Shown: positions 1 to 64,000, counted from the first letter of the stretch. The stretch is DNA of 64,000 nt from Methanolobus sp. ZRKC5 (GCF_038446525.1 NZ_CP151792.1:1860001-1924000); one strand, 5' to 3'. The notes: a model not told the origin generated them from the sequence alone. Made by a program: numbers and translations.

Positions 1-828
1 AGCTTCAAGGTTCTCTTCCTTGTCAGCCGATATATATGTTGCCGCAGGATACTCTTCCTTGCATTTCTTCAATACATACTGGTCTGCCATGTCCACCTTG
101 TTTACAACGACAACAGCGGGTACGTACACCCTGTTACCCATAATGACATCTATCAACTGGTCAACATCGATCTTATCCCTGATGAGCACATGAGCATTGT
201 GTATCTTATATTCGTTAAGTATAGCCTTGATAAGGTCTTCTGTGAGGTCAAGCTCCTTAGTACTGCTAATGGTGACGCCACCACGATCCTGCCTTTTGAT
301 AACAACATCAGGTGCTTTCTGGTTCAGGCGTATGCCAGCATCATAAAGTTCCTGGGTAAGGACGGTATGGTGATAATTCTGGAACACATCCAGCATAAAG
401 ACCACAAGGTCACAGTTCCTGACAACTGAGATTACTTCTCTTCCACGGCCTCTGCCGCTGGCTGCTCCCTTAACCAGTCCGGGCACGTCAAGTATCTGTA
501 TAGTTGCATTATTATGCTCAAGCACTCCCGGAATGACATCCAGAGTTGTAAACTCGTAGGCGCCAACCTCTGAATTAGCATCCGTGAGCTTGTTAAGTAA
601 AGTGGATTTTCCCACAGATGGGAACCCTACAAGCGTGACCGTAGCATCTCCTGACTTTCTCACGGAGTATCCTTCGCCACCGCCCTTGCTTGCAGACTTC
701 TTGACAACTTCATCGCGAAGGCGTGCAAGTTTCGCCTTCAGCTTACCGATGTGATGGGATGTTGCCTTATTGTAGGGAGTCTTCTTGATCTCCTCTTCTA
801 CGTCCTGTATGTCCTCATTTATGCCCAT
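1..828 (-). CDS. drg: DRG-family GTP-binding protein, 3' end cut by window edge
   Basis: This is a GTPase of the developmentally regulated GTP-binding (DRG/Obg-related) family, thought to act in translation or ribosome-linked quality control. Reading leftwards from ATG at 828 (N-terminus MGINEDIQDVEEEIKK) the frame stays open for 276 codons to the edge; DRG proteins are about 365 residues, so roughly the last quarter is missing. The G1 loop reads GFPSVGKST and is followed by the family-specific DVPG in place of the usual DxxG, which separates DRG from other small GTPases. A short AGGT lies about 5 nt before the ATG. The family call is firm; the exact cellular role is not known. Confidence 0.93.
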   Translation of the reverse strand, partial: MGINEDIQDVEEEIKKTPYNKATSHHIGKLKAKLARLRDEVVKKSASKGGGEGYSVRKSGDATVTLVGFPSVGKSTLLNKLTDANSEVGAYEFTTLDVIPGVLEHNNATIQILDVPGLVKGAASGRGRGREVISVVRNCDLVVFMLDVFQNYHHTVLTQELYDAGIRLNQKAPDVVIKRQDRGGVTISSTKELDLTEDLIKAILNEYKIHNAHVLIRDKIDVDQLIDVIMGNRVYVPAVVVVNKVDMADQYVLKKCKEEYPAATYISADKEENLEA

Positions 829-891
829 TTGCAACCTACCATAACGTCAAAACAAAAACGGTTTTCCTGATTATTATAGACTGGATTAACG

Positions 892-2802
892 TCAAAAGGA
901 GGATATTATCCTGCCGGTCATTTCATACGTATACATTCCATTTTGAAGTCTCTTAGAGAATTCTTCGGATTGCAGTGCACTAAGGAATGCCTGCATCTCT
1001 TCTATGTCCAGAAGGTCTTTATGTATCACAAAATCAAACTCATCCTCTGCAACAGGTATGAACCCAAGTCCGGCTTCTTCTGCCGCAGCCCTGATTCCAA
1101 AGCCAACATCTGCCTTTCCACTTTTTACAGCATCGCAGACAGACCGGTGGGTCTTTGAACCTGAATTGTAACCCTTTATGTTTTTGATAAATTCACTCTT
1201 CGTCATCCCTTTTGCTTCTGCCAGTGTTCCAAGCTCTCTTTCCAGAATTGCTCTTGTTCCGGATCCCCGGTTCCTGTTTATGAGTTGCAGGCTGGTTATT
1301 TCCTCAAGTCCGTCCACATGGTTGTCAGGGGTGAATATAAGCCCTAGCTCTCGCCTGTATCCCTTGACAAGAACTATGTTCTCAAGATTCATTTTTGATA
1401 TGGTTGATGAATTGTAATTTCCCTCTGCGTCCACCATATTCACACATGCAATGTCAGTAGTGCCGCTGGATATGGCTGCAAATCCTGCACTGGAACCCCT
1501 ATTCAATGTCCTGAACACAAGTCCTGTCATCTCTTCAAGCAGATCTATGCCCGGGCACTGCCCACCAACGAGCATTAGGTCAGGACTTCTCACGTTACCG
1601 AACATGGTGACCTCTACTTCAGATCCTGGTTCAATATATTCAGTATGCGCCCGGATCTCAATTGTTCCGTCAGCATCTGATAATGTGGTTATGGCTCCTG
1701 ATGTCTTGTCTGCTGGGTACACCTTGCCCCGCACAACACCAACAGGGAACAGTTCTTCTCTTCCGCCTGAGCGGATGCCGGTTCCCATAACAGCAGTGAC
1801 CTTAGTCTTAAAAGCTGGCTTAATGCCAAGTGAATTGTAGATTATCGGAGCTACGAACTCATTGAAAATACTGAGTGCAGATGTTGGGTTCCCTGGCAGT
1901 CCTATTGTTGGCACATTTTTTATCATACCGATAACAACAGGTTTCCCGGGTTTGATTGCAATGCCGTGGGTGAGTGTTTCCCCCTTTTCTTCAATGATCA
2001 TGTACATTATATCGCCGGCACCGGCAGAAGTGCTCCCGGAGGTAAGGACAATATCGCATTCTTGAATTGCTTTTTCCAGAGCTTCCTCCATCAGCTTTTC
2101 GTCATCATGAACAATGCCATATATTCTTGGAGTTCCTCCGCATTCTTCAATTGCTGCTGCGATAGCATAGGAATTTGCATCATATATTTTGCTCAGTTCC
2201 AGTGTCTCTCCCGGTTTGATGAGTTCACTTCCGGTTGAAATGATACCAACAAGCAATCTCTTGACAGGGACCTCATTCATGCCTATGGAGGCAAGTACTC
2301 CGATTTCACGGGAACTAATGCGTGTATTTTTCCTCAGAACCCTTTCACCTTTCATTATGTCGCTTCCTGCGCGCATGATGTTCTCGCCGATATGCACCGG
2401 CTGGTAAATAAGGACTGACTCGCCTGTTTGTTTTGTATTCTCCACCATTACCACAGCATCGGCACCTTCGGGGATTGGTGCACCTGTGGATATCTCTATG
2501 ACTTCTTCATCGTCAACAAAGAACTTGTCTGTGCAACCTGCCGGAATGGAACCTATGAATCCCAATTTCCGGGGTTCCGGTTCACTTGCCTGGTAGGTAT
2601 CTTTTGCCCTGATGGCGTACCCGTCCTTGATCGAACGGTTGAATGCAGGCACATCCACACCCGAAGGTATGTCATCTGCTATGATGTGTCCTACAGCTTT
2701 TTCAATAGCTAAAGTAATAATTTCTGGCTGGACTCTGATCTGTTCGATCAGCTTCCTTGCATCCTCTACGGATGTTAGTTCTCTGAATTCCTTGCGTTCC
2801 AT
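892..2802 (-). CDS. moeA: Molybdopterin molybdenumtransferase MoeA fused to a periplasmic-binding-like domain
   Basis: MoeA inserts molybdate or tungstate into adenylylated molybdopterin, the last step of the cofactor needed by formylmethanofuran dehydrogenase. Residues ~1-405 are a MoeA unit (N-terminal lid, then the MoCF-type core with a SGSTSAGAGD motif near residue 255, then the domain IV barrel). Residues ~410-630 look like a type-2 periplasmic binding domain (LVGGQCPGIDLL, NRNRGSGTRA, VGFGIRAAAEE), here cytoplasmic because no signal peptide precedes it. This fusion is known in archaea; the appended domain is presumed to bind molybdate, tungstate or a cofactor intermediate. It begins 10 bp after the small membrane protein gene, so the two are probably co-transcribed. 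The oxyanion transporter modABC lies 4 kb away on the same strand. Confidence 0.93.
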   Translation of the reverse strand: MERKEFRELTSVEDARKLIEQIRVQPEIITLAIEKAVGHIIADDIPSGVDVPAFNRSIKDGYAIRAKDTYQASEPEPRKLGFIGSIPAGCTDKFFVDDEEVIEISTGAPIPEGADAVVMVENTKQTGESVLIYQPVHIGENIMRAGSDIMKGERVLRKNTRISSREIGVLASIGMNEVPVKRLLVGIISTGSELIKPGETLELSKIYDANSYAIAAAIEECGGTPRIYGIVHDDEKLMEEALEKAIQECDIVLTSGSTSAGAGDIMYMIIEEKGETLTHGIAIKPGKPVVIGMIKNVPTIGLPGNPTSALSIFNEFVAPIIYNSLGIKPAFKTKVTAVMGTGIRSGGREELFPVGVVRGKVYPADKTSGAITTLSDADGTIEIRAHTEYIEPGSEVEVTMFGNVRSPDLMLVGGQCPGIDLLEEMTGLVFRTLNRGSSAGFAAISSGTTDIACVNMVDAEGNYNSSTISKMNLENIVLVKGYRRELGLIFTPDNHVDGLEEITSLQLINRNRGSGTRAILERELGTLAEAKGMTKSEFIKNIKGYNSGSKTHRSVCDAVKSGKADVGFGIRAAAEEAGLGFIPVAEDEFDFVIHKDLLDIEEMQAFLSALQSEEFSKRLQNGMYTYEMTGRIISSF

Positions 2803-2812
2803 TCTGGTCGGT

Positions 2813-3061
2813 CTACTTTTTGTCGAGATAACCTATAAGCGTTTTGTTGAGTGTGAACACTCTTGAAGCAACATACCACAGGCCCATCAAAAACACGATC
2901 CATGTTGCAATTGATATCAACTGCAGATTAGGTGTATCATCAAGTGCTTCAAAGGTGATTACAAGAGTAACTGGCATCAGGAGTAAGATTGCCATTACTG
3001 AATCATTCAGGTACTTCAAATTCTCCATTATTACTTTTTCTTTTTCTCCCTCTAGTTCCAT
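2813..3061 (-). CDS. Small two-helix membrane protein, unknown function
   Basis: An 82-residue protein with a charged N-terminus (MELEGEKEKVIMENLKY), two hydrophobic segments (about residues 22-38 and 48-66) separated by a short acidic loop, and a basic C-terminus (YLDKK). The ATG at 3061 has a good ribosome site, GAGG seven bases upstream. It lies 10 bp before moeA on the same strand and is probably the first gene of that transcript. I do not recognise a family. Codon use looks like that of the neighbours and no frameshift is visible. Confidence 0.7.
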   Translation of the reverse strand: MELEGEKEKVIMENLKYLNDSVMAILLLMPVTLVITFEALDDTPNLQLISIATWIVFLMGLWYVASRVFTLNKTLIGYLDKK

Positions 3062-3169
3062 TCTAAAACCTCATTTATTCTATATTATATTATAATAGCA
3101 TTTGAATACAATAGGTTACTGGAGTAATGCCTAATTAATGTTTTGAAGAAATAAAAAAGAAGAAAAGAT

Positions 3170-3191
3170 AATGAAGAGTCAACTCTTCATT
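3170..3191 (-). terminator. Hairpin terminator after ilvE
   Basis: Two 9-base arms (AATGAAGAG and CTCTTCATT) pair around a 4-base loop immediately after the ilvE stop. In the minus direction the stem is followed by a pyrimidine-rich run (ATCTTTTCTTCTTTTTT), giving the hairpin plus T-tract form. Confidence 0.7.
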
Positions 3192-4070
3192 TTAAGGAAA
3201 AATAGGTGTTCCTGTGGTTGTTGTGACTCTGTCAAAGACTTCAACCATCTTTTTTGTGATTGGTCCTGGTTTTCCATCACCAATTGGACGTCCATCCACT
3301 TTTACAAGAGGTGCTGCCTCTGCTGCTGTTCCTGTGACGAAAATCTCATCAGCAGTGTAGAGGTCGAACATTCCCAGGTTCTCAACGTGAGTCTCGATTC
3401 CCATGTCTGCAAGCAGTTCGATTGCAGTTGCCCGTGTTATACCTTTGAGGTTGTTGATGGTCGGTGGGGTGTAAACTTTTCCTTTCTTTATGATGAATAT
3501 GTTATCTCCTGAACCTTCAGAGAGGTAACCATTCTGGTCAAAGAAAATTGCCTCGTCTCCGCCTTTCTCGTTTGCCTCTATCTTTGCGAGGATGTTATTC
3601 AGATAGTTAAGGGACTTGATGTTTGGTGAAAGTGCATCACAGGAATTTCTCCTGACTGAAACCGTAACACCGGTTAGCCCAACCTCGTAAAGGTCACCAT
3701 ACATTGCGCCCCATTCCTGGGATATGATGAATATGTTTGGTTTTGGACATTTCCTGGGGTCCAGTCCAAGGTCACCAATACCTCTTGAAACAATAGGTCT
3801 GATATAGGCATCCGTAAGATTGTTTTTCCGGAGTGTTTCCAGGATAGCCTCTTCCATTTCCTCTATGGTTAGTGGTATGTTAAGAGCAATTGCCTTTGCA
3901 GAGTCGTAGAGCCTGTCAACATGCTCATGTAATTTGAAGACACGTCCGTTGTAAGCCCTTATTCCTTCAAAGACACCATCTCCATACAAAAAGCCATGGT
4001 CATAGACGGAGGTCGTGGCTTCTGATTTAGGGACAAAGTCACCGTTGTAGTAAATCAATAGTTCACTCAT
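3192..4070 (-). CDS. ilvE: Branched-chain amino acid aminotransferase
   Basis: A PLP-dependent class IV aminotransferase that makes valine, leucine and isoleucine from their 2-oxo acids. I place the start at ATG 4070 ([13 protein letters not shown]), preceded by TGAGG, giving 292 residues, the usual archaeal length. An upstream in-frame start at 4115 would add 15 residues that the family lacks. Visible motifs: [13 protein letters not shown] near residue 24, the PLP lysine in IKSLNYL (Lys152), EGSGDNIF, and the phosphate-cup ITRATA and TGTAAE segments. It stands alone, 121 bp after the small membrane gene in the opposite reading order, with its own terminator. Confidence 0.96.
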
Positions 4071-4230
4071 GTGTAAAGCCTCAGCATTGTAATAGTTGAT
4101 AGTGTCTGATGTCAAACTATTATATATTTGTATTCACATTCACATTGTTTGCAATTTAGGAATGTGCCTGGATTCTTACAAAAGGCTTTTATGCTAGAAA
4201 ACCTATTTCAGACTCCAGTCAATCATTAGC

Positions 4231-4305
4231 GGTCCCGTGGCTTAGCCAGGATATAGCATCGGGCTTCTAACCCGAGGGTCGTGGGTTCGAATCCCTCCGG
4301 GATCG
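4231..4305 (+). tRNA. tRNA-Arg (anticodon TCT)
   Basis: A 75 nt cloverleaf. The acceptor arms GGTCCCG and CGGGATC pair with one G-U. The anticodon stem TCGGG/CCCGA encloses CTTCTAA, so the anticodon is TCT (Arg, AGA/AGG). The T arm has the canonical TTCGAAT loop but a T-T mismatch at the second pair of its stem. No CCA is encoded. A TATA-like CTTTTATGC lies about 45 bp upstream. Confidence 0.93.
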
Positions 4306-4411
4306 CTCAATTTTTGTAATCATTGTTTTTTTTATTGAGAAGTTGTTCAAGTCGACCGAAAAAAACTTATCCTATGAGTCATATAGTAAGTATTGCTGAG
4401 AATGTAATGTT

Positions 4412-4555
4412 CGAAGTTTGAAACACTGCGACACTATGTTTCGGCTTTCGATTGGATCAATTCAGGGAAATACCCTGCAACATGTATGCTTGCCAATCGG
4501 AATATTTAAGACGTCAAGAGGGCGATAGGGTATTATAGTTTTCTCTGTTGCCCTC
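4412..4555 (+). ncRNA. Candidate structured non-coding RNA, three stem-loop domains
   Basis: This stretch has no open frame, but it folds into three consecutive elements on the plus strand. Domain 1 (4412-4450) pairs CGAAGTTTGAAACA with TGTTTCGGCTTTCG across an 11-base loop, using G-U pairs. Domain 2 (4449-4499) closes with CGATTGG/CCAATCG and contains an inner hairpin CAGGG-AAATA-CCCTG. Domain 3 (4518-4555) is a 13-pair stem, GAGGGCGATAGGG with CTCTGTTGCCCTC, containing three G-U pairs. The G-U pairs would be A-C mismatches on the other strand, which assigns transcription to plus. A weak TATA-like CATATAG sits about 27 bp before domain 1 and a T-rich run follows domain 3. I recognise no known RNA family; the function is unknown. 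Confidence 0.5.
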
Positions 4556-4598
4556 GCATTACTTCCTTTTTCTCATAATTTATTAATCCATACAAGTA

Positions 4599-4808
4599 GA
4601 TTATTCGTAACTATTCAGCCTGATAAAAACGCTATCAATAACAATCTTGACAAAAAGTTGAAACGTAAATTTCATTAGGATCATTTATTTTGATTGTTGC
4701 TATTGATTGCTTTTTTGATTGTTAGATTGTTAGTGAGCAGACATCTCTATTTCGATGAAATCAGTACCAATAGGCAAATCGTGCCAGGCTGAATAGTTAC
4801 GATTATTC
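4599..4808 (+). mobile_element. 194 bp MITE (copy 1) with 8 bp target duplication
   Basis: The element spans 4607-4800. It starts GTAACTATTCAGCCTG and ends with its exact reverse complement, and is flanked on both sides by GATTATTC (4599-4606 and 4801-4808), an 8 bp target duplication. It has no coding capacity. An identical 194 bp copy in the same orientation lies at 37666-37859 with a different duplication. Termini beginning GTAA with 8 bp duplications are characteristic of the IS66 family, so this is most likely a non-autonomous IS66-type derivative moved by a transposase encoded elsewhere. Confidence 0.92.
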
Positions 4809-4935
4809 TATTAATATTGTGAGTTCATATTCCTGGAACCACAGTTTTACATGTGTGTAACAAAAGAAATACGATTATAATTACGCAGTAGATTTTACCG
4901 AAATAGAACAAATTGTAAAAAAATAATAGATGTCT

Positions 4936-5061
4936 TTAATCATTAAGCCCCAGAATATTCCTTTTCTCTTTCTTTTTTTCTTCCTTCTTTTCATTTTGAC
5001 TTGTCTTAACGAATTCAGTGACTTCCTTCAATCTGTGGATATTTGTTTCATCATGTCCCAT
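4936..5061 (-). CDS. 41-residue charged peptide, unknown function
   Basis: A short frame starting MGHDETNIHRLKEVTEF and ending KRNILGLND, very rich in Lys and Glu in its middle (EKKEEKKKEK). A strong ribosome site (GGAAAGGAG) lies seven bases before the ATG, and the gene begins 21 bp after the stop of the 434-residue coiled-coil gene on the same strand. Both facts favour a real, co-transcribed gene. No family is recognised. It could instead be a degraded tail of the neighbour. Confidence 0.55.
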   Translation of the reverse strand: MGHDETNIHRLKEVTEFVKTSQNEKKEEKKKEKRNILGLND

Positions 5062-5082
5062 GTTATTACTCCTTTCCTATGT

Positions 5083-6387
5083 TCAGGTACGTTCCCCATA
5101 TTCTATCATTGCCTCTTTCCCGAAAACATGCCTTACATCTGAAAGAAGCACTGACTTTCCTCTTTCCATTTCTTCTTTAAGGTTTTCCAGTTGTCTTCTT
5201 TCTAAGTCAATGTCATGGTTTGTAGATCTTACCAGAACATGATGTCTTTCAATCTCTTTTTCAATCTCTTCTTTTTGCTGATAGATACTAAGACCGTTTA
5301 ATTCCACTTCTAGCTTCTCTTTCTCTGAAAGATACTTTTTTCTTTGCTCAACAAGGGATAATATTATTTTTTTATCGTCCAGCACTTGTATTTGCTTTAG
5401 GGTTTTGTCACACATTTGGTCCTTCAGGCCAAGTTCTCCACTTTCGACCCTGCTCTTGAGTTGTGAAAGAAAAGGATTAAGGTCATGTTCAATTGCAAAT
5501 GCAGGTTCTTCTTTAATGGTCCTGAGTATTTCCCTGTTCTCAGGGGAAAGTACACATCTCTCATTCTCATCCTGTTTTTCCATTCTGGAAATGGCCTTTG
5601 AAAGTGGTGTGAAGAGTCTTCTTGCTTCGGATCCTGCGTCTGCTATCTTTGTATCAAGAAGTCGAATCTCAGTTTCCAGTTGTTTTGCTCTTTCAAATTC
5701 GCTACTATTCTCAAGTTCCGTAAGTCTGGAGTCATCCACAGAAAGTTTGTCCTTTGCAGATTCGTACTTAGAATCCAATTCCACCATTTTTTTAGTACTA
5801 TTTTCTATTTCTTTTCCGGTCCTGCTAACATTCTCCGCTTCCGTAGAAATCTTCTGTAATTCTCCTATCCTTTCGTTTCCCTTCATTGTCGAGGAGTAGA
5901 GTTCGTCAAGCGCATCTTCAAGATCTGCCAGGCCCTGATTTATTTTCTGGTGTTCCCTGGGGTAAAGTGCCTTTATATACATCAGGCTTTTACGGGTATT
6001 ATCTAAAACAGTTTTCAGGGTGGATTTTGAATCTGTATAGAATTCAGAAGCAGCTACAGGTGAGGTATCTCCGGGAACTTTCAACTTATCATCGATGAGC
6101 TTCAGGTTATTGGCTACATTGTCCCTGTTTGAGTCTCCAAGTTTTTCTCCTCTTTTACTTGCACCCTCAATAGGTTCAGCAGTTAGTAGTTCTTTCTTTA
6201 ATTGTTCCAGGTCTCTGAGTGCATTTTTGATTCCATCATATTTTCCCTTTACAACAGGTCGAAGTTCTTCTTCCTGCTTTTTAGACTCGTCTCTCACAAT
6301 ACCGGCAAGTTCCATGAGCTTAAAAACAGTTGGCTGAGATTCTTCTTTTTCCTGCTTTTTTCCAAAAAGCCTTTCAATGAATTTCAT
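5083..6387 (-). CDS. 434-residue coiled-coil protein, unknown function
   Basis: A soluble, highly charged protein (MKFIERLFGKKQEKEE at the N-terminus) with no membrane segment and long predicted coiled coils: about residues 150-255 (LADLEDALDELYSS onward) and 335-420 (EQRKKYLSEKEKLEVELNGL onward). There is no Walker A motif, so it is not a complete SMC/Rad50-type ATPase. It follows modC by 92 bp on the same strand; a TATA-like TTTTAAA in that gap suggests its own promoter and a very short leader. The 41-residue gene follows it. No function can be assigned from sequence. Confidence 0.75.
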   Translation of the reverse strand: MKFIERLFGKKQEKEESQPTVFKLMELAGIVRDESKKQEEELRPVVKGKYDGIKNALRDLEQLKKELLTAEPIEGASKRGEKLGDSNRDNVANNLKLIDDKLKVPGDTSPVAASEFYTDSKSTLKTVLDNTRKSLMYIKALYPREHQKINQGLADLEDALDELYSSTMKGNERIGELQKISTEAENVSRTGKEIENSTKKMVELDSKYESAKDKLSVDDSRLTELENSSEFERAKQLETEIRLLDTKIADAGSEARRLFTPLSKAISRMEKQDENERCVLSPENREILRTIKEEPAFAIEHDLNPFLSQLKSRVESGELGLKDQMCDKTLKQIQVLDDKKIILSLVEQRKKYLSEKEKLEVELNGLSIYQQKEEIEKEIERHHVLVRSTNHDIDLERRQLENLKEEMERGKSVLLSDVRHVFGKEAMIEYGERT

Positions 6388-6479
6388 CTCTGCTATAAAA
6401 TGATGTAATCTAACTTTAAAAGATTATTGGGCACAAACCTGTCTGATAACCTATGCTTAACACCTTAGAAAAAAGCGTT

Positions 6480-7601
6480 TCAGAAAATGACTATCTTGCT
6501 TTTTTCGATCCTCGCAAAACAGTCATCGCCTACTTTAAGGTCCATATCCTCAAAGAACTGGTTTGCCAGCTCAGCAATCAGTATATTTTCATGTTCTGTT
6601 ATCTCAAGAGCCAGAATTTTACTTGCTCCCTTATTGACAATGCTCTTCACGCTGGCAGTAAATGTATTTTCTCCGGCATTCTCCCTTTTATCTATAAGGG
6701 GCAATATACGGAGATTTTCAGGCCTTATACCCCATGCCATTTTATCGTTTACTTTATTATCTGGCTTATTTGCGATCACCTGCAAGTTTCCACATTTAAG
6801 TGTCAGTGTTCTGGATGTTTCATCCTCGTCTAAGGCAAGCGAATCCTCAAAGATGTTCGATAATCCTACAAGTTCGGCAACATGCTTGTTTTTAGGTTTG
6901 TAGAATACTTCCTCCGGGCTTCCTATCTGCTGTACTCTTCCTTCATGGAAAATAACTACTTTGTCTGCAATGGTGAAGGCTTCCACATGGTTATGGGTGA
7001 TAAAAAGTATCGGTATGCCAAGTTCCCTCTGGATTTCCTTGATCTTCTCCCGAAGTTTCATGCGAACAACCATGTCCAGTGCAGAGAACGGTTCATCAAG
7101 CAACAGGACATCGGGTTTTGGGGCAAGAGCACGTGCCAGTGCTACCCTTTGTTTCTGTCCTCCTGAAAGCTGAGAAGGATAATTGTTTTCCAGTTCTTCT
7201 ATGCGAAGGAGTTGCAGCATTTCCCTGACTCTTTTATCTTTGTCTTCTTCGGTCCATCCTTTAAGCCCGTAAATGATGTTCTTTCTCACATCCATATGCG
7301 GGAACAGCGCATAGTTCTGGAATACGTATCCGAGGCTTCGCTGCTGTACTGGGAGATTAATTCTTTTATGGCAATCAAAATATACCTTGTCATTAACAAC
7401 TATTTTTCCACCATTTGGTTCCAGCAACCCGGCTATACATTGGAGCGTTGTTGTTTTTCCTGAACCTGAACGTCCGAAAAGCACTACCAGTTCGTTTCCG
7501 ACATCAAATTTGGTATCAAGAAGGAAGACAGGGTCTTTGCCTTTCTTTTTATCACTTTTTTTATTGTAATACCGTTTTCTGAAATCCACATTGATGCCCA
7601 T
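6480..7601 (-). CDS. modC: Molybdate/tungstate ABC transporter, ATP-binding subunit
   Basis: The ATPase that drives import of molybdate or tungstate through ModB. Its 373 residues contain Walker A GRSGSGKTT (residues 43-51), a Q-loop in YVFQNYALFPH, the signature LSGGQKQR, Walker B VLLLDEP with FSALD, and the switch His in ITHN. Residues ~290-373 match a TOBE-type regulatory domain (MAWGIRPENLRIL, SIVNKGASKILALE) that binds the oxyanion and can inhibit transport. GAGGT six bases before the ATG overlaps the end of modB. It is the last gene of the modA-modB-modC operon. Confidence 0.95.
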   Translation of the reverse strand: MGINVDFRKRYYNKKSDKKKGKDPVFLLDTKFDVGNELVVLFGRSGSGKTTTLQCIAGLLEPNGGKIVVNDKVYFDCHKRINLPVQQRSLGYVFQNYALFPHMDVRKNIIYGLKGWTEEDKDKRVREMLQLLRIEELENNYPSQLSGGQKQRVALARALAPKPDVLLLDEPFSALDMVVRMKLREKIKEIQRELGIPILFITHNHVEAFTIADKVVIFHEGRVQQIGSPEEVFYKPKNKHVAELVGLSNIFEDSLALDEDETSRTLTLKCGNLQVIANKPDNKVNDKMAWGIRPENLRILPLIDKRENAGENTFTASVKSIVNKGASKILALEITEHENILIAELANQFFEDMDLKVGDDCFARIEKSKIVIF

Positions 7602-7610
7602 TGTACTACC

Positions 7611-8279
7611 TCATATCTTCCAGCTGTTGACAAGTTTTGCAGTTATGGCCATGGATAACAGGGACATTGTCACAAGTATGACTACCAGCATGTTGGCAAG
7701 TTCACCGTTTCCTGCCTGAAATGCGCTGTATATTGAAATTGACATTGTGTTAGTTCGACCCGGGATATTTCCCGCAACCATGAGTGTTGCGCCGAATTCT
7801 CCCACAGCTCTTGCAAAACTAAGTACAATGCCTGCCAGAATTCCTTTTTTGGCAAGTGGAAGTGTTATCATAAGGGCTGTTTCAATCTCCTTTCTTCCAA
7901 GGGTAAATGCTGCGTATTCATATTCCCTGTCAACCGCTTCAATGGCAGCAGTAGTGGTTTTCACCATAAGTGGAAGTGACACGATAAAAGCCGCGATGAC
8001 GGCTGCTTCCCATGTGAAAAGTATGGTCCATCCTGTGATGTTGTATAATATTTCCCCAAGAACCCCGTTCTTTCCCATCAATACGACCAGAAGATATCCT
8101 GTTACCGTAGGGGGAAGTACGAGGGGCAAAGTGACAATGGCGTCTGCGAGCCATTTCCCCTTAAAATCACGTCTTGCGAGCAAATAGGATATGACCACGC
8201 CTATAAGTGCTACCAGAAGGGTAGATATTATCGCTATTTTCAGCGTGATCAAAAGGGGAAACCCAATCTCGTCCAGCAT
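7611..8279 (-). CDS. modB: Molybdate/tungstate ABC transporter, permease subunit
   Basis: A 222-residue inner-membrane permease with about five to six hydrophobic helices. The cytoplasmic EAA loop that docks on the ATPase is seen as EYAAFTLGRKEIETALMITLPLAKKGILAG (described here by its ends: EYAAFTLGR to ITLPLAKKG). The RAVGEFGATLMVAG segment is typical of ModB. It lies between modA and modC with gaps of 16 and 9 bp, so the three genes are one transcription unit. No clear ribosome site precedes its ATG. Confidence 0.95.
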   Translation of the reverse strand: MLDEIGFPLLITLKIAIISTLLVALIGVVISYLLARRDFKGKWLADAIVTLPLVLPPTVTGYLLVVLMGKNGVLGEILYNITGWTILFTWEAAVIAAFIVSLPLMVKTTTAAIEAVDREYEYAAFTLGRKEIETALMITLPLAKKGILAGIVLSFARAVGEFGATLMVAGNIPGRTNTMSISIYSAFQAGNGELANMLVVILVTMSLLSMAITAKLVNSWKI

Positions 8280-8295
8280 TGTCTTTTATTCCGTT

Positions 8296-9084
8296 TTATG
8301 CAGTAAATCCGTATGAGTCCAGAATTGATTTACCTTTTTGGCCTGTAACAAAATCTACGAACATTTGTGACTCTTTTTTATGTTCTGATGATTCAAGGAC
8401 TGTTATTGGATAACTAATGTCTGTGCTGGTAGGAATGGTGGATATGATTTTGATGGTGTCTTTTTTTGCAATTTTTGCATCAGTCATGAATACAAACCCT
8501 GCATCAACTTCATCTCTTTCCACATAAACCAGCGCTTGTTTGACGGTTTCGGCAAGCACTGCTTTTCCTTCTAATTCATTCCATAGTCCAGATTCTACAA
8601 GGGATTGCTTTGAATAAGTTCCGGCTGGTGATATTTCCGGGTCGCTGATGACAAATCTTTTAACGCTATCATTTAACAAGCTATCTACGCTTGTAATCTC
8701 CAGCTCACTGGTTATTGGGACGATAAGGACCATTGAATTTTGAGCAAAGTCAGTCCTTGAATCTTTAACTATCATTTCCTTTTCATCAAGTAGATTCATA
8801 TGTTGCTGAGATGCTGATGCAAAGACATCAATGGGGGCACCTGCTTCAATTTGCATACGTAGCGCTCCCGAGCTTGCAAGGTTAAGCTGAACATCTATTT
8901 CAGGATTCTCTATCTTGAACTGTTCTACAATCTCTTCAAAAGATTCGGTAAGTGTTGAGGCAGCAGATACTGTGATTTGTGTAGGTTCTGTTTGTTCAGA
9001 TGGTTTGTTTACACATCCGCTTGCCAGCATCATTATTATCAGTATGGCTGTAATTCCTACAATGAAGTTTCTATTTTGTTTCAT
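8296..9084 (-). CDS. modA: Molybdate/tungstate-binding lipoprotein
   Basis: The extracellular binding protein of the oxyanion transporter. I choose ATG 9084 (MKQNRNFIVG), which has GGTGG five bases upstream; the GTG three codons earlier would overlap that ribosome site. A hydrophobic signal ends at the lipobox ASGC with the lipidated cysteine at residue 24. The family motifs are present: VSAASTLTESFEEI, LASSGALRMQIEAGAPIDVFASA, FVISDPEISPAGTYSKQSL and DAGFVFMTDA. Length (262 residues) is normal. A ModE-like palindrome overlaps the expected transcription start. Confidence 0.95.
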   Translation of the reverse strand: MKQNRNFIVGITAILIIMMLASGCVNKPSEQTEPTQITVSAASTLTESFEEIVEQFKIENPEIDVQLNLASSGALRMQIEAGAPIDVFASASQQHMNLLDEKEMIVKDSRTDFAQNSMVLIVPITSELEITSVDSLLNDSVKRFVISDPEISPAGTYSKQSLVESGLWNELEGKAVLAETVKQALVYVERDEVDAGFVFMTDAKIAKKDTIKIISTIPTSTDISYPITVLESSEHKKESQMFVDFVTGQKGKSILDSYGFTA

Positions 9085-9145
9085 ATGGACCACCTTTGTA
9101 ATTTGAACATGTCTCTTTCTGATAATGGTAGCTTATTCCAAGCGC

Positions 9146-9196
9146 CGTTATGTTCTCTGGGACATATCGATTATTCTTGTTAGGACTAATATAAAT
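9146..9196 (-). promoter_or_regulatory. modABC promoter with ModE-like operator
   Basis: A 24 bp imperfect palindrome, CGTTATGT then 8 bases then ACATATCG (9146-9169), has the same length and nearly the same arms as the E. coli modA operator bound by ModE, as I remember it. A TATA box (ATTTATAT on the minus strand) lies at 9189-9196 and would place the transcription start near 9166, inside the palindrome. That is the geometry expected for repression when molybdate is plentiful. The match to ModE is from memory; the palindrome and TATA spacing are visible directly. Confidence 0.6.
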
Positions 9197-9333
9197 ATCT
9201 ATCTGGATATTGCTTGTAAAAAGTATGACTTATGTTGTAAATAAAAAGCCGAACTATGTAGGTATACATATAAATTACAAGATAGGGCAACGAGCAGTTA
9301 TACTTGCCCACTATGGATACAAAAAAGTAAGTT

Positions 9334-9361
9334 TGCAGTATCGTGGGTAGTGGACACTGCA
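9334..9361 (-). terminator. Possible terminator hairpin after the cyclophilin gene
   Basis: Arms TGCAGT and ACTGCA enclose 16 bases, ten bases after the cyclophilin stop, and in the minus direction are soon followed by a run of six T. A second small hairpin (GGGCAA/TTGCCC, 9285-9309) follows. The stems are short, so this is tentative. Confidence 0.35.
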
Positions 9362-9370
9362 GAAATGATT

Positions 9371-9802
9371 TTATTCTTCCACAACAGTGAGCTTTTTCAT
9401 TACGTCTTTTCCCTTGATCTTATTGACGACGTCCATGCCTTCAATTACCTGACCAAAGACAGTGTGTACGCCATCAAGGTGTGGTTGTGCTGAGTGTGTA
9501 ATGAAGAACTGGCTTCCGCCTGTGTCCTTTCCGGCATGTGCCATTGAAAGTGCGCCTTTGCCGTGTTTACGTGGGTTATTTTTTGTTTCACACTTAATTG
9601 AATATCCGGGACCGCCTGTGCCGGTTCCTGATGGACATCCTCCCTGGATCATAAAGTTTGGGATCACTCTGTGGAATGTGAGTCCGTCATAGAATCCTTC
9701 TTTGATCAGCTTCTCGAAGTTTGCTACGGTCTTTGGTGCATCCTTTTCGAACAGTTCCAGGGTAATAGTTCCTTTATCGGTTTCAATGATTGCTTTCTTC
9801 AT
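9371..9802 (-). CDS. Peptidyl-prolyl cis-trans isomerase, cyclophilin type
   Basis: A cytoplasmic single-domain cyclophilin of 143 residues that catalyses proline isomerisation during folding. The core motifs are intact: [13 protein letters not shown] with the catalytic Arg, [31 protein letters not shown], and the SMAHAG segment. Its length matches the short archaeal/bacterial PpiB type. AGGTG lies five bases before the ATG. It stands alone between modA and the prepilin cassettes. Confidence 0.96.
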
Positions 9803-9882
9803 GATTTCACCTTAATGAGATTTGTTAATGGGTGTGCCGGATTTAAGGTTTTCTGTAAGGCTGTTCGGATTTGCCAAAGCAC

Positions 9883-11343
9883 TTAATCGATGGTAGCTTC
9901 AAGCTCGTTTCTCGTCACGTGGAGGAAAGAAATAAGGTTGCCTCCTCCATCATATAGGAGAGTGTATTCGGAATCTATTTCCTCCACTTTATTATTTTGT
10001 TTTTCCTCCCATGTACAGTCAATGGTTCCTTCCAGTGCCATGAGCTTGAAGTAGTGCATGGTTATGTTGTATAACGACTGCGTATCACCATCTACGATTG
10101 TCATGTTTGGTATCATTGTTGTGGGGCTGGTCACATTCCAGGAGTACTCTTCAATTTCTCCATCGGAATATTCCATAAGATAAGTTTCATTTAAGAAGTC
10201 GAAGGTACAATTTGCATGCTTCTTGTTGTCAGGGTCTTCATATTTTGTAAATTCACTGCCTGCATCTACCCATGTCTCCCAATTGGTACTGACAGCAGAA
10301 TCCCTGTATTTGACATGTTGTATGGTTGTCTTATCGGTCTCATATTCTATCTCTTTTGTTCCAGATGAGGCCCTGAGCCAAAATTGTGCGGAATTAAAAT
10401 TTGATGCATCTGTTGTTATTACATCAATGTAAAATGAAAAATTGTAGATAGGTTCTGGATCAGTTTTGTTCAATCTTGCAAATTTGAAGTTTTGAGACAA
10501 TGGGTATGTTCCCATTTCGGGTTCTGTATCCAGTTCGATAATAGCTGTCTTGTTCTCATGATCCAGGGTTGCTGTGGTGGATATAAGAGTTTCTGCATAG
10601 TCTGCCCAACCGTCATAGAACTCGCTCTGGATGTAAATGATTATCTTGTCAACATCAAGTGGATTGACAAAAATACTGTTGAGGGTGGTATTCGGAAATA
10701 ATATCTCAGGGTCGTTGGAGGATGCAATAGCGATTGATGCATCGGTGGTTCCTGCAACGGAAGTATTCCCTTTTATCTGCATAATGGGAAGTGTCAGGGT
10801 TTCACCATTGAAGTGAAACTCAGGAGGTGATATCATTATTGTTCCGCCTGTAGGATATCTGGACCAGACACCTCCACCCTCATAGGCAATTATGCGATCA
10901 TTGTATGTGTATACGATCTTTCCCATCGATGTGTTAAATCCTGCAAAGTCTGTCTTATTCTCATAGTCTGCCCATGCATTCCAATAACTACGATTCTGGT
11001 AAAAATCATCATACCATGTTGAATTTGATGAAAGTCCTATGATCATTATCTGGCTTTCATTGTAGGCATCATCGTCCCCCATAATTTCCACATTACCACC
11101 CATCAGGGAAAGTCTGGTTGTTTGAAGGGGAGATTCCCCAAGGGCTGCCTTGCTTGTTCTTGAGTCAAAGACTGTAAAAGCCTGCTCTATTTTCTGGGCT
11201 TTAGCCATGTCTTGCATGCTGTCTATTGCAGGCATGGTGTAGAGTATCATTATACCTATTGACAGGAGCGTGATTGCCAGCATTATTACAATTCCTACAA
11301 CCGACGAAACAGCAAGTTTATTCCCTGACAGATCCTTTCCCAT
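9883..11343 (-). CDS. Prepilin-like protein, cassette B gene 6 (large; DUF7289-like)
   Basis: A 486-residue secreted protein with a class III signal: charged leader, then NKLA^VSSVVGIVIMLAITLLS, the form cut by archaeal prepilin peptidase (^ marks the likely cut). The ectodomain carries features shared with three other proteins here: ALGESPLQTTRLSLMGG, EGGGVWSRYPTGGTI followed by ISPPEFHFNGETLTLPIM, and EFYDGWADY. I believe these correspond to Pfam DUF7289, whose haloarchaeal members sit beside PilB/PilC genes. It is the last gene of cassette B and a paralogue of 14660-16132, which has the same position in cassette A. The ribosome site is GGAG seven bases before ATG. Pilus subunit, minor pilin or surface fibre component is inferred. 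Confidence 0.8.
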   Translation of the reverse strand: MGKDLSGNKLAVSSVVGIVIMLAITLLSIGIMILYTMPAIDSMQDMAKAQKIEQAFTVFDSRTSKAALGESPLQTTRLSLMGGNVEIMGDDDAYNESQIMIIGLSSNSTWYDDFYQNRSYWNAWADYENKTDFAGFNTSMGKIVYTYNDRIIAYEGGGVWSRYPTGGTIMISPPEFHFNGETLTLPIMQIKGNTSVAGTTDASIAIASSNDPEILFPNTTLNSIFVNPLDVDKIIIYIQSEFYDGWADYAETLISTTATLDHENKTAIIELDTEPEMGTYPLSQNFKFARLNKTDPEPIYNFSFYIDVITTDASNFNSAQFWLRASSGTKEIEYETDKTTIQHVKYRDSAVSTNWETWVDAGSEFTKYEDPDNKKHANCTFDFLNETYLMEYSDGEIEEYSWNVTSPTTMIPNMTIVDGDTQSLYNITMHYFKLMALEGTIDCTWEEKQNNKVEEIDSEYTLLYDGGGNLISFLHVTRNELEATID

Positions 11344-11363
11344 TTTTTAACTCCATATGATTA

Positions 11364-12134
11364 TTAATCGATAGTAACGTCCATGGCCGCCTTGACGATG
11401 TATACATCTATATTTTCGGTATAAATCTTACCTGCTAAAACAGTTTGAGTCGTCTCGTTAAGCTCTATGGTTGACATGCCAAGGTGTTCGTTCAGGTATC
11501 TTTCCCATGCTTCAAAGTAATCGCTTGTTATCGTTATGTTTACCTCTGATACATTCTGGTAGCTTTCAATAGATCTTCTTCCTGCATCAGCAGTAACCCG
11601 CACAAGTCCTGATCCGGAAACCGAGCTGCTGCCTGAAATACTTGCATCCGGTATCGCAAGTACATTATTTGCATAGGTAAAACGCGGCTGTGCAAGCATG
11701 ATTGAATCTCCTGAACTGTATCTGGCCCAAACACCGCTATTCTCATAAGAAATTAAAGTGTCTTGGAAATCATTCTCTACATTTCCCATCTTCTTTCCAA
11801 ATGATAATGTTTCAGAGGAACCTGCTGAATTATTCCAGACCTGCATGCTTATATTGATATAATTATTCCCTGTTACAGAAAGTGACCCACCATGCATTTT
11901 CAGTTCAACTGACTGAGCAGGAGCATTTCCGAATACCACTTTATTCACGTTTGGTGCAAGCACCTTAAAACTTTGCTTTATATTCTCGGTGTGCTGGGTT
12001 TCCTGCATATGTTCTAACATCGGCACGCCAGCTACTACGATGATTCCGGTTGCAAGAAGTATGATGCTTAGAATGATGCTGTAGTCTACCATTTCTGATA
12101 CTGCATCATCCGATTTAGTAAAATTATTTTTCAT
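11364..12134 (-). CDS. Prepilin-like protein, cassette B gene 5 (DUF7289-like)
   Basis: A 256-residue protein with a class III signal, KSDDA^VSEMVDYSIILSI, and one N-terminal helix. The ectodomain shares GNAPAQSVELKMHGG, ENSGVWARYSSG and DYFEAWERYLNE with its cassette A counterpart at 16162-16938, and the same motif set in weaker form with the large proteins of gene 6. Genes 5 and 6 therefore look like an old duplication within the cassette. It lies 16 bp after gene 4 and 20 bp before gene 6. Role in a type IV pilus-like structure is inferred from the signal and family resemblance. Confidence 0.8.
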   Translation of the reverse strand: MKNNFTKSDDAVSEMVDYSIILSIILLATGIIVVAGVPMLEHMQETQHTENIKQSFKVLAPNVNKVVFGNAPAQSVELKMHGGSLSVTGNNYINISMQVWNNSAGSSETLSFGKKMGNVENDFQDTLISYENSGVWARYSSGDSIMLAQPRFTYANNVLAIPDASISGSSSVSGSGLVRVTADAGRRSIESYQNVSEVNITITSDYFEAWERYLNEHLGMSTIELNETTQTVLAGKIYTENIDVYIVKAAMDVTID

Positions 12135-12150
12135 GCAACTCTTCCTGTTT

Positions 12151-12627
12151 TTAAAATATTTCTATCATATTTGAGGCTGGATCGTAGTACAATATGAATT
12201 CATCTGATCCACTGAACAATTTTACCGATGCCACTTCGGTTTCGTGTACTTTGTATGGTACTTTTACCCTGGTTGCATCTTTTCCATGGGATTCAAATAT
12301 GATCTCATTGGTCTGGTTCGATAGCTCCATGGAATATTGCTGACCTGCAATCTCATCAGGAAGTGGTAATTGGAAGAAGAAACTACCGACTTCACCACCT
12401 GCATTCCGAGTTATCTGGACCGCAGTATCGATATTGGATATCTGCAATGCCATGTCGTTCCCGTGTATCTCGAACTCATCCCGCATAATGGTTTGTTCTG
12501 CCCTGTCCATCATGCTATAGAATGAGCTTATCACAACCATCATGGTTATCACTGTTATCGCCAAAGTCAATATGAAGCCCACTGAAATGGATACCGCTTT
12601 CTCATCATCTTTGAATTGTCGGATCAT
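12151..12627 (-). CDS. Prepilin-like protein, cassette B gene 4 (DUF7266-like)
   Basis: A 158-residue protein with class III signal DDEKA^VSISVGFILTLAIT and a single N-terminal helix, followed by the motif EQTIMRDEFEIHGNDMALQI that is nearly identical in its cassette A counterpart (16959-17438). It resembles the haloarchaeal DUF7266 pilin-like proteins (from memory). Its ATG overlaps the stop of gene 3 by four bases, so translation is coupled. The small ectodomain is mostly beta-like. A minor pilin or assembly pseudopilin is the likeliest role. Confidence 0.8.
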   Translation of the reverse strand: MIRQFKDDEKAVSISVGFILTLAITVITMMVVISSFYSMMDRAEQTIMRDEFEIHGNDMALQISNIDTAVQITRNAGGEVGSFFFQLPLPDEIAGQQYSMELSNQTNEIIFESHGKDATRVKVPYKVHETEVASVKLFSGSDEFILYYDPASNMIEIF

Positions 12628-13478
12628 ATCTGCCCCTTCGGTAACGTAATAGGTATTGTCACATTGATCTCAAGATGCCCGTTCTTGTTCAGTTTCATGT
12701 TGCTATTGACGACATCTACTCTTTCAATGTAGAATGGGTCTCCATTGACAAGATCGCCTGATATCAGGAAAGTGCCCATGGCCTGACTTCCATTTATGAA
12801 TTTGATGCTGTAGGTCTCGCCTATAGTCTGGTTGCTGAAATAATAATTGAAGTCAGCTGTATCGGCCTTATTTGATGTAATGTTAATTTCGCTGAATGAA
12901 TCATCTTTATGATTGAGTACAGAGCTGCTATCGTATACAGTAAGGTTGATATTGCCACTTGAATTGAACATTGTGGCTGACCAGATTGTAGTGCCTGATT
13001 GATTGTTAACTTCTATTACAAACTTGTTTGATTCATTTCTCAGTGTGGATGCATTGGGTATGGATAAAAGAAACTTGTCAGTGTAATTTACCCTCTCAAT
13101 GACCACCCAGTCATCATTTCCATCAGGTAGGCCATTCTGAGTGAAATATGCATCCTGAAATGTACCGGTGTCGAGAGAAAATATAAAGCCTGAAAGCGAA
13201 TAGCTCTCGACCATCTTCTCCGAGTAGTTCGCCATGTAGGCATCGAACGTTGCATTGTCAGATCCACTATTTGAGTCTGCATATGCCTTTTCATAAGCTT
13301 CGGTAGTGGTCTGCACAATGTTGGAAAAATCAAAGACGTTTGTCTCGATACTTGACTCAGAGGCTGTATTGCTTGCATAGACTATGTTGTTAAGCATGAC
13401 AGTCAGGACTACGATGCCTATGCCGATTATAAAACCGGCAATCAATATCATCTGTCCGGATTCGTTCAGTCTTTTCAT
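12624..13478 (-). CDS. Prepilin-like protein, cassette B gene 3 (DUF7261-like)
   Basis: A 284-residue protein starting MKRLNESG^QMILIAGFIIGIGIVVLTVMLNN, a class III signal with Gln at +1. The mature N-terminus continues IVYASNTASESS, closely matched in the cassette A counterpart (17435-18289), which is also exactly 284 residues with the start chosen here. The ectodomain is rich in Asn, Ser and Thr with several N-glycosylation sequons. GGTG lies five bases before the ATG. I believe the haloarchaeal relatives are DUF7261. Confidence 0.8.
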   Translation of the reverse strand: MKRLNESGQMILIAGFIIGIGIVVLTVMLNNIVYASNTASESSIETNVFDFSNIVQTTTEAYEKAYADSNSGSDNATFDAYMANYSEKMVESYSLSGFIFSLDTGTFQDAYFTQNGLPDGNDDWVVIERVNYTDKFLLSIPNASTLRNESNKFVIEVNNQSGTTIWSATMFNSSGNINLTVYDSSSVLNHKDDSFSEINITSNKADTADFNYYFSNQTIGETYSIKFINGSQAMGTFLISGDLVNGDPFYIERVDVVNSNMKLNKNGHLEINVTIPITLPKGQI

Positions 13479-13496
13479 GTTAACACCGTCTTCTTT

Positions 13497-14111
13497 TTAC
13501 ATTCTCCACAAAGTTATTTCCACGTCAATGAGATTATAGAAATCAGTATTTGTGTCTGCATCCGCTATGCCTGTGTAGTATTGGAATTGGGAAGAATTCG
13601 ATATGTCTGAATTTGATAATAATACTCTTCTGGATACTGTTACAGCGTTATCCGAGGGTTCACCATTGTAGATGTAATCTAAGGTCATTACGGCTCTTGC
13701 ATCATTAATCACAGCAAATTGCACATTGTGTGCTATACCTTTGGAAACGATCACACTCTCCAATAGGTCAGCTGTCGAGCTGTTTTCGAGGTTGTTATTG
13801 TTTTTAGATACGTAATCGATAGAATTCCAGGCATACTCATCTCCGTCCCAGTCCAATATGTCTTCTTTGAGGCTGGAGTTATGTCCGGATTGAGAGTGAT
13901 CGAGCACGGTCAGCATATCCTGTGCCAGGATCTGAAGCTGTGCTTCTATGTGTGCATTCGCCGTTGAGGATGTAAGAGGAGTAAGTGAAGTTGCCTGTAC
14001 AGTGAAGATTATTATTCCTGTGACGATCATGAGGGCCATGAGAGCTTCCAGGGTATGTAACTGGGCCGATGTATCGAATTTAACATTAAATGGACATTTC
14101 TCATCGATCAT
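13497..14111 (-). CDS. Prepilin-like protein, cassette B gene 2 (DUF7288-like)
   Basis: A 204-residue protein with signal KFDTSA^QLHTLEALMALMIVTG followed by the strongly conserved LTPLTSSTANAHIEAQLQ and, further on, SGHNSSLKEDILDWDG and KGIAHNVQFA. The cassette A counterpart (18310-18924) has the same length and about half its residues in common by eye. The LEALxA start and TPLTxST segment are what I remember of haloarchaeal DUF7288 proteins. Its ATG follows the gene 1 stop by one base. Confidence 0.8.
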   Translation of the reverse strand: MIDEKCPFNVKFDTSAQLHTLEALMALMIVTGIIIFTVQATSLTPLTSSTANAHIEAQLQILAQDMLTVLDHSQSGHNSSLKEDILDWDGDEYAWNSIDYVSKNNNNLENSSTADLLESVIVSKGIAHNVQFAVINDARAVMTLDYIYNGEPSDNAVTVSRRVLLSNSDISNSSQFQYYTGIADADTNTDFYNLIDVEITLWRM

Positions 14112-14112
14112 A

Positions 14113-14589
14113 TTACCACACTCTCACAGATAGCATTCTCTGAGTTTCATTCCCGGTATTTTCATCCCGGACAATGACTATTCTTTTAGTCTGGCCTATG
14201 TTTCCCTGTGTAGGCAACGTTTTCCCTGTGGAATGTATCAGTAAACCAGATGAGATGCTTTCCATTGTGATGTTGAATTCATACCGCAAGTAGGAACTAC
14301 TCATTCCATAGTATTCGATTGTACTTTCATAATCGGCATTTGTTTGATTAAAGAAATAATCAACTTTTGTACCGTTGAGCAAATTGGGTGTATGGGGATT
14401 TCCAGCACTCATGTTTTGTTCGACCATATTTGTCGAGATCCTGTCTGCTATGAGTGTCACTTCATCCGAGTTCGACTGGAAAGGGGTGAAAAGCCCTGCG
14501 GTATATGAAAAAACAAAGATGACACTTGTCAGGAAAATAGCGATGCCTATCAGGTAATCTATGTGCATCTGGCCACGGGTATCGATCAT
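14113..14589 (-). CDS. Prepilin-like protein, cassette B gene 1 (DUF7287-like)
   Basis: A 158-residue protein starting MIDTRG^QMHIDYLIGIAIFL, a class III signal, then FTPFQSNSDEVTLIADRIST, very like the first gene of cassette A (18926-19393). The C-terminus GQTKRIVIVRDENTGN...RVW is also shared. GAGG four bases before the ATG is a good ribosome site. It is the promoter-proximal gene of cassette B and resembles haloarchaeal DUF7287 proteins (from memory). Confidence 0.8.
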   Translation of the reverse strand: MIDTRGQMHIDYLIGIAIFLTSVIFVFSYTAGLFTPFQSNSDEVTLIADRISTNMVEQNMSAGNPHTPNLLNGTKVDYFFNQTNADYESTIEYYGMSSSYLRYEFNITMESISSGLLIHSTGKTLPTQGNIGQTKRIVIVRDENTGNETQRMLSVRVW

Positions 14590-14596
14590 AATTCCT

Positions 14597-14626
14597 CAAC
14601 ATATATATGTTGTCTATTATATAAAA
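14597..14626 (-). promoter_or_regulatory. Cassette B promoter with palindrome at the transcription start
   Basis: The minus-strand TATA box TTTTATATAAT (14616-14626) is preceded by TTACAATT, and the same TTACAATT plus TATA arrangement precedes cassette A at 19420-19430. A perfect 16 bp palindrome CAACATATATATGTTG lies at 14597-14612, where transcription should start. The shared layout shows that the promoter was copied with the genes. Confidence 0.6.
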
Positions 14627-14659
14627 GGATAATTGTAAATTAATTATATTTCCTGCACT

Positions 14660-16132
14660 TCATTTAAGGGTAGCTGTAAGGTCATTTCTGCTGATATGGA
14701 GATATGTTATGCTTCCTGGCATCCCATCATAATACAAAGTCAGAGTCGATTCATCGTAATCCACAGGATCTGAACCTCCTCCATGTCCATGGCCTCCGGT
14801 ACCCGGGTGATTCAAATTGAAAACTACAGATCCATCCATTGTAATGAGTTTCATATAATGCTGGGTAAGGTTGTAGAGTGATGTTGTATCTCCACTTGTA
14901 TAGGTGATATTTGGAGCAATACCCACTGAACTGCTATCATCCCAGGAAAAATCACTGCTTTCATCATATTCGAAGGTGAATGTGTGACTCAAAATGTCCA
15001 CAGATGATGCTTCATCATCATGCGAACCGCTTATCGTAAAAACATCCTGCCCATCCCATGTTTCAACTCCACCACCTGGGGCTGTATCCTCATAAATAAT
15101 GTCCATTTTCAACTGGTCTGCCCCTCCTTTTTTTGCCAGGGTGTAGGTGAGTGTCCTTGTGCCCGATGATGCAGTTATCTTGTAATTGCTTGGATTGAGT
15201 CCGGCATTACCTCTTGCTTCCAGATCAAGGGAAAAATTGTATATTGGTGCAGGACTTGATTGGTTTACTGCTCCAATCTTGAAGGCTTGTTTCAGAGTGT
15301 CTTTTCCCATGGCAGGAATGACTTCAAGTTCGACAACGGCTGTTTGATTCACAGTGTCTGCTGTGGCGCTGGCATATGCAAGTGAATTTGCATAATCTGC
15401 CCATGCGTTGTAAAATTCGCTCTTGATGTAAATTATCACTTTATCTGATGTCAGAGGATTTGTTCTTCTTGAATCTAAAGGATCCGGATACAATATTGTT
15501 GGCATGTTGTCAGAGCTGACGGTGATATCGACATCAGATCTTCCATCGTATGCGGTATTTCCTTCTATACTCATTATTGGAAGTGTCAAAGTTTCCCCAT
15601 TGTAATGGAATTCAGGTGGGGATATCATAACCGATTTTCCATTAGGATATTTGGACCACACTCCTCCTCCTTCATATCCGATAACTCTGTCTTTGTCACT
15701 GTACACAATACTTCCCATTGACGCATTGAACTCGTTCATCTCAGGATTACTGGTATAGTCCTCCCAGGATCTCCACTTATCCTTGTTCTGTTTGAAAGCA
15801 TCATACCATGAAGCATCAATATCTACAGAGATGATAACTATCTGGCTTTCTTCATAGGATTGGTTATCACCATTAACTTTTATGTCACCTCCTGTCATAG
15901 AAAAGGAAGTGCTCTGGCTTGGCGATTCTCCGAGTGCGACTTTGCTTGTACGTGAATCAAATATCGTGAATGCCTGTTCCACCTTCTGGGCATTTGCCAT
16001 ATCCTGCATTTCGTATATTGTTGGCACACCATAAAGAAAAATCATACTTACAGATGTAATTGTAAGTGCCAATAGCATTATCATTCCCACAACGGATGAA
16101 ACGGCTTTTTCAGATCGTATTAATTTTTTCAT
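14660..16132 (-). CDS. Prepilin-like protein, cassette A gene 6 (large; DUF7289-like)
   Basis: A 490-residue secreted protein. I place the start at ATG 16132 (MKKLIRSEKA^VSSVVGMIML), which has GGGTG four bases upstream; an 11-codon upstream extension has no ribosome site and would spoil the short charged leader. The shared ectodomain motifs are ALGESPSQSTSFSMTGG, EGGGVWSKYPNGKSVMISPP and EFYNAWADY. Near the C-terminus is a His/Gly-rich insert (GTGGHGHGGGSDP) absent from its cassette B partner, possibly metal binding. It is the last gene of cassette A; cassette B begins 70 bp downstream with its own promoter. Confidence 0.8.
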   Translation of the reverse strand: MKKLIRSEKAVSSVVGMIMLLALTITSVSMIFLYGVPTIYEMQDMANAQKVEQAFTIFDSRTSKVALGESPSQSTSFSMTGGDIKVNGDNQSYEESQIVIISVDIDASWYDAFKQNKDKWRSWEDYTSNPEMNEFNASMGSIVYSDKDRVIGYEGGGVWSKYPNGKSVMISPPEFHYNGETLTLPIMSIEGNTAYDGRSDVDITVSSDNMPTILYPDPLDSRRTNPLTSDKVIIYIKSEFYNAWADYANSLAYASATADTVNQTAVVELEVIPAMGKDTLKQAFKIGAVNQSSPAPIYNFSLDLEARGNAGLNPSNYKITASSGTRTLTYTLAKKGGADQLKMDIIYEDTAPGGGVETWDGQDVFTISGSHDDEASSVDILSHTFTFEYDESSDFSWDDSSSVGIAPNITYTSGDTTSLYNLTQHYMKLITMDGSVVFNLNHPGTGGHGHGGGSDPVDYDESTLTLYYDGMPGSITYLHISRNDLTATLK

Positions 16133-16161
16133 TCTACACCCACCCATTTTACTTCTTAATT

Positions 16162-16938
16162 TCACTCTACAGTCACGCTCATAGGAGAAACTGTTATGAA
16201 AACATCGATATTTGGATTGTAATCCTTTCTTACCTGAATCGTCATGTTGCTTGCGTTTACATATGTTGTCTGCATTCCGATCGATTCATTAAGATATTTT
16301 TCCCATGCTTCGTAATAATCGCTTGATAGTGTAATCTCAACCTGTGACACATTGTTATAACTTTCAACTAAAAGCTGACCACCGTTTGATACCACACGGA
16401 TCAATCCCGATCCTGATATTCCTTCATTGCCTGTGATCGTTACCATGGGTATTAACAGTGAACTGTTGTCATATGCAAATACAGGTTTTGATATTGCAAT
16501 TGCACTTCCCTGTGGATATCTGGCCCATGCGCCGGTATTCTCATAGGCGAACGATGTGTCCATGTATTCATTTTCTATCGCACGTAATTGCCTTTCAAAC
16601 GAGATCGATTCAATTGAGGACGTGGATTCATTCCACATGTCCATGCTTACATTCATGTAGCTATTACCCGTGACGGAAACTATACCACCATGCATCTTTA
16701 GTTCTACAGACTGGGAGGGAGCTTTACCTGCCGCTATTTTATTCATGTTTGGGGTAAGTACTGAGAAACTCTGTCGGATGTTCTCCTGATATCCTGATTC
16801 TTTCATATGCTCAACCAAAGGGTACCCTACAACAGCTATGATTCCAATTGCCAGAAGCATCATTCCAAGTGTTATGATGAAGTCCAGAACTTCCGTAACC
16901 GCATCATCAGAAAAGACTGATCTTTTTCTTCTTGTCAT
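16162..16938 (-). CDS. Prepilin-like protein, cassette A gene 5 (DUF7289-like)
   Basis: A 258-residue protein with signal SDDA^VTEVLDFIITLGMM and ectodomain motifs GKAPSQSVELKMHGG, ENTGAWARYPQG, SGSGLIRVVSNGGQ and DYYEAWEKYLNE. It is the counterpart of 11364-12134 and shares weaker similarity with the large gene 6 proteins, which suggests genes 5 and 6 arose by duplication before the whole cassette was copied. The ectodomain carries many N-x-S/T sequons, consistent with a glycosylated surface protein. Confidence 0.8.
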   Translation of the reverse strand: MTRRKRSVFSDDAVTEVLDFIITLGMMLLAIGIIAVVGYPLVEHMKESGYQENIRQSFSVLTPNMNKIAAGKAPSQSVELKMHGGIVSVTGNSYMNVSMDMWNESTSSIESISFERQLRAIENEYMDTSFAYENTGAWARYPQGSAIAISKPVFAYDNSSLLIPMVTITGNEGISGSGLIRVVSNGGQLLVESYNNVSQVEITLSSDYYEAWEKYLNESIGMQTTYVNASNMTIQVRKDYNPNIDVFITVSPMSVTVE

Positions 16939-16958
16939 TTTGTTTTGTTCCCATGTGC

Positions 16959-17438
16959 TCAGAATATTATGATGGCATCTTTATCGGGTTCGTATGTCAT
17001 TACATACTCATTTTTCTGACTATATAGTGTAGTTGAATAGACTACTGCGTTATCGGCATAATATGGAACTTTTACTATCGTTTCATCTCTGTCATCTGAT
17101 GTGAGCACAATATCCTTGGTGCTGTTAACAAACTCTAATGAATATGTTTTTCCTGCGATCTTGCTAGGCAGGGACAGCTCATATCTTATTTCTCCGATCT
17201 GCGATCCGGAGTTCTCTGCAGCACCAATCATGGTGTCCATAGATGCAATACGCACAGCGATATCACTTCCATGTATCTCAAATTCGTCACGCATCACGGT
17301 TTGTTCTGCCTGATCCATCAGGCTGTAGAATGAACTGAGAACCATGACAAGCATTAGGACTGTTATCGAAAAAGTAAGTATGAATCCAATTGAAACTGAA
17401 ACCGCATTCTCATCGCTACATATGTTCCGTAGTGTCAT
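16959..17438 (-). CDS. Prepilin-like protein, cassette A gene 4 (DUF7266-like)
   Basis: A 159-residue protein with signal SDENA^VSVSIGFILTFSIT and then EQTVMRDEFEIHGSDIAVRI, almost the same as its cassette B partner at 12151-12627. GGGAG six bases before the ATG is a strong ribosome site, and the start overlaps the stop of gene 3 by four bases, exactly as in cassette B. Minor pilin or pseudopilin role is inferred. Confidence 0.8.
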   Translation of the reverse strand: MTLRNICSDENAVSVSIGFILTFSITVLMLVMVLSSFYSLMDQAEQTVMRDEFEIHGSDIAVRIASMDTMIGAAENSGSQIGEIRYELSLPSKIAGKTYSLEFVNSTKDIVLTSDDRDETIVKVPYYADNAVVYSTTLYSQKNEYVMTYEPDKDAIIIF

Positions 17439-18289
17439 ATGTTTCTCCCTGGCAACGATACCGGTAAATTACGGACCATATTCATTTCACTAGAGCTCAT
17501 GGTGAAAGTCGGATTGATCACCCGGTGCCTTGCATATGCAAAATCCTCTCCTGAACTGAGTTTTCCTGAAAATGTGAAGTATCCCACTGCATTGCCGCCA
17601 TGGAGGATATTTATTGAATAATCATTTCCATCTGTATTATCTGAAAAAAAGAATGACCCTGAAGGGTTGGAGTCAATTTTATTTCCGGTTATGTTGATCA
17701 GGGTGGCTGCTGTATATGTTCCTATTACTGATGACTGATCTGAAACAGTGGCGTTTATAATGCCGCTTGAGTTGTAAAGTTCAATGGACCATAGGGTAGC
17801 GGAACTATTCGTAATTGTTATTGTCAGGCTGTCAGAGCTATCTCCTAGTTTTGATGTGTCGGGGATTTCCAGCAAAAACACATCTGTGGTGTTGATGTTA
17901 CTGGCAACTGTCCAATTATCTCTTCCATCCACGAGTCCAGTTTGGGTGAAAAAAGGTTGATGCAATGTAGTATTCTCACAATTAAAAGTAAATCCTGAGA
18001 TCGCGTAGTTTCTGGAAGCTATCTCTATGTACATATCTATGTACTGTTCAAAGGACGTATTATTGAAACTTCCATCTTTCATAGCATACTTGTAAGCATC
18101 TTCATAGCTTTCTGATGTCATCTGGACAGCATTTGAAATCTCGTAACGCGAAGTATCAATACTTGATTCTGAGGCAACGTTACTGGCATATATGACATTG
18201 TTCAGCATGATGGTAAGCACAACTATGCCGATTCCCAGTGCAAACCCTGTAACAAGGAGTAATTGCCCACATTCATCCAGTTTTTTCAT
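17435..18289 (-). CDS. Prepilin-like protein, cassette A gene 3 (DUF7261-like)
   Basis: I choose ATG 18289 (MKKLDECG^QLLLVTGFALGIG) over the TTG five codons upstream, because it gives the same 284-residue length and the same leader as the cassette B counterpart (MKRLNESG). The mature start is QLLLVTG with a long hydrophobic helix, then VIYASNVASESS. The ectodomain is Ser/Thr/Asn rich. The -1 Gly and +1 Gln fit a prepilin peptidase site. Confidence 0.8.
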   Translation of the reverse strand: MKKLDECGQLLLVTGFALGIGIVVLTIMLNNVIYASNVASESSIDTSRYEISNAVQMTSESYEDAYKYAMKDGSFNNTSFEQYIDMYIEIASRNYAISGFTFNCENTTLHQPFFTQTGLVDGRDNWTVASNINTTDVFLLEIPDTSKLGDSSDSLTITITNSSATLWSIELYNSSGIINATVSDQSSVIGTYTAATLINITGNKIDSNPSGSFFFSDNTDGNDYSINILHGGNAVGYFTFSGKLSSGEDFAYARHRVINPTFTMSSSEMNMVRNLPVSLPGRNI

Positions 18290-18309
18290 TCCATCACTTT
18301 CCAATGTTC

Positions 18310-18924
18310 TTACATTCTCCAGAGTGTCATTTTGATATTGACAATATTGTAAAAATCACTACTTGTATCAGCATCAGGTATTCCTGTATTTGTCATAAAA
18401 ACAGATGTGTTCCCAACCTCATAATCTGAAAGGACTACTTTTTTAGAGATGATCACAGCATTGTTGGATGGATCGCCATTATATATGTAGGGACTCGACA
18501 TCTCAATGCCATTTTCATTTATCCGGGCGAAATGGACATTGTGTGCAATTCCTCTGGGGATTGCAATAAATAGGAACATATCACCAAGGGAACTGTTTGA
18601 AAGGGTCGTGTTGCTGGAATCTCTTGATCGGTATGCTGTTCCGTTCCATACATATTCTGTTCCGTCCCAACTCAGTACGTCATTCTTAAGATCGGAGTTG
18701 TGGCCAGATGGTGTGTAGGAAAGTGCATTTAGCATATCCTGGCCAATGGTCTGCAGCTGGGCTTCGATATGTGCATTTGCAGTTGATGATGTGAGTGGTG
18801 TCAGAGAGGTTGCTTCTACTGCGAACACAATCACTCCAACCATTATCAGTGCTGCCATTACCGCCTCAAGTGTATGCATCTGGGCGTGTGAATTCTTTTT
18901 CATATAAAAGATATTCCAGTTCAT
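18310..18924 (-). CDS. Prepilin-like protein, cassette A gene 2 (DUF7288-like)
   Basis: A 204-residue protein with signal KKNSHA^QMHTLEAVMAALIMVG and the conserved LTPLTSSTANAHIEAQLQ, SGHNSDLKNDVLSWDG and RGIAHNVHFA blocks seen in cassette B gene 2. The C-terminus MTLWRM is nearly identical in both. Its ATG is one base after the gene 1 stop, with GGTGTGG just upstream, so the two genes are translated together. Confidence 0.8.
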   Translation of the reverse strand: MNWNIFYMKKNSHAQMHTLEAVMAALIMVGVIVFAVEATSLTPLTSSTANAHIEAQLQTIGQDMLNALSYTPSGHNSDLKNDVLSWDGTEYVWNGTAYRSRDSSNTTLSNSSLGDMFLFIAIPRGIAHNVHFARINENGIEMSSPYIYNGDPSNNAVIISKKVVLSDYEVGNTSVFMTNTGIPDADTSSDFYNIVNIKMTLWRM

Positions 18925-18925
18925 A

Positions 18926-19393
18926 TTACCACACCCTAAATGACATTATGGTTGCTTCTGTATTTCCTGAATTTATATCTTTCAACAAGACTATTCTTTT
19001 TGTCTGGCCAACATTGACACCGGTTGGTATTACTTTCCCAGAAGTGTTGATAATCCCTGTTTTGTTTTCCAGTGTGACATTAAGGTCGTATCTAAGATAT
19101 GATCCGTTCAAGCCAAGGTAGTCAACAGTATGGGTGTAATTTCCATCCAGTTCTGCAAATAACAGATCGACTTTTGCCTTATTCACCATGTTAGGAACAG
19201 TTTCATCACCTTCGTTCAGGATATTCTCAACCAGGGCTGTTGAAGTCCTGTCAGCAATCAACGTAGTTTCATCAGAATTTGAGATGAAAGGGGTGAATAT
19301 TCCGGAAGTGTAGTTGAATACAAAGATGACTACGAACAAGAAAATAGTGATGCTGATGAGGTAATCTATAGTTATCTGGCCTTTTTTGTCCAT
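18926..19393 (-). CDS. Prepilin-like protein, cassette A gene 1 (DUF7287-like)
   Basis: A 155-residue protein starting MDKKG^QITIDYLISITIFL with a class III signal, then FTPFISNSDETTLIADRTST. It heads the upstream copy of the six-gene cassette and is the counterpart of 14113-14589. The promoter lies in the 137 bp gap to mre11, which is transcribed divergently. A structural or assembly role in a type IV pilus-like filament is inferred. Confidence 0.8.
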   Translation of the reverse strand: MDKKGQITIDYLISITIFLFVVIFVFNYTSGIFTPFISNSDETTLIADRTSTALVENILNEGDETVPNMVNKAKVDLLFAELDGNYTHTVDYLGLNGSYLRYDLNVTLENKTGIINTSGKVIPTGVNVGQTKRIVLLKDINSGNTEATIMSFRVW

Positions 19394-19406
19394 ATTGCCC
19401 TTTGTA

Positions 19407-19430
19407 TAATTAGTAGCTAATTATATAAAA
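19407..19430 (-). promoter_or_regulatory. Cassette A promoter
   Basis: The minus-strand TATA box TTTTATATAAT (19420-19430) is preceded by TTACAATT, the same arrangement as before cassette B. A palindrome with 7-base arms (TAATTAG-TAG-CTAATTA, 19407-19423) overlaps the downstream edge of the TATA box. The transcription start is expected near 19400. Confidence 0.55.
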
Positions 19431-19530
19431 AACAATTGTAATATATTAGTTGTATTTATTTCACATGTTCGAGGCATTGGCTTCTATACCCCAAACAATT
19501 AAAAACAGCAAATACATATCATAATCCCTG

Positions 19531-21042
19531 ATGGATGAAATAAGGATAGTCCACACAGGGGACACACATCTTGGATACCGGCAATATCATAGTGATGTAC
19601 GCCGGCAGGATTTTTTCAATGCTTTTTCCACTGTGGTGGACGATGCTATTAGTATGAGCGTGGACGCTGTAGTACATGCAGGTGACCTGTTTGATTCCAG
19701 GAATCCCACACTTGATGATATTCTTGATGCCATGGGTCTGTTCTCAAAACTGAAAAGTGCAGGAATTTCGCTCCTTGCAATCGTTGGTAATCATGAGAGC
19801 AAACAGAGTACGCAGTGGCTTGACCTTTACAGCAGCCTTGGTCTTGTAATTCGTCTTGGTACAGAGCCTTACAGGCTGGGTGAGCTTGCCTTATATGGTA
19901 TTGACAGTGTTCCAAAGACAAAGATACCCTTATTTGATTATTCCATATTTGATGACAAGGCAACCGATGCAAAGTATAACCTGTTTGTAATGCACCAGCT
20001 CGTAAAACCCTTCGCCTTTGGTGACTGGGACATAAAAGAGGTAATTGACTCTATTCCTTTTGATGTGCATGCAGTACTTCTTGGAGATAACCACAAGCAA
20101 GAAATAACCACAGTCAATGATGCATGGGTCACCTACTGTGGCAGTACCGAGAGGAACAGTACTTCAGAACGCGAACCACGCTCCTACAATATAGTCACCA
20201 TCGGGGGAACTGGTATTGAGATAAGTAAGCGTGCAATTAAGACGCGTGAATTTGTATTCATACCTGTCAATCTCACGGAAGATTCGGATTCTCACGAGGA
20301 TGTATTTTCCGCAGTAATGGAACATGACATTGAAGAGAAAGTTGCCTTCGTGGAAATATCAGGCGATGTCAGGGTAAAGCTGGATTTCAGTGAAATAGAG
20401 AAGTTCCTTTTGTCAAGAGGTGCACTGGTTCCGGGGATAAAGGATCTTCGCAGTGGAGTCGATACACTGGAAGATTCCTCTTTGAAAGTCTCTTTCTCAG
20501 ATCCGGACGATGTCGTCAAAGAAGAGATTAAGAAAATGGACCTTACGTCTGGCGGTCTATTGCTTGATGATATAATAAGGGATCCACGTATAGTGAAGAC
20601 AAGAGTCGGTGATGAGGCCGAGTCTAAATTAGGACAGTTGCTTGAAAATATCGATTTTACGAAATATGTTCCTGTTAACGCTTCCTATGTACTTTCCGAT
20701 GATGCAGCGATGGTGGTATCCGAGTCTGCGATGACTGAATATGGTCATGCAGTTGAAACAGTGACCGAATCTGAAAAGAAAACATCGGATGATACTCTAA
20801 TAGATGTGGTTCAGAAGTCCGACGGTTCTGAAAAAACAGATATGCCCGTTTCTGATAATTCTAACGATATAGTGCCTGTTAAAAAATCTAAGGAAACAGG
20901 AGCTACTGAAAAAATGGACATGTCTGAGGACTCAGTAGTAGTGGATGATGCTGAGCATAGTGATAAAAAGCAGGTCAAAGCTAAAAAAACAGAGCCTGAA
21001 ACTGTAAAACCCCGCCAGTACAATCTGGGTGATTACCTTTGA
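19531..21042 (+). CDS. mre11: DNA repair nuclease Mre11
   Basis: The nuclease of the Mre11-Rad50 complex, which processes DNA double-strand breaks. Its phosphoesterase motifs are GDTHLGYRQ (residues ~10), HAGDLFDS (~47), GNHES (~83), MHQL and LGDNH (~187). The last replaces the more usual GHxH with GDNH; I recall the same form in haloarchaea, and Asp could still bind the metal. After about residue 390 comes a low-complexity Ser/Asp/Lys/Thr tail ending YNLGDYL. No ribosome site is visible before ATG 19531, so it may be nearly leaderless. Its stop shares one base with the rad50 start (TGATG). Confidence 0.95.
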
Positions 21043-23702
21043 TGTTAAAACGATTAAATGTTGAGAATATCAGGAGCTATAAGGAACTGGACATTTCGTT
21101 CAAGAATGGTGTCACAGTGGTATCAGGTGTTAACGGAAGTGGTAAATCCAGTCTTCTGGAGGCATGTTTCACAGGACTTTTTGGAAGCAAGACTCTGGAT
21201 AAGGACTTCGTACTTTCCGATATCATCACCAAGGGTGCTTTAAAGGCATCAATATTGCTTGAATTCGAGCAGAATGGACATAATTATTCTATAGAGCAGT
21301 CTTTCAGGAACGACCCGGAAAAAGGACGTGCTTCCAATACTAAATCCATCTTCAGGAAGGATGGAGATATCATATTTGACCAGGCAACGCGGACCTATGA
21401 ATCAGTGACATCCCTTTTGAATATGGATGAAGAAGCTTACAGGAATTGTGTTTACATACGCCAGGGTGAAATCGATGTTCTCATCAACTCCAAACCCAAA
21501 GACCGCCAGAAAATGATAGATGACCTCCTGCAACTTGGCAAACTGGAAGAGTACCGGGAACGATCTTCAAGTGCCAGGGTTGGAGTTGGGCGGCATCAAC
21601 GTGATAATGAAAGACGTATCAAGGAATTTGGCGCGGAGATAAAGCTCGTAGAGGATACTGATCCCAGTGGTAGGCTGGCAACTCTGAAGACCAGAGCCGG
21701 GCAAATTGATTCTGAAATGGCTTCGTTCAATGAAAAGAGGGACCGCACACGTTCCCTGATAGATGAGGTCACGAAAAAACTTTCGGAGTTAAGTGAACTC
21801 TCCGACAGGAAAAAGTCGGTGGAACAACAGATAAAAGAGCTTACTGACAGAAAATCAAAATCATTCCAATCCATTGATTCATTTTCAAAAGACATTCGTT
21901 CTCATAAGGAACTTCTTGAATCCAGACAGGTGAGAGTTTCTGAAATAGAGTCTCAGTTGAAGGCTAACTCAAAAGATATTGAATCCCTGATCGTTCAGAT
22001 GGATGAAGCTGAACGTTCTTTACGGGACGCTCTTAGCGAGCTGAAAAGTAAAAAAGCAGTTTCTGAAAAAGATCTTCTCAGCATTGCTCAGTCTGTGAAA
22101 GATTCGGAAAAACAGATAAAGTCCATTGAGGATACGGCAAAAGATGCTGACTCCAAAATAAAAGGCGTTTATTCTGAGATCGAGAAACACAAAGTCAGCA
22201 TTGCAGGACTTGAGGATAAACACAAGAATATTTTGTCTAAAATAGTTTCTCTGGGTTTCATTCTTGAAAAACTTGAAAACATCGATGAGGTTCTCGACCT
22301 TGTAAATGACCAGCAAAAAAGGTTCTATGGCAGGGAATCTAAACTCAAGGTGAAGATATCTGAACTTAAAAGCAGGATTGAAAAATCAAAACAACTTCTG
22401 GCAGCTGGAAAGTGCCCCACATGTGGGCAGGAACTCAAAGGTTCATGTGTGGAGCAGTCCAGTGTTTCAGATAATGAAACAATAAAGCAACTGGAAGCAG
22501 AACTATCTGAACTTAAGGTCAAGCAGGCCGAAGCTGAAGCAAGGGTTGATAAGGTCAAATCAGCTCGCGCTTGTAAATCAGACATTGATGTTGTTCTCAG
22601 GGATATCGAGTCTGCGAAAGAGGCTATTGACAGGGATAACAAGAGGATTGAAGAGTATAAGCTGCACCTCAGGGAAGATGAGCTGAAAATAAAGGAACTT
22701 CTGTCCGGGAAGGAAGTACTGGAAAAGACCATCGACGGGACAAAAATAAAGGTAGAAGGGTTAAGGCAGGAAGAGGAATTAACCTTAAAAGAGCATTCAA
22801 AGTCCCTGGAACGCCTTGGTCTTGCCCGGGAAATGCAGAAAATAATGGGAGAGTTCGAGAAGATAACTTCCGAAATAAGGCAGATGAATGAGAAAATCAA
22901 AGGTATTCAGGAAATGATCTCACTCTTTGAAGGGCAGATAGGGGAGAAAAAAGAATCTGTAAAGGATATTGATGAGAAGATTGGAAAATTCGATAAGAAA
23001 GAGCTCGAATCTTTTAGCAAAGATTATAGTTTTGCTTTTAGCAAGATCAATTCGGAAATTGATAGGCTGAAGCTTGAAAAAGGCGAGGTAATGAAGAAAG
23101 AGGGAATGGCTGAAAATGACAGGACCCGACTTTCAGGCCTCAAAAAGAATCTGGATATGCTAAAGAACCGGGCTGATTATCTCAATGCTGTTTATTCTGA
23201 TGCTGAGAACCTTGAAAGTATGTACATGCGAATACGTGCGCAACTGCGTTCCAGCAATATACAGACGCTTGACCGGCTGATAAACGAAATATTCTCGTTC
23301 ATGTATTCAAATAATGCTTATTCTCATGTAATGCTGGACGCAGATTATAATCTCACGGTGTTCGAAAAGGATGGCACTGCTCTTGAACCCAAGCTTCTCA
23401 GCGGCGGAGAGCGTGCTTTATTCAATCTGGTACTTCGCTGTGCAATATATCGCCTGCTCTCACTTGGTACTTCATCTCATGATGGTGCCGGGCTTCCACC
23501 TCTTATCATGGACGAACCCACAGTATTCCTTGATAGGGGTCATGTGCACCAGCTAATAAAGCTCATAGACATGATGCGGGACATAGGTGTGGCACAAATT
23601 CTCATAGTTTCCCACGACGAATCCCTTATTGACTCGGCTGATCATGTATTTGCGGTTGAGAAAGACCCAGTGACAAATAATTCAGCCATATATGCAAGAT
23701 AA
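21042..23702 (+). CDS. rad50: DNA repair ATPase Rad50
   Basis: The SMC-like ATPase partner of Mre11, 886 residues from ATG 21042. Walker A is GVNGSGKSS (residues 29-37), the zinc hook is CPTCGQEL (Cys at about 458 and 461) between two long coiled coils, the signature is [12 protein letters not shown] and Walker B is [11 protein letters not shown], followed by the His switch in VSHDE. The ORF could be opened three bases earlier at TTG, but the ATG overlapping the mre11 stop is the natural coupled start. Length and architecture are standard for archaeal Rad50. Confidence 0.96.
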
Positions 23703-23839
23703 TTGACAGTAAATACTTATTTATTGCTTGAATAAAATACATCTGGCGACCAGAAGGTATATTATACTTTTATTCATATATTAACATATAATTGTCGCAT
23801 AATTGCGATGAGGGACTGAATGGATTTACGAGGCTTTTC

Positions 23840-24652
23840 ATGAATACTGAAAACAGGGATTTTGTGATTGAACGCCTTGAGCGGCAGCTCAAGGAAAAAG
23901 AAACAGAACTAGATGAAATCAAAAACAATATCCGTGATTCTATACTCCGGGAGATTAGAAGTGACCTTAAGAACGATCTTGATTTCAACAACCGAATTGC
24001 GCAACTTGAACGTAAGGTTCAGGCTCTGAGCAGTAATCTTAATGGTGTCATGGATGAACTCCTTGACCAAAAATCAATGATACGTTCTATGAAAGAGTTA
24101 CCCGTTCCTTGCGAAAAGAAAGTAGAGCAAAAATCACCGGTTGAGCCTGTAAAGGAACCATCAAACGCAAAGGTATATAGGCCGGAACCTAAACCTGTAG
24201 CACCTTCAGCAACTCCGTCACAATCACAGCCTGTACCTCCATCTTCAGCAATTCCTTCTTCTGTACGCTCAGCTCCAACTGAACCATCACCTTCAGCAAA
24301 ACCATTCAATTCAAAGGTTTCCATAAGGTCTGATGAATCTGAATCTTCTTCGGGAACTGTCCAGCCATCCTCATCTCCAAACATGCGTTTCAATGTAAGG
24401 GAAGTTCCTTCTGTAAAACAACCTGAAATGCCTGAACCTGAATGCCGGTCTGAATATATTATCGCAGAAACCGATGATGAGCGCAAGGTTCGACTCGACA
24501 AGGACTCACGACAGGATATGGCTTCGTGCAAATATATTGTTGCAGAAGAAGGTCAATCCTCATGTGAAGAAGAAGAGGAATCCTCTAACTATGAGACAAT
24601 CGAGGCGCGCGAAGATGAAGATGCTGTGGTAATCGTCACACGAAGAAAATAA
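23840..24652 (+). CDS. Coiled-coil protein between rad50 and smc, unknown function
   Basis: A 270-residue soluble protein. I choose ATG 23840 (MNTENRDFVIERLERQL), with GAGG six bases upstream, over a TTG 16 codons earlier. Residues ~1-80 are coiled coil (ERLERQLKEKETELDEIKNN, then a second heptad stretch RIAQLERKVQALSSNLNGV). Residues ~95-190 are a low-complexity Pro/Ser linker and the last 60 are acidic, with two copies of a short motif (EYIIAETDDE and KYIVAEEGQ). Its stop is 28 bp before smc, so it may be a chromosome-linked accessory protein. I recall a similar small coiled-coil gene before haloarchaeal smc, but this is unverified. Confidence 0.7.
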   Translation: MNTENRDFVIERLERQLKEKETELDEIKNNIRDSILREIRSDLKNDLDFNNRIAQLERKVQALSSNLNGVMDELLDQKSMIRSMKELPVPCEKKVEQKSPVEPVKEPSNAKVYRPEPKPVAPSATPSQSQPVPPSSAIPSSVRSAPTEPSPSAKPFNSKVSIRSDESESSSGTVQPSSSPNMRFNVREVPSVKQPEMPEPECRSEYIIAETDDERKVRLDKDSRQDMASCKYIVAEEGQSSCEEEEESSNYETIEAREDEDAVVIVTRRK

Positions 24653-24679
24653 TCTTTTTTATAAAAACAGAGGAATCGC

Positions 24680-27600
24680 GTGCATATCAAGGAACTTGAG
24701 TTTATAAACTTCAAATCCTTCGGGAAAAAGGTAAAAATACCTTTTTTTGATGGTTTCACCACCATTTCCGGTCCAAATGGCAGTGGCAAATCTAATATCA
24801 TAGATGGTATCCTCTTTGTGCTGGGCTTATCAAGTTCCAGGACCATGAGGGCTGAAAAACTTACTGATCTTATCTATAACGGCGAAGGTTCTAAAAAGCC
24901 TGATTTTGCACAGGTGACGATTCGCTTTGATAATACTGATCGTGAAATGCCATATGATGCCGATGAGATTATTATTACAAGAAAGATACGGGAAACTGAT
25001 TCCGGGTATTACAGTTATTTCTATTTCGATGGCAAGGCAGCTAGTCTTACGGAAGTGCATAATTATCTTGCAAAAGCCCGTGTTACTCCTGAAGGTTATA
25101 ATGTTGTGATGCAGGGTGATGTTACGCGCATCATCAATATGACCCCTACCGAGAGACGAAAGATAATTGATGAGATAGCTGGCGTTGCTGAGTTTGATAG
25201 TAAAAGGGACAGGGCTTTCAGTGAGCTTGAGATCGTTCGCGAGAGGGTTGAGAGGGTCGATATAATCATCGAAGAGGTCGGCCAGCAGCTTGAGAAGCTC
25301 AAGACCGAGCGTGATCAGGCTCTTAAATATCAATCTCTTAAGGAAGAGAAAATGAAATTCGAGGGCTTTGTCCTGCTTGCAAAGCTCAAGGATGCTAAGG
25401 TAGAGCTATTATCTGTTGCTGATGACATCCAGGCCAAGGATGAGGTTCTTGGTAAACTGGGACTGGATCTTGATGCCAAAAAGATCAATGTTGAAAAGCT
25501 TGAACAGGATCTCGAAGAAATGACCCTGACCATCCAGAGAATGGGTGAGGATGAGCAGATCCAGATAAAAAAGGATATAGAGGGCATAAGAGGTGAAGTT
25601 TCAAGATGTGTTGACACCATTGAGCTTTCCGAAAAGGAAATGGAAGATGTCGAATCCAGGCGTAGGAAAACTTTTGTTGAAATTGATGAAATAAAAGGCA
25701 AGCTTGAAGAGCTGGACTCTAATCTTTCAGAAGAATCAATGAGAAAAGAAAGCATCCTGTCCGAGATGTCCGAGCGCAAGACCGAGCGCATGATTCTCCA
25801 GAGCAAGATAGCAGATGTCGATTCAAAATTCGCCCAGACAAGGGATGAGCTCAGTACTCTCAAGTCAAAGCTTGAGACTGTGAAGAACGACAAAAATGAG
25901 CTTATGCGTCAGGAAGACCGCTTGCTTGATTCACTAAGAAGAAAGTCAGCGGAAGTCCGGGATATTGAAAGTGAGATCGCAGATGCGAAATCCAAAGCAG
26001 AATCCTCTGGAAGTGATACACTTTCTGTTGGATATGATATAGAGAAGCTCAATGAGAAAATCGATGTCCTGACAAAGGATATTGACGATCTTGAACTCAA
26101 CCGTTCCCAATTAAAGGTCATCGTCAAGGAAATTGAAGATGAACTTCGCAAGTATGAGAATGATTATGCCAGGATAGAGGTCCGTGTACGTGCGGCAGAA
26201 GACCATAGCAGGTATTCTAAAGCAGTAGACATGGTGATGAATGAGAAGAAACACCATGGTTTACCAGGCATATATGGTACCATCGCAGAACTTGGCAGTG
26301 TTGACCAGAAATATTCTAATGCCCTTGGAATTGCAGCTGGTGGGCGTATGCAGGCAGTTGTTGTCGAGAATGATGAGGACGCTTCCCGCGCAATATCTTT
26401 CCTAAAGCAAAGAAGAGGCGGAAGAGCCACATTCCTCCCATTGAATAAAATGGAGTCCCGCAGGCCCTACAAAAACCTATCCGATAGGGAAGGTGTTGTG
26501 GGTTATGCAATTGACCTTATAGATTTTGATAATAAATTCGAAGCTGCTTTCTGGTATGTTTTCAGGGATACTCTCATTGTAGACACTCTGACAAATGCCC
26601 GCCGTCTTATGGGTGGGCTGCGGATGGTTACTCTTGAAGGCGAGGTCATTGAGAAGAGTGGCGCAATGGTGGGCGGTTCCCAACAACAGAAATCCGGTCT
26701 TTCATTCGCTGCTTCTGAGAAAGATAAGCTCGTGAAGATCGCTGAGAAAATCACTGAATACGATTCAAGACGCAGCAATGCTATCAAGAAACTGGATCAG
26801 GTGGAAGGGCATATATCTCAGGTCAATCATGAGGTCCATGAACATGACAAGGAGATATCCAAGAAGCAGATGCAACTTGAAGAGATCTCAGGAAGGAGTG
26901 AACGTCTTTCCCAGCTCATTGAAGCAAAGGCTCAGGAACTTGCAGATATAGAAGAGTCACGCAAGGAGCTCAGAGATGAAATGGAGCGAACTGTTACCCT
27001 GAAACAGGAAAAGGAAGAACTCGTCCTGTCTTTAGAAGCGGATATCGGGGAGCTGGATGAGAAACTTGCAGGTTCTGAAGTTCCGGAACTTAACAGGCAG
27101 GCAGAACAGCTTGACGAAGAGATCAGGCGTCTGGATGGTCGTGTTCGTGACATCGATTCCACTTTGAATGCCCTGAACCTTGACCGTGATTATGCATCAT
27201 CAAAAATGGAAGAGAACAGGGAACTTATCAAGTCAATGGATGAGAAGAAAGCTACGCACAAACAACGCGTGGCCGACCTCAGGAATAAGATCACTGAACT
27301 TGAGGCATCTCTTTTGGAAAAACAGCAGCGTGAAACTGAACTTGCTGATAAGTTAAAAGAATTACAGCAAGAACGTGCTCAACTGCACGAGAAGCATGCT
27401 TCTGTGAAGAAGGAATTTGAGAAGATAAAGCTCAGAGTTGATGACGGTAATCGTCATATGATGGCTCTGAAAGCCACAAAGGATGCACTTGATGAACAGG
27501 TTGTCGAACTTGCGGAAGAGATCCAGAGACGTGGTATTGAGGAAACAGAGGAAGTTCCTAATTATGAGACCGTGCGCACAAGGATAGGTTCTATTGAGAA

Positions 27601-28204
27601 GGCCATGGAGCGTCTTGAACCTGTCAATATGCGCGCAATTGATGAGTACGATGAGGTTGAGGCAAGACTCAATGACCTTGTCACAAGGCGTGACACTCTG
27701 TCCTCAGAAAGGGAACAGATACTTGAGCGTATAAAGCAATATGAGCAGCTCAAAAAAGATACTTTTATGGAAACCTATGAAGGTATAAATGCACCTTTCA
27801 AGGAAATATTCCATGAGCTTTCCGATGGTACTGGTGAGCTGGTTCTCGATAATTATGAAGATCCCTTTGCAGGTGGCATGACACTTAAAGCACAACCAAA
27901 GGAAAAGACCCTGCAGCGTCTGGAAGCCATGTCGGGTGGAGAAAAAAGTCTTACTGCCCTGTCATTTGTATTCGCCATTCAGCAGTACAGGCCTGCTCCT
28001 TTCTATGCATTCGATGAAATTGATATGTTCCTTGACGGAGCTAATGCAGGTAAGGTTGCACAGCGGGTTAAAACAGCAGTTGCAAATGCACAATTCATTG
28101 TTGTCTCTCTCAGAAAACCAATGATAGAGGCTGCTGAGCGTACCATTGGGGTTGCAATGCAGGAAAATAATATTACAAGTATTACGGGTGTGAAACTACG
28201 TTGA
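24680..28204 (+). CDS. smc: Chromosome segregation ATPase SMC
   Basis: The 1174-residue SMC subunit of archaeal condensin, which loops and segregates DNA. Start is GTG 24680 (MHIKELEFINFKSFG) with GAGG six bases before it. Walker A is GPNGSGKSN (residues 31-39), coiled coils span ~170-500 and ~680-1000, the hinge is ~520-680 (HGLPGIYGTIAELG to GAMVGGSQQQKSG), the signature MSGGEKSLTALSFVFA is at ~1083, and Walker B is FYAFDEIDMFLDG. The next gene, scpA, overlaps its stop by four bases, so SMC and its kleisin are translated together. Confidence 0.97.
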   Translation: MHIKELEFINFKSFGKKVKIPFFDGFTTISGPNGSGKSNIIDGILFVLGLSSSRTMRAEKLTDLIYNGEGSKKPDFAQVTIRFDNTDREMPYDADEIIITRKIRETDSGYYSYFYFDGKAASLTEVHNYLAKARVTPEGYNVVMQGDVTRIINMTPTERRKIIDEIAGVAEFDSKRDRAFSELEIVRERVERVDIIIEEVGQQLEKLKTERDQALKYQSLKEEKMKFEGFVLLAKLKDAKVELLSVADDIQAKDEVLGKLGLDLDAKKINVEKLEQDLEEMTLTIQRMGEDEQIQIKKDIEGIRGEVSRCVDTIELSEKEMEDVESRRRKTFVEIDEIKGKLEELDSNLSEESMRKESILSEMSERKTERMILQSKIADVDSKFAQTRDELSTLKSKLETVKNDKNELMRQEDRLLDSLRRKSAEVRDIESEIADAKSKAESSGSDTLSVGYDIEKLNEKIDVLTKDIDDLELNRSQLKVIVKEIEDELRKYENDYARIEVRVRAAEDHSRYSKAVDMVMNEKKHHGLPGIYGTIAELGSVDQKYSNALGIAAGGRMQAVVVENDEDASRAISFLKQRRGGRATFLPLNKMESRRPYKNLSDREGVVGYAIDLIDFDNKFEAAFWYVFRDTLIVDTLTNARRLMGGLRMVTLEGEVIEKSGAMVGGSQQQKSGLSFAASEKDKLVKIAEKITEYDSRRSNAIKKLDQVEGHISQVNHEVHEHDKEISKKQMQLEEISGRSERLSQLIEAKAQELADIEESRKELRDEMERTVTLKQEKEELVLSLEADIGELDEKLAGSEVPELNRQAEQLDEEIRRLDGRVRDIDSTLNALNLDRDYASSKMEENRELIKSMDEKKATHKQRVADLRNKITELEASLLEKQQRETELADKLKELQQERAQLHEKHASVKKEFEKIKLRVDDGNRHMMALKATKDALDEQVVELAEEIQRRGIEETEEVPNYETVRTRIGSIEKAMERLEPVNMRAIDEYDEVEARLNDLVTRRDTLSSEREQILERIKQYEQLKKDTFMETYEGINAPFKEIFHELSDGTGELVLDNYEDPFAGGMTLKAQPKEKTLQRLEAMSGGEKSLTALSFVFAIQQYRPAPFYAFDEIDMFLDGANAGKVAQRVKTAVANAQFIVVSLRKPMIEAAERTIGVAMQENNITSITGVKLR

Positions 28205-29034
28205 ACGAAATAGCAGAAGATATGGAGCTGGTTCAAGCAGCCGAAATTGTTCCGATTGCTGGTGTTTCGTTACCATGCACTATTGATCCGGCATTCGTTG
28301 AGACCTTAAGGGAACTTGGTGTTGATGAATCTCTCCTTGACTTCTCGGAAGACGTACTTAGCGAACCTGTTGAGATTCTCATGAATCTTGCAAAGGACGG
28401 TGCCATAAATCCATGGGATATAGATCTTGTCACTGTTACTGACATGTTCCTTGAGCGTATCGAAGTGATGCAGATGATGGATCTTCGAATCTCCGGCAGG
28501 ACACTTCTTTATGCGTCGATTCTGTTGCGTATGAAATCCACCGGAATCGTCCTGGAGGATGAGGATGAGGACTGCTTCGAGATGATGGATGATGAGCTGG
28601 ATTTCTATGAGGTTGATGAATATCCGGTTCCAAAACTACCTATCCGTCGCAGAGCTACACGTCCGGTTACACTTCATGAGCTCATTGTTGAGCTGCGCAA
28701 AGCAGAGAAGGTTGAAACGCGCAGGAAAGACCGCAGTGTTTACCGAAAACTTGAAGAAAGGTCAGCTGTAACAACAGATGATGTCCTGGGTATTGCTCAC
28801 GAAGAGGATATACTGGGACGTGTCAGGGATATGGCTGCAATGTTAAAGGAATCATTTACTGAGCATGAGTTTGTCCAGCTTTCTGATCTGATGACCGATG
28901 ACCGGTCTGAGAATATCATGACCTATGTTTCACTTCTTTTCCTTGCAACTGAAAAGCAGGTTTGGTTGACACAGGAAGAACTCTTCGGTGAATTGTATGT
29001 TTATCCAGCCAGGGCAAATTATGAGGCTGTTTAA
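28201..29034 (+). CDS. scpA: Kleisin ScpA
   Basis: A 277-residue kleisin that closes the SMC ring. The TTG start at 28201 overlaps the smc stop by four bases (TTGA) and has GGGTGTG nearby; an ATG eight codons in (MELVQAAEIV) is an alternative. The N-terminal part has the family motif INPWDIDLVTVTDMFLERIEVM, the middle is acidic (DEDEDCFEMMDDELDFYEVDE), and the C-terminal winged helix includes TEHEFVQLSDL and FLATEKQVWLTQEELFGELYV. Length is typical for archaeal ScpA. Confidence 0.95.
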   Translation: MNEIAEDMELVQAAEIVPIAGVSLPCTIDPAFVETLRELGVDESLLDFSEDVLSEPVEILMNLAKDGAINPWDIDLVTVTDMFLERIEVMQMMDLRISGRTLLYASILLRMKSTGIVLEDEDEDCFEMMDDELDFYEVDEYPVPKLPIRRRATRPVTLHELIVELRKAEKVETRRKDRSVYRKLEERSAVTTDDVLGIAHEEDILGRVRDMAAMLKESFTEHEFVQLSDLMTDDRSENIMTYVSLLFLATEKQVWLTQEELFGELYVYPARANYEAV

Positions 29035-29051
29035 GAGGTGTGTTTACAGTT

Positions 29052-30158
29052 ATGAGTGACCGGGAAGTTATGGAGGCAGCTCTTTTTGCTGCCGGAGGGG
29101 CACTTGATGCGGCAACCCTTGGAAAACTGATAGGCAAGCCAAAGAAACATGTTATCTCTATCGCAGTTGATCTTGTGAAAGAATATTCTTCCAGGGAAAC
29201 TGGTATTGAGGTAATTGACCTTGGTGAACGCTACGTTATGCAGGTCAAACCAAAATATACTGATGTGGTGAGACCACTTGCTCCAAAAGAATTGAGTGCA
29301 CCCATGCTGCGCACACTTTCCATGATAGCATATCATCAGCCACTTATCCAGTCAGATCTTGTGGACATGAGGGGTAATTCTGCTTATGACCACATAAGGG
29401 AGCTGAAGGACAGAGGCTTTGTTGAGGCTGTACCACACGGAAGAACAAAGATTCTCCGTACCACTTCTTTATTTGCTGATTATTTCGGTCTTGAATCCAA
29501 CGACCCTGAACTTGTTAAAAAGAAGATTGTTGAACTTTCTCGCTTTCAAAGCGGACAGAGTGGTCTTAACAAGTGGCTTGGGAGAAGATTCATTGGTGTT
29601 ACTCCTATGTATGAGTCCCTGATGGAAATGTGTGGTATAAGGGAGTACAAAGTTATCAACGCCTATGATCCTACGGAAGATGAGTTGGATGAGCTTGAAG
29701 ATGTGTATAAATTAGTTATCTCCAAAGGTTACATTGAAAAAGTGAGTAAATATTATGACGGAGAAATAATTGAGGTTAGTTCAACCACGTTTGATGATAT
29801 TATTGATTCTATCAAACTCCTTGAGAATGTGGCTGACCCTGAGAGGTCAAAGTCAAGTATTGAAGCAATAAATGAGCTCAAAGAACGTTATACTTCAAAG
29901 GCACTTGTTATAAGCAAGAAAGTCCAGCCTGCAACTGAGATGGTTGCGCGTATCGTCAGTGACTTGCGACTGGGAGTATCATCTACCGGAATTGTAATAG
30001 CTCCTGATTATGGCACATCAACAGATGGTGTTGAAGTTTCAGAAGGTGCCGAGATTCTTGTACCAACTCACAAAGCCATGGATGGCAGCTTGCTGGAAAG
30101 GGTTTGTAGCAAATATGACGCTGTTATAGATGGACTTAAAAAGTTTGAGAACAGTTGA
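29052..30158 (+). CDS. scpB: ScpB-like protein with long C-terminal extension
   Basis: The partner of ScpA in the condensin complex. I choose ATG 29052 (MSDREVMEAALFAAGG); GAGGTG lies upstream of it and overlaps the in-frame GTG at 29040. Residues ~1-170 match ScpB: two winged helices with APKELSAPMLRTLSMIAYHQP and the IRELKDRGFVE segment. The remaining ~200 residues (from about GQSGLNKWLGRRFIGVTP) have no counterpart in the ~190-residue bacterial protein and include a domain ending near VISKKVQPATEMVARIVSDL. I cannot assign that part. Confidence 0.88.
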   Translation: MSDREVMEAALFAAGGALDAATLGKLIGKPKKHVISIAVDLVKEYSSRETGIEVIDLGERYVMQVKPKYTDVVRPLAPKELSAPMLRTLSMIAYHQPLIQSDLVDMRGNSAYDHIRELKDRGFVEAVPHGRTKILRTTSLFADYFGLESNDPELVKKKIVELSRFQSGQSGLNKWLGRRFIGVTPMYESLMEMCGIREYKVINAYDPTEDELDELEDVYKLVISKGYIEKVSKYYDGEIIEVSSTTFDDIIDSIKLLENVADPERSKSSIEAINELKERYTSKALVISKKVQPATEMVARIVSDLRLGVSSTGIVIAPDYGTSTDGVEVSEGAEILVPTHKAMDGSLLERVCSKYDAVIDGLKKFENS

Positions 30159-30220
30159 AAATAAGCAGTTTGATCTAAAGATCTTTCCAAAATGTCATTT
30201 TTTATGGTTTCTTTAAATAC

Positions 30221-30251
30221 TTATATAAACCAGAGGGTATAACTTTATATA
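30221..30251 (+). promoter_or_regulatory. Two TATA boxes before tbp
   Basis: TTATATAAA (30221-30229) and TTTATATA (30244-30251) lie 22 bp apart, predicting two transcription starts at about 30250 and 30272, both upstream of the tbp ribosome site GAGG. Binding at the second box could occlude the first start. Confidence 0.5.
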
Positions 30252-30308
30252 CTGAATTGCTGAATATAACCAACTCGCTTTAAATGCTTTAAATATGAGG
30301 ATTATACT

Positions 30309-30860
30309 ATGTCAGATTACAACATCAAAATTGAAAATGTGGTCGCATCTACCAAGCTTGCAGAAGAATTTGATCTTATAAAGATAGAAGCTGAATTCGA
30401 GGGTGCTGAATATAACAAACAGAAGTTCCCTGGTCTCGTTTACCGTGTAACTGACCCAAAAGCTGCATTTTTGGTATTTACTTCCGGTAAGGTAGTATGT
30501 ACCGGTGCAAAGAATGTGGCTGATGTTCACACTGTCATAGGCAACATGGCAAAAAAGCTCAATGGAATTGGAATAAAAACCATAGAGAACCCTGAAATTA
30601 CTGTTCAGAACATTGTAGCATCCGCAGATCTGAAGGCAGTGCTAAATCTGAATGCTATTGCTATCGGTCTTGGTCTTGAGAATATTGAATATGAGCCAGA
30701 ACAGTTCCCGGGTCTTGTTTACCGCATAGACGATCCTAAGGTCGTAGTACTTATTTTCAGTTCCGGAAAACTTGTGGTTACCGGTGGAAAATCTCCTGAG
30801 AATTGTGAACAGGGTGTTGAAGTCGTAAGGCAGCAACTTGACAGCATGGGTCTGCTCTAA
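30309..30860 (+). CDS. tbp: TATA-box-binding protein
   Basis: The general transcription factor that binds TATA promoters and recruits TFB and RNA polymerase. Its 183 residues are two direct repeats of the saddle fold: repeat 1 includes EQ-type motif [21 protein letters not shown], here quoted by its start [10 protein letters not shown], then [11 protein letters not shown]; repeat 2 has [16 protein letters not shown] and [11 protein letters not shown]. The two pairs of Phe/Leu wedges needed to bend DNA are present. Two TATA boxes precede it. It is followed by the glycosyltransferase gene 26 bp on, which probably reads through. Confidence 0.97.
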
Positions 30861-30886
30861 GACCACATCTTTTTATTTCTTTTAAA

Positions 30887-31807
30887 ATGACAAACGAGAA
30901 CGTCTGTATTTTATTGCCTGTCCTCAACGAAGAGGCTACCATCGGTCAGGTTATCAGAGATTTTCGCTTAGAAGGCTTTGACAATATACTTGTTATAGAC
31001 GGCAACAGCAAAGATAGGACACGTGAGATTTCAGAAGCTGAAGGTGCCCGGGTCGTAGTTCAGACTGGCAAGGGTAAAGGTCAGGCACTAAAACAGGCTT
31101 TTGAACTTATAGATGAAGAATACATCGTTATGGCAGATGGCGATGGTACCAATCTTGCAAAAGATGTCCATGCGGTACTCGGCCCTGTTCTTGAAGGAAA
31201 AGCTGACCATGTCATGGGCAACAGATTAGTGGACTATGAGGAAGGGGCATTTACCAGGCTCAACCTATTCGGCAACAAAATAATCAACAAGATTTTTGGG
31301 CTGGCCTATGGGTTGTGGCTTGAAGATATTCTTACTGGATACAGGGCTTTTAATAAAAAGGCCATCAAATCATTTGAATTGAAAAAACTAGGATTTGAGA
31401 TCGAATCTGAGATTACGATCGAGAGTGTTAAGAAAGACTTGAGGATATTAGAAGTTCCAACTACTTACCTTGCAAGGCACACCGAGGGAGCCACCAAGTT
31501 AAATCCCCTTAAAGATGGTTTCAGGATTGGCTCTACCATTTATAAAATGGCACGTCTTCACAATCCGATGTTCTATTTTGGCATAATTGGTGGGATTTTC
31601 ATTGTATCTGGACTGATAGTTGGTACTTATGTTGTAATACAGTGGTTCCAGGGAGTTACCCGCATACCTATGAGCATTCTTACTACTCTTCTTATCATAG
31701 CAGGTTTCCAGATGTTCGTTTTTGGAATGTTGAGTGACCTTGTGGTAACCCTTCATAGGGAAAACATGCGTATGCTCAGGGCGCTGAGTGAAGATAAGAA
31801 GAAATAA
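30887..31807 (+). CDS. Family 2 glycosyltransferase, AglJ-like
   Basis: A membrane-bound glycosyltransferase that probably adds the first sugar to dolichol phosphate in N-glycosylation of surface proteins. The 306 residues have a GT-A domain (LLPVLNEEATIG, VIDGNSKDRT, metal-binding MADGDGTN, GNRLVDYEEGAF, LTGYRAFNKKAIKS) and two C-terminal membrane helices (about residues 228-250 and 262-283). The closing architecture matches archaeal AglJ proteins. The many sequons in the S-layer and prepilin-like proteins of this window would be natural acceptors. No ribosome site is seen before its ATG. Confidence 0.85.
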   Translation: MTNENVCILLPVLNEEATIGQVIRDFRLEGFDNILVIDGNSKDRTREISEAEGARVVVQTGKGKGQALKQAFELIDEEYIVMADGDGTNLAKDVHAVLGPVLEGKADHVMGNRLVDYEEGAFTRLNLFGNKIINKIFGLAYGLWLEDILTGYRAFNKKAIKSFELKKLGFEIESEITIESVKKDLRILEVPTTYLARHTEGATKLNPLKDGFRIGSTIYKMARLHNPMFYFGIIGGIFIVSGLIVGTYVVIQWFQGVTRIPMSILTTLLIIAGFQMFVFGMLSDLVVTLHRENMRMLRALSEDKKK

Positions 31808-32089
31808 CTGTTGTTTAGTTTATGCTTTTCTTCTTTCTTCCTTCTCAACAATACATATTTTCCAGTAGATTTGCTTTCATATTTTAAATTCTGACCTGAT
31901 TCATATACTCTTGGTTTTGCAGCAAAAAATAAATAAATACAAGTGTAAAACAAAACAATTGAGCTTGTTTTGAATTAAAGCAAATCTTCTCACAGCATGT
32001 GCTTATTCCGTGCAATGTATTTATTGTGTCTGTTTTTAGCCATTTGTTGCGGTCCGTATTTCCATATATTTAAATGTAATTAATCCTTT
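31808..32089. other. Non-coding gap before thiC
   Basis: This AT-rich stretch has no supported gene. It contains one clear hairpin, CAAAACAA-TTGAGC-TTGTTTTG at 31951-31972, with perfect 8-base arms, which could terminate or process the glycosyltransferase transcript. Nothing else stands out before the thiC control region. Confidence 0.4.
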
Positions 32090-32142
32090 GATAAAGTTAA
32101 CTTGACTTTATCGAAAGTTAATTTTTCGACAACTATTATATA
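32090..32142 (+). promoter_or_regulatory. thiC promoter with two adjoining palindromes
   Basis: Two palindromes overlap end to end: GATAAAGT-N7-ACTTTATC (32090-32112) and TCGAAA-N7-TTTCGA (32111-32129). A third reading, TTAACTT-N11-AAGTTAA, runs across both. The TATA box TATTATATA follows at about 32134-32142, so a bound protein would sit on the BRE side. Archaea are known to control thiamine genes with the repressor ThiR, which makes this a candidate ThiR site. I cannot check the motif. No TPP riboswitch core is seen. Confidence 0.5.
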
Positions 32143-32186
32143 CGATTTAGTTCTACTAGGGTACATCAAACTCTGAGGTATAAATA

Positions 32187-33473
32187 ATGACAATAGTAAC
32201 AGATGCAAAAAGCGGTAAGATCACAGAAGAGATGAAGATCGTTGCAGCAAACGAAAACAAAGACCCTGAATTCATCAGGCGTGGAATTGCTGCAGGAAGA
32301 ATCGTAATCCCTATGACCCCATACAGGGACATCAAACTCTGTGGTATCGGTGAAGGACTCAGGACAAAGGTCAATGCATCCATTGGTGCATCATCAGATA
32401 TCGTTGATGTAGATATGGAAGTTACAAAGGCAAAGGCAGCAGAAGCAGCAGGTGCAGACACACTTATGGAGCTCGGTACCGGTGGGGATTTCCTTGGTAT
32501 CAGGAAACAGGTCTGTGACGCAATATCCCTTTCAGTAGGTTCAGTACCTCTTTATCAGGCATTCATCACCGCAGCAAAGAGAGATGGTTCTATTGTCCAC
32601 ATGACAGAGGACGACCTTTGGCATGCAACCGAGGAACAGGCAAAGCTCGGAACAAACTTTATGGCTATCCACACAGGTGTCAACAACATTGTCCTTGACA
32701 GACTGAAGGCACACGGCAGATACGGTGGACTTTGTTCCCGTGGCGGTGCATTCATGAGTACCTGGATGCTCCACAATGAGAAGGAAAACCCACTTTATGA
32801 AGACTTCGATTATCTTTGTGAGATCCTCAAGGAACACGAAGTTACTCTTTCAACAGGTAATGGAATGCGCGCAGGTGCAATCGCCGATGCAACCGACAGA
32901 GCACAGGTCCAGGAGCTTATCATCAACTCCGAATGTGCACAGAAAGCACATGACAAATACGACCTTCAGGTAATCGTAGAAGGCCCCGGTCACGTACCAC
33001 TCGATGAAGTTGAAATGAATGTCAAGCTCATGAAATCAATGAGCGGTGGAAAACCATTCTACATGCTCGGTCCTCTTGTATCTGACATCGGTGCAGGCCG
33101 TGACCATATCGTAACAGCTATCGGTGCATCAGCTTCTGCAGCAGCAGGCTGTGACTTCCTTTGCTATGTAACACCAGCAGAACATCTTGCACTTCCAAAC
33201 CTCGAAGACGTTATTGAGGGTGTCAAGACATCAAGGATTGCAGCTCACGTAGGTGACATGGTTAAGAACAAGGAAAGCCGTGACTGGGATCTTGCAATGG
33301 GCAGGGCACGCAGAGATCTTGACTGGGAGAAGCAGTTCGGTCTTGCACTCGATCCGGAACTCGCAAGAAAGATAAGAACCGAGAGAGCTTCAGCAGATGA
33401 AGATGCATGTACAATGTGCGGTGACTTCTGCGCACTTAAGATAGTTAACCAGAGCTTCAACCTCTCTAAGTAA
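32187..33473 (+). CDS. thiC: Phosphomethylpyrimidine synthase ThiC
   Basis: A radical SAM enzyme that rearranges aminoimidazole ribotide into the pyrimidine part of thiamine. The 428 residues carry the family blocks TDLMELGTGGD-type (here DTLMELGTGGD), HTGVN, SRGG, GDGMR-like TGNGMRAGAI, VEGPGHVP and VTPAEHLALP, ending with the iron-sulfur motif CTMCGDFCALK (CX2CX3C, one residue shorter than the CX2CX4C of E. coli, as I recall common in anaerobes). GAGG lies eight bases before the ATG. It stands alone between strong regulatory palindromes and a terminator. A role in making another benzimidazole-type product is possible but less likely. Confidence 0.95.
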   Translation: MTIVTDAKSGKITEEMKIVAANENKDPEFIRRGIAAGRIVIPMTPYRDIKLCGIGEGLRTKVNASIGASSDIVDVDMEVTKAKAAEAAGADTLMELGTGGDFLGIRKQVCDAISLSVGSVPLYQAFITAAKRDGSIVHMTEDDLWHATEEQAKLGTNFMAIHTGVNNIVLDRLKAHGRYGGLCSRGGAFMSTWMLHNEKENPLYEDFDYLCEILKEHEVTLSTGNGMRAGAIADATDRAQVQELIINSECAQKAHDKYDLQVIVEGPGHVPLDEVEMNVKLMKSMSGGKPFYMLGPLVSDIGAGRDHIVTAIGASASAAAGCDFLCYVTPAEHLALPNLEDVIEGVKTSRIAAHVGDMVKNKESRDWDLAMGRARRDLDWEKQFGLALDPELARKIRTERASADEDACTMCGDFCALKIVNQSFNLSK

Positions 33474-33512
33474 TGCCTTTGGCATTACTTTTTCTTTTAC
33501 TTTTTTTAGTTT
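33468..33512 (+). terminator. thiC terminator
   Basis: A perfect 10-base stem, AAGTAATGCC-TTT-GGCATTACTT, overlaps the thiC stop codon and is followed by several runs of T to 33512. It is the clearest hairpin-plus-T-tract in the window. Confidence 0.75.
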
Positions 33513-33609
33513 CTCTATTTTTGAGTGGCAACCATTATTCCTAAGTGGTAACTTTAGTTTTTTTCTTTATTTCACAATAGAGTATTTCTGTGCTGTATTA
33601 AAAAAGAGA

Positions 33610-33640
33610 ATTGTTTTGGCAAGACAATACTTTTATACTT
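33610..33640 (+). promoter_or_regulatory. Palindrome and TATA box before the alcohol dehydrogenase
   Basis: ATTGT-T-TTG-G-CAA-G-ACAAT (33610-33628) is a 19 bp dyad with only the three single spacer positions unmatched. The TATA-like region ACTTTTATAC starts at 33629, directly beside it. A regulator bound here would contact TBP/TFB. Which protein binds is unknown. Confidence 0.45.
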
Positions 33641-33669
33641 TTATGTCGCAATATTTTACGGGGTATCAT

Positions 33670-33720
33670 ATGGTTTATAATGCACAAAGGATTCCTGGTG
33701 TACTGAGAAATGCTGGATAG
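33670..33720 (+). CDS. 16-residue ORF in the leader of the alcohol dehydrogenase
   Basis: ATG at 33670 opens MVYNAQRIPGVLRNAG and stops at 33720, 26 bp before the dehydrogenase start. GGGGT lies just upstream. It falls within the predicted transcript, so it may be a leader peptide, or simply a chance frame. No family can be recognised at this length. Confidence 0.25.
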   Translation: MVYNAQRIPGVLRNAG

Positions 33721-33746
33721 CCACTTAATCAGGGGGATGTGGTAGC

Positions 33747-34936
33747 ATGATCGAGACAAATGCCAAAAATGTGCACAATATAGCTCATGGGATTCTTCCA
33801 ATCCGTAAATTCTTAGCACCTGAGATTATTTTCGGTGATGGTTCCCGAAATCTCATAAGCCAGTACGTTCTCAGTTTATCTGGCAGGAATGTATTTTTGG
33901 TCAGCGATCCTGGTATTTTTAGAGCTGGTTGGGCTGGGGAAGTAGCGGATAATCTGAAGTCAGCAGGCATAGATGTTGTGATCTATGACAAAGTTTCTCC
34001 AAATCCTCTGTCTGCGGAGGTTATGCGAGGGGCAGAGCTTTACATGGAGAAAGGTTGTGACCTTATCGTGGCTGTGGGTGGTGGTAGTTCTATGGATTGT
34101 GCAAGGCGATAGGTGCGGTTGCCTCTAATCGGTGCAGCGTTCTGGGGCTGGAAGGGGTAGACGAAGTAGCTCTGCCTGCTTCTCCTATAATATGCATTCC
34201 TACGACAGCCGGTTCTTCTGCCGATGTGTCTCAATTCGCTATAATCACTGATGAGCAGAAGAAACGCAAGTTCGCTATAATTAGCAAAACCATGTTGCCA
34301 GATCTTGCACTTATAGATCCTGAGACAACCATGACTATGAATCTAGAACTGACAGCTGCCACTGGATTGGATGCTCTTAGTCACGCTTTTGAGTCCTATG
34401 TTTCTAATGCCTCCTCTGCGATAACAGATATGTTTGCTTTAGAGGCTACTAAAATATTAGCGGAATATCTGCCAAAAGTGTATGATGATCCTGGAAATAT
34501 CATGTTCAGGAATGAGGTCATGATGGGGAGTATGTATGCTGGCCTGGCATTTTCCAATGCTAGTCTGGGTTTAGTGCATGCTATGGCACATAGTCTGGGA
34601 GGTAACTTGGATTCTCCTCACGGTGAATGCAACGCCCAGCTTTTGGAACATGTAGTTGCTTTTAATTATTCTCACGCACCAGACAAATACAGGGCCCTTG
34701 AGGCTATTATTTCTGGTAAGAAACCATCAAATAAAAGTGGACCTGATGGCCTGATACTCGAACTAAGAAATATTAACGACCATCTGGGTATAAAGCCTGG
34801 ATTATCAAATATGGGAGTGAAAGAGGAGGACATTAAGTGCCTCTGCGAGAATGCATTCCTTGATCCATGTCTGGCCACCAATCCTCGTTCCGCCACGATA
34901 AAGGACATAGAGGTACTTTACCATGGGGCTCTCTAA
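33747..34936 (+). pseudogene. Iron-containing alcohol dehydrogenase broken by a -1 frameshift
   Basis: Two frames together make one complete group III alcohol dehydrogenase of about 396 residues. Frame 1 runs 33747-34112 (LAPEIIFGDGSRNLI, the NAD motif VAVGGGSSMDCA); the second continues from about 34103 to 34936 (IPTTAGSSADVSQFAI, the metal ligands in GLDALSHAFESY and HAMAHSLGG with HGECNA). The break is at 34104-34110, where GCAAGGCG replaces the expected GCAAAGGCG; one missing A restores Cys-Ala-Lys-Ala-Ile-Gly. All other positions look intact, so the lesion is very recent, a programmed slip on the A run, or a sequencing error. The gene overlaps the histidine kinase start by 14 bp. Confidence 0.85.
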
Positions 34937-36077
34937 GGACGATAGTAGGCAGGATATTCTCCGAAAGAAAATCATCGGATTAGGTGATACCTCTCATCGG
35001 AAGAGTTATTATCCTCAGCTAAAGGAGCAGATTAGCGAGCTGAATCTGGCTATGCATGCATTGCAGGAGAGTGAGAACAAGTACCGCACCCTGGTAGAAA
35101 ATGTCAACATCGGTATTATCAGAAGTGAACCATGGAAGCGCGGCCATATAATTCAGGCGAATCCGGTTTTTTGCGAGATGCTGGGTTTCAATGATGAAAA
35201 TGAGCTCCTTACTATATATGCGACAGACATCTATCTTCATCCTGAGGACCGGCTTGAATTAATGAGGGAGCTGAGGCAGACAGGTAAGATAAAGGATCGC
35301 AAGGTGGTGTTCAAGGTCATGGACGGAACAACTATCTTATGTTCTCTAACTCTTTCGGCACAGTACGATTCCAAAGGCAACATGATTTTCATGGACGGTG
35401 TGGTTGAGGATATAACCGAGAAAGAGAAGAGGGCGGAAGCTCTCAAGCAGGCAAACAATAAACTCAATCTGCTTAGCTCCATCACCCGGCATGATATAAT
35501 CAATCAGATAATGGTTCTGGAGGGATACCTGTACCTGATGATTGAACAAGTGAAGGATCCTGAAGAGTTAGGATTGCTACGGAGGATGAAGGAGAGTGTG
35601 AGGTCTATTGATAGGCATATTATGTTCACAAAAGATTACCAGGAGATTGGCATCCAGGCTCCTGGGTGGGTCAATCTCCGAAGTGTTCTGACCGAGGCTA
35701 TAGTTCCACTGGATAAAACATTGGTAAATTTCCATATAGATGTAAGGGATTATTTGATTTTCACTGACCCACTGATAAGTAAAGTGTTCTATAATCTGGC
35801 TCACAATGTCATAAAGCACAGCAATGCCACCACCCTCACCATCACCACTGTTGAGGAAGAAGATCACTTATTGGTCGTATTTCAGGATAACGGTATTGGG
35901 ATCGAAGAGAAGAGCAAATTGTTCAAGAAAGGCAGTTCTAGCTCAGGATACGGACTTTTCCTTTCTAAAGAGATTTTGTCTATAACTAGTATTGGAATCA
36001 GGGAGACTGGTATATCGGGTAACGGGGCGCGATTCGAGCTGTTTTTTTCTCGTGGACAGTACAAAAACCCGGTATGA
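34923..36077 (+). CDS. PAS-domain sensor histidine kinase
   Basis: A 384-residue cytoplasmic kinase with no membrane segment. Residues ~12-30 hold a GLGDTSHRKSYYPQLK motif, ~48-170 a PAS/PAC sensor domain (TLVENVNIGIIRSE to FMDGVVEDITEKEK), ~185-250 the phospho-acceptor helix (SITRHDIINQIMVLEGYL) and ~280-380 the ATPase domain (NLAHNVIKHSNA, DNGIGIEEKSKLF, SGYGLFLSKEIL). Its ATG lies inside the end of the dehydrogenase gene, overlapping it by 14 bp in another frame, so the two are translated together. No response regulator is adjacent. A redox or alcohol-linked signal is inferred from the pairing only. Confidence 0.9.
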   Translation: MGLSKDDSRQDILRKKIIGLGDTSHRKSYYPQLKEQISELNLAMHALQESENKYRTLVENVNIGIIRSEPWKRGHIIQANPVFCEMLGFNDENELLTIYATDIYLHPEDRLELMRELRQTGKIKDRKVVFKVMDGTTILCSLTLSAQYDSKGNMIFMDGVVEDITEKEKRAEALKQANNKLNLLSSITRHDIINQIMVLEGYLYLMIEQVKDPEELGLLRRMKESVRSIDRHIMFTKDYQEIGIQAPGWVNLRSVLTEAIVPLDKTLVNFHIDVRDYLIFTDPLISKVFYNLAHNVIKHSNATTLTITTVEEEDHLLVVFQDNGIGIEEKSKLFKKGSSSSGYGLFLSKEILSITSIGIRETGISGNGARFELFFSRGQYKNPV

Positions 36078-36179
36078 TGGAAAATTAATCGCAACCTGAA
36101 TTTCTCGATGGTCTAAAAAAAGAGGTTGACTAGAATTTCCAGAGTATCTATTTATATCTAGGCTTACAAAATTAATCTT

Positions 36180-36959
36180 ATGACAGTAATTACGCTTACA
36201 ACTGACTTTGGATCTCTGTATCCTGCATCTATGAAAGGTGTTATACTCAGTATAATCCCTGATGTAACAATAGTTGATATTACTCACTCAATACCATCTG
36301 TTGATATCAGGGCGGGTGCATTTGCCCTGTATTCCGTTGTCCGGCATTTTCCCCATGGAACCATTCATGTTGCTGTTATCGACCCTGGTGTCGGTACTGA
36401 AAGAAAAGCTATAGTCGTACGTTCTGGTGGTCATTATTTAATAGGTCCGGATAATGGTGTTCTTATTCCCGCTGCATCTTTGCTTGGGGATATGGAGGTC
36501 TTTGAAATTAAGAATCAAGGGATTCTGGGGGATGTTTCTTCTACTTTCCACGGCAGGGATATTTTTGCCCCGGCGGCCGCACATATCTCCCGAGGAATGG
36601 ACCTTCAGGACATTGGTCAGAGCACAGATGAATATGTTGATCTTGATTTCTCAGGCTATGTAATACAAAAGGATTTCATTGAGGCAAAAGTGATATATGT
36701 CGATAAATTTGGCAATATAGTTACTAATATTCCCGGGGAAGAGATTCATAAAAATGTACCGCATGGAAGTATCCTGTCGATTTCAGGACGACAGATGCCA
36801 TTTTTGAGTACTTATGGTGAGGTGCCAAAAGGAAGAGTACTATCGCTTATAGGAAGTCACGGATTTTTCGAGATAGCAGTAAATCAGGGAAGTGCTTCAA
36901 AATTACTACATTTGAGCAATGGAAATGAAATAAAGATAGGGGTCCTGAATAACCCTTGA
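36180..36959 (+). CDS. S-adenosylmethionine hydroxide adenosyltransferase (SAM hydrolase)
   Basis: An enzyme of the former DUF62 family that splits SAM with water-derived hydroxide into adenosine and methionine. The 259 residues contain TLTTDFG at the N-terminus, IDPGVGTER with Asp68 and Arg75, IGPDNGVL and FHGRDIFAPAAAH with His124; Asp, Arg and His form the known active-site triad. TTTATATC at about 36150 predicts a transcription start right at the ATG, and no ribosome site exists, so it is probably leaderless. It is transcribed apart from the kinase by a 102 bp gap. Confidence 0.93.
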   Translation: MTVITLTTDFGSLYPASMKGVILSIIPDVTIVDITHSIPSVDIRAGAFALYSVVRHFPHGTIHVAVIDPGVGTERKAIVVRSGGHYLIGPDNGVLIPAASLLGDMEVFEIKNQGILGDVSSTFHGRDIFAPAAAHISRGMDLQDIGQSTDEYVDLDFSGYVIQKDFIEAKVIYVDKFGNIVTNIPGEEIHKNVPHGSILSISGRQMPFLSTYGEVPKGRVLSLIGSHGFFEIAVNQGSASKLLHLSNGNEIKIGVLNNP

Positions 36960-36992
36960 TTTCTCTAAACTCCTATTGTCCAGTACTTAGTT

Positions 36993-37613
36993 TTATTTTC
37001 TCTTTACAAAATAGAGGCACATTATTGCACATACAAGAGGTATCAGTGTGTTCTGTCCTGATTGCTGACTCTGTGAAGTTTCTTCATTAACATCCTCAAC
37101 TTCCACATCACCGACGTTCACCTTTGCATTGTTAACAGTCACTTCCAGGCTGTCTCCGGCTGAATTGGTGATCACAACGTTATTTATCTCTATAACTGCG
37201 ATTCCGGAATTGTTTTTTGAAGCGAGCGTGATATTCAAAAAAGTTCCTGATTCAAGTGACATGTCATCTCCCATTATAACAGAATATATGCCGGTGACAG
37301 TTCCAAGTTCATTGTCAATATTCCCTTTTGAGAATATTGTATTCTTTCCACCTTGCTTGAAAAAATTTCCTTCAGTGATGGATGTTATATTAATAAGTGA
37401 AGGCTCATATGAAAGTTCAAGTTCTACTCCTGATACGTTGGTATCGGGTTCTATTATTATTGCAATTGTAAAACTTTCATTCTCTTCAACATTGATTTGT
37501 GCCGGTGAAAACCCTACATTTATTTCGGCACCTGCAAGTCCTGTGAAGGATATGACAATCAATGCGAATAAAGAAATAGTTGAAAATATGCTGCAGTTCT
37601 TATCACTCGTCAT
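36993..37613 (-). CDS. Cohesin-domain surface protein
   Basis: A 206-residue exported protein. A signal peptide (LFALIVISFTGLAGA, cut near residue 29) is followed by one cohesin-like beta domain (residues ~30-170, starting INVGFSPAQINVEENESFTI, with VSGVELELSYEPSLINITSI), an acidic/Gln linker and a C-terminal membrane helix (LIPLVCAIMCLYF) with a KRK stop. GGTGGTG lies four bases before the ATG. Its promoter (AATATAA, about 37645) lies between the start and the MITE copy, which inserted about 50 bp upstream of the gene. Archaeal cohesin modules of this kind are common, but no dockerin is visible here. Confidence 0.82.
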   Translation of the reverse strand: MTSDKNCSIFSTISLFALIVISFTGLAGAEINVGFSPAQINVEENESFTIAIIIEPDTNVSGVELELSYEPSLINITSITEGNFFKQGGKNTIFSKGNIDNELGTVTGIYSVIMGDDMSLESGTFLNITLASKNNSGIAVIEINNVVITNSAGDSLEVTVNNAKVNVGDVEVEDVNEETSQSQQSGQNTLIPLVCAIMCLYFVKRK

Positions 37614-37657
37614 GTTACACCACCTTTTATATTATTCATGGCGTTATTATATTAAAA

Positions 37658-37867
37658 GAATTGTCGTAACTATTCAGCCTGATAAAAACGCTATCAATAA
37701 CAATCTTGACAAAAAGTTGAAACGTAAATTTCATTAGGATCATTTATTTTGATTGTTGCTATTGATTGCTTTTTTGATTGTTAGATTGTTAGTGAGCAGA
37801 CATCTCTATTTCGATGAAATCAGTACCAATAGGCAAATCGTGCCAGGCTGAATAGTTACGAATTGTC
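37658..37867 (+). mobile_element. 194 bp MITE (copy 2) with 8 bp target duplication
   Basis: The element spans 37666-37859 and is base-for-base identical to copy 1, in the same orientation, with the same 16 bp perfect terminal repeats. It is flanked by GAATTGTC at 37658-37665 and 37860-37867. It inserted between the radical SAM gene and the cohesin-domain gene, leaving both open frames intact. An apparent open frame across it (37129-37737, plus) is a shadow. Confidence 0.93.
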
Positions 37868-37890
37868 TATCAATTTAATTAATTCAAATA

Positions 37891-38865
37891 TTACATCCAT
37901 TCATAATGTTGTGCCACTTCCAGATTGAAATTATACATCAAGCTGTTTTCAACATATCCGAAAAACAGACATTTCTGGCAATTGCGTGCAGTGTCCTTTC
38001 TGAGTTTTTTTGTACTTTCCCATACATTTCCAATACCTTCACTTATATGGCCTATGGGACTTCGGTGGACTCTGCAATTTTCAATGCTTCCATCGGCTGT
38101 AACATCAAGTATTATCTCGTTCGCATGGCAAACAAATTCTGTCCGCAGATCCCTTACCATCTTTAGATATGTATAAGAATTGATAATTGGATACCCTTCC
38201 TTTTTCATCTCAATTATCCTGTCAACTGTCCTGCGATATTTATCTGTATCTCTTATCCCCATATCATTCCAGGTACCTTCGTCTATTCCTCCAAATTCAT
38301 ACATAGGTTCAAATGATATCTTCACATCCATGTCCTTTGCCATGGTTATCAGTTCTTCGATGTCATCTAGATTCTTTCCGCTTATGACACAATTCATCAG
38401 GAGAGGGTTTTTGATGATACTTTTTGCTTTTATGATTCCTGGCATAATCCTGTCAAGGCTTACTCCCCTTATTTCCTTATAACTCGAAGTCCCGTCCACA
38501 GATACTGATAGATAATCAAGGTTTTTCAGTTCATCGACTCTTTTTTCAAGCAAAAGTCCATTGGTAATGAGTGAAGTTACCATTCCCAGTTGTTTTGCAT
38601 GAGCCAGTATTTCCGGCAGGTCCTCTCTTAACAGGGGCTCCACTGTCCATGCGTTATAAACAAGTATTCCAAAAGCCCTCGCATCTTCAAGAAGCTTGAA
38701 TATATCCTCACGTTTCATTTCTTCCCCTTCAGTTTTCCAGTATTCGCAAAAAGAGCATTTCATGTTGCATCTGGAATTAATGGCGTGGGACAATACGAAA
38801 GGACGTTTTCTTATTTGCATTTGCCAGATGGCTTTTGCAGCAATAAGAGGTGAGTATTTGGTCAT
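37891..38865 (-). CDS. Radical SAM protein with SPASM-like C-terminal cysteines
   Basis: A 324-residue radical SAM enzyme. The SAM cluster motif CNMKCSFC (CX3CX2C) is at residues ~33-40 and the SAM-binding stretch follows (NAWTVEPLLREDL, LITNGLLL, VSVDGTSSYKEIRG). The C-terminal part holds further cysteines (FVCHANEI, IENCRVH, NCQKCLFFGY) that could bind a second iron-sulfur cluster, as in SPASM-type proteins. No partner peptide or biosynthetic neighbour is visible, so the substrate is unknown. Confidence 0.85.
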   Translation of the reverse strand: MTKYSPLIAAKAIWQMQIRKRPFVLSHAINSRCNMKCSFCEYWKTEGEEMKREDIFKLLEDARAFGILVYNAWTVEPLLREDLPEILAHAKQLGMVTSLITNGLLLEKRVDELKNLDYLSVSVDGTSSYKEIRGVSLDRIMPGIIKAKSIIKNPLLMNCVISGKNLDDIEELITMAKDMDVKISFEPMYEFGGIDEGTWNDMGIRDTDKYRRTVDRIIEMKKEGYPIINSYTYLKMVRDLRTEFVCHANEIILDVTADGSIENCRVHRSPIGHISEGIGNVWESTKKLRKDTARNCQKCLFFGYVENSLMYNFNLEVAQHYEWM

Positions 38866-38972
38866 GATGTTATCATCCGTTTTACTTGTCTTATCACTTT
38901 CTCTTTTATATATCTTGGTTTTGTAAATTTATAGTTGTGTAATACTATTTTCCTGGATATTAGTTCATTAAG

Positions 38973-39032
38973 TATATATAGCTCTTATTACGTATCCATT
39001 AGTGTTACTAAATTCAATAATTTTCATAACAC
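38973..39032 (+). promoter_or_regulatory. cbiM promoter with operator-like palindrome
   Basis: The TATA box TATATATA (38973-38980) predicts a start near 39003. A palindrome TTAGT-GTT-ACTAA lies exactly there (38999-39011), and a wider pair GTGTTA (39002) and TAACAC (39027-39032) surrounds it. The same TTTAGTGTTACCAAA core precedes cbiO at 41813-41827. A metal-responsive repressor such as NikR is an obvious candidate, unproven. Confidence 0.55.
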
Positions 39033-39058
39033 GAATTATAACATTATGAGGACTTAAA

Positions 39059-39709
39059 ATGCATATACCTGATTCATTTATACCTATGGGGCAAGCACTT
39101 ATCTATTGGGTGATCGCTTTGCCTTTCATATTCATGTCCCTGAAGTGGGCAAGAAAAGAACTTGATGACATGAAAGTACCAATCCTGGCAGCGCTTGCTG
39201 CAGGAATTTTTGCTATACAGGCACTCAATATTCCAATAGGCATGGGGACCAGTGGCCATATGGTTGGAGCTACTCTTGTTGCCATTATATTCGGAAGTCC
39301 CATGGCCGGTGTGCTTGTACTCACACTTGTACTGCTGGTTCAGGGTTTTGTCTTTGGTGATGGCGGAATAACAACAATGGGTGCAAATATCGTGAACATG
39401 GGAGTTGTTTCAGGGTTTGTGGGATACTACACATTCGTGGCTTTAAAGAATAAGGCAGGAATAAAAGGCGCATCCTTTATCGGTGCATGGTTCGGATTGT
39501 TCATGTCTTCAATTGTATGTGCGGTTCAACTATCTGTTGCAGGTACTTTTCCTCTGGTGGCAGGACTTGCAGCAATGGGAACTTTTCATCTGATAATAGG
39601 GCTTGTAGGTGAAGGTCTTATCACTGCTATAGTTATCACAGCCATTGAAAAATCAAGACCTGACCTGCTGGACTCATCTGTTACAGGTACTAATGGGGTG
39701 GGGGTATGA
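39059..39709 (+). CDS. cbiM: Co/Ni ECF transporter substrate-specific subunit CbiM
   Basis: The membrane subunit that captures cobalt or nickel ions for the ECF transporter. The N-terminal MHIPDSFIPMGQ, with the metal-binding His at position 2 once Met is removed, is the family hallmark. Six hydrophobic segments and the SGHMVGATLVAI motif follow. GAGG lies seven bases before the ATG. Cobalt (for cobamides) and nickel (for F430) are both heavily used by methanogens and the sequence does not decide between them. Confidence 0.93.
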   Translation: MHIPDSFIPMGQALIYWVIALPFIFMSLKWARKELDDMKVPILAALAAGIFAIQALNIPIGMGTSGHMVGATLVAIIFGSPMAGVLVLTLVLLVQGFVFGDGGITTMGANIVNMGVVSGFVGYYTFVALKNKAGIKGASFIGAWFGLFMSSIVCAVQLSVAGTFPLVAGLAAMGTFHLIIGLVGEGLITAIVITAIEKSRPDLLDSSVTGTNGVGV

Positions 39710-40017
39710 ATATGAGTGTCAGCAAAGGTATTAATATGAAATTTCTTTATGCAGGAATTGCAATTGCTTTGCTTATATCCGTTCTTGCTCCCTTTTTAGC
39801 ATCTCCTGATCCGGATGGTCTGGAAAGTGCTGCAGGAAATATCATTGATGAGGCAACATTCTCAGAGATGGAAGAATCTGCTCCTTTTGTAGAATCTCCA
39901 ATGCCTGACTATGCAATCGAAGGTCAGGGTAAAATGGGAGAAGTGCTTGCTGTTGTGATAGGCACTCTTCTTGTGCTGGGAATCAGTTTTGCACTTGGAA
40001 AAGTTGCAAAGAAATAA
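39706..40017 (+). CDS. cbiN: PDGLE-domain subunit of the Co/Ni ECF transporter
   Basis: A 103-residue two-helix membrane protein with the diagnostic SPDPDGLESAAG segment (PDGLE domain), N-terminal helix LYAGIAIALLISVLAPFLA and C-terminal helix EVLAVVIGTLLVLGISFAL. Its ATG overlaps the cbiM stop (ATGA). It stabilises or assists CbiM. PDGLE partners are found with both nickel and cobalt systems. The converging cbiQ gene ends 38 bp downstream. Confidence 0.88.
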   Translation: MNMSVSKGINMKFLYAGIAIALLISVLAPFLASPDPDGLESAAGNIIDEATFSEMEESAPFVESPMPDYAIEGQGKMGEVLAVVIGTLLVLGISFALGKVAKK

Positions 40018-40054
40018 ATTCTCCTTCCCTTTTTTTCTTTCATCTATTTTTACT

Positions 40055-40861
40055 TCAGGCTACAAAAGCCAGTAGTAATGTCCCTACAGTTATTACAAAG
40101 AATAGAATATCTGTAGCTTTTATCTTGTTCTTATGCACATAGACTTTGTTTACACTGGAATATCCTCTGCAGAGCATGCTTATGTACGTTCTCTCTCCTT
40201 GTTCGTAGGAGCGGATGAACAATGAGCTTATGGTGTATGCCACCTGCTCAATGATCCACTTATGAGGTACATTCTTGTTCCATATGTGGAACAGGCGTGT
40301 TTTCTGCGCAACCCGTATACGTTTGAGTATTATCCAGAATACGAAAAGGTACCTGACCATCATTGAAAGTATGAGGGTGAACTCTGCCGGCATTCCAAGT
40401 CGTCTTGCAGAAGTTACCATGTCATTCATTTTCATAGTAGAAGACATGAGTACAATGGATGTTATGCATACAATGTATTTTGCAAGGAGCACCGCACCAA
40501 AAAATATCCCTTCATATGTCAGGGTAATTCCAAGTGGTAGATAAATTGGATATACTGTAAAAGTTTCAATGAATGGCTGCCTGACAAATGGCTGTATAAT
40601 AACAATCGTAAGTCCAAAAGGCAATATGGAAAGGAATCTCATGATAGTATATGCAGGATTAAGTCTTGCGATTAGCATTAGTGAAATCAGGTAAAGCTCA
40701 AGAATCGCAAGTTTCATGAAATTTCCTTCGTCCATACGAGGGAGACTGACAGCAAAAACGATAATTGCAATGATTGAAAGTATCTTTATTCTTCCGTCAA
40801 GCCTGTGGACAGGACTGTCCTTGTATGCTTCCCTTTCAATATCAGTAAGTGTGATCTCCAT
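40055..40861 (-). CDS. cbiQ: ECF transporter transmembrane component CbiQ/EcfT
   Basis: A 268-residue protein with five to six membrane helices that couples the ATPase to CbiM. The cytoplasmic coupling motifs are TSARRLGMPAE (residues ~150-160) and RSYEQGERTYISMLCRGYSS (~213-232), the place of the paired Arg signatures of EcfT. It is transcribed towards cbiMN and lies 13 bp after cbiO, so the transporter is encoded in two operons that converge. Confidence 0.9.
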   Translation of the reverse strand: MEITLTDIEREAYKDSPVHRLDGRIKILSIIAIIVFAVSLPRMDEGNFMKLAILELYLISLMLIARLNPAYTIMRFLSILPFGLTIVIIQPFVRQPFIETFTVYPIYLPLGITLTYEGIFFGAVLLAKYIVCITSIVLMSSTMKMNDMVTSARRLGMPAEFTLILSMMVRYLFVFWIILKRIRVAQKTRLFHIWNKNVPHKWIIEQVAYTISSLFIRSYEQGERTYISMLCRGYSSVNKVYVHKNKIKATDILFFVITVGTLLLAFVA

Positions 40862-40873
40862 GGGCAGACCTTT

Positions 40874-41728
40874 TTAGTTATTATTTTCTACCAATCGTAT
40901 GATCTCATTCCTGGCATCCATGGGTGTTATCTTTATGTCTGCATCCAGACCAGATTCCTGCAGGAGCTCGAATACTTCTGCAATTCGTGGCATCCTTAAG
41001 TGCGCATTCTCGAGCACTTCATGTTTTTTGAATATCTCCCTGGCAGTACCACTGGCTTCTATTCTTCCGTGGTGCATGATGTATACGATATCTGCAAAAA
41101 GAGGAACTATATCGACGTCATGGGTTGAAAGGATAACAGTTATCCCGAATTTCTTATTCATGCCGTCTATTATTTTCATTATATTCTCAGCGCTTAAGGG
41201 GTCTAGTCCGGCGGTTGGCTCATCCAGTACAACCACTTCCGGTTGCATTGCCAGTACTCCTGCAATTGCAACCAGTTTTTTCTGCCCTCCGCTGAGGTGA
41301 TGTGGTGAACGTTCTTCAAATCCGGAAAGGTTTACAAGTTCCAGTGCTTTCTTCACCCTTCTTTCAACTTCTTCTTCGTCAAGTCCCATGTTTATAGGGC
41401 CGAATGCCACGTCCTGCTCAATGGTAGGTGCAAGTATCTGATCATCGGGATTCTGAAATACGATTCCTACAGTCTGACGGACGCTTCTTATATTTTTCTT
41501 CGAAATAGGCTCTCCTTTCACAAGCACCTCACCGGCAGAGGGTTTAAGTATGCCATTAAGGTGTTTGAAAATTGTTGATTTGCCTGCTCCGTTTGCTCCA
41601 AGGATGGCTATCTTTTTTCCGGGATAAATATCAAGATCAATGTCATTAAGAGCTTTTGTCTTGCTGCTTGCGTAAAAATAGGATACTCCTTTTAGCTGGA
41701 CGATAGGTTTTTCGGTCATTATAGTCAC
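40874..41728 (-). CDS. cbiO: ECF transporter ATP-binding component CbiO
   Basis: The ATPase of the Co/Ni transporter, 284 residues: Walker A GANGAGKST (residues 43-51), FQNPDDQI, signature HLSGGQKKLVAIAGVLA, Walker B VVVLDEPTAGLDP and the switch His in LSTHDVDI. The C-terminal third (KKHEVLENAHLRMPRIAEVFELL) is typical of EcfA/CbiO. It is the first gene of the cbiOQ unit; the palindrome shared with cbiM lies upstream of its TATA box. Confidence 0.94.
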   Translation of the reverse strand: MTIMTEKPIVQLKGVSYFYASSKTKALNDIDLDIYPGKKIAILGANGAGKSTIFKHLNGILKPSAGEVLVKGEPISKKNIRSVRQTVGIVFQNPDDQILAPTIEQDVAFGPINMGLDEEEVERRVKKALELVNLSGFEERSPHHLSGGQKKLVAIAGVLAMQPEVVVLDEPTAGLDPLSAENIMKIIDGMNKKFGITVILSTHDVDIVPLFADIVYIMHHGRIEASGTAREIFKKHEVLENAHLRMPRIAEVFELLQESGLDADIKITPMDARNEIIRLVENNN

Positions 41729-41800
41729 ACGCTGAATTTACAACCGGCCAAAAAGCCTGTTTTTGACAGGGAGAGTTTTTATTCTACATAAGAATCCTGT

Positions 41801-41827
41801 TATAAATACTTGTTTAGTGTTACCAAA
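41801..41827 (-). promoter_or_regulatory. cbiO promoter with the same operator-like palindrome
   Basis: TTTAGT-GTT-ACCAAA (41813-41827) matches the palindrome at the cbiM start in 11 of its 13 core positions or better. It sits on the upstream side of the minus-strand TATA box TATTTATA (41801-41808). The two converging halves of the transporter therefore appear to share a regulator. Confidence 0.55.
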
Positions 41828-41957
41828 CCCACATATTTTTTTATTTCATGAAATTTGCTGATTTTTTGGAATGCTAAATCATCTTGCTTCTTAGTGAAAA
41901 GAAGTAATATTTAAATGACACCAATCTATATCTACTAACAGGACAAACATAGTACTG

Positions 41958-43589
41958 ATGTTCAGGAAAATACGCAGGTACATTACTATTTTCAGGGTAT
42001 TTTCAAAATATAATCTATTCAGTCTTCTGTATAGTGAGGTCAATAAATATTATGTTTCTAACAGGAGAACTCCCTGCGGCGTGGATATCAAAAACAGGGA
42101 AAAAGCAGTAAAACTCAGGAAAGCCCTGGAAGAACTTGGACCGACATTCATAAAGCTCGGTCAGATATTGAGCAAAAGACCGGATATTGTTCCCGGTATC
42201 TATATCGAGGAACTTGGGAACCTTCAGGACAATGTCAATCCACTTGAATTCGATGTGATGAAAGTGGCATTTGAAGGGTTCAGGTGTAATATTGGGGAGA
42301 CTGAACAATCTGAAGGTCTTGAAAAGTCCGATTTCGATGTACTTGAGATATTCGATGAATTCAACACCAAACCATTGGCATGTGCTTCAATTGCCCAGGT
42401 CTATGAAGCTGTGCTTGACGGAAAGAAAGTTGCTGTAAAGATAACACGACCTAATCTTATAAACACTATCAACCTTGACCTTGCTATACTCGATGACCTG
42501 AAATCTATTATTGTAAAAGCCATTGGTCTTGGAAACAACTTCGATATCGATGCGTTTCTTTATGAATTCAGGGACCTGCTGAATCGTGAGCTTGACCTTA
42601 GCAATGAAGCAAGGAACATCAAACGTTTTCAGGAGAATTTTGCAGATGTAAAAGAGGTGCATGTCCCGGGTGTCTATGATGATTATTCCAGTGAGACTGT
42701 TTTGGTCATGGATTACATGGAGGGTGTCACTATCAGGAAGCTTTCAGAGGTATCTGCTGATAAGAAAATGTGGTATGCAAAGATAATCAGTACAAGTTAT
42801 TTGAAGCAGGTTTACCTTGATGGTTTCTATCATGCTGATCCGCATAGTTCCAATATAATTATTCAGGAAGATGGTATTGCCTACATAGACTTTGGGGCCG
42901 TAGGTAATATCGATGATGCACTGCGGCGCAATATGCTGAACCTTTTCTATGGTATTTATAAGAAAAGGGTTGATGTTGTTTTCGAGGCATTTTTGAAAAT
43001 AACCGGTATCAATAAAGAAGATATCGATGTGCGTCGTTTTAAGATAGATCTTGATGATATCATATCAAAACAGAATTATTCAGTCGGTGAAAGGCAGAGT
43101 GATAATTACGCAACATTGGCATTGAACTATAATCTGTCTCTTCCAAGTGAATTTTCAACACTTGAAAGAGCTCTGATACTCATTGAGGCCAACTGCCTTG
43201 AACTTGATCCAAGGTTCAACTTGCTTGAAAATGCAAAACCAGTTATCACAAGGGTTTTGATGAAACGCTATTCACCCTTTGAGGCATTTGAATACCTGCA
43301 ACTTGAAGGAGATAGGTATCTGGAGATAGTGAAGAACCTTCCTGAGGGTGTAAATGACGTTATTGAAACTATCAGGGGTTACCGGATAGAAAGGCTTGAA
43401 AAGAAGACTGATGAAATAAGGAAGTACAGAACTATAGATTCCATTACAAAGTACATTTTTCTGTTGGCTATCTTGCTTTCGTCCTCATATCTGGCTGTAA
43501 ATGGTGAAGGTTATCTGCCAACGATGGGTATCATAGGTTTCATCAGTGCAATCTTCCTTTTTGGAGTAATGTTTCTGAAGAGGTCTTAG
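41958..43589 (+). CDS. ABC1/UbiB-family atypical kinase
   Basis: A 543-residue member of the ABC1 (UbiB/ADCK) protein-kinase-like family, which acts in isoprenoid lipid metabolism in bacteria and eukaryotes; the archaeal substrate is unknown, with methanophenazine biosynthesis a reasonable guess. Visible motifs: the KxGQ segment FIKLGQILSKRPDIVP, ATP-binding SIAQVYEAVL and VAVKITRP, hinge MDYMEGV, catalytic YHADPHSSNIII and the metal-binding YIDFGAVG. Two C-terminal helices (about residues 493-510 and 520-540) anchor it in the membrane, as in UbiB. Confidence 0.93.
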   Translation: MFRKIRRYITIFRVFSKYNLFSLLYSEVNKYYVSNRRTPCGVDIKNREKAVKLRKALEELGPTFIKLGQILSKRPDIVPGIYIEELGNLQDNVNPLEFDVMKVAFEGFRCNIGETEQSEGLEKSDFDVLEIFDEFNTKPLACASIAQVYEAVLDGKKVAVKITRPNLINTINLDLAILDDLKSIIVKAIGLGNNFDIDAFLYEFRDLLNRELDLSNEARNIKRFQENFADVKEVHVPGVYDDYSSETVLVMDYMEGVTIRKLSEVSADKKMWYAKIISTSYLKQVYLDGFYHADPHSSNIIIQEDGIAYIDFGAVGNIDDALRRNMLNLFYGIYKKRVDVVFEAFLKITGINKEDIDVRRFKIDLDDIISKQNYSVGERQSDNYATLALNYNLSLPSEFSTLERALILIEANCLELDPRFNLLENAKPVITRVLMKRYSPFEAFEYLQLEGDRYLEIVKNLPEGVNDVIETIRGYRIERLEKKTDEIRKYRTIDSITKYIFLLAILLSSSYLAVNGEGYLPTMGIIGFISAIFLFGVMFLKRS

Positions 43590-43691
43590 AATGGGTTTAA
43601 TGGCAGTTTGTTCACCTGATTTTTGACTATTAACAGTCATTTTTGGAAAAAAGACGTATGTTGCAGTTAATAATATCTTAAATCGGGGGGT

Positions 43692-44330
43692 TTGGAGATA
43701 AATCATAAAAAAGGAAATAATTTCGGTTGGTTCTTTGGGGGCAGACATTATGATTTTTTTGCGACAATTCTTGGTTTTGGACATTATTATTATAAACAAG
43801 TAGCGTCTGCTCTTCCTTTGAAGAATGGAATGTCTGTACTTGATTTGGGATGTGGGACAGAATCAGTGGGAATTGCAATTTCAGAACTTATGGGTGGAGA
43901 TATAGAGATGCATGGTCTGGACCTTTCCAGTGTTCAGTTAGGGTATGCAACTGATAAGGGGGAGGACGCAGGTATACCTTTGAATCTCTATAAGGGTTCT
44001 ATGGATCTGCTGCCATTCACAAATGGGGTATTTGATATTGTTGTAACATCAGTGGCGTTTTGTGAAACTACATCTGAAGTGCGCAAGGGTGCTATCAAGG
44101 AAGTATCTCGTGTATTGAAGAACAATGCTTATTTTGCGATAGTGGATTGTGCAAAACCGCTGGTTGGGTTGGATACTGTAATGATGCTTCCTTTTTTCAT
44201 GTTTAAGGAAAATGCGGATAGCTGGAATAATCATTACCCTGACATTTGCAGGGACAATAATCTGATTCTTGAAAAAGATGTATACTTAAAATCTTATGTC
44301 AAGTGCCAGCTTTTCAGAAAAGCTGATTAA
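43692..44330 (+). CDS. Class I SAM-dependent methyltransferase, unknown substrate
   Basis: A 212-residue protein of the UbiE-like group: motif I VLDLGCGTESVGIA (residues ~49-62), acidic motif II MHGLDLSS, then FTNGVFDIVVTSVAF and KEVSRVLKNNAYFAIV. The start is uncertain. The frame opens with TTG at 43692 just behind a run of G, and no ATG occurs before motif I. Neighbouring ABC1 and methanophenazine-type metabolism would suit a quinone-like methylase, but nothing shows this directly. The gene converges on rpl12. Confidence 0.8.
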   Translation: MEINHKKGNNFGWFFGGRHYDFFATILGFGHYYYKQVASALPLKNGMSVLDLGCGTESVGIAISELMGGDIEMHGLDLSSVQLGYATDKGEDAGIPLNLYKGSMDLLPFTNGVFDIVVTSVAFCETTSEVRKGAIKEVSRVLKNNAYFAIVDCAKPLVGLDTVMMLPFFMFKENADSWNNHYPDICRDNNLILEKDVYLKSYVKCQLFRKAD

Positions 44331-44342
44331 AAAAAGAATGTT

Positions 44343-44363
44343 TGTCCGCCGAACTGGCGGACA
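44343..44363 (-). terminator. Shared hairpin between the methyltransferase and the ribosomal operon
   Basis: TGTCCGCC-GAACT-GGCGGACA is a perfect 8-base stem in the 44 bp gap between converging genes. On the minus strand it is followed by AACATTCTTTTTTT, so it most likely ends the ribosomal protein transcript. Confidence 0.7.
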
Positions 44364-44374
44364 GGAAATTTAGT

Positions 44375-44677
44375 TTATCCGAAGAGTGCTCCAAGACCGG
44401 CCATGCCGCTCTCTTCTGTCTTCTCTTCTTCTTCTTCTACTTCTTCCTCTACAGGAGCTGCTGCTGCTGCTGGAGCTGCTGCTGCTGCTGGAGCTGCTGC
44501 TACTGCTGCGGTTGCCATTGCTTCTTCGATGTCTACGCCATCAAGAGCTGCGACAAGTGCTTTTGCACGTGCATCATTAACTTCTACGCCTGCTGCCTGA
44601 AGTACGGCAGTAACTGCTTCTTCTGTTACGTCTTTACCTGCTTTGAACAGTAAAAGTGCTGCATATATGTATTCCAT
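44375..44677 (-). CDS. rpl12: Ribosomal protein P1 (L12)
   Basis: The archaeal stalk protein of the large subunit, 100 residues, which recruits translation GTPases. The N-terminal dimerisation domain ([20 protein letters not shown]) is followed by a long Ala-rich hinge ([16 protein letters not shown], encoded by GCT/GCA repeats) and a charged stretch ending MAGLGALFG, the shared C-terminal tip that binds factors. P0 just upstream ends in the same nine residues. It is the last gene of the operon. Confidence 0.96.
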
Positions 44678-44731
44678 GTAATATCACCTTTTATTTTATC
44701 AAATGTAAATATTGTAGTTTGTAAATCCTGA

Positions 44732-45751
44732 TCATCCGAAAAGTGCTCCAAGACCGGCCATGCCGTCCTCTTCTGCTGCCTCTTCTTCTTCTTCCTTCTC
44801 TTCAACAACTTCCTCTTCAGGTGCTGCTGTGACTATTGCTGCGGATGCGGCTGCACCAAGTGCTTCCTTCAGTTCATCGTCCATTGCCTCTTCATTATTA
44901 GCAGAAGCTGCTGATGCAACTGAAAGCATCTGTGATTGCGCTTTTCCAAGCAATGCGTCGATTACTCCTGGTTCCAGAACAACTGCATTGACACCGAGGT
45001 TGCGTGATTCTGTTGTTGCCTTTGCAATGAGTGTCTTTATATTGTCTGAGGTTGGGTACGCTGCAAACACTGACATGTTGAATGCCTGTTGTGTTGCCAA
45101 TACGATATCTGAGAAGTATTTGTCTTCATCGATAGCCAGTACGTCCGGTGTAAAGGTTGCCCCGTTCTCAAGAACTGCCCTCAAGTCAAGGCCTACTTCC
45201 ATTGGGTAGATCTCAAGTCTTGTAAGCATTGATGCAAGTTTCTGAGAAACTGCTTCTCCTTCTTTTGCAACGGTTTTTGTTTCCTTTATTACAACCGAAC
45301 CCTTGTCGATCGCTGCAGGTATTCCTGCAGCCTGCATCTCTCCAAGAATTGGGCCTGGCGGGAATGATGTTGGTCCCTTTTCGACTATGATGTCTCTAGG
45401 TGCAATGGCACCTGCTTTGATAGGGGAAGGGCTTTTGCTCTTTTCAAGTGATTTGTATAACTTGAAAGGATTCTGTTCGGTAAATATGAGAGCGGTCTGT
45501 ACATCTACGTACTGATCCATCTTCTTTACTTCACCGGAATCTTCGAGTGCTCTTCTTATCAGGGTGTTCCTTGAGACTTTCAAAACAGCATCGTTTTTAA
45601 GGTCCCTTCTCATCTTTTGAAGTTGCTTTGCAGGAATTCCTCCAATACCTACGACACCAAATATCGGGTATTGTTTGATGAGTTTCTTTATTTCCTCAAC
45701 TTCATCTTTCTTCCACTGTGGGATGTGGCTTGTATGGTGGTCTTCTTCCAT
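44732..45751 (-). CDS. rplP0: Ribosomal protein P0 (L10)
   Basis: The stalk base protein that binds 23S rRNA and carries P1 dimers. The 339 residues have the N-terminal L10 domain (VVGIGGIPAKQLQKMRRDLK, LIRRALEDSG), the archaeal insertion with FPPGPILGEMQAAGIPA, P1-binding helices near the end and the C-terminal acid-rich tail finishing MAGLGALFG. Its ATG overlaps the last base of the L1 stop (TAATG), so it is translationally coupled. Confidence 0.96.
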   Translation of the reverse strand: MEEDHHTSHIPQWKKDEVEEIKKLIKQYPIFGVVGIGGIPAKQLQKMRRDLKNDAVLKVSRNTLIRRALEDSGEVKKMDQYVDVQTALIFTEQNPFKLYKSLEKSKSPSPIKAGAIAPRDIIVEKGPTSFPPGPILGEMQAAGIPAAIDKGSVVIKETKTVAKEGEAVSQKLASMLTRLEIYPMEVGLDLRAVLENGATFTPDVLAIDEDKYFSDIVLATQQAFNMSVFAAYPTSDNIKTLIAKATTESRNLGVNAVVLEPGVIDALLGKAQSQMLSVASAASANNEEAMDDELKEALGAAASAAIVTAAPEEEVVEEKEEEEEAAEEDGMAGLGALFG

Positions 45752-46392
45752 TATAGCACCCTCACTGATTTACCCATAGTGGATGTAACATAAATAGCTT
45801 TAATGTTATGCTTGCCTTTTTCGAGTGAATGTTCCACTCTTGAAAGGACTGTTTCAATGTTACCTGAGAGTTTCTGGACGTCCATGTCCCTGCGGCCAAC
45901 AGATACGTGGAATGTGAGCTTATCCTTTGATCTTACTCTTATTGAGCTTCTTGCACTGTTGATAAGATCTGCCACGTTCTTTCCTGGTGGCAATGGAGTT
46001 GGCATCTTTCCTCTTGGACCTAAAATTGCACCAAGGTTTTTACCGATCTGTGCCATGTACTGGACTTCTGCAACGAAAAAATCACATTCGTTTGCAAGTG
46101 CTCTTGCACGTGATTTGTCTCCTCCGATCTCTGCGAGTTCTTCTTCAGAAAAGACATAGTTTGCGCCAGCTTCTTTAGCCTGGAGTCCAACCTCACCTTT
46201 CGCAAAGACTGCGATCTTAAGGTCTTTTCCAAGACCGTGTGGAAGTAATATTTCTTCATCAACACGGTTTTTAGGCTGACTCATGTCCAGATTCTTTAAG
46301 TTTATAGCCAGGTCAATACTTTCTGAGAATTTCCTCTCAGGTGACTCTGCTAATAACTTCTCTATAGCTTCTATTACGCTTTCGTCTGCCAT
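45751..46392 (-). CDS. rpl1: Ribosomal protein L1
   Basis: A 213-residue large-subunit protein that forms the L1 stalk and, in bacteria and methanogens, represses its own operon by binding the mRNA. The conserved LGPRGKMPTPLPP segment is at residues ~125-137 and the RNA-binding sequence FHVSVGRRDMD follows. The ATG is preceded by a strong GGGAGGT site which forms the end of a stem-loop in the leader (46403-46452). Confidence 0.97.
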   Translation of the reverse strand: MADESVIEAIEKLLAESPERKFSESIDLAINLKNLDMSQPKNRVDEEILLPHGLGKDLKIAVFAKGEVGLQAKEAGANYVFSEEELAEIGGDKSRARALANECDFFVAEVQYMAQIGKNLGAILGPRGKMPTPLPPGKNVADLINSARSSIRVRSKDKLTFHVSVGRRDMDVQKLSGNIETVLSRVEHSLEKGKHNIKAIYVTSTMGKSVRVL

Positions 46393-46402
46393 TCTTTACC
46401 TC

Positions 46403-46489
46403 CCGTAGTGTCGAACATAATGTTCAGGCAGGACCGCTTCGGTCTACTACGGCTTGTTTAGAGTCTTAGATCTTAGAGATCTTTACTCT
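46403..46489 (-). promoter_or_regulatory. Structured leader of the L1-P0-L12 mRNA
   Basis: In the 162 bp gap before L1 the minus-strand RNA can close a stem CCGUAGU/ACUACGG (46446-46452 with 46403-46409) around two small hairpins, GACCG-AAG-CGGUC and GAACA-UUA-UGUUC, giving a three-way junction. The 3' strand of the outer stem runs into the L1 ribosome site GGGAGGU. A second hairpin with AGAUCU arms and an AGAGU/ACUCU base lies upstream (46460-46489). L1 autoregulation through its leader is established in methanogens; that this fold is the L1 site is inferred. Confidence 0.55.
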
Positions 46490-46554
46490 CTCTCTGATAG
46501 TGGGCACACCAATAATATGTATTTATTTTAAACTTATTGGTTAAAGCATGGAAT

Positions 46555-47040
46555 TTACCATGCTTCCTGTGCCAGCACATCGTCATATTTTCCATCGTCG
46601 ATAGCTTTCTGGCATTCCTTTGGGGGCATGCCTTCAGCTGTAATACCCATTGGGACGCAGGATCCAAGCACTTCTTTCACAGCAGCTTTTAAGTCGTATG
46701 AAAGGATGTCATCTTTCTTCATACGAGCAACTTTTGCTGCCTGGGGAATCGTAAGATCTCCTACGATTACTGTGTTTGGTTCTCCTGATCCTTTTTGGAT
46801 TCCGACTTCTTGGAGTATAAGTGCTGACGTTGGCGGAGTTCCGACTTCTATCTCAAAACTCTTATCGTCTGCAACTATTACTTTTACAGGGACTTGCATC
46901 CCATTGTAATCTTTTGTCTTCTCGTTGATCTTGTCGATCACGTCTTTTATGTTAATTCCAAGAGGACCCAAGGCTGGACCAAGTGGAGGTCCTGGGTTTG
47001 CTTTCCCTCCTGGGACCAATGCTTCAACAACATTTGCCAT
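46555..47040 (-). CDS. rpl11: Ribosomal protein L11
   Basis: A 161-residue protein of the GTPase-associated centre of the large subunit. The N-terminal GGKANPGPPLGPALGPLGIN and FEIEVGTPPTSALIL sequences are diagnostic, with the rRNA-binding C-terminal domain around KVARMKKDDILSYDLKAAVKEVLG. It follows spt5 by 39 bp and is separated from L1 by a structured 162 bp gap. Confidence 0.97.
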   Translation of the reverse strand: MANVVEALVPGGKANPGPPLGPALGPLGINIKDVIDKINEKTKDYNGMQVPVKVIVADDKSFEIEVGTPPTSALILQEVGIQKGSGEPNTVIVGDLTIPQAAKVARMKKDDILSYDLKAAVKEVLGSCVPMGITAEGMPPKECQKAIDDGKYDDVLAQEAW

Positions 47041-47079
47041 TTGAATATCACCATTGAATTGAATAAATATTAATTAATA

Positions 47080-47547
47080 TCAGGAATTTCTTTCTTCATC
47101 TTTCCTGAGGACTCTTACAGTATCGCCGCGAATAGTTATAGGTATCGGTACAACTGCATCGAATAACTCTACAGTTATTTCCTCATGACCTTCGTCAACT
47201 CTCTTTACGCGAGCCTTTTCACCCTTGAATGGGCCTGACGTGATCTCGATTATCGCGCCTTCTGATATTCCGGTCACCGTTGGTTTTGGTGTAAGGAAAT
47301 GTGATATTTCTTCTATAGTGGATTGTCCTTTTACTAATGCCCTGGCATGAGGTACAGTTTGTATAGCCTGTTCAACATCTCCGGGGTTAGTTCCCTCTAT
47401 AAGCACATATCCTTTCAGTTCATCAGGAGCAAGGATTGCTCTGATGTCCAGGTGTTCTTTCCTTACAACCTGTGTTATCATATTTGCGACCGAACGTTCC
47501 TGGTTCGCAGTTGTCTTTACTACGAATATCACAGACTCAGTGGTCAT
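47080..47547 (-). CDS. spt5: Transcription elongation factor Spt5 (NusG-like)
   Basis: The archaeal NusG/Spt5 subunit that clamps RNA polymerase. I choose ATG 47547 (MTTESVIFVVKTTANQE), with GGGTG five bases upstream, rather than the ATG four codons earlier; the result is 155 residues with an NGN domain (to about residue 85) and a KOW domain (ITSGPFKGEKARVKRVDEG) at the C-terminus. The start is within a few bases of the secE stop. Order secE-spt5-L11-L1-P0-L12 is the classical archaeal operon. Confidence 0.95.
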   Translation of the reverse strand: MTTESVIFVVKTTANQERSVANMITQVVRKEHLDIRAILAPDELKGYVLIEGTNPGDVEQAIQTVPHARALVKGQSTIEEISHFLTPKPTVTGISEGAIIEITSGPFKGEKARVKRVDEGHEEITVELFDAVVPIPITIRGDTVRVLRKDEERNS

Positions 47548-47549
47548 GA

Positions 47550-47762
47550 TTACACCCATTGCGGCATCTCTACCAATAACACATATATAAGGAACCCGAC
47601 AACGCCAATTGCAAGAATTCCAAGTCCAGCAACCTTAGCTATGGTTAGAAATTCCTCTCTAGATGGTTTCTTTGTAAGTTTGAGGACCCTTAAATATGTT
47701 TTCAAGGATTGGTTTATGCTAGTGCTATTGATTTTACTTAGATCAAATAAATCTTCTGCCAA
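47550..47762 (-). CDS. secE: Preprotein translocase subunit SecE
   Basis: A 70-residue single-helix Sec61-gamma type subunit that clamps SecY. An amphipathic N-terminal helix (LKTYLRVLKLTKKPSREEFLT) precedes one membrane helix (AGLGILAIGVVGFLIYVLLV). The frame starts at TTG 47762 and has no ATG earlier than the helix. A TATA-like TATATTAT at 47788-47795 would place the transcript start only a few bases before it, so the TTG may be read from a nearly leaderless mRNA. Confidence 0.88.
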   Translation of the reverse strand: MAEDLFDLSKINSTSINQSLKTYLRVLKLTKKPSREEFLTIAKVAGLGILAIGVVGFLIYVLLVEMPQWV

Positions 47763-47873
47763 AGTTCTTCACAACCGGTTATGATCGATAATATACCTGT
47801 GTATATTTTATGTTAACTATATCATAGCTTATTGTCTGCTATATATAGCGCTATTCACACTACGTCTTTAATA

Positions 47874-47925
47874 AAATACCTTTCGATTGGATTACACTAA
47901 TATGTAACCCAACCAAGAGGTATTT
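47874..47925 (-). terminator. Long hairpin after ftsZ
   Basis: Eighteen bases after the ftsZ stop the minus-strand RNA can form an 8-pair outer stem (AAAUACCU/AGGUAUUU), a 5x5 internal loop and a 10-pair inner stem (UUGGGUUACA/UGUAAUCCAA) with one G-U. The G-U would be an A-C mismatch on the other strand, so the fold belongs to the ftsZ transcript. No T-run follows directly, so a processing or stability element is as likely as a terminator. Confidence 0.55.
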
Positions 47926-47942
47926 GTTAAAAAAAAGGGGTT

Positions 47943-49052
47943 CTATTTAACGAAATCGATTCCGTATTTTCTCGTTACTGTTTTAGCTCCCCCGTGTCCA
48001 TATATCTGGGGCGATTTGACTCCTGTCACAACAATCATGGTGCGCACGGTATGCTCGAGTTCGTCATTGACCTGTGCTCCCCATATGAGCCTTGCTTCCG
48101 GATCAATTCTGCTGTATACTTCCTGTACAACACTCTCTGCTTCGGCAATTGTCATATCAGGTCCTCCAATTACATTGACAAGTGCAGATGTTGCTCCTGA
48201 GATATCTACATCCAGAAGTGGACTGCGAAGTGCTTTCTGTACGGATTCCACAGCCTTTAGTTCACCCTCTGCTTCTCCAAGGCCTATCATAGCAACACCA
48301 CCATTCTGCATGACAGTTCTTACATCTGCAAAGTCAAGGTTTACAAGTCCTGGTTTTGTGATGAGCTCAGTTATTCCTTTAACTGCTCGCATCAGAACTT
48401 CATCTGATACTTTAAAAGCTGCTGCCAATGGAAGTCTTGGGACTACTTCGAGAAGCTTGTCGTTTGGTACTACTATAACGGTATCTGCTACCTCTCTTAA
48501 TCTTTCAAGACCTGCTTCTGCATTTGTTCTTCTTACCTGTCCTTCAACACTGAAAGGCAAAGTCACTACTGCAATGGTAAGTGCTCCTGCATCTCTTGCA
48601 GCTTCGGCTACAATTGGGGCTGAACCAGTTCCGGTTCCTCCGCCAAGACCACATGTGATGAAAACCATATCGCTACCGCTGACTACTGCAGCAATCTCAT
48701 CCACACTTTCAAGAGCTGCATCTTCTCCGATTTGAGGAAGACTGCCTGCTCCAAGACCTCTTGTCTTTTTCTTGCCAATGAGGATCTTCTGGTCTGTTTT
48801 TATGGTCAGGAGGTGTTGTGCATCTGTATTTACAGCAATGAATTCTGCACCTTTAATTCCTTCCTCTACCATTCTTTGTGCACTATTTGAACCGCCACCG
48901 CCACAACCAATTACTTTGATATTGGTGTGTAATTGGCGTAACATCTCCTCTAACTCTGCATCTATGTCTTTTTGCACTGGGTTAGTGTCTGAACTGCGAA
49001 CACGTGCTTCCTGTTCAGATCTTGCCAGTGCCTCTTCTACTATGGATCTCAT
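47943..49052 (-). CDS. ftsZ: Cell division GTPase FtsZ (FtsZ1 type)
   Basis: A 369-residue tubulin-like GTPase that forms the division ring. A charged N-terminal extension ([13 protein letters not shown]) leads to [12 protein letters not shown], the tubulin signature [16 protein letters not shown] (residues ~135-150), the T7 loop [11 protein letters not shown] and the C-terminal SPQIYG...YGIDFVK. The C-terminus and the neighbouring secE-spt5 genes are as in archaeal FtsZ1. GAGGGAG lies seven bases before the ATG. Confidence 0.97.
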
Positions 49053-49109
49053 TCTTTTTCTCCCTCAAATGAAAATCGTATATTGGATTACAGGTATGAT
49101 CATTTATGT

Positions 49110-50513
49110 TTAATTGGACAGTAGGATCTTCTTAGTTTTCCTTATGTGTACCATTTCTGGCTCGATCGTCCTTCCTTCCACAACAACAGACTTCCCATTT
49201 GCCAGTTCTCCCAACATTGGTCCTGGGGAGATGCCAAATTCTTTTGCTGCTTTTGGATCGAATTTATTACTTATAATGTATAGTATATTCTCATCAAGAA
49301 TATATTTAATTTCATAATGCTCTTTTAGTATTTTAATGCATTCATTTGTGACGTTCTGCATAGCAGTTTCAGTGTCTTCACCCATTCCCAGTATGTAATT
49401 TGATATCGTCCCGTTCTTCATCTCAATATAGATGGGGGCATACTGATTAAACGCACATATTGTTTTATCCCTGTCAGCTTTGATAGTTTCCTTGAGAAGT
49501 TCTTCATTGATCATACATGTGGATAGTTCTATATCCTCCTCATTTTCGATGGATGCATATATGCTTTCAAATGCTTCTATGGGGGAATCAGTGATTTTCA
49601 ATTTTCCTTCTGGGCATAGTTCATCACACATCTTTTTGATCTTGGTGAAAAGCTTCCATGGGATTCCTTTTATTTCTCTTATTTCACTTTCTCTTAAGTG
49701 GACGTATCCAAGTTCTTCTACGATTTTGTAAAGTCGTTCTCTTTCCTTGGAACTCATGGATTTCCTGTCAAAATAAACGAAATTTGCTTTTGATTTTTCA
49801 TAGGCCTGCAAAACCATACTTTTGTCTACATGGGGTAGTTGGTAATCTGGAAAATTATGCCCAAATGTTACTTCTGTTTCCAATATGAGCTCTGTTTGTC
49901 TTGAAGCATAGTGTCCTCCTCCAAAACCAATGGCAACAGGTACTTCTTCTGATCGTGCTTTCATTATGGCTTTTGCAATGATATCTCCTGCAACCGGGTC
50001 TGGCCATTGTTCTTCTCCACTACCAATCTCTACGTATACCATTGGCGTTTTCATGTCAGTTGGGCCATGATGGGTTGACTCCATGTTGATAGAATAATGT
50101 GTGTTTTTTGCCATTCGTTCCATGTTCTTTAGCACGGATCGCATAATTTGAGTTGCAGGAATTGACAGTTCCCGTGGTCTTCCTCCAAAAGATGCGTCGT
50201 TTGAGTTTCCTGTGAAATGTGCTGTAAGTACTGACCTTCCATCATTGCTCTTATGCTTTGAGGCTACTATTATTAAGTCGGTTTCAAACCCAAAACATTT
50301 CATTTTTTCATCTATTCTATCCTGATAGATATGATGTTCTTTTATCTCGATAATTCTATATTTTGGATTTTCATATACTGATTCAAGATTTTCCCACTTA
50401 TCTGGGAGTTCATCGACTTGTTTCCATTGTTCGTTCTGGAGCAAATGTTCCTTTATATTCTGGCTGGCCCTGTCTACAACTGAGCAAAGTATATTGATCT
50501 TTTTACCTGTCAT
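49110..50513 (-). CDS. dtdA: D-aminoacyl-tRNA deacylase DtdA with C-terminal extension
   Basis: An archaeal/plant GEK1-type enzyme that hydrolyses D-amino acids from mischarged tRNA. From ATG 50513 (MTGKKINILCSVVDRASQ) it has 467 residues; a GTG 16 codons earlier overlaps the presumed promoter (ATATATAG at about 50566). The deacylase core shows IIVASKHKS, LTAHFTGN, MESTHHGPTDMKTPMVYVEIGS and IGFGGGHYA within residues ~75-215. The last ~200 residues (from about YVHLRESEIREIKG) resemble the extension seen in some archaeal members. It ends 57 bp before ftsZ on the same strand. Confidence 0.9.
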   Translation of the reverse strand: MTGKKINILCSVVDRASQNIKEHLLQNEQWKQVDELPDKWENLESVYENPKYRIIEIKEHHIYQDRIDEKMKCFGFETDLIIVASKHKSNDGRSVLTAHFTGNSNDASFGGRPRELSIPATQIMRSVLKNMERMAKNTHYSINMESTHHGPTDMKTPMVYVEIGSGEEQWPDPVAGDIIAKAIMKARSEEVPVAIGFGGGHYASRQTELILETEVTFGHNFPDYQLPHVDKSMVLQAYEKSKANFVYFDRKSMSSKERERLYKIVEELGYVHLRESEIREIKGIPWKLFTKIKKMCDELCPEGKLKITDSPIEAFESIYASIENEEDIELSTCMINEELLKETIKADRDKTICAFNQYAPIYIEMKNGTISNYILGMGEDTETAMQNVTNECIKILKEHYEIKYILDENILYIISNKFDPKAAKEFGISPGPMLGELANGKSVVVEGRTIEPEMVHIRKTKKILLSN

Positions 50514-50692
50514 GCTTTCATCATCTGATTTTCTGGCGTACTTTTCTTTTTTCCATTCCACTATATATCTACTACCTTTTCCTGTCTTTGTATTCTTGTT
50601 TCTTTCAGTAGTTTTAATGCCTATTATGTTGTCATCTGGTATTTAGAAATGAGATTATTAGGTATTAGGTCAATAATTAGAGGTGTGATATT

Positions 50693-51349
50693 TTGGATGG
50701 TATAATAATTGATGGCGTTTTAATCAAATGGTTGGGTAACTCTGGTTTTATGATAAAAGGGAATGGCATGGTTATCTACATAGATCCAACTAATATATCC
50801 GCGAGAGTTCCTGAAGAAGACATGGCAGACTTACTTCTTATTACGCATGAACACTTCGGGCATTGTGATCCGGAATCTATTCGTAACGTCCGTAGATTCG
50901 ACTGCACTACTTTAATTCCTGAGAAAATAAGTTTACAGTTCAGAGGAGATGCAAGAAGGGTCATTGAAGGTGATTCCCTTAGCGGAGAATTAAATATTAA
51001 AGGAGTGGACATCGAGGTTGTCTCTGCATATGACTCATGTGATAGCAGCAGTTCTTCCGGGGATGGTGTGGGCTACTTCTTTGTATTCGCAGGTTTGAAG
51101 ATTTATCATGCAGGACATACGTGCGCGGTTCCAGAAATGGAAATAACTAATTCTGATATTGCTTTTTTGCCAATTGGTGGCCATGAGGTTATGGATGAAG
51201 TTAAGGCGGCTAATGCAGTATTACTGCTTTCTCCAAAGACTGTGGTGCCAATGATTTATGATTCGGATGATTTTGATGGCGCAAGCCCTGATGTATTCAT
51301 AGATATGGTCAAAAAAAAGTCTCCTTCTACAAAAGTAGTGATTCTTTGA
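50693..51349 (+). CDS. Metallo-beta-lactamase-fold hydrolase (UPF0173-like)
   Basis: A 218-residue metal-dependent hydrolase. TTG at 50693 is the only plausible start, since no in-frame ATG occurs before residue 20, and GAGGTG lies seven bases before it. The fold's motifs are VIYIDPTN, ITHEHFGHCDP (HxHxxH-type metal ligands, with Phe-Gly in place of Ala-Asp), YHAGHTCAVPEM and LPIGGHEVMD. Substrate is unknown. It is transcribed divergently from dtdA and followed by rnp4 21 bp on. Confidence 0.82.
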   Translation: MDGIIIDGVLIKWLGNSGFMIKGNGMVIYIDPTNISARVPEEDMADLLLITHEHFGHCDPESIRNVRRFDCTTLIPEKISLQFRGDARRVIEGDSLSGELNIKGVDIEVVSAYDSCDSSSSSGDGVGYFFVFAGLKIYHAGHTCAVPEMEITNSDIAFLPIGGHEVMDEVKAANAVLLLSPKTVVPMIYDSDDFDGASPDVFIDMVKKKSPSTKVVIL

Positions 51350-51370
51350 TTTTCATGTAGGTGTCGTAAA

Positions 51371-51697
51371 ATGGCAAGATCAAGAAAGAAAAACAAGGCT
51401 ATATCCAAAATCATTGCACAAGAGCGTATTCAGTATCTCTTTGAACTCGCTAAAAATGAGCTTTGCTTAAACCCTGATAAGAGCGAACGGTACGTTTCGT
51501 TAGCAAGAAAAATAGGCATGCGTCATCGTGTAAGCATACCTGCAGAACTTAAACGCAATTTCTGCAAGCAATGTGGTTCCTTGCTTGTTACAGGTCAAAA
51601 CTCAAGACGCCGCCTTAAAGATGGCAATATTATTATCACCTGCCTTAAATGCGGCGGAGTAACAAGATATCCCTTTAAATGTATAAAATCAAAATGA
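51371..51697 (+). CDS. rnp4: RNase P protein component 4 (Rpp21)
   Basis: A 108-residue zinc-binding subunit of archaeal RNase P, which trims tRNA 5' ends. The N-terminal helices (AISKIIAQERIQYLFELAK) bind Rpp29, and two CxxC pairs (FCKQCGSL and ITCLKCGGV) hold zinc. Ribosome site AGGTG lies seven bases before the ATG. It is probably co-transcribed with the hydrolase gene upstream. Confidence 0.93.
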   Translation: MARSRKKNKAISKIIAQERIQYLFELAKNELCLNPDKSERYVSLARKIGMRHRVSIPAELKRNFCKQCGSLLVTGQNSRRRLKDGNIIITCLKCGGVTRYPFKCIKSK

Positions 51698-51928
51698 TTA
51701 TCCGTTGATCAGGGTCATAACTTTCATTGCCAGATATGCCACGGTGAATATTATAATTCCCATGGTCATATACATGAATATATTCCTGAAAACAACGTCT
51801 TTTTCAGAACCTGCCTTTATGCCAAAACCACCGCAGCAGCCTCCAGCTCCGCAGGATGTGCATGCACTCTCACTTTGCTTGTCGGATTCCTGACTATTTA
51901 ATACCGGGATAATAGTTTTTTCAGACAT
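51698..51928 (-). CDS. Small Cys-rich membrane protein, unknown function
   Basis: A 76-residue protein with a Ser/Gln-rich N-terminus, a compact cysteine cluster CTSCGAGGCCGGFG (residues ~23-36) and one C-terminal membrane helix (MYMTMGIIIFTVAYLAMKVM). The cluster could bind zinc or an iron-sulfur centre. Its stop touches the rnp4 stop (converging genes). I do not recognise a family; similar proteins may exist only in related methanogens. Confidence 0.65.
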   Translation of the reverse strand: MSEKTIIPVLNSQESDKQSESACTSCGAGGCCGGFGIKAGSEKDVVFRNIFMYMTMGIIIFTVAYLAMKVMTLING

Positions 51929-52003
51929 TATTATGCTCTTTGTCCTTTATATTATTAGTTTCTCTACCACTGTGGGTATATTTGTAATTGCTAAAAAAAA
52001 GTA

Positions 52004-52088
52004 CGACGAGAGGGGGATTCGAACCCCCGAGACGCAAGGCATCACAGGATTAGCAATCCTGCGCCATACCGGGCTTGGCTATCTCGTC
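52004..52088 (-). tRNA. tRNA-Ser (anticodon GCT)
   Basis: An 85 nt tRNA on the minus strand with acceptor arms GACGAGA/TCTCGTC, anticodon loop TTGCTAA inside AGGAT/ATCCT (anticodon GCT, Ser AGC/AGU), and a long variable arm (GATGCCTTGCGTC), the class II feature of Ser and Leu tRNAs. T loop is GGGGGTTCGAATCCCCC. No CCA is encoded. Confidence 0.95.
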
Positions 52089-52142
52089 ACAGTCAGTGTT
52101 CGTTCCTAAACGCAATTCTGGTATTTAACGTTTTCTGGATTC

Positions 52143-52463
52143 AAGTGGCAGGCACGCCCAAAGTCGCTATTTTTTCCACTTTCAGGTGATCTGCAATCTC
52201 TTCTCCACCCCGCAACCCTCCAAGCGATAATTGTCTGCGGTTGGTCTGCTCCCTTCCGGGCCTGGACTGGTTCTCACGGTTAAGGTATACGAACAAGTTC
52301 TCCAACAAGCACATATACCAACGTCATCCAAGCAGGACGGGGTTTCTCAGTTGAAATTACAGGTTTGAAAATGGTCCAAACATCTTCTTCAGGCTTCGTC
52401 TCCCGCATATCGGCGATTTCGGGTTACAGGTAACGCCGGCCTACCCAGACTAGCCTGCCACCC
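52143..52463 (-). ncRNA. 7S (signal recognition particle) RNA
   Basis: The RNA scaffold of SRP that binds SRP19 and SRP54. The ends pair as GTGGCAGGC (5') with GCCTGCCAC (3'), and helix 8 carries the universal SRP54 site CCAGGCCCGGAAGGGAGCAG. About 320 nt, the normal archaeal size. Ends are placed from the terminal helix and may be off by a few bases. It lies downstream of nothing on its strand and precedes tRNA-Ser by about 55 bp. Confidence 0.93.
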
Positions 52464-52596
52464 TTACATATGCATTACAGGTAATAAAAGTATCCTTTGT
52501 ACTGGTATGTGGTAAAAAATGTTTATGTTTGCGAGAATGATAAATTATGTAAAAGTAATTATATCATGTAACTCAATAATGTATTGGAGGATGAAT

Positions 52597-52836
52597 ATGG
52601 AAGAATTAATAGGATTTGTAACTGGTAACAAAAATCGTCAGAAATTACTTGCTTTGCTGGGTTCCAAGCATCAGCTGGATGCTGAAAAATTGGCAAAGAA
52701 TATGCATATTGCTCGTCCTTCCGTCGATAAGATCGTAGAAGAGCTCATTGATAAAGAATTAATCGAACAGGAATGCGATGTATATAAGCTTACTGAACTG
52801 GGGGAAACTTTGGAGCGCAAAGTCCATAATATCTAA
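52597..52836 (+). CDS. Small winged-helix DNA-binding protein
   Basis: A 79-residue protein. The start is ATG 52597 (MEELIGFVTGNKNRQKLL) because GGAGG lies six bases before it; the frame is open 26 codons upstream but without a ribosome site. The helix-turn-helix (LDAEKLAKNMHIARPSVDKIVEELIDKELI) and the beta wing (QECDVYKLTELGETL) fill almost the whole protein, with no effector domain. A transcriptional regulator of nearby genes is possible; its target is unknown. Confidence 0.82.
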   Translation: MEELIGFVTGNKNRQKLLALLGSKHQLDAEKLAKNMHIARPSVDKIVEELIDKELIEQECDVYKLTELGETLERKVHNI

Positions 52837-52851
52837 TTATTTTTTTCATTT

Positions 52852-54228
52852 TTAGATTAAAGTGTCAGTTCTGAGTTTTATCCCGTTTTCTGTAATTGCA
52901 TATTCTTTTATTGAGCGTTTGTGTTTTGTCCCTCTTGATTTGGTAACACACATATATCTTCGATCTCTTGCTCGGGAATTATGCAAAACGAGCACTGAAT
53001 CCATGATGGATGCTGCATCTATTTTCTCATTACCTGGGCATTCCGAAGGTGCGGTATCTGTTGTAAATAAGGATGTAATGTTCCGGCTTTTCAGGTAATT
53101 TGTCATTGAATAAAGGTAGCCTCTAAGTTCTAAATTATCAGGCATTGATAACTCAAGGTGATTGGTTCCGTCAAAGAATACTCTGTTAATATTATTCGTT
53201 TCAATATTTTCTTTTATGTTTGCAGCATGTTCCCCAGGGTATATCTCACTTGGATTGTTGCAGATAAAAAATAAAAGTCCGTCATCAATATATCTTTCCA
53301 GATCCCATCCCATTCTTTTAGCATCAAGTATCATCTGGTGCGGTGTATCTTCGAATGTGACTACTATTCCCGCTTCATTATTTTTAAGTCCCTGCATTAT
53401 GAATTGCAATCCGAATATTTTTTTTCCGGTTCCCGGGGTTCCAGCTACAAGAAGGCTGTTGTATTTTAAAAGTCCTCCATCGAACATACCATCCAGTCCG
53501 GGTATCCCTGTTCCAACTCTGGTATCGTCCAACGTTATCTTTTTTTCCGGTTTCAGGTGTGGGTACACGGCAAAGCCAGTTGAATTGATGTTATACAGAT
53601 ACTTACGGGAGGTAATCTCTGAGCGTATTCCCGGATCGAGCCCTCTCATTTTAATAAACTCCATTCGATGGTCTGCTTTGGAGTTACTGTCTTCTCTTGT
53701 GAGGTAAATAATACCATCTGAGAGGTGGCTGACTACGGAATTATGTAACTCTGTCTTTAAAAGTTCTCCAACAAGGAATGTAAGCATATTCCTTTCCTGA
53801 AGCATGGAGTCAAGTGTATAGAAAAATCTTCTTTTTTCCTGTTCGATAAATCCAAAACCAAGTGGTGTAACAGGGTCAATTACCAGTCTGTCAGGTTTAA
53901 CTGATTCTATTATGTTTCCAATCTCGATCAAAGTTGTTAAAGGGTCCTTCTCTGCAAGTTGCCTGTTCATTGGATGTACTTCAAAAGAGTTGTCAAAGAA
54001 ATCAAGCGTTGAATTGTACATCTTCAGTTTTTCAGTACTTTCTGTCGTAATAGGTATGTAGAGTGCTTTCTCCCCTTTTTTGGAAGCATTTGAAAGCATC
54101 TGCAGTGACATAATCGTCTTGCCCACTCCTGCTGTTCCTGCGACCAGGATTGTAGAGGGGGACATCATTCCACCCAAAATTTCGTCAAGCCCTTTGATAC
54201 CACACGATATGCTTTTTAACCCGTCCAT
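52852..54228 (-). CDS. KaiC-like ATPase with two RecA domains
   Basis: A 458-residue protein of the KaiC/RadA-like group with two tandem RecA-type ATPase domains. Domain 1 has Walker A AGTAGVGKT (residues ~30-38) and domain 2 AGTPGTGKK (~262-270), the latter ending in Lys-Lys where KaiC has Lys-Thr/Ser, so ATP use in domain 2 may differ. Walker B-like LVIDPVTPLG and RVFFDGTNHL follow. In archaea such proteins act in signalling and motility, but the partner here is unknown. It converges with the winged-helix gene. Confidence 0.85.
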   Translation of the reverse strand: MDGLKSISCGIKGLDEILGGMMSPSTILVAGTAGVGKTIMSLQMLSNASKKGEKALYIPITTESTEKLKMYNSTLDFFDNSFEVHPMNRQLAEKDPLTTLIEIGNIIESVKPDRLVIDPVTPLGFGFIEQEKRRFFYTLDSMLQERNMLTFLVGELLKTELHNSVVSHLSDGIIYLTREDSNSKADHRMEFIKMRGLDPGIRSEITSRKYLYNINSTGFAVYPHLKPEKKITLDDTRVGTGIPGLDGMFDGGLLKYNSLLVAGTPGTGKKIFGLQFIMQGLKNNEAGIVVTFEDTPHQMILDAKRMGWDLERYIDDGLLFFICNNPSEIYPGEHAANIKENIETNNINRVFFDGTNHLELSMPDNLELRGYLYSMTNYLKSRNITSLFTTDTAPSECPGNEKIDAASIMDSVLVLHNSRARDRRYMCVTKSRGTKHKRSIKEYAITENGIKLRTDTLI

Positions 54229-54315
54229 TCTATCTTCTTTCTGAGTTTGGTTCGATTATTTTTCTATTCGTTAATTTAATATATACTTTTATATAATTAC
54301 TTGTTGGTGAATAAT

Positions 54316-54459
54316 GTGAACTACAGATGTCCGCTTTGTGAAGGAAAAATGAATCGTTGGAGATATCCTGTACTTAAAAGACATGATCATTTTGGCCGCA
54401 CACTTGCAATCTATAAATGTGTGGAATGCGGCCATGAAGAAACGTATCCGGATATTTAG
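54316..54459 (+). CDS. 47-residue zinc-ribbon protein
   Basis: GTG 54316 opens MNYRCPLCEGKMNRWRYPVL and stops at 54459. Two CxxC pairs, CPLC and CVEC, 28 residues apart, form one zinc ribbon, and GGTGA lies five bases before the start. It lies divergently from the two-domain KaiC-like gene (54228) and overlaps the last bases of the second KaiC-like gene (54456). Too small for most gene finders, but the cysteine spacing and ribosome site make it credible. Role unknown. Confidence 0.7.
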   Translation: MNYRCPLCEGKMNRWRYPVLKRHDHFGRTLAIYKCVECGHEETYPDI

Positions 54460-55235
54460 AACATTGAATATACTTCTTCGTGAGGATGGATTACAAATCC
54501 GTTAGGGGTTATGTCATAGGGGTGGATCTTCTTACTGTGGTCCGACCCTCTCATTTTGTATATCTCCATACTTCTCATTCTTACGTTCTCATGTCTTTTG
54601 TAATAGAGTACGATAGTACCGTCTGTAACAAAATTCTCAACTCCGAACCTGGATGGTTTTGATTCATCTATAAGTTCACATGTCATCATCGATGTCAGGC
54701 CTATGACTTCAAGTGTTGTGCTGAGCTTGAGGAGTTCTATCCTTATTTTTGCCGGGTCCTGAAGGTAGAAACTAACAGATGTCGTTGAATCAATAAGTGC
54801 ACGTTTGGCATTTATTTCCTCCTGAGTGGCTATGATCTGGTCCATCATGGACCTTATTTCAAAGGGCCGCACATCCACGTACTTTTCTTGTGATGGTATG
54901 CCTATCTTGGTGGAACAGGCGTCGATGATGACAAGTTTATTCTCATCTTCGAGTGCTTGCAGATCCCATCCTAATTTGAGAACGTTCTCTCTTATTTGTT
55001 CCGGCCTTTCTTCAGTTGCAACGATTATCCCATTTTCGCCGTATTTAGTAATTCCATTGTAAATGAATTGTATCGAAAAATTAGTTTTACCGGCGCCTGA
55101 TGTGCCGGATATGAGGTATGTCCTGTCTCTGATAAGACCTCCTCCGCACAACTCATCAAATCCTGGTATGCCCGTTTTGACACGATTTGCCTCATCTTCC
55201 ATTGATATTTCTTCAGAAACTGCGCCATCGTACAT
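54456..55235 (-). CDS. KaiC-like single-domain ATPase (RadA/KaiC family)
   Basis: A 259-residue RecA-type ATPase with Walker A SGTSGAGKT (residues ~43-51), the FDELCGGGL segment that begins such domains, Walker B-like KRALIDSTTS and the C-terminal block YKMRGSDHSKKIHPYDITPNG shared with KaiC-type proteins. It is separated from the larger KaiC-like gene only by the zinc-ribbon gene and the 54229-54315 gap. A signalling or regulatory role is the general expectation for these proteins. Confidence 0.87.
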   Translation of the reverse strand: MYDGAVSEEISMEDEANRVKTGIPGFDELCGGGLIRDRTYLISGTSGAGKTNFSIQFIYNGITKYGENGIIVATEERPEQIRENVLKLGWDLQALEDENKLVIIDACSTKIGIPSQEKYVDVRPFEIRSMMDQIIATQEEINAKRALIDSTTSVSFYLQDPAKIRIELLKLSTTLEVIGLTSMMTCELIDESKPSRFGVENFVTDGTIVLYYKRHENVRMRSMEIYKMRGSDHSKKIHPYDITPNGFVIHPHEEVYSMF

Positions 55236-55325
55236 CTTATTATTTCGCTCCTTGTGATAATTGCGTGATAAAGTGAATTGAAAAGGTTATACATATATTA
55301 GTTTTATTTTATGTTTATTTTATGT

Positions 55326-55724
55326 TATCATATATATAAATATGTTGAATTATGATTATTGTAGTGGCCGTGAATATAGCTTTCTTTCTTAAAAAACTAT
55401 ATGGCAATCTGTGAACATTATCGGTGTGTTCCTTTGTATTTTCCCTGCAGTTTATCTGCTAACTTCGACATTTACCGTCAATTGCATCGATGTTTGCCAA
55501 TGCAATGCGATAATTGTTTCATATTGGACCACAAAAGATTTAATACGGCAATCGTTTAATAGAACACTTGTAATCCAATATGACGGGATTAGGAGGGTGA
55601 TGAAGTCTCCTTCGGCAATGAACGAATCTTTGTGTTTGTTTTTTTGTCTGAAGTTAATATGGCGATAATACGCTTTATTTCTGATTCTCACTCTTATATC
55701 ATAGAATAAATACGGAGGAAAATA
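55326..55724 (+). promoter_or_regulatory. S-layer gene promoter and long structured 5' leader
   Basis: A TATA box (TATATATAAA, about 55328) predicts a start near 55355, leaving a leader of about 370 nt. It holds three perfect inverted repeats: ATTGCAT-N12-ATGCAAT (55481-55506), TCATATTGGA-N45-TCCAATATGA (55519-55583) and TAATCC-N9-GGATTA (55571-55591); the last two share bases and are alternatives. A 22-residue frame (ATG 55601, MKSPSAMNESLCLFF) starts just after AGGAGG and may be a leader peptide. The frame drawn across 55411-55668 is otherwise unsupported. Long stable leaders are expected for a very abundant protein. Confidence 0.5.
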
Positions 55725-57734
55725 ATGAAAAGATTTACAACTATCGCATTAGTTGCTCTTATTGCTCTTGCAGCATTAATCGTGCCTGCAAGCGCTGTAG
55801 ACGCAACAATAGAAGTGCGCAGTGAAGTTTTCAGTGGTGACAACTTCAGTGACATTTTCGACACAGTAGGCGGAAACATTGAAATTAATTCAACAAACTT
55901 TGCAGGTTTCTGGTATGACATTGATGATAACCTTGCAAGTGAAACTCTTACAATCTTAAACAACTCTGCGCTGGTATCAGGCGAGACTATTGATGAGGAA
56001 GGTCTATGGTACAATGCAACTATTGTACAGGCAGACTATACAGCAGAATTCGCTAACGAGACTCCAGATGATGACAACAGCACATTCCCACTTATCGGAC
56101 TCTTCGCTGAGTCATATGTTGCAACAGCTGATGATGATGCAGGCGAGCTTGTAAAGCTTCTGCTCGACACAGATGACAAGTACACACTCAGGACCGGTTC
56201 CGCACTCGAACTCGCAGAAGGCTATGAGCTCACTGCAAAGCAGATTGATGTAGAAGGTGACAAGGTCTGGATGGAACTCTCCAAGGACGGAGAATTCGTT
56301 GAGGATGAAGTAATTTCAATGCCAACAAATGGTGATGCAGCAACTTGGGACTACGATGCAGATGTCGGAGACCAGGATGATGTAATCGTCTTCAGAGTAC
56401 TCATTACTGATGTATTCCAGGGTCAGGTAGACAGCCTCGCAGTTGTTGAAGGTATCTGGCTCCTTGACTACGAGAACATTCTCGAGATAGACTCTGCTGA
56501 TGAATTCGGAGAATTTGAAGTCAATGCTGTATCCAGCACCATTTCAATGTTCAACTCCGGTACACTTACACTTTCAGATGACAAGGACATTGATCTTGCA
56601 GAAGGCCTAATGATCACCACTGCAGACTCTGATCTTAGATTTGCTCTTGTGAAGGAATACACCGAGCCTGGAACATACGAGGTTAGAGGATCTGTTGCAG
56701 TAGCTACTGATTCATGGACCGCAAATGATTTTGCAGGTTTCTGGTATGACCTTGATGACGATGAATCTTCAGAAACACTTTCAATCACTGTTGATGGCGA
56801 AACCGTTGACGAAGAAGACCTCTGGTATAACACAACCATTGTACAGACTTCATACACAGCAGACTTCGCTAACGAGACTCCAGATGATGACAACAGCACA
56901 TTCCCAATTATTGGACTCTTTGCACAGGAATATGTTGCAACAGCTGATGATGATGCAGGTGAGCTTGTAAAGCTTCTGCTCGACACAGATGACAAGTACA
57001 CACTCAGGACCGGGTCCGCACTCGAACTTGCAGAAGGCTATGAGCTCACTGCAAAGCAGATCGATGTAGAAGGTGACAAGGTCTGGATGGAACTCTCCAA
57101 GGACGGGGAATTCATTGAGGATGAAGTTGTTGATGTCAGCAGCGGTAACCCAGTTACCTGGGACTACGATGCAGATGTCGGAGACAAGGATGACGTAATT
57201 GTCTTCAGAGTACTCATTACTGATGTATTCCAGGGTCAGGTAGACAGCCTCGCAGTTGTTGAAGGTATCTGGCTCCTTGACTACGAGAACATTCTCGAGA
57301 TAGACTCTGCTGATGAATTCGGGGAACTTGAAGTCGACGCTGTAGCCAGCACCATTTCAATGTTCAACTCTGGCACACTCACTTTGTCACAAGACAAGGA
57401 AATCGAACTCGCAGAAGGCTTCATGCTCAAGACCGCAGACTCAACTGATCTCAGATACTACCCATTCGTCGAGAGAACAATCGGTGAAGGAATGGAAGTA
57501 GTTGAAGGCGATGGTGACGAAGGCGTAGATGAAGAAATGCCTGGTGATGAAGTAGTCGAAGGCGAGGGTGACGAAGTCGTAGAAGAAACCCCAGCTGAAG
57601 ATGAAACACCTGTAGAAGATGATACTGAAGTAGAAGAAGAAGACACTGAAGAACCTGCAGAATCCCCTGGATTCGAAGCAGTATTCGCAGTAGCTGGTCT
57701 TCTCGCAGTAGCATACCTCGTTAGAAGAAACTAA
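55725..57734 (+). CDS. Major S-layer protein with two duplicated domains and PGF-type C-terminus
   Basis: The likely main surface-layer protein, 669 very acidic residues. Signal peptide MKRFTTIALVALIALAALIVPASA is cut near residue 24. Two S-layer domains (residues ~40-310 and ~325-590) share FAGFWYDxDD, LWYNxTIVQ, ANETPDDDNSTFPxIGLFA and a nearly identical C-terminal half (TGSALELAEGYELTAKQIDV onward). An acidic Glu/Asp/Pro stalk (~595-640) leads to ESPGFEAVFAVAGLLAVAYLVRRN, a PGF-CTERM signal for archaeosortase processing and lipid anchoring. GGAGG lies six bases before the ATG. This two-domain form is the known Methanosarcina S-layer type. Confidence 0.94.
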   Translation: MKRFTTIALVALIALAALIVPASAVDATIEVRSEVFSGDNFSDIFDTVGGNIEINSTNFAGFWYDIDDNLASETLTILNNSALVSGETIDEEGLWYNATIVQADYTAEFANETPDDDNSTFPLIGLFAESYVATADDDAGELVKLLLDTDDKYTLRTGSALELAEGYELTAKQIDVEGDKVWMELSKDGEFVEDEVISMPTNGDAATWDYDADVGDQDDVIVFRVLITDVFQGQVDSLAVVEGIWLLDYENILEIDSADEFGEFEVNAVSSTISMFNSGTLTLSDDKDIDLAEGLMITTADSDLRFALVKEYTEPGTYEVRGSVAVATDSWTANDFAGFWYDLDDDESSETLSITVDGETVDEEDLWYNTTIVQTSYTADFANETPDDDNSTFPIIGLFAQEYVATADDDAGELVKLLLDTDDKYTLRTGSALELAEGYELTAKQIDVEGDKVWMELSKDGEFIEDEVVDVSSGNPVTWDYDADVGDKDDVIVFRVLITDVFQGQVDSLAVVEGIWLLDYENILEIDSADEFGELEVDAVASTISMFNSGTLTLSQDKEIELAEGFMLKTADSTDLRYYPFVERTIGEGMEVVEGDGDEGVDEEMPGDEVVEGEGDEVVEETPAEDETPVEDDTEVEEEDTEEPAESPGFEAVFAVAGLLAVAYLVRRN

Positions 57735-57745
57735 ATATCTAAACT

Positions 57746-57780
57746 AAAGAAGGGTTAATCCCTTCTTTTAACCTTTTTTT
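57746..57780 (+). terminator. S-layer gene terminator
   Basis: A perfect 9-base stem AAAGAAGGG-TTAAT-CCCTTCTTT followed by TAACC and a run of T to 57780, 12 bases after the S-layer stop. It is a textbook terminator for a strongly expressed gene. Confidence 0.75.
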
Positions 57781-57810
57781 TATGATTGATTTTTTTAAAG
57801 AGGTGTAACC

Positions 57811-58383
57811 ATGCTTAAAAAAGTCTTTTTGGTTCTAATAATTAGTATTTTAATGTTATCAATCTCCGGTTGCACGGACAAGGTTGTTGAAGAAAGTCTT
57901 GTAGACACAGGTGTTGTCACAAATACTATCTCAGACGATGCCAGTAGTCAGAGTCTTATGCCTATTGATGATCTATCCGAAAACTACGAGTTTCTTGGTT
58001 CCCGTGACCTATCTGCTGAAAAAGTAGGGAGTGAATACATTTCAGTAGAAGGTATCGAAGGTGGTTCAGAAGGTCTTTATATATATCTGAATTCCACAGA
58101 TCTTTATATCGATGTTATAGAAATGAACAGCTCATCTTCGGCTGAAGAGTTTATAGTCCAGTATAAGGCAGGGTTCAGAGAATTATCTTCAGGATCACGC
58201 TTTACAGAAGAATCCATTAGTGATCATTCTACTGTAAGAATACTTGAATATGTTACAATTGATAAGGCCAATATTCCCAGATACACTTACATCTGGAGCA
58301 ACGATAAGTTTGTCTTTGTTGTAGGTGGTGCAACAGATGATTATGTTGTTTTGAGTGAGTTGGCTGAAGCAACGGGATATTAA
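57811..58383 (+). CDS. Lipoprotein of unknown function
   Basis: A 190-residue exported lipoprotein: hydrophobic signal MLKKVFLVLIISILMLS with lipobox SISGC and the lipidated Cys at residue 21. The mature part is Ser/Glu/Asp rich with a KxGSEYISVEGIEGG region and a beta-rich C-terminus. GAGGTG lies five bases before the ATG. It follows the S-layer terminator by 30 bp. No family is recognised; similar surface lipoproteins occur in methanogens. Confidence 0.75.
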   Translation: MLKKVFLVLIISILMLSISGCTDKVVEESLVDTGVVTNTISDDASSQSLMPIDDLSENYEFLGSRDLSAEKVGSEYISVEGIEGGSEGLYIYLNSTDLYIDVIEMNSSSSAEEFIVQYKAGFRELSSGSRFTEESISDHSTVRILEYVTIDKANIPRYTYIWSNDKFVFVVGGATDDYVVLSELAEATGY

Positions 58384-58474
58384 CCCGTGCCATTTTTTTT
58401 TGATTTTTCTGTTAACTGTTGGCTTTTTCAATCGATATGCTTTAATATAACTTTGTCCTTTTACATGCTGCACT

Positions 58475-58585
58475 GCCCGGGTAGCCTAGTTGGTTGGGGC
58501 GCCAGACTCATAGGGAATAAAATTCCGTGCGTCCAAAATCTCCTGAGATATCTGGAGGTCGCGTGTTCGAGTCACGCTCCGGGCA
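58475..58585 (+). tRNA. tRNA-Met (anticodon CAT) with a 37 nt intron
   Basis: Acceptor arms GCCCGGG/TCCGGGC and the T arm GCGTG-TTCGAGT-CACGC enclose an anticodon stem CCAGA/TCTGG. The anticodon loop reads CTCATA then A, interrupted after position 37 by an intron at 58513-58549, the standard archaeal site. Spliced length is 74 nt. Position and acceptor sequence point to elongator Met; tRNA-Ile with a modified CAT cannot be excluded. No CCA is encoded. Confidence 0.9.
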
Positions 58586-58651
58586 TTCATTTTTTTTATC
58601 TTTTTACATTTCAACGCAAAGCATATATGCTGCAAACCTGTAAGGTAATTC

Positions 58652-61372
58652 ATGAACTTCCAGATACTGGATGCTGATTATGTGGGGCATGAAAGTGGCC
58701 CAGTGATACGTCTTTTCGGAAGAGCTGAAGACGGTAAAAGCGTCTGCTGTTTTGTACCCGGATTTGAACCGTACTTCTATATCAGTGCTGAAGGGGAGCT
58801 CGATGAACTCTCCACTATGCTCAAGGAACGGTTCGATGTGATAAGAAAAGTAGACATCATTCCTAAGTTTGAACCCATTGGATTCCAGGTCTCTAAAAAA
58901 CCCATGCTAAGGGTAACTACAATGGAACCGCGTAATGTTCCTGAAATACGTGATGATGTGCTTACACTTCCAGGTGTAAAAGAGGTATATGAGACCGATA
59001 TACTTTTCAGAAATCGCTTTCTAATAGACCGGGACTTGCATGGGATGGGATGGGTTACAGCAGACTCAGTTTCTGAGAGTCCCTTTTCCCGCGATAAAAT
59101 TTATTGTGATTCAGTTTTCACTGCTTCTTCACTTGAGGAGATAGAAAAACTATCAATTGCTCCTCTTAAATATCTGTCATTTGATATTGAGTGTCTTCCT
59201 ATAGGGGGCTCCATGCCTGTTCCGGAAACATCTCCTGTGATAATGGTGAGCATGTCATTCAGCCCTGCATTCGAGGGTAATGATACTATTGTCCTTGTTG
59301 CAAAAAAGGTTGAAGGAGTAAGTGCTGATGTTGAATGTTTCGATTCGGAAACTTTAATGTTGAATCGCTTTTTTGAGATATTTCAGGAATACGATGCAGA
59401 TGTCGTATCTGGCTATAATATTAATGGATTTGACATTCCTTACATTGCAGATAGGGTGACTATGCTTGCAGGTTCTGGGAAAAATGTAAGATCATCAGTG
59501 GGTCGTGACGGAAGGATTCTTAGCTATCGTAAGATAGGCAATCGGACCATGGTCTCTATTCCCGGAAGAGTTGTGGTGGATACGCTTCCATTAATAAGAA
59601 GCCAGTACAGCCTTAAACGCTACACTCTAAGGAACGTCGCAAAGGAACTTCTTGATAAGGAAAAACTCGATGTGGCACCATCTGATATGGAAGAATACTG
59701 GAATGACTCCGGGGAAAAAGTGCTTAAATTCATAGATTATTCACGCAGGGATTCTGAGCTTGCCATGGAGCTGCTACTGAAGCTGCAACTTCTTGATAAG
59801 CACATTGCTATAGCTCAGGTAAGTGGTTCTTTAATTCAGGAAGTAGTGGATGGCGGACAGACATCTATGGTAGATAACTTGCTTTTAAGGGAATATGGTA
59901 AGCAGGGTAGGGTAATTCCTCCAAAACCCAATGATGACCTTGTTTTCCTGAGAAATCGTAGCAGTGAAGGTCTCAAAGGTGGGGCAGTCCTTGAGCCAAA
60001 ACGTGGTCTTCTTGAAAACGTTGTAATTCTTGATTACAAATCACTTTATCCAACTATTATGATGGCTCATAATCTCTGTTATACCACAGTTGTAGAGCAG
60101 GACCGGCCGGATGGGGGAACTGTAAAACCTCCTTCGGGTGGGGAGTTTGTGTCTGCCGAAGTCTCAAAAGGCATAATGCCTTCTATTCTTGAAAGGTTAC
60201 TGCAGCAAAGAGTAGAGACCAAGGTAAAGATGAAAAATGCATCAAATGATTCGGAATATCGTGTTCTTGATGCCACTCAGCTTGCTTTGAAGATATTACT
60301 CAACAGTTTTTATGGTTATTCAGGTTATACGAGGGCAAGGTTATACAGCCTTGCTCTTGCAAATGCTGTAACAAGCTTTGGAAGGAATAACATTCTCGAT
60401 ACTCGTGCCCTTATCAATGGCACTATCAGTAAGGTTATACTGAGGGATGGTTCTGCGTATTTCACTGAAGAGCTTTCTTCTATCAGCAACGATGATAATA
60501 TTGTATCCCTATCAGTGGTTTATGGTGATACTGACAGTGTATTTGTTCAGTGCAGCTCTAAAACGGAAGTCTCTCTTGATGATGCCGGGCTTGTAGGTAG
60601 CAGGATTGCAGCAACCGTTTCTGCTTCACTTCCAGATCCGATGGAGCTCGAGTTTGAATCTATTGCAAAACGTGCATTGTTCATCGCTAAGAAACGGTAT
60701 GCTATATGGGTGTTTGAACGATCGGGTGATGAATGGAAAGATGGCATAAAGGTCAAGGGAATGGAAACTGTTCGCAGGGACTGGTGCGGTCTTACTTCTA
60801 AGACCCTGAACAAAATCCTTGGAATGGTTCTTAAGGAAGGCAATATAGATGGTGCTGTCCATCATGTGCGCAGTGTTGTTGATGGTGTGAGAAATATCGA
60901 TGTAAAGAATGATTCTGATATTATCGATGATCTAACTATGACTCGTATGTTCTCTAAAAAAGCTACGAGTTATAAGAACAAACAGCCTCATTTGACAGTT
61001 GCAGAAAAAATAGAGCGCAGGACAGGTTCTCCTCCTCCTGTGGGGGAGCGCATACCATTTGTAATAGTGGCAGGAAAAGACATGTTTGTAAACCGCGCTG
61101 AAGACCCTGAATACGTCAGGGAGAACAATATTCCCATTGATGTGGACTATTACATAAAGAAGCAATTGCTGCCACCAGTGGAGCGGATACTTGGTGTATT
61201 CGGGGTTGATATTGCAAATCTGGACTATGACTCCAAACAAAAGGGCCTGTTCGACTTTTCAGATAAGCCACAGGATTCTCCCATCAAACGCATTAACAAA
61301 AAAGAGGTGGAGGTTCAATCTCCACAGCCATCAGAAGAAAAGAAATCCCAAAGCTCCCTGTTTGATTTTTAA
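58652..61372 (+). CDS. polB: DNA polymerase B
   Basis: A 906-residue family B replicative polymerase. Exonuclease motifs are SFDIECLP (ExoI, ~176), GYNINGFDIPY (ExoII, ~253) and YSRRDSELA (ExoIII, ~367); polymerase motifs are DYKSLYPTIMMAHN (motif A, ~459), KILLNSFYGYSGY (motif B, ~547) and VYGDTDSVFV (motif C, ~625). The C-terminus ends QSSLFDF, a PCNA-interacting peptide, and a second similar KGLFDF lies about 40 residues earlier. No intein interrupts the motifs. AGGT lies five bases before the ATG. It converges with phoU, overlapping its end by four bases. Confidence 0.97.
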   Translation: MNFQILDADYVGHESGPVIRLFGRAEDGKSVCCFVPGFEPYFYISAEGELDELSTMLKERFDVIRKVDIIPKFEPIGFQVSKKPMLRVTTMEPRNVPEIRDDVLTLPGVKEVYETDILFRNRFLIDRDLHGMGWVTADSVSESPFSRDKIYCDSVFTASSLEEIEKLSIAPLKYLSFDIECLPIGGSMPVPETSPVIMVSMSFSPAFEGNDTIVLVAKKVEGVSADVECFDSETLMLNRFFEIFQEYDADVVSGYNINGFDIPYIADRVTMLAGSGKNVRSSVGRDGRILSYRKIGNRTMVSIPGRVVVDTLPLIRSQYSLKRYTLRNVAKELLDKEKLDVAPSDMEEYWNDSGEKVLKFIDYSRRDSELAMELLLKLQLLDKHIAIAQVSGSLIQEVVDGGQTSMVDNLLLREYGKQGRVIPPKPNDDLVFLRNRSSEGLKGGAVLEPKRGLLENVVILDYKSLYPTIMMAHNLCYTTVVEQDRPDGGTVKPPSGGEFVSAEVSKGIMPSILERLLQQRVETKVKMKNASNDSEYRVLDATQLALKILLNSFYGYSGYTRARLYSLALANAVTSFGRNNILDTRALINGTISKVILRDGSAYFTEELSSISNDDNIVSLSVVYGDTDSVFVQCSSKTEVSLDDAGLVGSRIAATVSASLPDPMELEFESIAKRALFIAKKRYAIWVFERSGDEWKDGIKVKGMETVRRDWCGLTSKTLNKILGMVLKEGNIDGAVHHVRSVVDGVRNIDVKNDSDIIDDLTMTRMFSKKATSYKNKQPHLTVAEKIERRTGSPPPVGERIPFVIVAGKDMFVNRAEDPEYVRENNIPIDVDYYIKKQLLPPVERILGVFGVDIANLDYDSKQKGLFDFSDKPQDSPIKRINKKEVEVQSPQPSEEKKSQSSLFDF

Positions 61373-62019
61373 TTGAGGTCCACTCTTTTCCCGGATACGC
61401 TATACACCACGCTCTCACAAATATTGCATGCGTGGTCACCTATCCTTTCAAGGTAGCGAAGGACGAACAAAAGATGTGATGCATTGGTTATTATGGTGTC
61501 ATCCTTTATCATCATCTCAATAAGTTCTTTTTCTGTAGCATAGAATGTTCTGTCGATTTTATCATCTCTTTTTGCAGTGGACGTTGCTAACTCAACATCA
61601 TTACTTGCGAATGCTATCATTGCCTGCTCAAGCATATTTTCGGCGGTCTCTGCCATTTTAGGTATGTTAATGAGTGGTTTGATGTGTTCGCCTTCAATTC
61701 TTTCTGCGACTTCAGCAACATTGACTGCAAGGTCACTCATTCTCTCAAGGTCAATTGTAATCTTAAGGCAGGCGGTGACAAATCTCATATCGCCTGCTGT
61801 GGGACTTTGGAGTGCTATGATATGAGAAATGCATTTCTCTATTTTCATTTCGTAATCGTCAATTGCCTGATCTCCATCTATAACACTTTTTGCAAGCTCC
61901 ATGTCAAGCTCTTTCAGAGCTTTCATAGAGTTATTTATGGCATCCTGGGATAGTTTTCCCATCTGTGTTACATTATTTTTCAGAATACCAAGCATTTCAT
62001 GGTACTTTGTACGTGTCAT
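61369..62019 (-). CDS. phoU: Phosphate transport regulator PhoU
   Basis: A 216-residue helical protein that links the Pst transporter to phosphate-responsive control. I choose ATG 62019 (MTRTKYHEMLGILKNN), with GGGTG inside the pstB stop and five bases before it; a TTG four codons earlier overlaps that site. Two three-helix repeats carry the DLERMSDLAVNVAE and YLERIGDHACNICE metal-binding motifs. It is the last gene of the pst operon. Confidence 0.94.
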   Translation of the reverse strand: MTRTKYHEMLGILKNNVTQMGKLSQDAINNSMKALKELDMELAKSVIDGDQAIDDYEMKIEKCISHIIALQSPTAGDMRFVTACLKITIDLERMSDLAVNVAEVAERIEGEHIKPLINIPKMAETAENMLEQAMIAFASNDVELATSTAKRDDKIDRTFYATEKELIEMMIKDDTIITNASHLLFVLRYLERIGDHACNICESVVYSVSGKRVDLN

Positions 62020-62023
62020 TTCT

Positions 62024-62794
62024 TCACCCAAATCTTCCCGTTATATAATCTTCCGTTGATTTTTCCTGTGGACTTTCAAATATTTGCTCTGTCTTGTCAA
62101 ACTCCACAAGATCTCCTGTAAGGAAAAAACCAGTGTAGTCTGATATCCTGGCGGCTTGCTGCATATTATGCGTGACAATGACAATGGTGTAGTCTTTTTT
62201 AAGTTCGAGAATCAGCTCTTCAATTTTGCCTGTGGATATTGGGTCCAGTGCACTACAAGGTTCATCAAATAGTATAACTTCCGGTTTGACTGCAAGGGTC
62301 CTTGCTATGCACAATCTTTGTTGTTGTCCACCACTAAGGTCAAGGGCAGATTTGTCAAGCCTGTCTGATACTTCTTCCCACAGAGCCCCTGATTTGAGTG
62401 CTTCCTCTACAATGCCACCTATATTTTTTTTGCTTACGCCGTGAATGCGTGGTCCATAGGAAATGTTATCTTGTATTGACATGGGGAATGGATTTGGTTT
62501 CTGGAATACCATCCCCACTCTTTTCCTGAGATCAACCACATCCACCTCATTTGAATATATGTTTTGATTGTCAATATGTACTTTTCCTTCAATACGGCAG
62601 CCCTTAATAAGGTCGTTCATCCTGTTAAGGCATCTCAAAAACGTTGATTTACCGCAACCCGATGGGCCTATAAGTGCCGTGACACTGTTTTTTGGTATGT
62701 CTATAGCTATGTCGTGGAGAGCATGGTTGTCTCCGTACCAGAGGTTAAGGTCATTGACCTCTATTTCTGTACCGTTATCGTAAGTTTCTGGCAT
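62024..62794 (-). CDS. pstB: Phosphate ABC transporter ATP-binding protein PstB
   Basis: The 256-residue ATPase of the phosphate importer: Walker [11 protein letters not shown] (residues ~42-51), [10 protein letters not shown], signature [16 protein letters not shown], Walker [14 protein letters not shown] and the switch His in [12 protein letters not shown] lies before the ATG. It overlaps the phoU start region and follows pstA by 46 bp. Confidence 0.96.
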
Positions 62795-62840
62795 GTATTA
62801 TCCTCTTAAATATATGTGTGATTTTAGGATGTGGCAAAAT

Positions 62841-63707
62841 TCATCTCTGTAATTTTTTCCTGTAGTGTGATCTCAGGCTTACTGCAACAACGTTCACACA
62901 AAGTACAATTATAAGCAGTATAAGTGCTGTACCATATTGGATTGGTCTTGTCTGAGCAATGCTGGTGCCTGATGTGGCAAGCACGTATAGGTGGTATGGC
63001 AGTGCCATGAATTGTGAATATATGGAATCCGGGAGTCTTGGGAGGAAATAAGCTGCTCCTGTGAGTAATATTGGTGCGGTCTCGCCTGCAACTCTTCCAA
63101 TGCTAAGTATCGCACCGGTTATCATTCCGGGAATTGCTGCAGGAAGGACGACTCTTCTAATGGTTTCCCACTTAGTGACTCCAAGGGCAAGTGAAGCTTC
63201 TCTATATTCTTTGGGAACTGTCAGAAGGCCCTCCTGACTTGCTCTTATTATTACGGGCAGGATTAACAGTGCAAGTGTTAAAGAAGCAGAAAGTATGGAA
63301 GCTCCAAAACCCAGATACTTCACAAACATTGCCAGACCAAACAGTCCAAAGACCACAGACGGTGTTCCTGCAAGATTGCTGATTGCCATTTCAATTGCCC
63401 ATGTGGTTTTTCCAGGCTGTGCGTACTCTGTAAGGTAAATGGCAGCTAGCATTCCCAGTGGCAGGGCAACTGCCATTGAACCTACTATCAGATACATTGT
63501 TCCTGCTATGGCAGGGTAAATGCCACCTTCTGTCATTCTACTTTTGGGCATGCTGGTTATAAATTCAAAGCTGAGGGCGCTGTATCCGTTGGATATGATG
63601 TAATATAGGATTACCAGGACAAATGCAACAACCATTCCGGTTGCGATTTTCAATAGCGTAAAGGCTATTTTTTCATTGATTTTTGGATTGGAGAACATGG
63701 TTATCAC
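62841..63707 (-). CDS. pstA: Phosphate ABC transporter permease PstA
   Basis: A 288-residue permease with six membrane helices. The EAA-type coupling loop is EYREASLALGVTKWETIRRVVLPAAIPGM (given by its ends: EYREASLAL and VLPAAIPG). GRVAGETAPILLTGAA is typical of PstA. Its ATG overlaps the pstC stop by four bases. Another ABC permease type is ruled out by the flanking pstB and pstC. Confidence 0.95.
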   Translation of the reverse strand: MITMFSNPKINEKIAFTLLKIATGMVVAFVLVILYYIISNGYSALSFEFITSMPKSRMTEGGIYPAIAGTMYLIVGSMAVALPLGMLAAIYLTEYAQPGKTTWAIEMAISNLAGTPSVVFGLFGLAMFVKYLGFGASILSASLTLALLILPVIIRASQEGLLTVPKEYREASLALGVTKWETIRRVVLPAAIPGMITGAILSIGRVAGETAPILLTGAAYFLPRLPDSIYSQFMALPYHLYVLATSGTSIAQTRPIQYGTALILLIIVLCVNVVAVSLRSHYRKKLQR

Positions 63708-64000
63708 AGGTCGAACCTATATCTCCTTTTTATGTAGTTGGCTATGATGTTGATTATAAATGTAGTTATGAAAAGTACAGAACCGATTGCAAAAAGAGCA
63801 TGAAAGTGATCACTTCCCTGGGGAACTTCTCCCATTTCCAGTGCAATTGTAGCAGTCATGGTCCTTACAGGTGCAAATAATCCAGAGGGGAATCCGGGGA
63901 TCACAGCTGAATTTCCTGTAACCATCATAACTGTCATGGTTTCGCCGATGGCTCTTCCAATTCCCAGCATAACAGCTGCCGATATGCCTGAAAGTGCTGC
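63704..64000 (-). CDS. pstC: Phosphate ABC transporter permease PstC, 5' part beyond the window
   Basis: The frame is open to the right edge, so only the last 98 residues are seen; the first part and probably pstS lie outside. The visible sequence AAVMLGIGRAIGETMTVMMVTGN is the conserved PstC signature, followed by a final membrane helix (ALFAIGSVLFITTFIINIIANYI) and a basic tail. Reading frame was followed to base 64000 by hand. Confidence 0.93.
   Translation of the reverse strand, partial: AALSGISAAVMLGIGRAIGETMTVMMVTGNSAVIPGFPSGLFAPVRTMTATIALEMGEVPQGSDHFHALFAIGSVLFITTFIINIIANYIKRRYRFDL

Follow-up and report, generated by a model that had tools for sequence, protein, structure and literature searches.

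Tandem duplication of a six-gene type IV pilin set in Methanolobus, probably served by one remote assembly engine

The twelve genes at positions 9883-19393 of the window, by which we mean the whole stretch of 64,000 nucleotides that was analysed, are best explained as an old tandem duplication of a complete, previously known euryarchaeal type IV pilus (T4P) pilin set, probably assembled by a single remote engine (locus L050) and giving either two alternative sets of tip or minor subunits or two filament types; we give this reading a probability of roughly 0.7. According to this model, a promoter-like element of its own precedes each cassette, whose six genes specify distinct subunits with class III signals that PibD would process, and a remote PilB-TadC pair would probably assemble both sets, perhaps on a PilA-type major pilin encoded elsewhere, so that the cell could make alternative tips or alternative filaments, presumably for adhesion or surface recognition.

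The block lies on the single contig of a 3.05 Mb Methanolobus genome (G000), and its ORFs, all on the minus strand, form two colinear six-gene sets, set A (14660-19393) and set B (9883-14589; Table 1). The arrangement is as given in the preliminary description, with all twelve ORFs in place, the same gene order, nearly the same spacing (1, 20, −4, 20, and 29 bases from gene to gene in A; 1, 18, −4, 16, and 20 in B), a 4-base overlap of genes 3 and 4 in both sets, and a gene 3 product of 284 residues in both copies. The predicted pairing was also borne out by all-against-all BLASTP, in which six of six A/B pairs were reciprocal best hits at about 45-55% identity (E 1.8e-54 to 7e-150). Among the families proposed for these proteins, DUF7287, DUF7288, DUF7266, and DUF7289 matched above the Pfam cut-off, as did the combination DUF7289+DUF7308, and DUF7261 stayed below it for gene 3. 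Since both carry DUF7289, genes 5 and 6 are mutually related, with about 25% identity across and within sets.

Table 1. Features of the duplicated block and its borders, in window coordinates. The arrow stands between the A or G and the Q or V of the class III-like signal.
Feature	Position	Strand	Description	Evidence
mre11-rad50 pair	19531..23702	+	Conserved left border of the slot, outside the pilin system	ORFs by sequence recognition; same neighbour in other Methanolobus and sister genus
Promoter-like block before A1	19420..19439	-	ACAATTGTTTTTTATATAAT	TATA-like part starts 36 bases before A1
A1	18926..19393	-	DUF7287 prepilin-like, 155 aa, N-terminus MDKKG↓QITIDY	Pfam E 4e-32; about 51-52% identity to B1
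A2	18310..18924	-	DUF7288 prepilin-like, 204 aa, HA↓QMHTLE	Pfam E 5e-46; 55% to B2
A3	17435..18289	-	DUF7261-like prepilin-like, 284 aa, CG↓QLLLV	Pfam E 0.003, below cut-off; about 44-45% to B3
A4	16959..17438	-	DUF7266 prepilin-like, 159 aa, NA↓VSVSIG	Pfam E 2e-12; about 47-48% to B4
A5	16162..16938	-	DUF7289 prepilin-like, 258 aa, DA↓VTEVLD	Pfam E 4e-24; about 51-52% to B5
A6	14660..16132	-	DUF7289+DUF7308 large prepilin-like, 490 aa, KA↓VSSVVG	Pfam E 2e-22 and 2e-23; about 45-47% to B6
Promoter-like block before B1	14616..14636	-	ACAATTATCCTTTTATATAAT, in the 70-base gap between cassettes	TATA-like part starts 36 bases before B1; kept in B orthologues
B1	14113..14589	-	DUF7287 prepilin-like, 158 aa	Pfam E 2e-36
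B2	13497..14111	-	DUF7288 prepilin-like, 204 aa	Pfam E 3e-43
B3	12624..13478	-	DUF7261-like prepilin-like, 284 aa	Pfam E 6e-5, below cut-off
B4	12151..12627	-	DUF7266 prepilin-like, 158 aa	Pfam E 2e-10
B5	11364..12134	-	DUF7289 prepilin-like, 256 aa	Pfam E 2e-29
B6	9883..11343	-	DUF7289+DUF7308 large prepilin-like, 486 aa	Pfam E 2e-21 and 3e-12
Peptidyl-prolyl isomerase gene	9371..9802	-	Conserved right border, outside the pilin system	ORF by sequence recognition; adjoins B in a sister-genus genome (L077)

Class III signals had been claimed for all twelve proteins, and a motif scan, which used no trained predictor but looked for A or G followed by Q or V, with a charged n-region before and a hydrophobic helix after, indeed found a class III-like signal in 12 of 12 cassette genes vs. 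none of the 43 other genes of the window. One match to prepilin peptidase (PF01478) is present in the genome, at G000:C1:1991121. In the AlphaFold2 model of A5 (pLDDT 86), a long helix at the N-terminus (12-69) is combined with a beta-rich head, and that of A2 has N-terminal helices and a mixed alpha/beta head (pLDDT 82); compared with PDB entries by Foldseek (A5 also by VIA-align 2), neither model gave an informative match to a solved structure or pilin.

Both sets are preceded by promoter-like blocks, and in this genome the two blocks have in common an ACAATT element just upstream. The 20-base block of A matches once in the window, vs. 0.03 matches expected by chance with two mismatches allowed. 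A TATA-like block (TTTATATAAT) about 36 bases before gene 1 is shared by the majority of B orthologues but by only around half of those of A, the promoter-like A block being missing from part of the A clade. Set B therefore probably has its own promoter in the gap between the cassettes. A perfect palindrome before B1 (CAACATATATATGTTG) was considered as an operator and rejected, as it is not conserved among orthologues.

The gene 2 family, DUF7288, has two copies in this genome, both inside the block; at order level it occurs in 104 of 150 genomes and at phylum level in 193 of 295, and it is in none of the 20 listed genomes of two Methanosarcina-like genera (g6 and g7). Other genera of the family carry a single six-gene cassette, in Methanococcoides with gene 6 doubled. 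For the relatives we use the names Methanomethylovorans, Methanohalobium, Methanosalsum, Methanococcoides, Methanocella, and Archaeoglobus-type, which we presume from tree position. Of the Methanolobus genomes sampled, 21 have A, 18 have B, and 16 have both, ten of which have A and B adjacent head to tail as here; in others a divergent five-gene cassette (type II), often with giant proteins, lies between A and B or replaces B. In a tree of 59 concatenated cassettes (FastTree), A (23 cassettes) and B (20 cassettes) form separate clades with support of 0.996 and 1.0, and members from the sister genus (g8) stand at the base of both. Single-gene trees recover B whole in six of six cases, and A whole for gene 5 and with all but two members for the others; there was no sign of large-scale gene conversion between A and B, and among the Methanolobus members of A, gene 6 of G077 and of G120 alone fell outside the clade. 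In the sister genus, A and B are now apart, A still adjoining mre11 and B the isomerase gene (L076, L077, L149, and L152). The sister-genus members of both clades and these retained borders therefore indicate that the tandem array predates the split of the two genera, and the synteny dates the array independently of the trees. With dN/dS between orthologues of 0.03-0.34 in both sets, the sequences further indicate that all twelve genes have been retained under purifying selection. A Methanocella-like genome (G157, locus L131) also has two tandem copies, which are each other's closest relatives (support 0.999), indicating an independent event, so that tandem duplication of this kind has arisen more than once.

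No PF00437 ATPase or other assembly gene lies within 10 kb of the block, in agreement with the preliminary description, and no engine adjoins the cassette at any Methanosarcinaceae locus examined. All six PF00437 ATPases of the genome are remote, five of T4P or archaellum type and one of PIN type. One of these loci has an engine with its own pilins (L052), one is a complete archaellum locus (L051), and three have engines without adjacent pilins, namely L049 (MinD-PilB-split TadC), L050 (a PilB-TadC pair at G000:C1:284814-289260), and L053, whose PilB is very divergent (about 24% identity to other PilBs). By contrast, at nine haloarchaeal loci and one Archaeoglobus-like locus (L134) found by six-gene HMM matches, the cassette directly adjoins PilB/TadC, in keeping with the published account of the PilB4 locus (PMC4858521), and the best match of these engines in our genome is always L050, with TadC scores of 264-476 bits vs. 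182-343 for the next best. TadC of the L050 type is present in 49 of 49 cassette-bearing genomes of the family, nearly always as one copy, and in none of 20 genomes lacking DUF7288 (best matches 33-39% identity), although these 20 are essentially one clade and count as one loss rather than independent ones. The TadC tree, with few rows, long branches, and weak resolution, lends weak support only. Based on the co-occurrence and the haloarchaeal adjacency, L050 is the best candidate for the cognate engine, and A and B probably share it. Service of different pilin sets by one PilB-PilC is known experimentally in Haloferax (PMC6491452), where PilB4-PilC4 is expressed and proposed to assemble pilins of relatively large size into a structure (PMC4371748).

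Alternatively, A and B might be served by different engines, L050 for one and L049 or L053 for the other, and thus be two separate pilus systems. Three engine loci lacking adjacent pilins would allow for this, but genomes with two type I cassettes have a single L050-type TadC gene just as genomes with one cassette do, the cassette-adjacent engines of other lineages all match L050 best, and L053 is very divergent; we therefore consider separate engines unlikely.

The two sets have also moved between species. In five genomes (G033, G061, G065, G077, and G093), dS of mre11-rad50 is 0.4-1.0, whereas most A pairs are at 1.5-3.3 (the exception being G061-G065), and in the same comparison the B cassettes are at 2.0-3.8 between two subgroups. 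The cassette A data reject the flanking-gene clade (AU p 5e-6) and the flanking genes reject the cassette A pairs (p below 1e-28); as the tested clades were picked after seeing the trees, these p-values carry less weight, whereas the log-likelihood gaps of 255-1013 are unaffected. Between G033 and G077, B is 69-91% identical, like the flanks, and A only 53-70%, identity shifting for all six genes together; between G061 and G093 the level changes within A at the step from gene 2 to gene 3 (89, 79, then 61-70% identity). Since the cassettes are far more diverged than mre11-rad50 and the trees conflict, the sequences point to exchange of whole sets within the genus, mostly as blocks and with A and B moving independently, a pattern that speaks for self-contained sets.

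This bears on the possibility that A and B co-assemble into one mixed filament or a twelve-component tip complex as obligate heteromers. Their joint retention in the 16 two-cassette genomes and their similar promoter-like blocks are compatible with such a complex, but A and B were exchanged independently (G033-G077) and A occurs without B in several Methanolobus genomes (G065, G110, G120, G125, and G135), which is not the behaviour expected of obligate partners, making co-assembly still less likely than separate engines. Going further than the shared-engine reading, the slot between mre11 and the isomerase gene might be a genus-wide exchange site, in which species trade complete sets as blocks (A, B, or type II together with giant surface proteins) and keep them in tandem, so that one engine could display filament heads that alternate and change rapidly, much like serotypes. 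We offer this extension tentatively, at about one chance in three; set exchange between methanogens would be compatible with viruses or partners exerting selection on the cell surface.

Single-cassette genera usually have the order atpA/B/D region, (dapF), FlaD/E-domain protein, genes 1 to 6, and a protein with five transmembrane segments (5TM), in one locus followed by a PilA-type pilin. The FlaD/E-domain neighbour is a coiled-coil protein of 446-1056 aa (PF04659, E about 1e-28). In our genome, G000:C1:1069.7-1077.1 kb holds a FlaD/E-domain protein (968 aa), a 5TM protein, and a PilA-type pilin (G000:C1:1069724-1070212, the only small one found in the genome), with no cassette, and the same cassette-less arrangement occurs in other Methanolobus and the sister genus. 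Most likely, therefore, the cassette departed from this FlaD/E-linked site and was duplicated after settling next to mre11-rad50. The arrangement points in addition to possible partners, the PilA-type pilin as major pilin and the FlaD/E-domain and 5TM proteins as accessories. The FlaD/E-domain protein was rejected as an obligatory partner, three Methanohalophilus genomes having the cassette and no PF04659 match. Because a stand-alone PilA-type pilin is present at the ancestral cassette site, both sets may consist of minor subunits only. Of the earlier proposal of two complete sets working from a shared engine, the duplicated prepilin cassette and, probably, a common remote engine stand, and a major subunit of its own for each set is conjectural.

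The FlaD/E-domain neighbour in single-cassette genera, together with the six different large subunits per set, could alternatively mark the products as archaellum-related or type II secretion-like pseudopilins rather than adhesion pilins. Against this, the genome has its complete archaellum locus away from the cassette, where neither FlaI/FlaJ/FlaH nor archaellins were found, the Methanohalophilus cassettes just mentioned lack the PF04659 protein, and the haloarchaeal cassette adjoins PilB4/PilC4 rather than an archaellum motor; we regard such a role as very unlikely. Finally, a duplication that is recent or neutral and of no consequence for function is hardly credible, even though genes are often duplicated in tandem and A and B agree in ORF order. 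Recent origin is ruled out by paralogue divergence (only about 45-55% identity), trees, and sister-genus synteny; the duplication is older than the genus, and dN/dS of at most 0.34 shows constraint on A and B alike.

Taken together, two anciently diverged sets with one likely engine, in species having A alone, A and B, or other combinations, offer a natural experiment in how specific the engines of archaeal type IV pili are for their subunits. In addition, six unnamed DUF families are linked to a defined pilus type, and a candidate engine and major pilin are named. The preliminary description knew of no account of such a cassette; for this particular duplication none was found in the literature searched, but the kind of pilin set is already known. 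New, as far as the literature searched goes, are the tandem pair kept across the genus, the move from the FlaD/E-linked site, the assignment to one remote engine, and the block exchange between species. The old age (common to the sister genus), the move from another site, and the set exchange among relatives had been missed by the first reading of the window.

The known counterpart is the PilB4-type (clade 2, Fig. 4B) euryarchaeal T4P pilin set described by Makarova et al. (2016; PMC4858521). It has the same pilin families and adjoins PilB/TadC in haloarchaea and one Archaeoglobus-like genome, whereas here the set is duplicated in tandem, without an adjoining engine, between mre11-rad50 and the isomerase gene; the block is thus filed as PilB4-type by its subunits, PilB/TadC being absent from the same locus. 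The duplication-prone arCOG02911 (250-550 aa, class III signal; PMC4858521) would fit the gene 5/6 type. In Haloferax, PilA1-6 are encoded in trans to PilB3-PilC3 (PMC4858521, PMC6491452), similar to our case in that engine and pilins are at different loci and one engine can serve several sets; PilA1-6, however, are small, scattered major pilins, unlike the six-gene block here. The Methanocella-like genome has the same six families in two tandem copies, yet from its separate event. The type II cassette, which occurs in Methanolobus, Methanohalophilus, and further relatives, arranges its DUF7287-, DUF7288-, and DUF7289-like members as the six-gene set does and frequently occupies the slot found here, but it has no gene 6, its gene 1 is twice as long, and its genes 3 and 4 have no Pfam match; in several loci it adjoins giant proteins, one of which, when scanned, had vWA and Ig-like domains.

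Tandem duplication of the six-gene cassette also occurred, as an independent event, in a Methanocella-like genome, where a type II-like set (L130) lies near the tandem cassettes. A Methanoperedens-like genome carries two divergently oriented cassettes, one of which has enlarged versions of gene 3 (560 aa) and gene 4 (605 aa), a feature it shares with locus L086. In one of the order's families (f3), the DUF7288-like gene is expanded to about 1500 aa. In Methanococcoides-like genomes (L072, L073, L182, L183, L185, and L186), doubling is limited to gene 6.

Five-gene type II cassettes are adjoined at three loci by giant proteins of about 2000 aa, the L057 copy containing vWA and Big_1 domains, and it is possible that these are adhesins displayed by the type II cassette. 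At L135, a PilB/TadC pair directly adjoins a type II-like pilin set and matches two engines of the source genome, L052 and L050, about equally well; this pair may be an engine for type II sets.

Four transposase-like ORFs, beginning MEEMLEKNSRNSSKPPSTDS, are nearly identical; two of them lie on either side of the FlaD/E gene in L165, where the source genome has its empty cassette site.

Locations of the features
Feature	Coordinates	Length
Tandem cassettes, Methanocella-like	L131:938-11543	
Two cassettes, Methanoperedens-like	L085:3518-15821	
Enlarged DUF7288-like gene (example)	L087:5003-9538	
Giant-protein loci beside type II cassettes	L057:3616-9513; L062:4548-16770; L080:848-6769	
PilB/TadC pair and type II-like set	L135:1328-10526	
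Transposase-like ORFs	L049:2801-4117; L054:7318-8634; L165:12595-13911; L165:17628-18944	438 aa
Empty cassette site	L165:9724-17079 (G000:C1:1069724-1077079)	
FlaD/E-domain coiled-coil protein	L165	968 aa

At the empty site, a PilA-type pilin, a 5TM GPDPase-like membrane protein and the FlaD/E-domain coiled-coil protein are grouped without a cassette, whereas in other genera the cassette is placed between the 5TM protein and the FlaD/E-domain protein.
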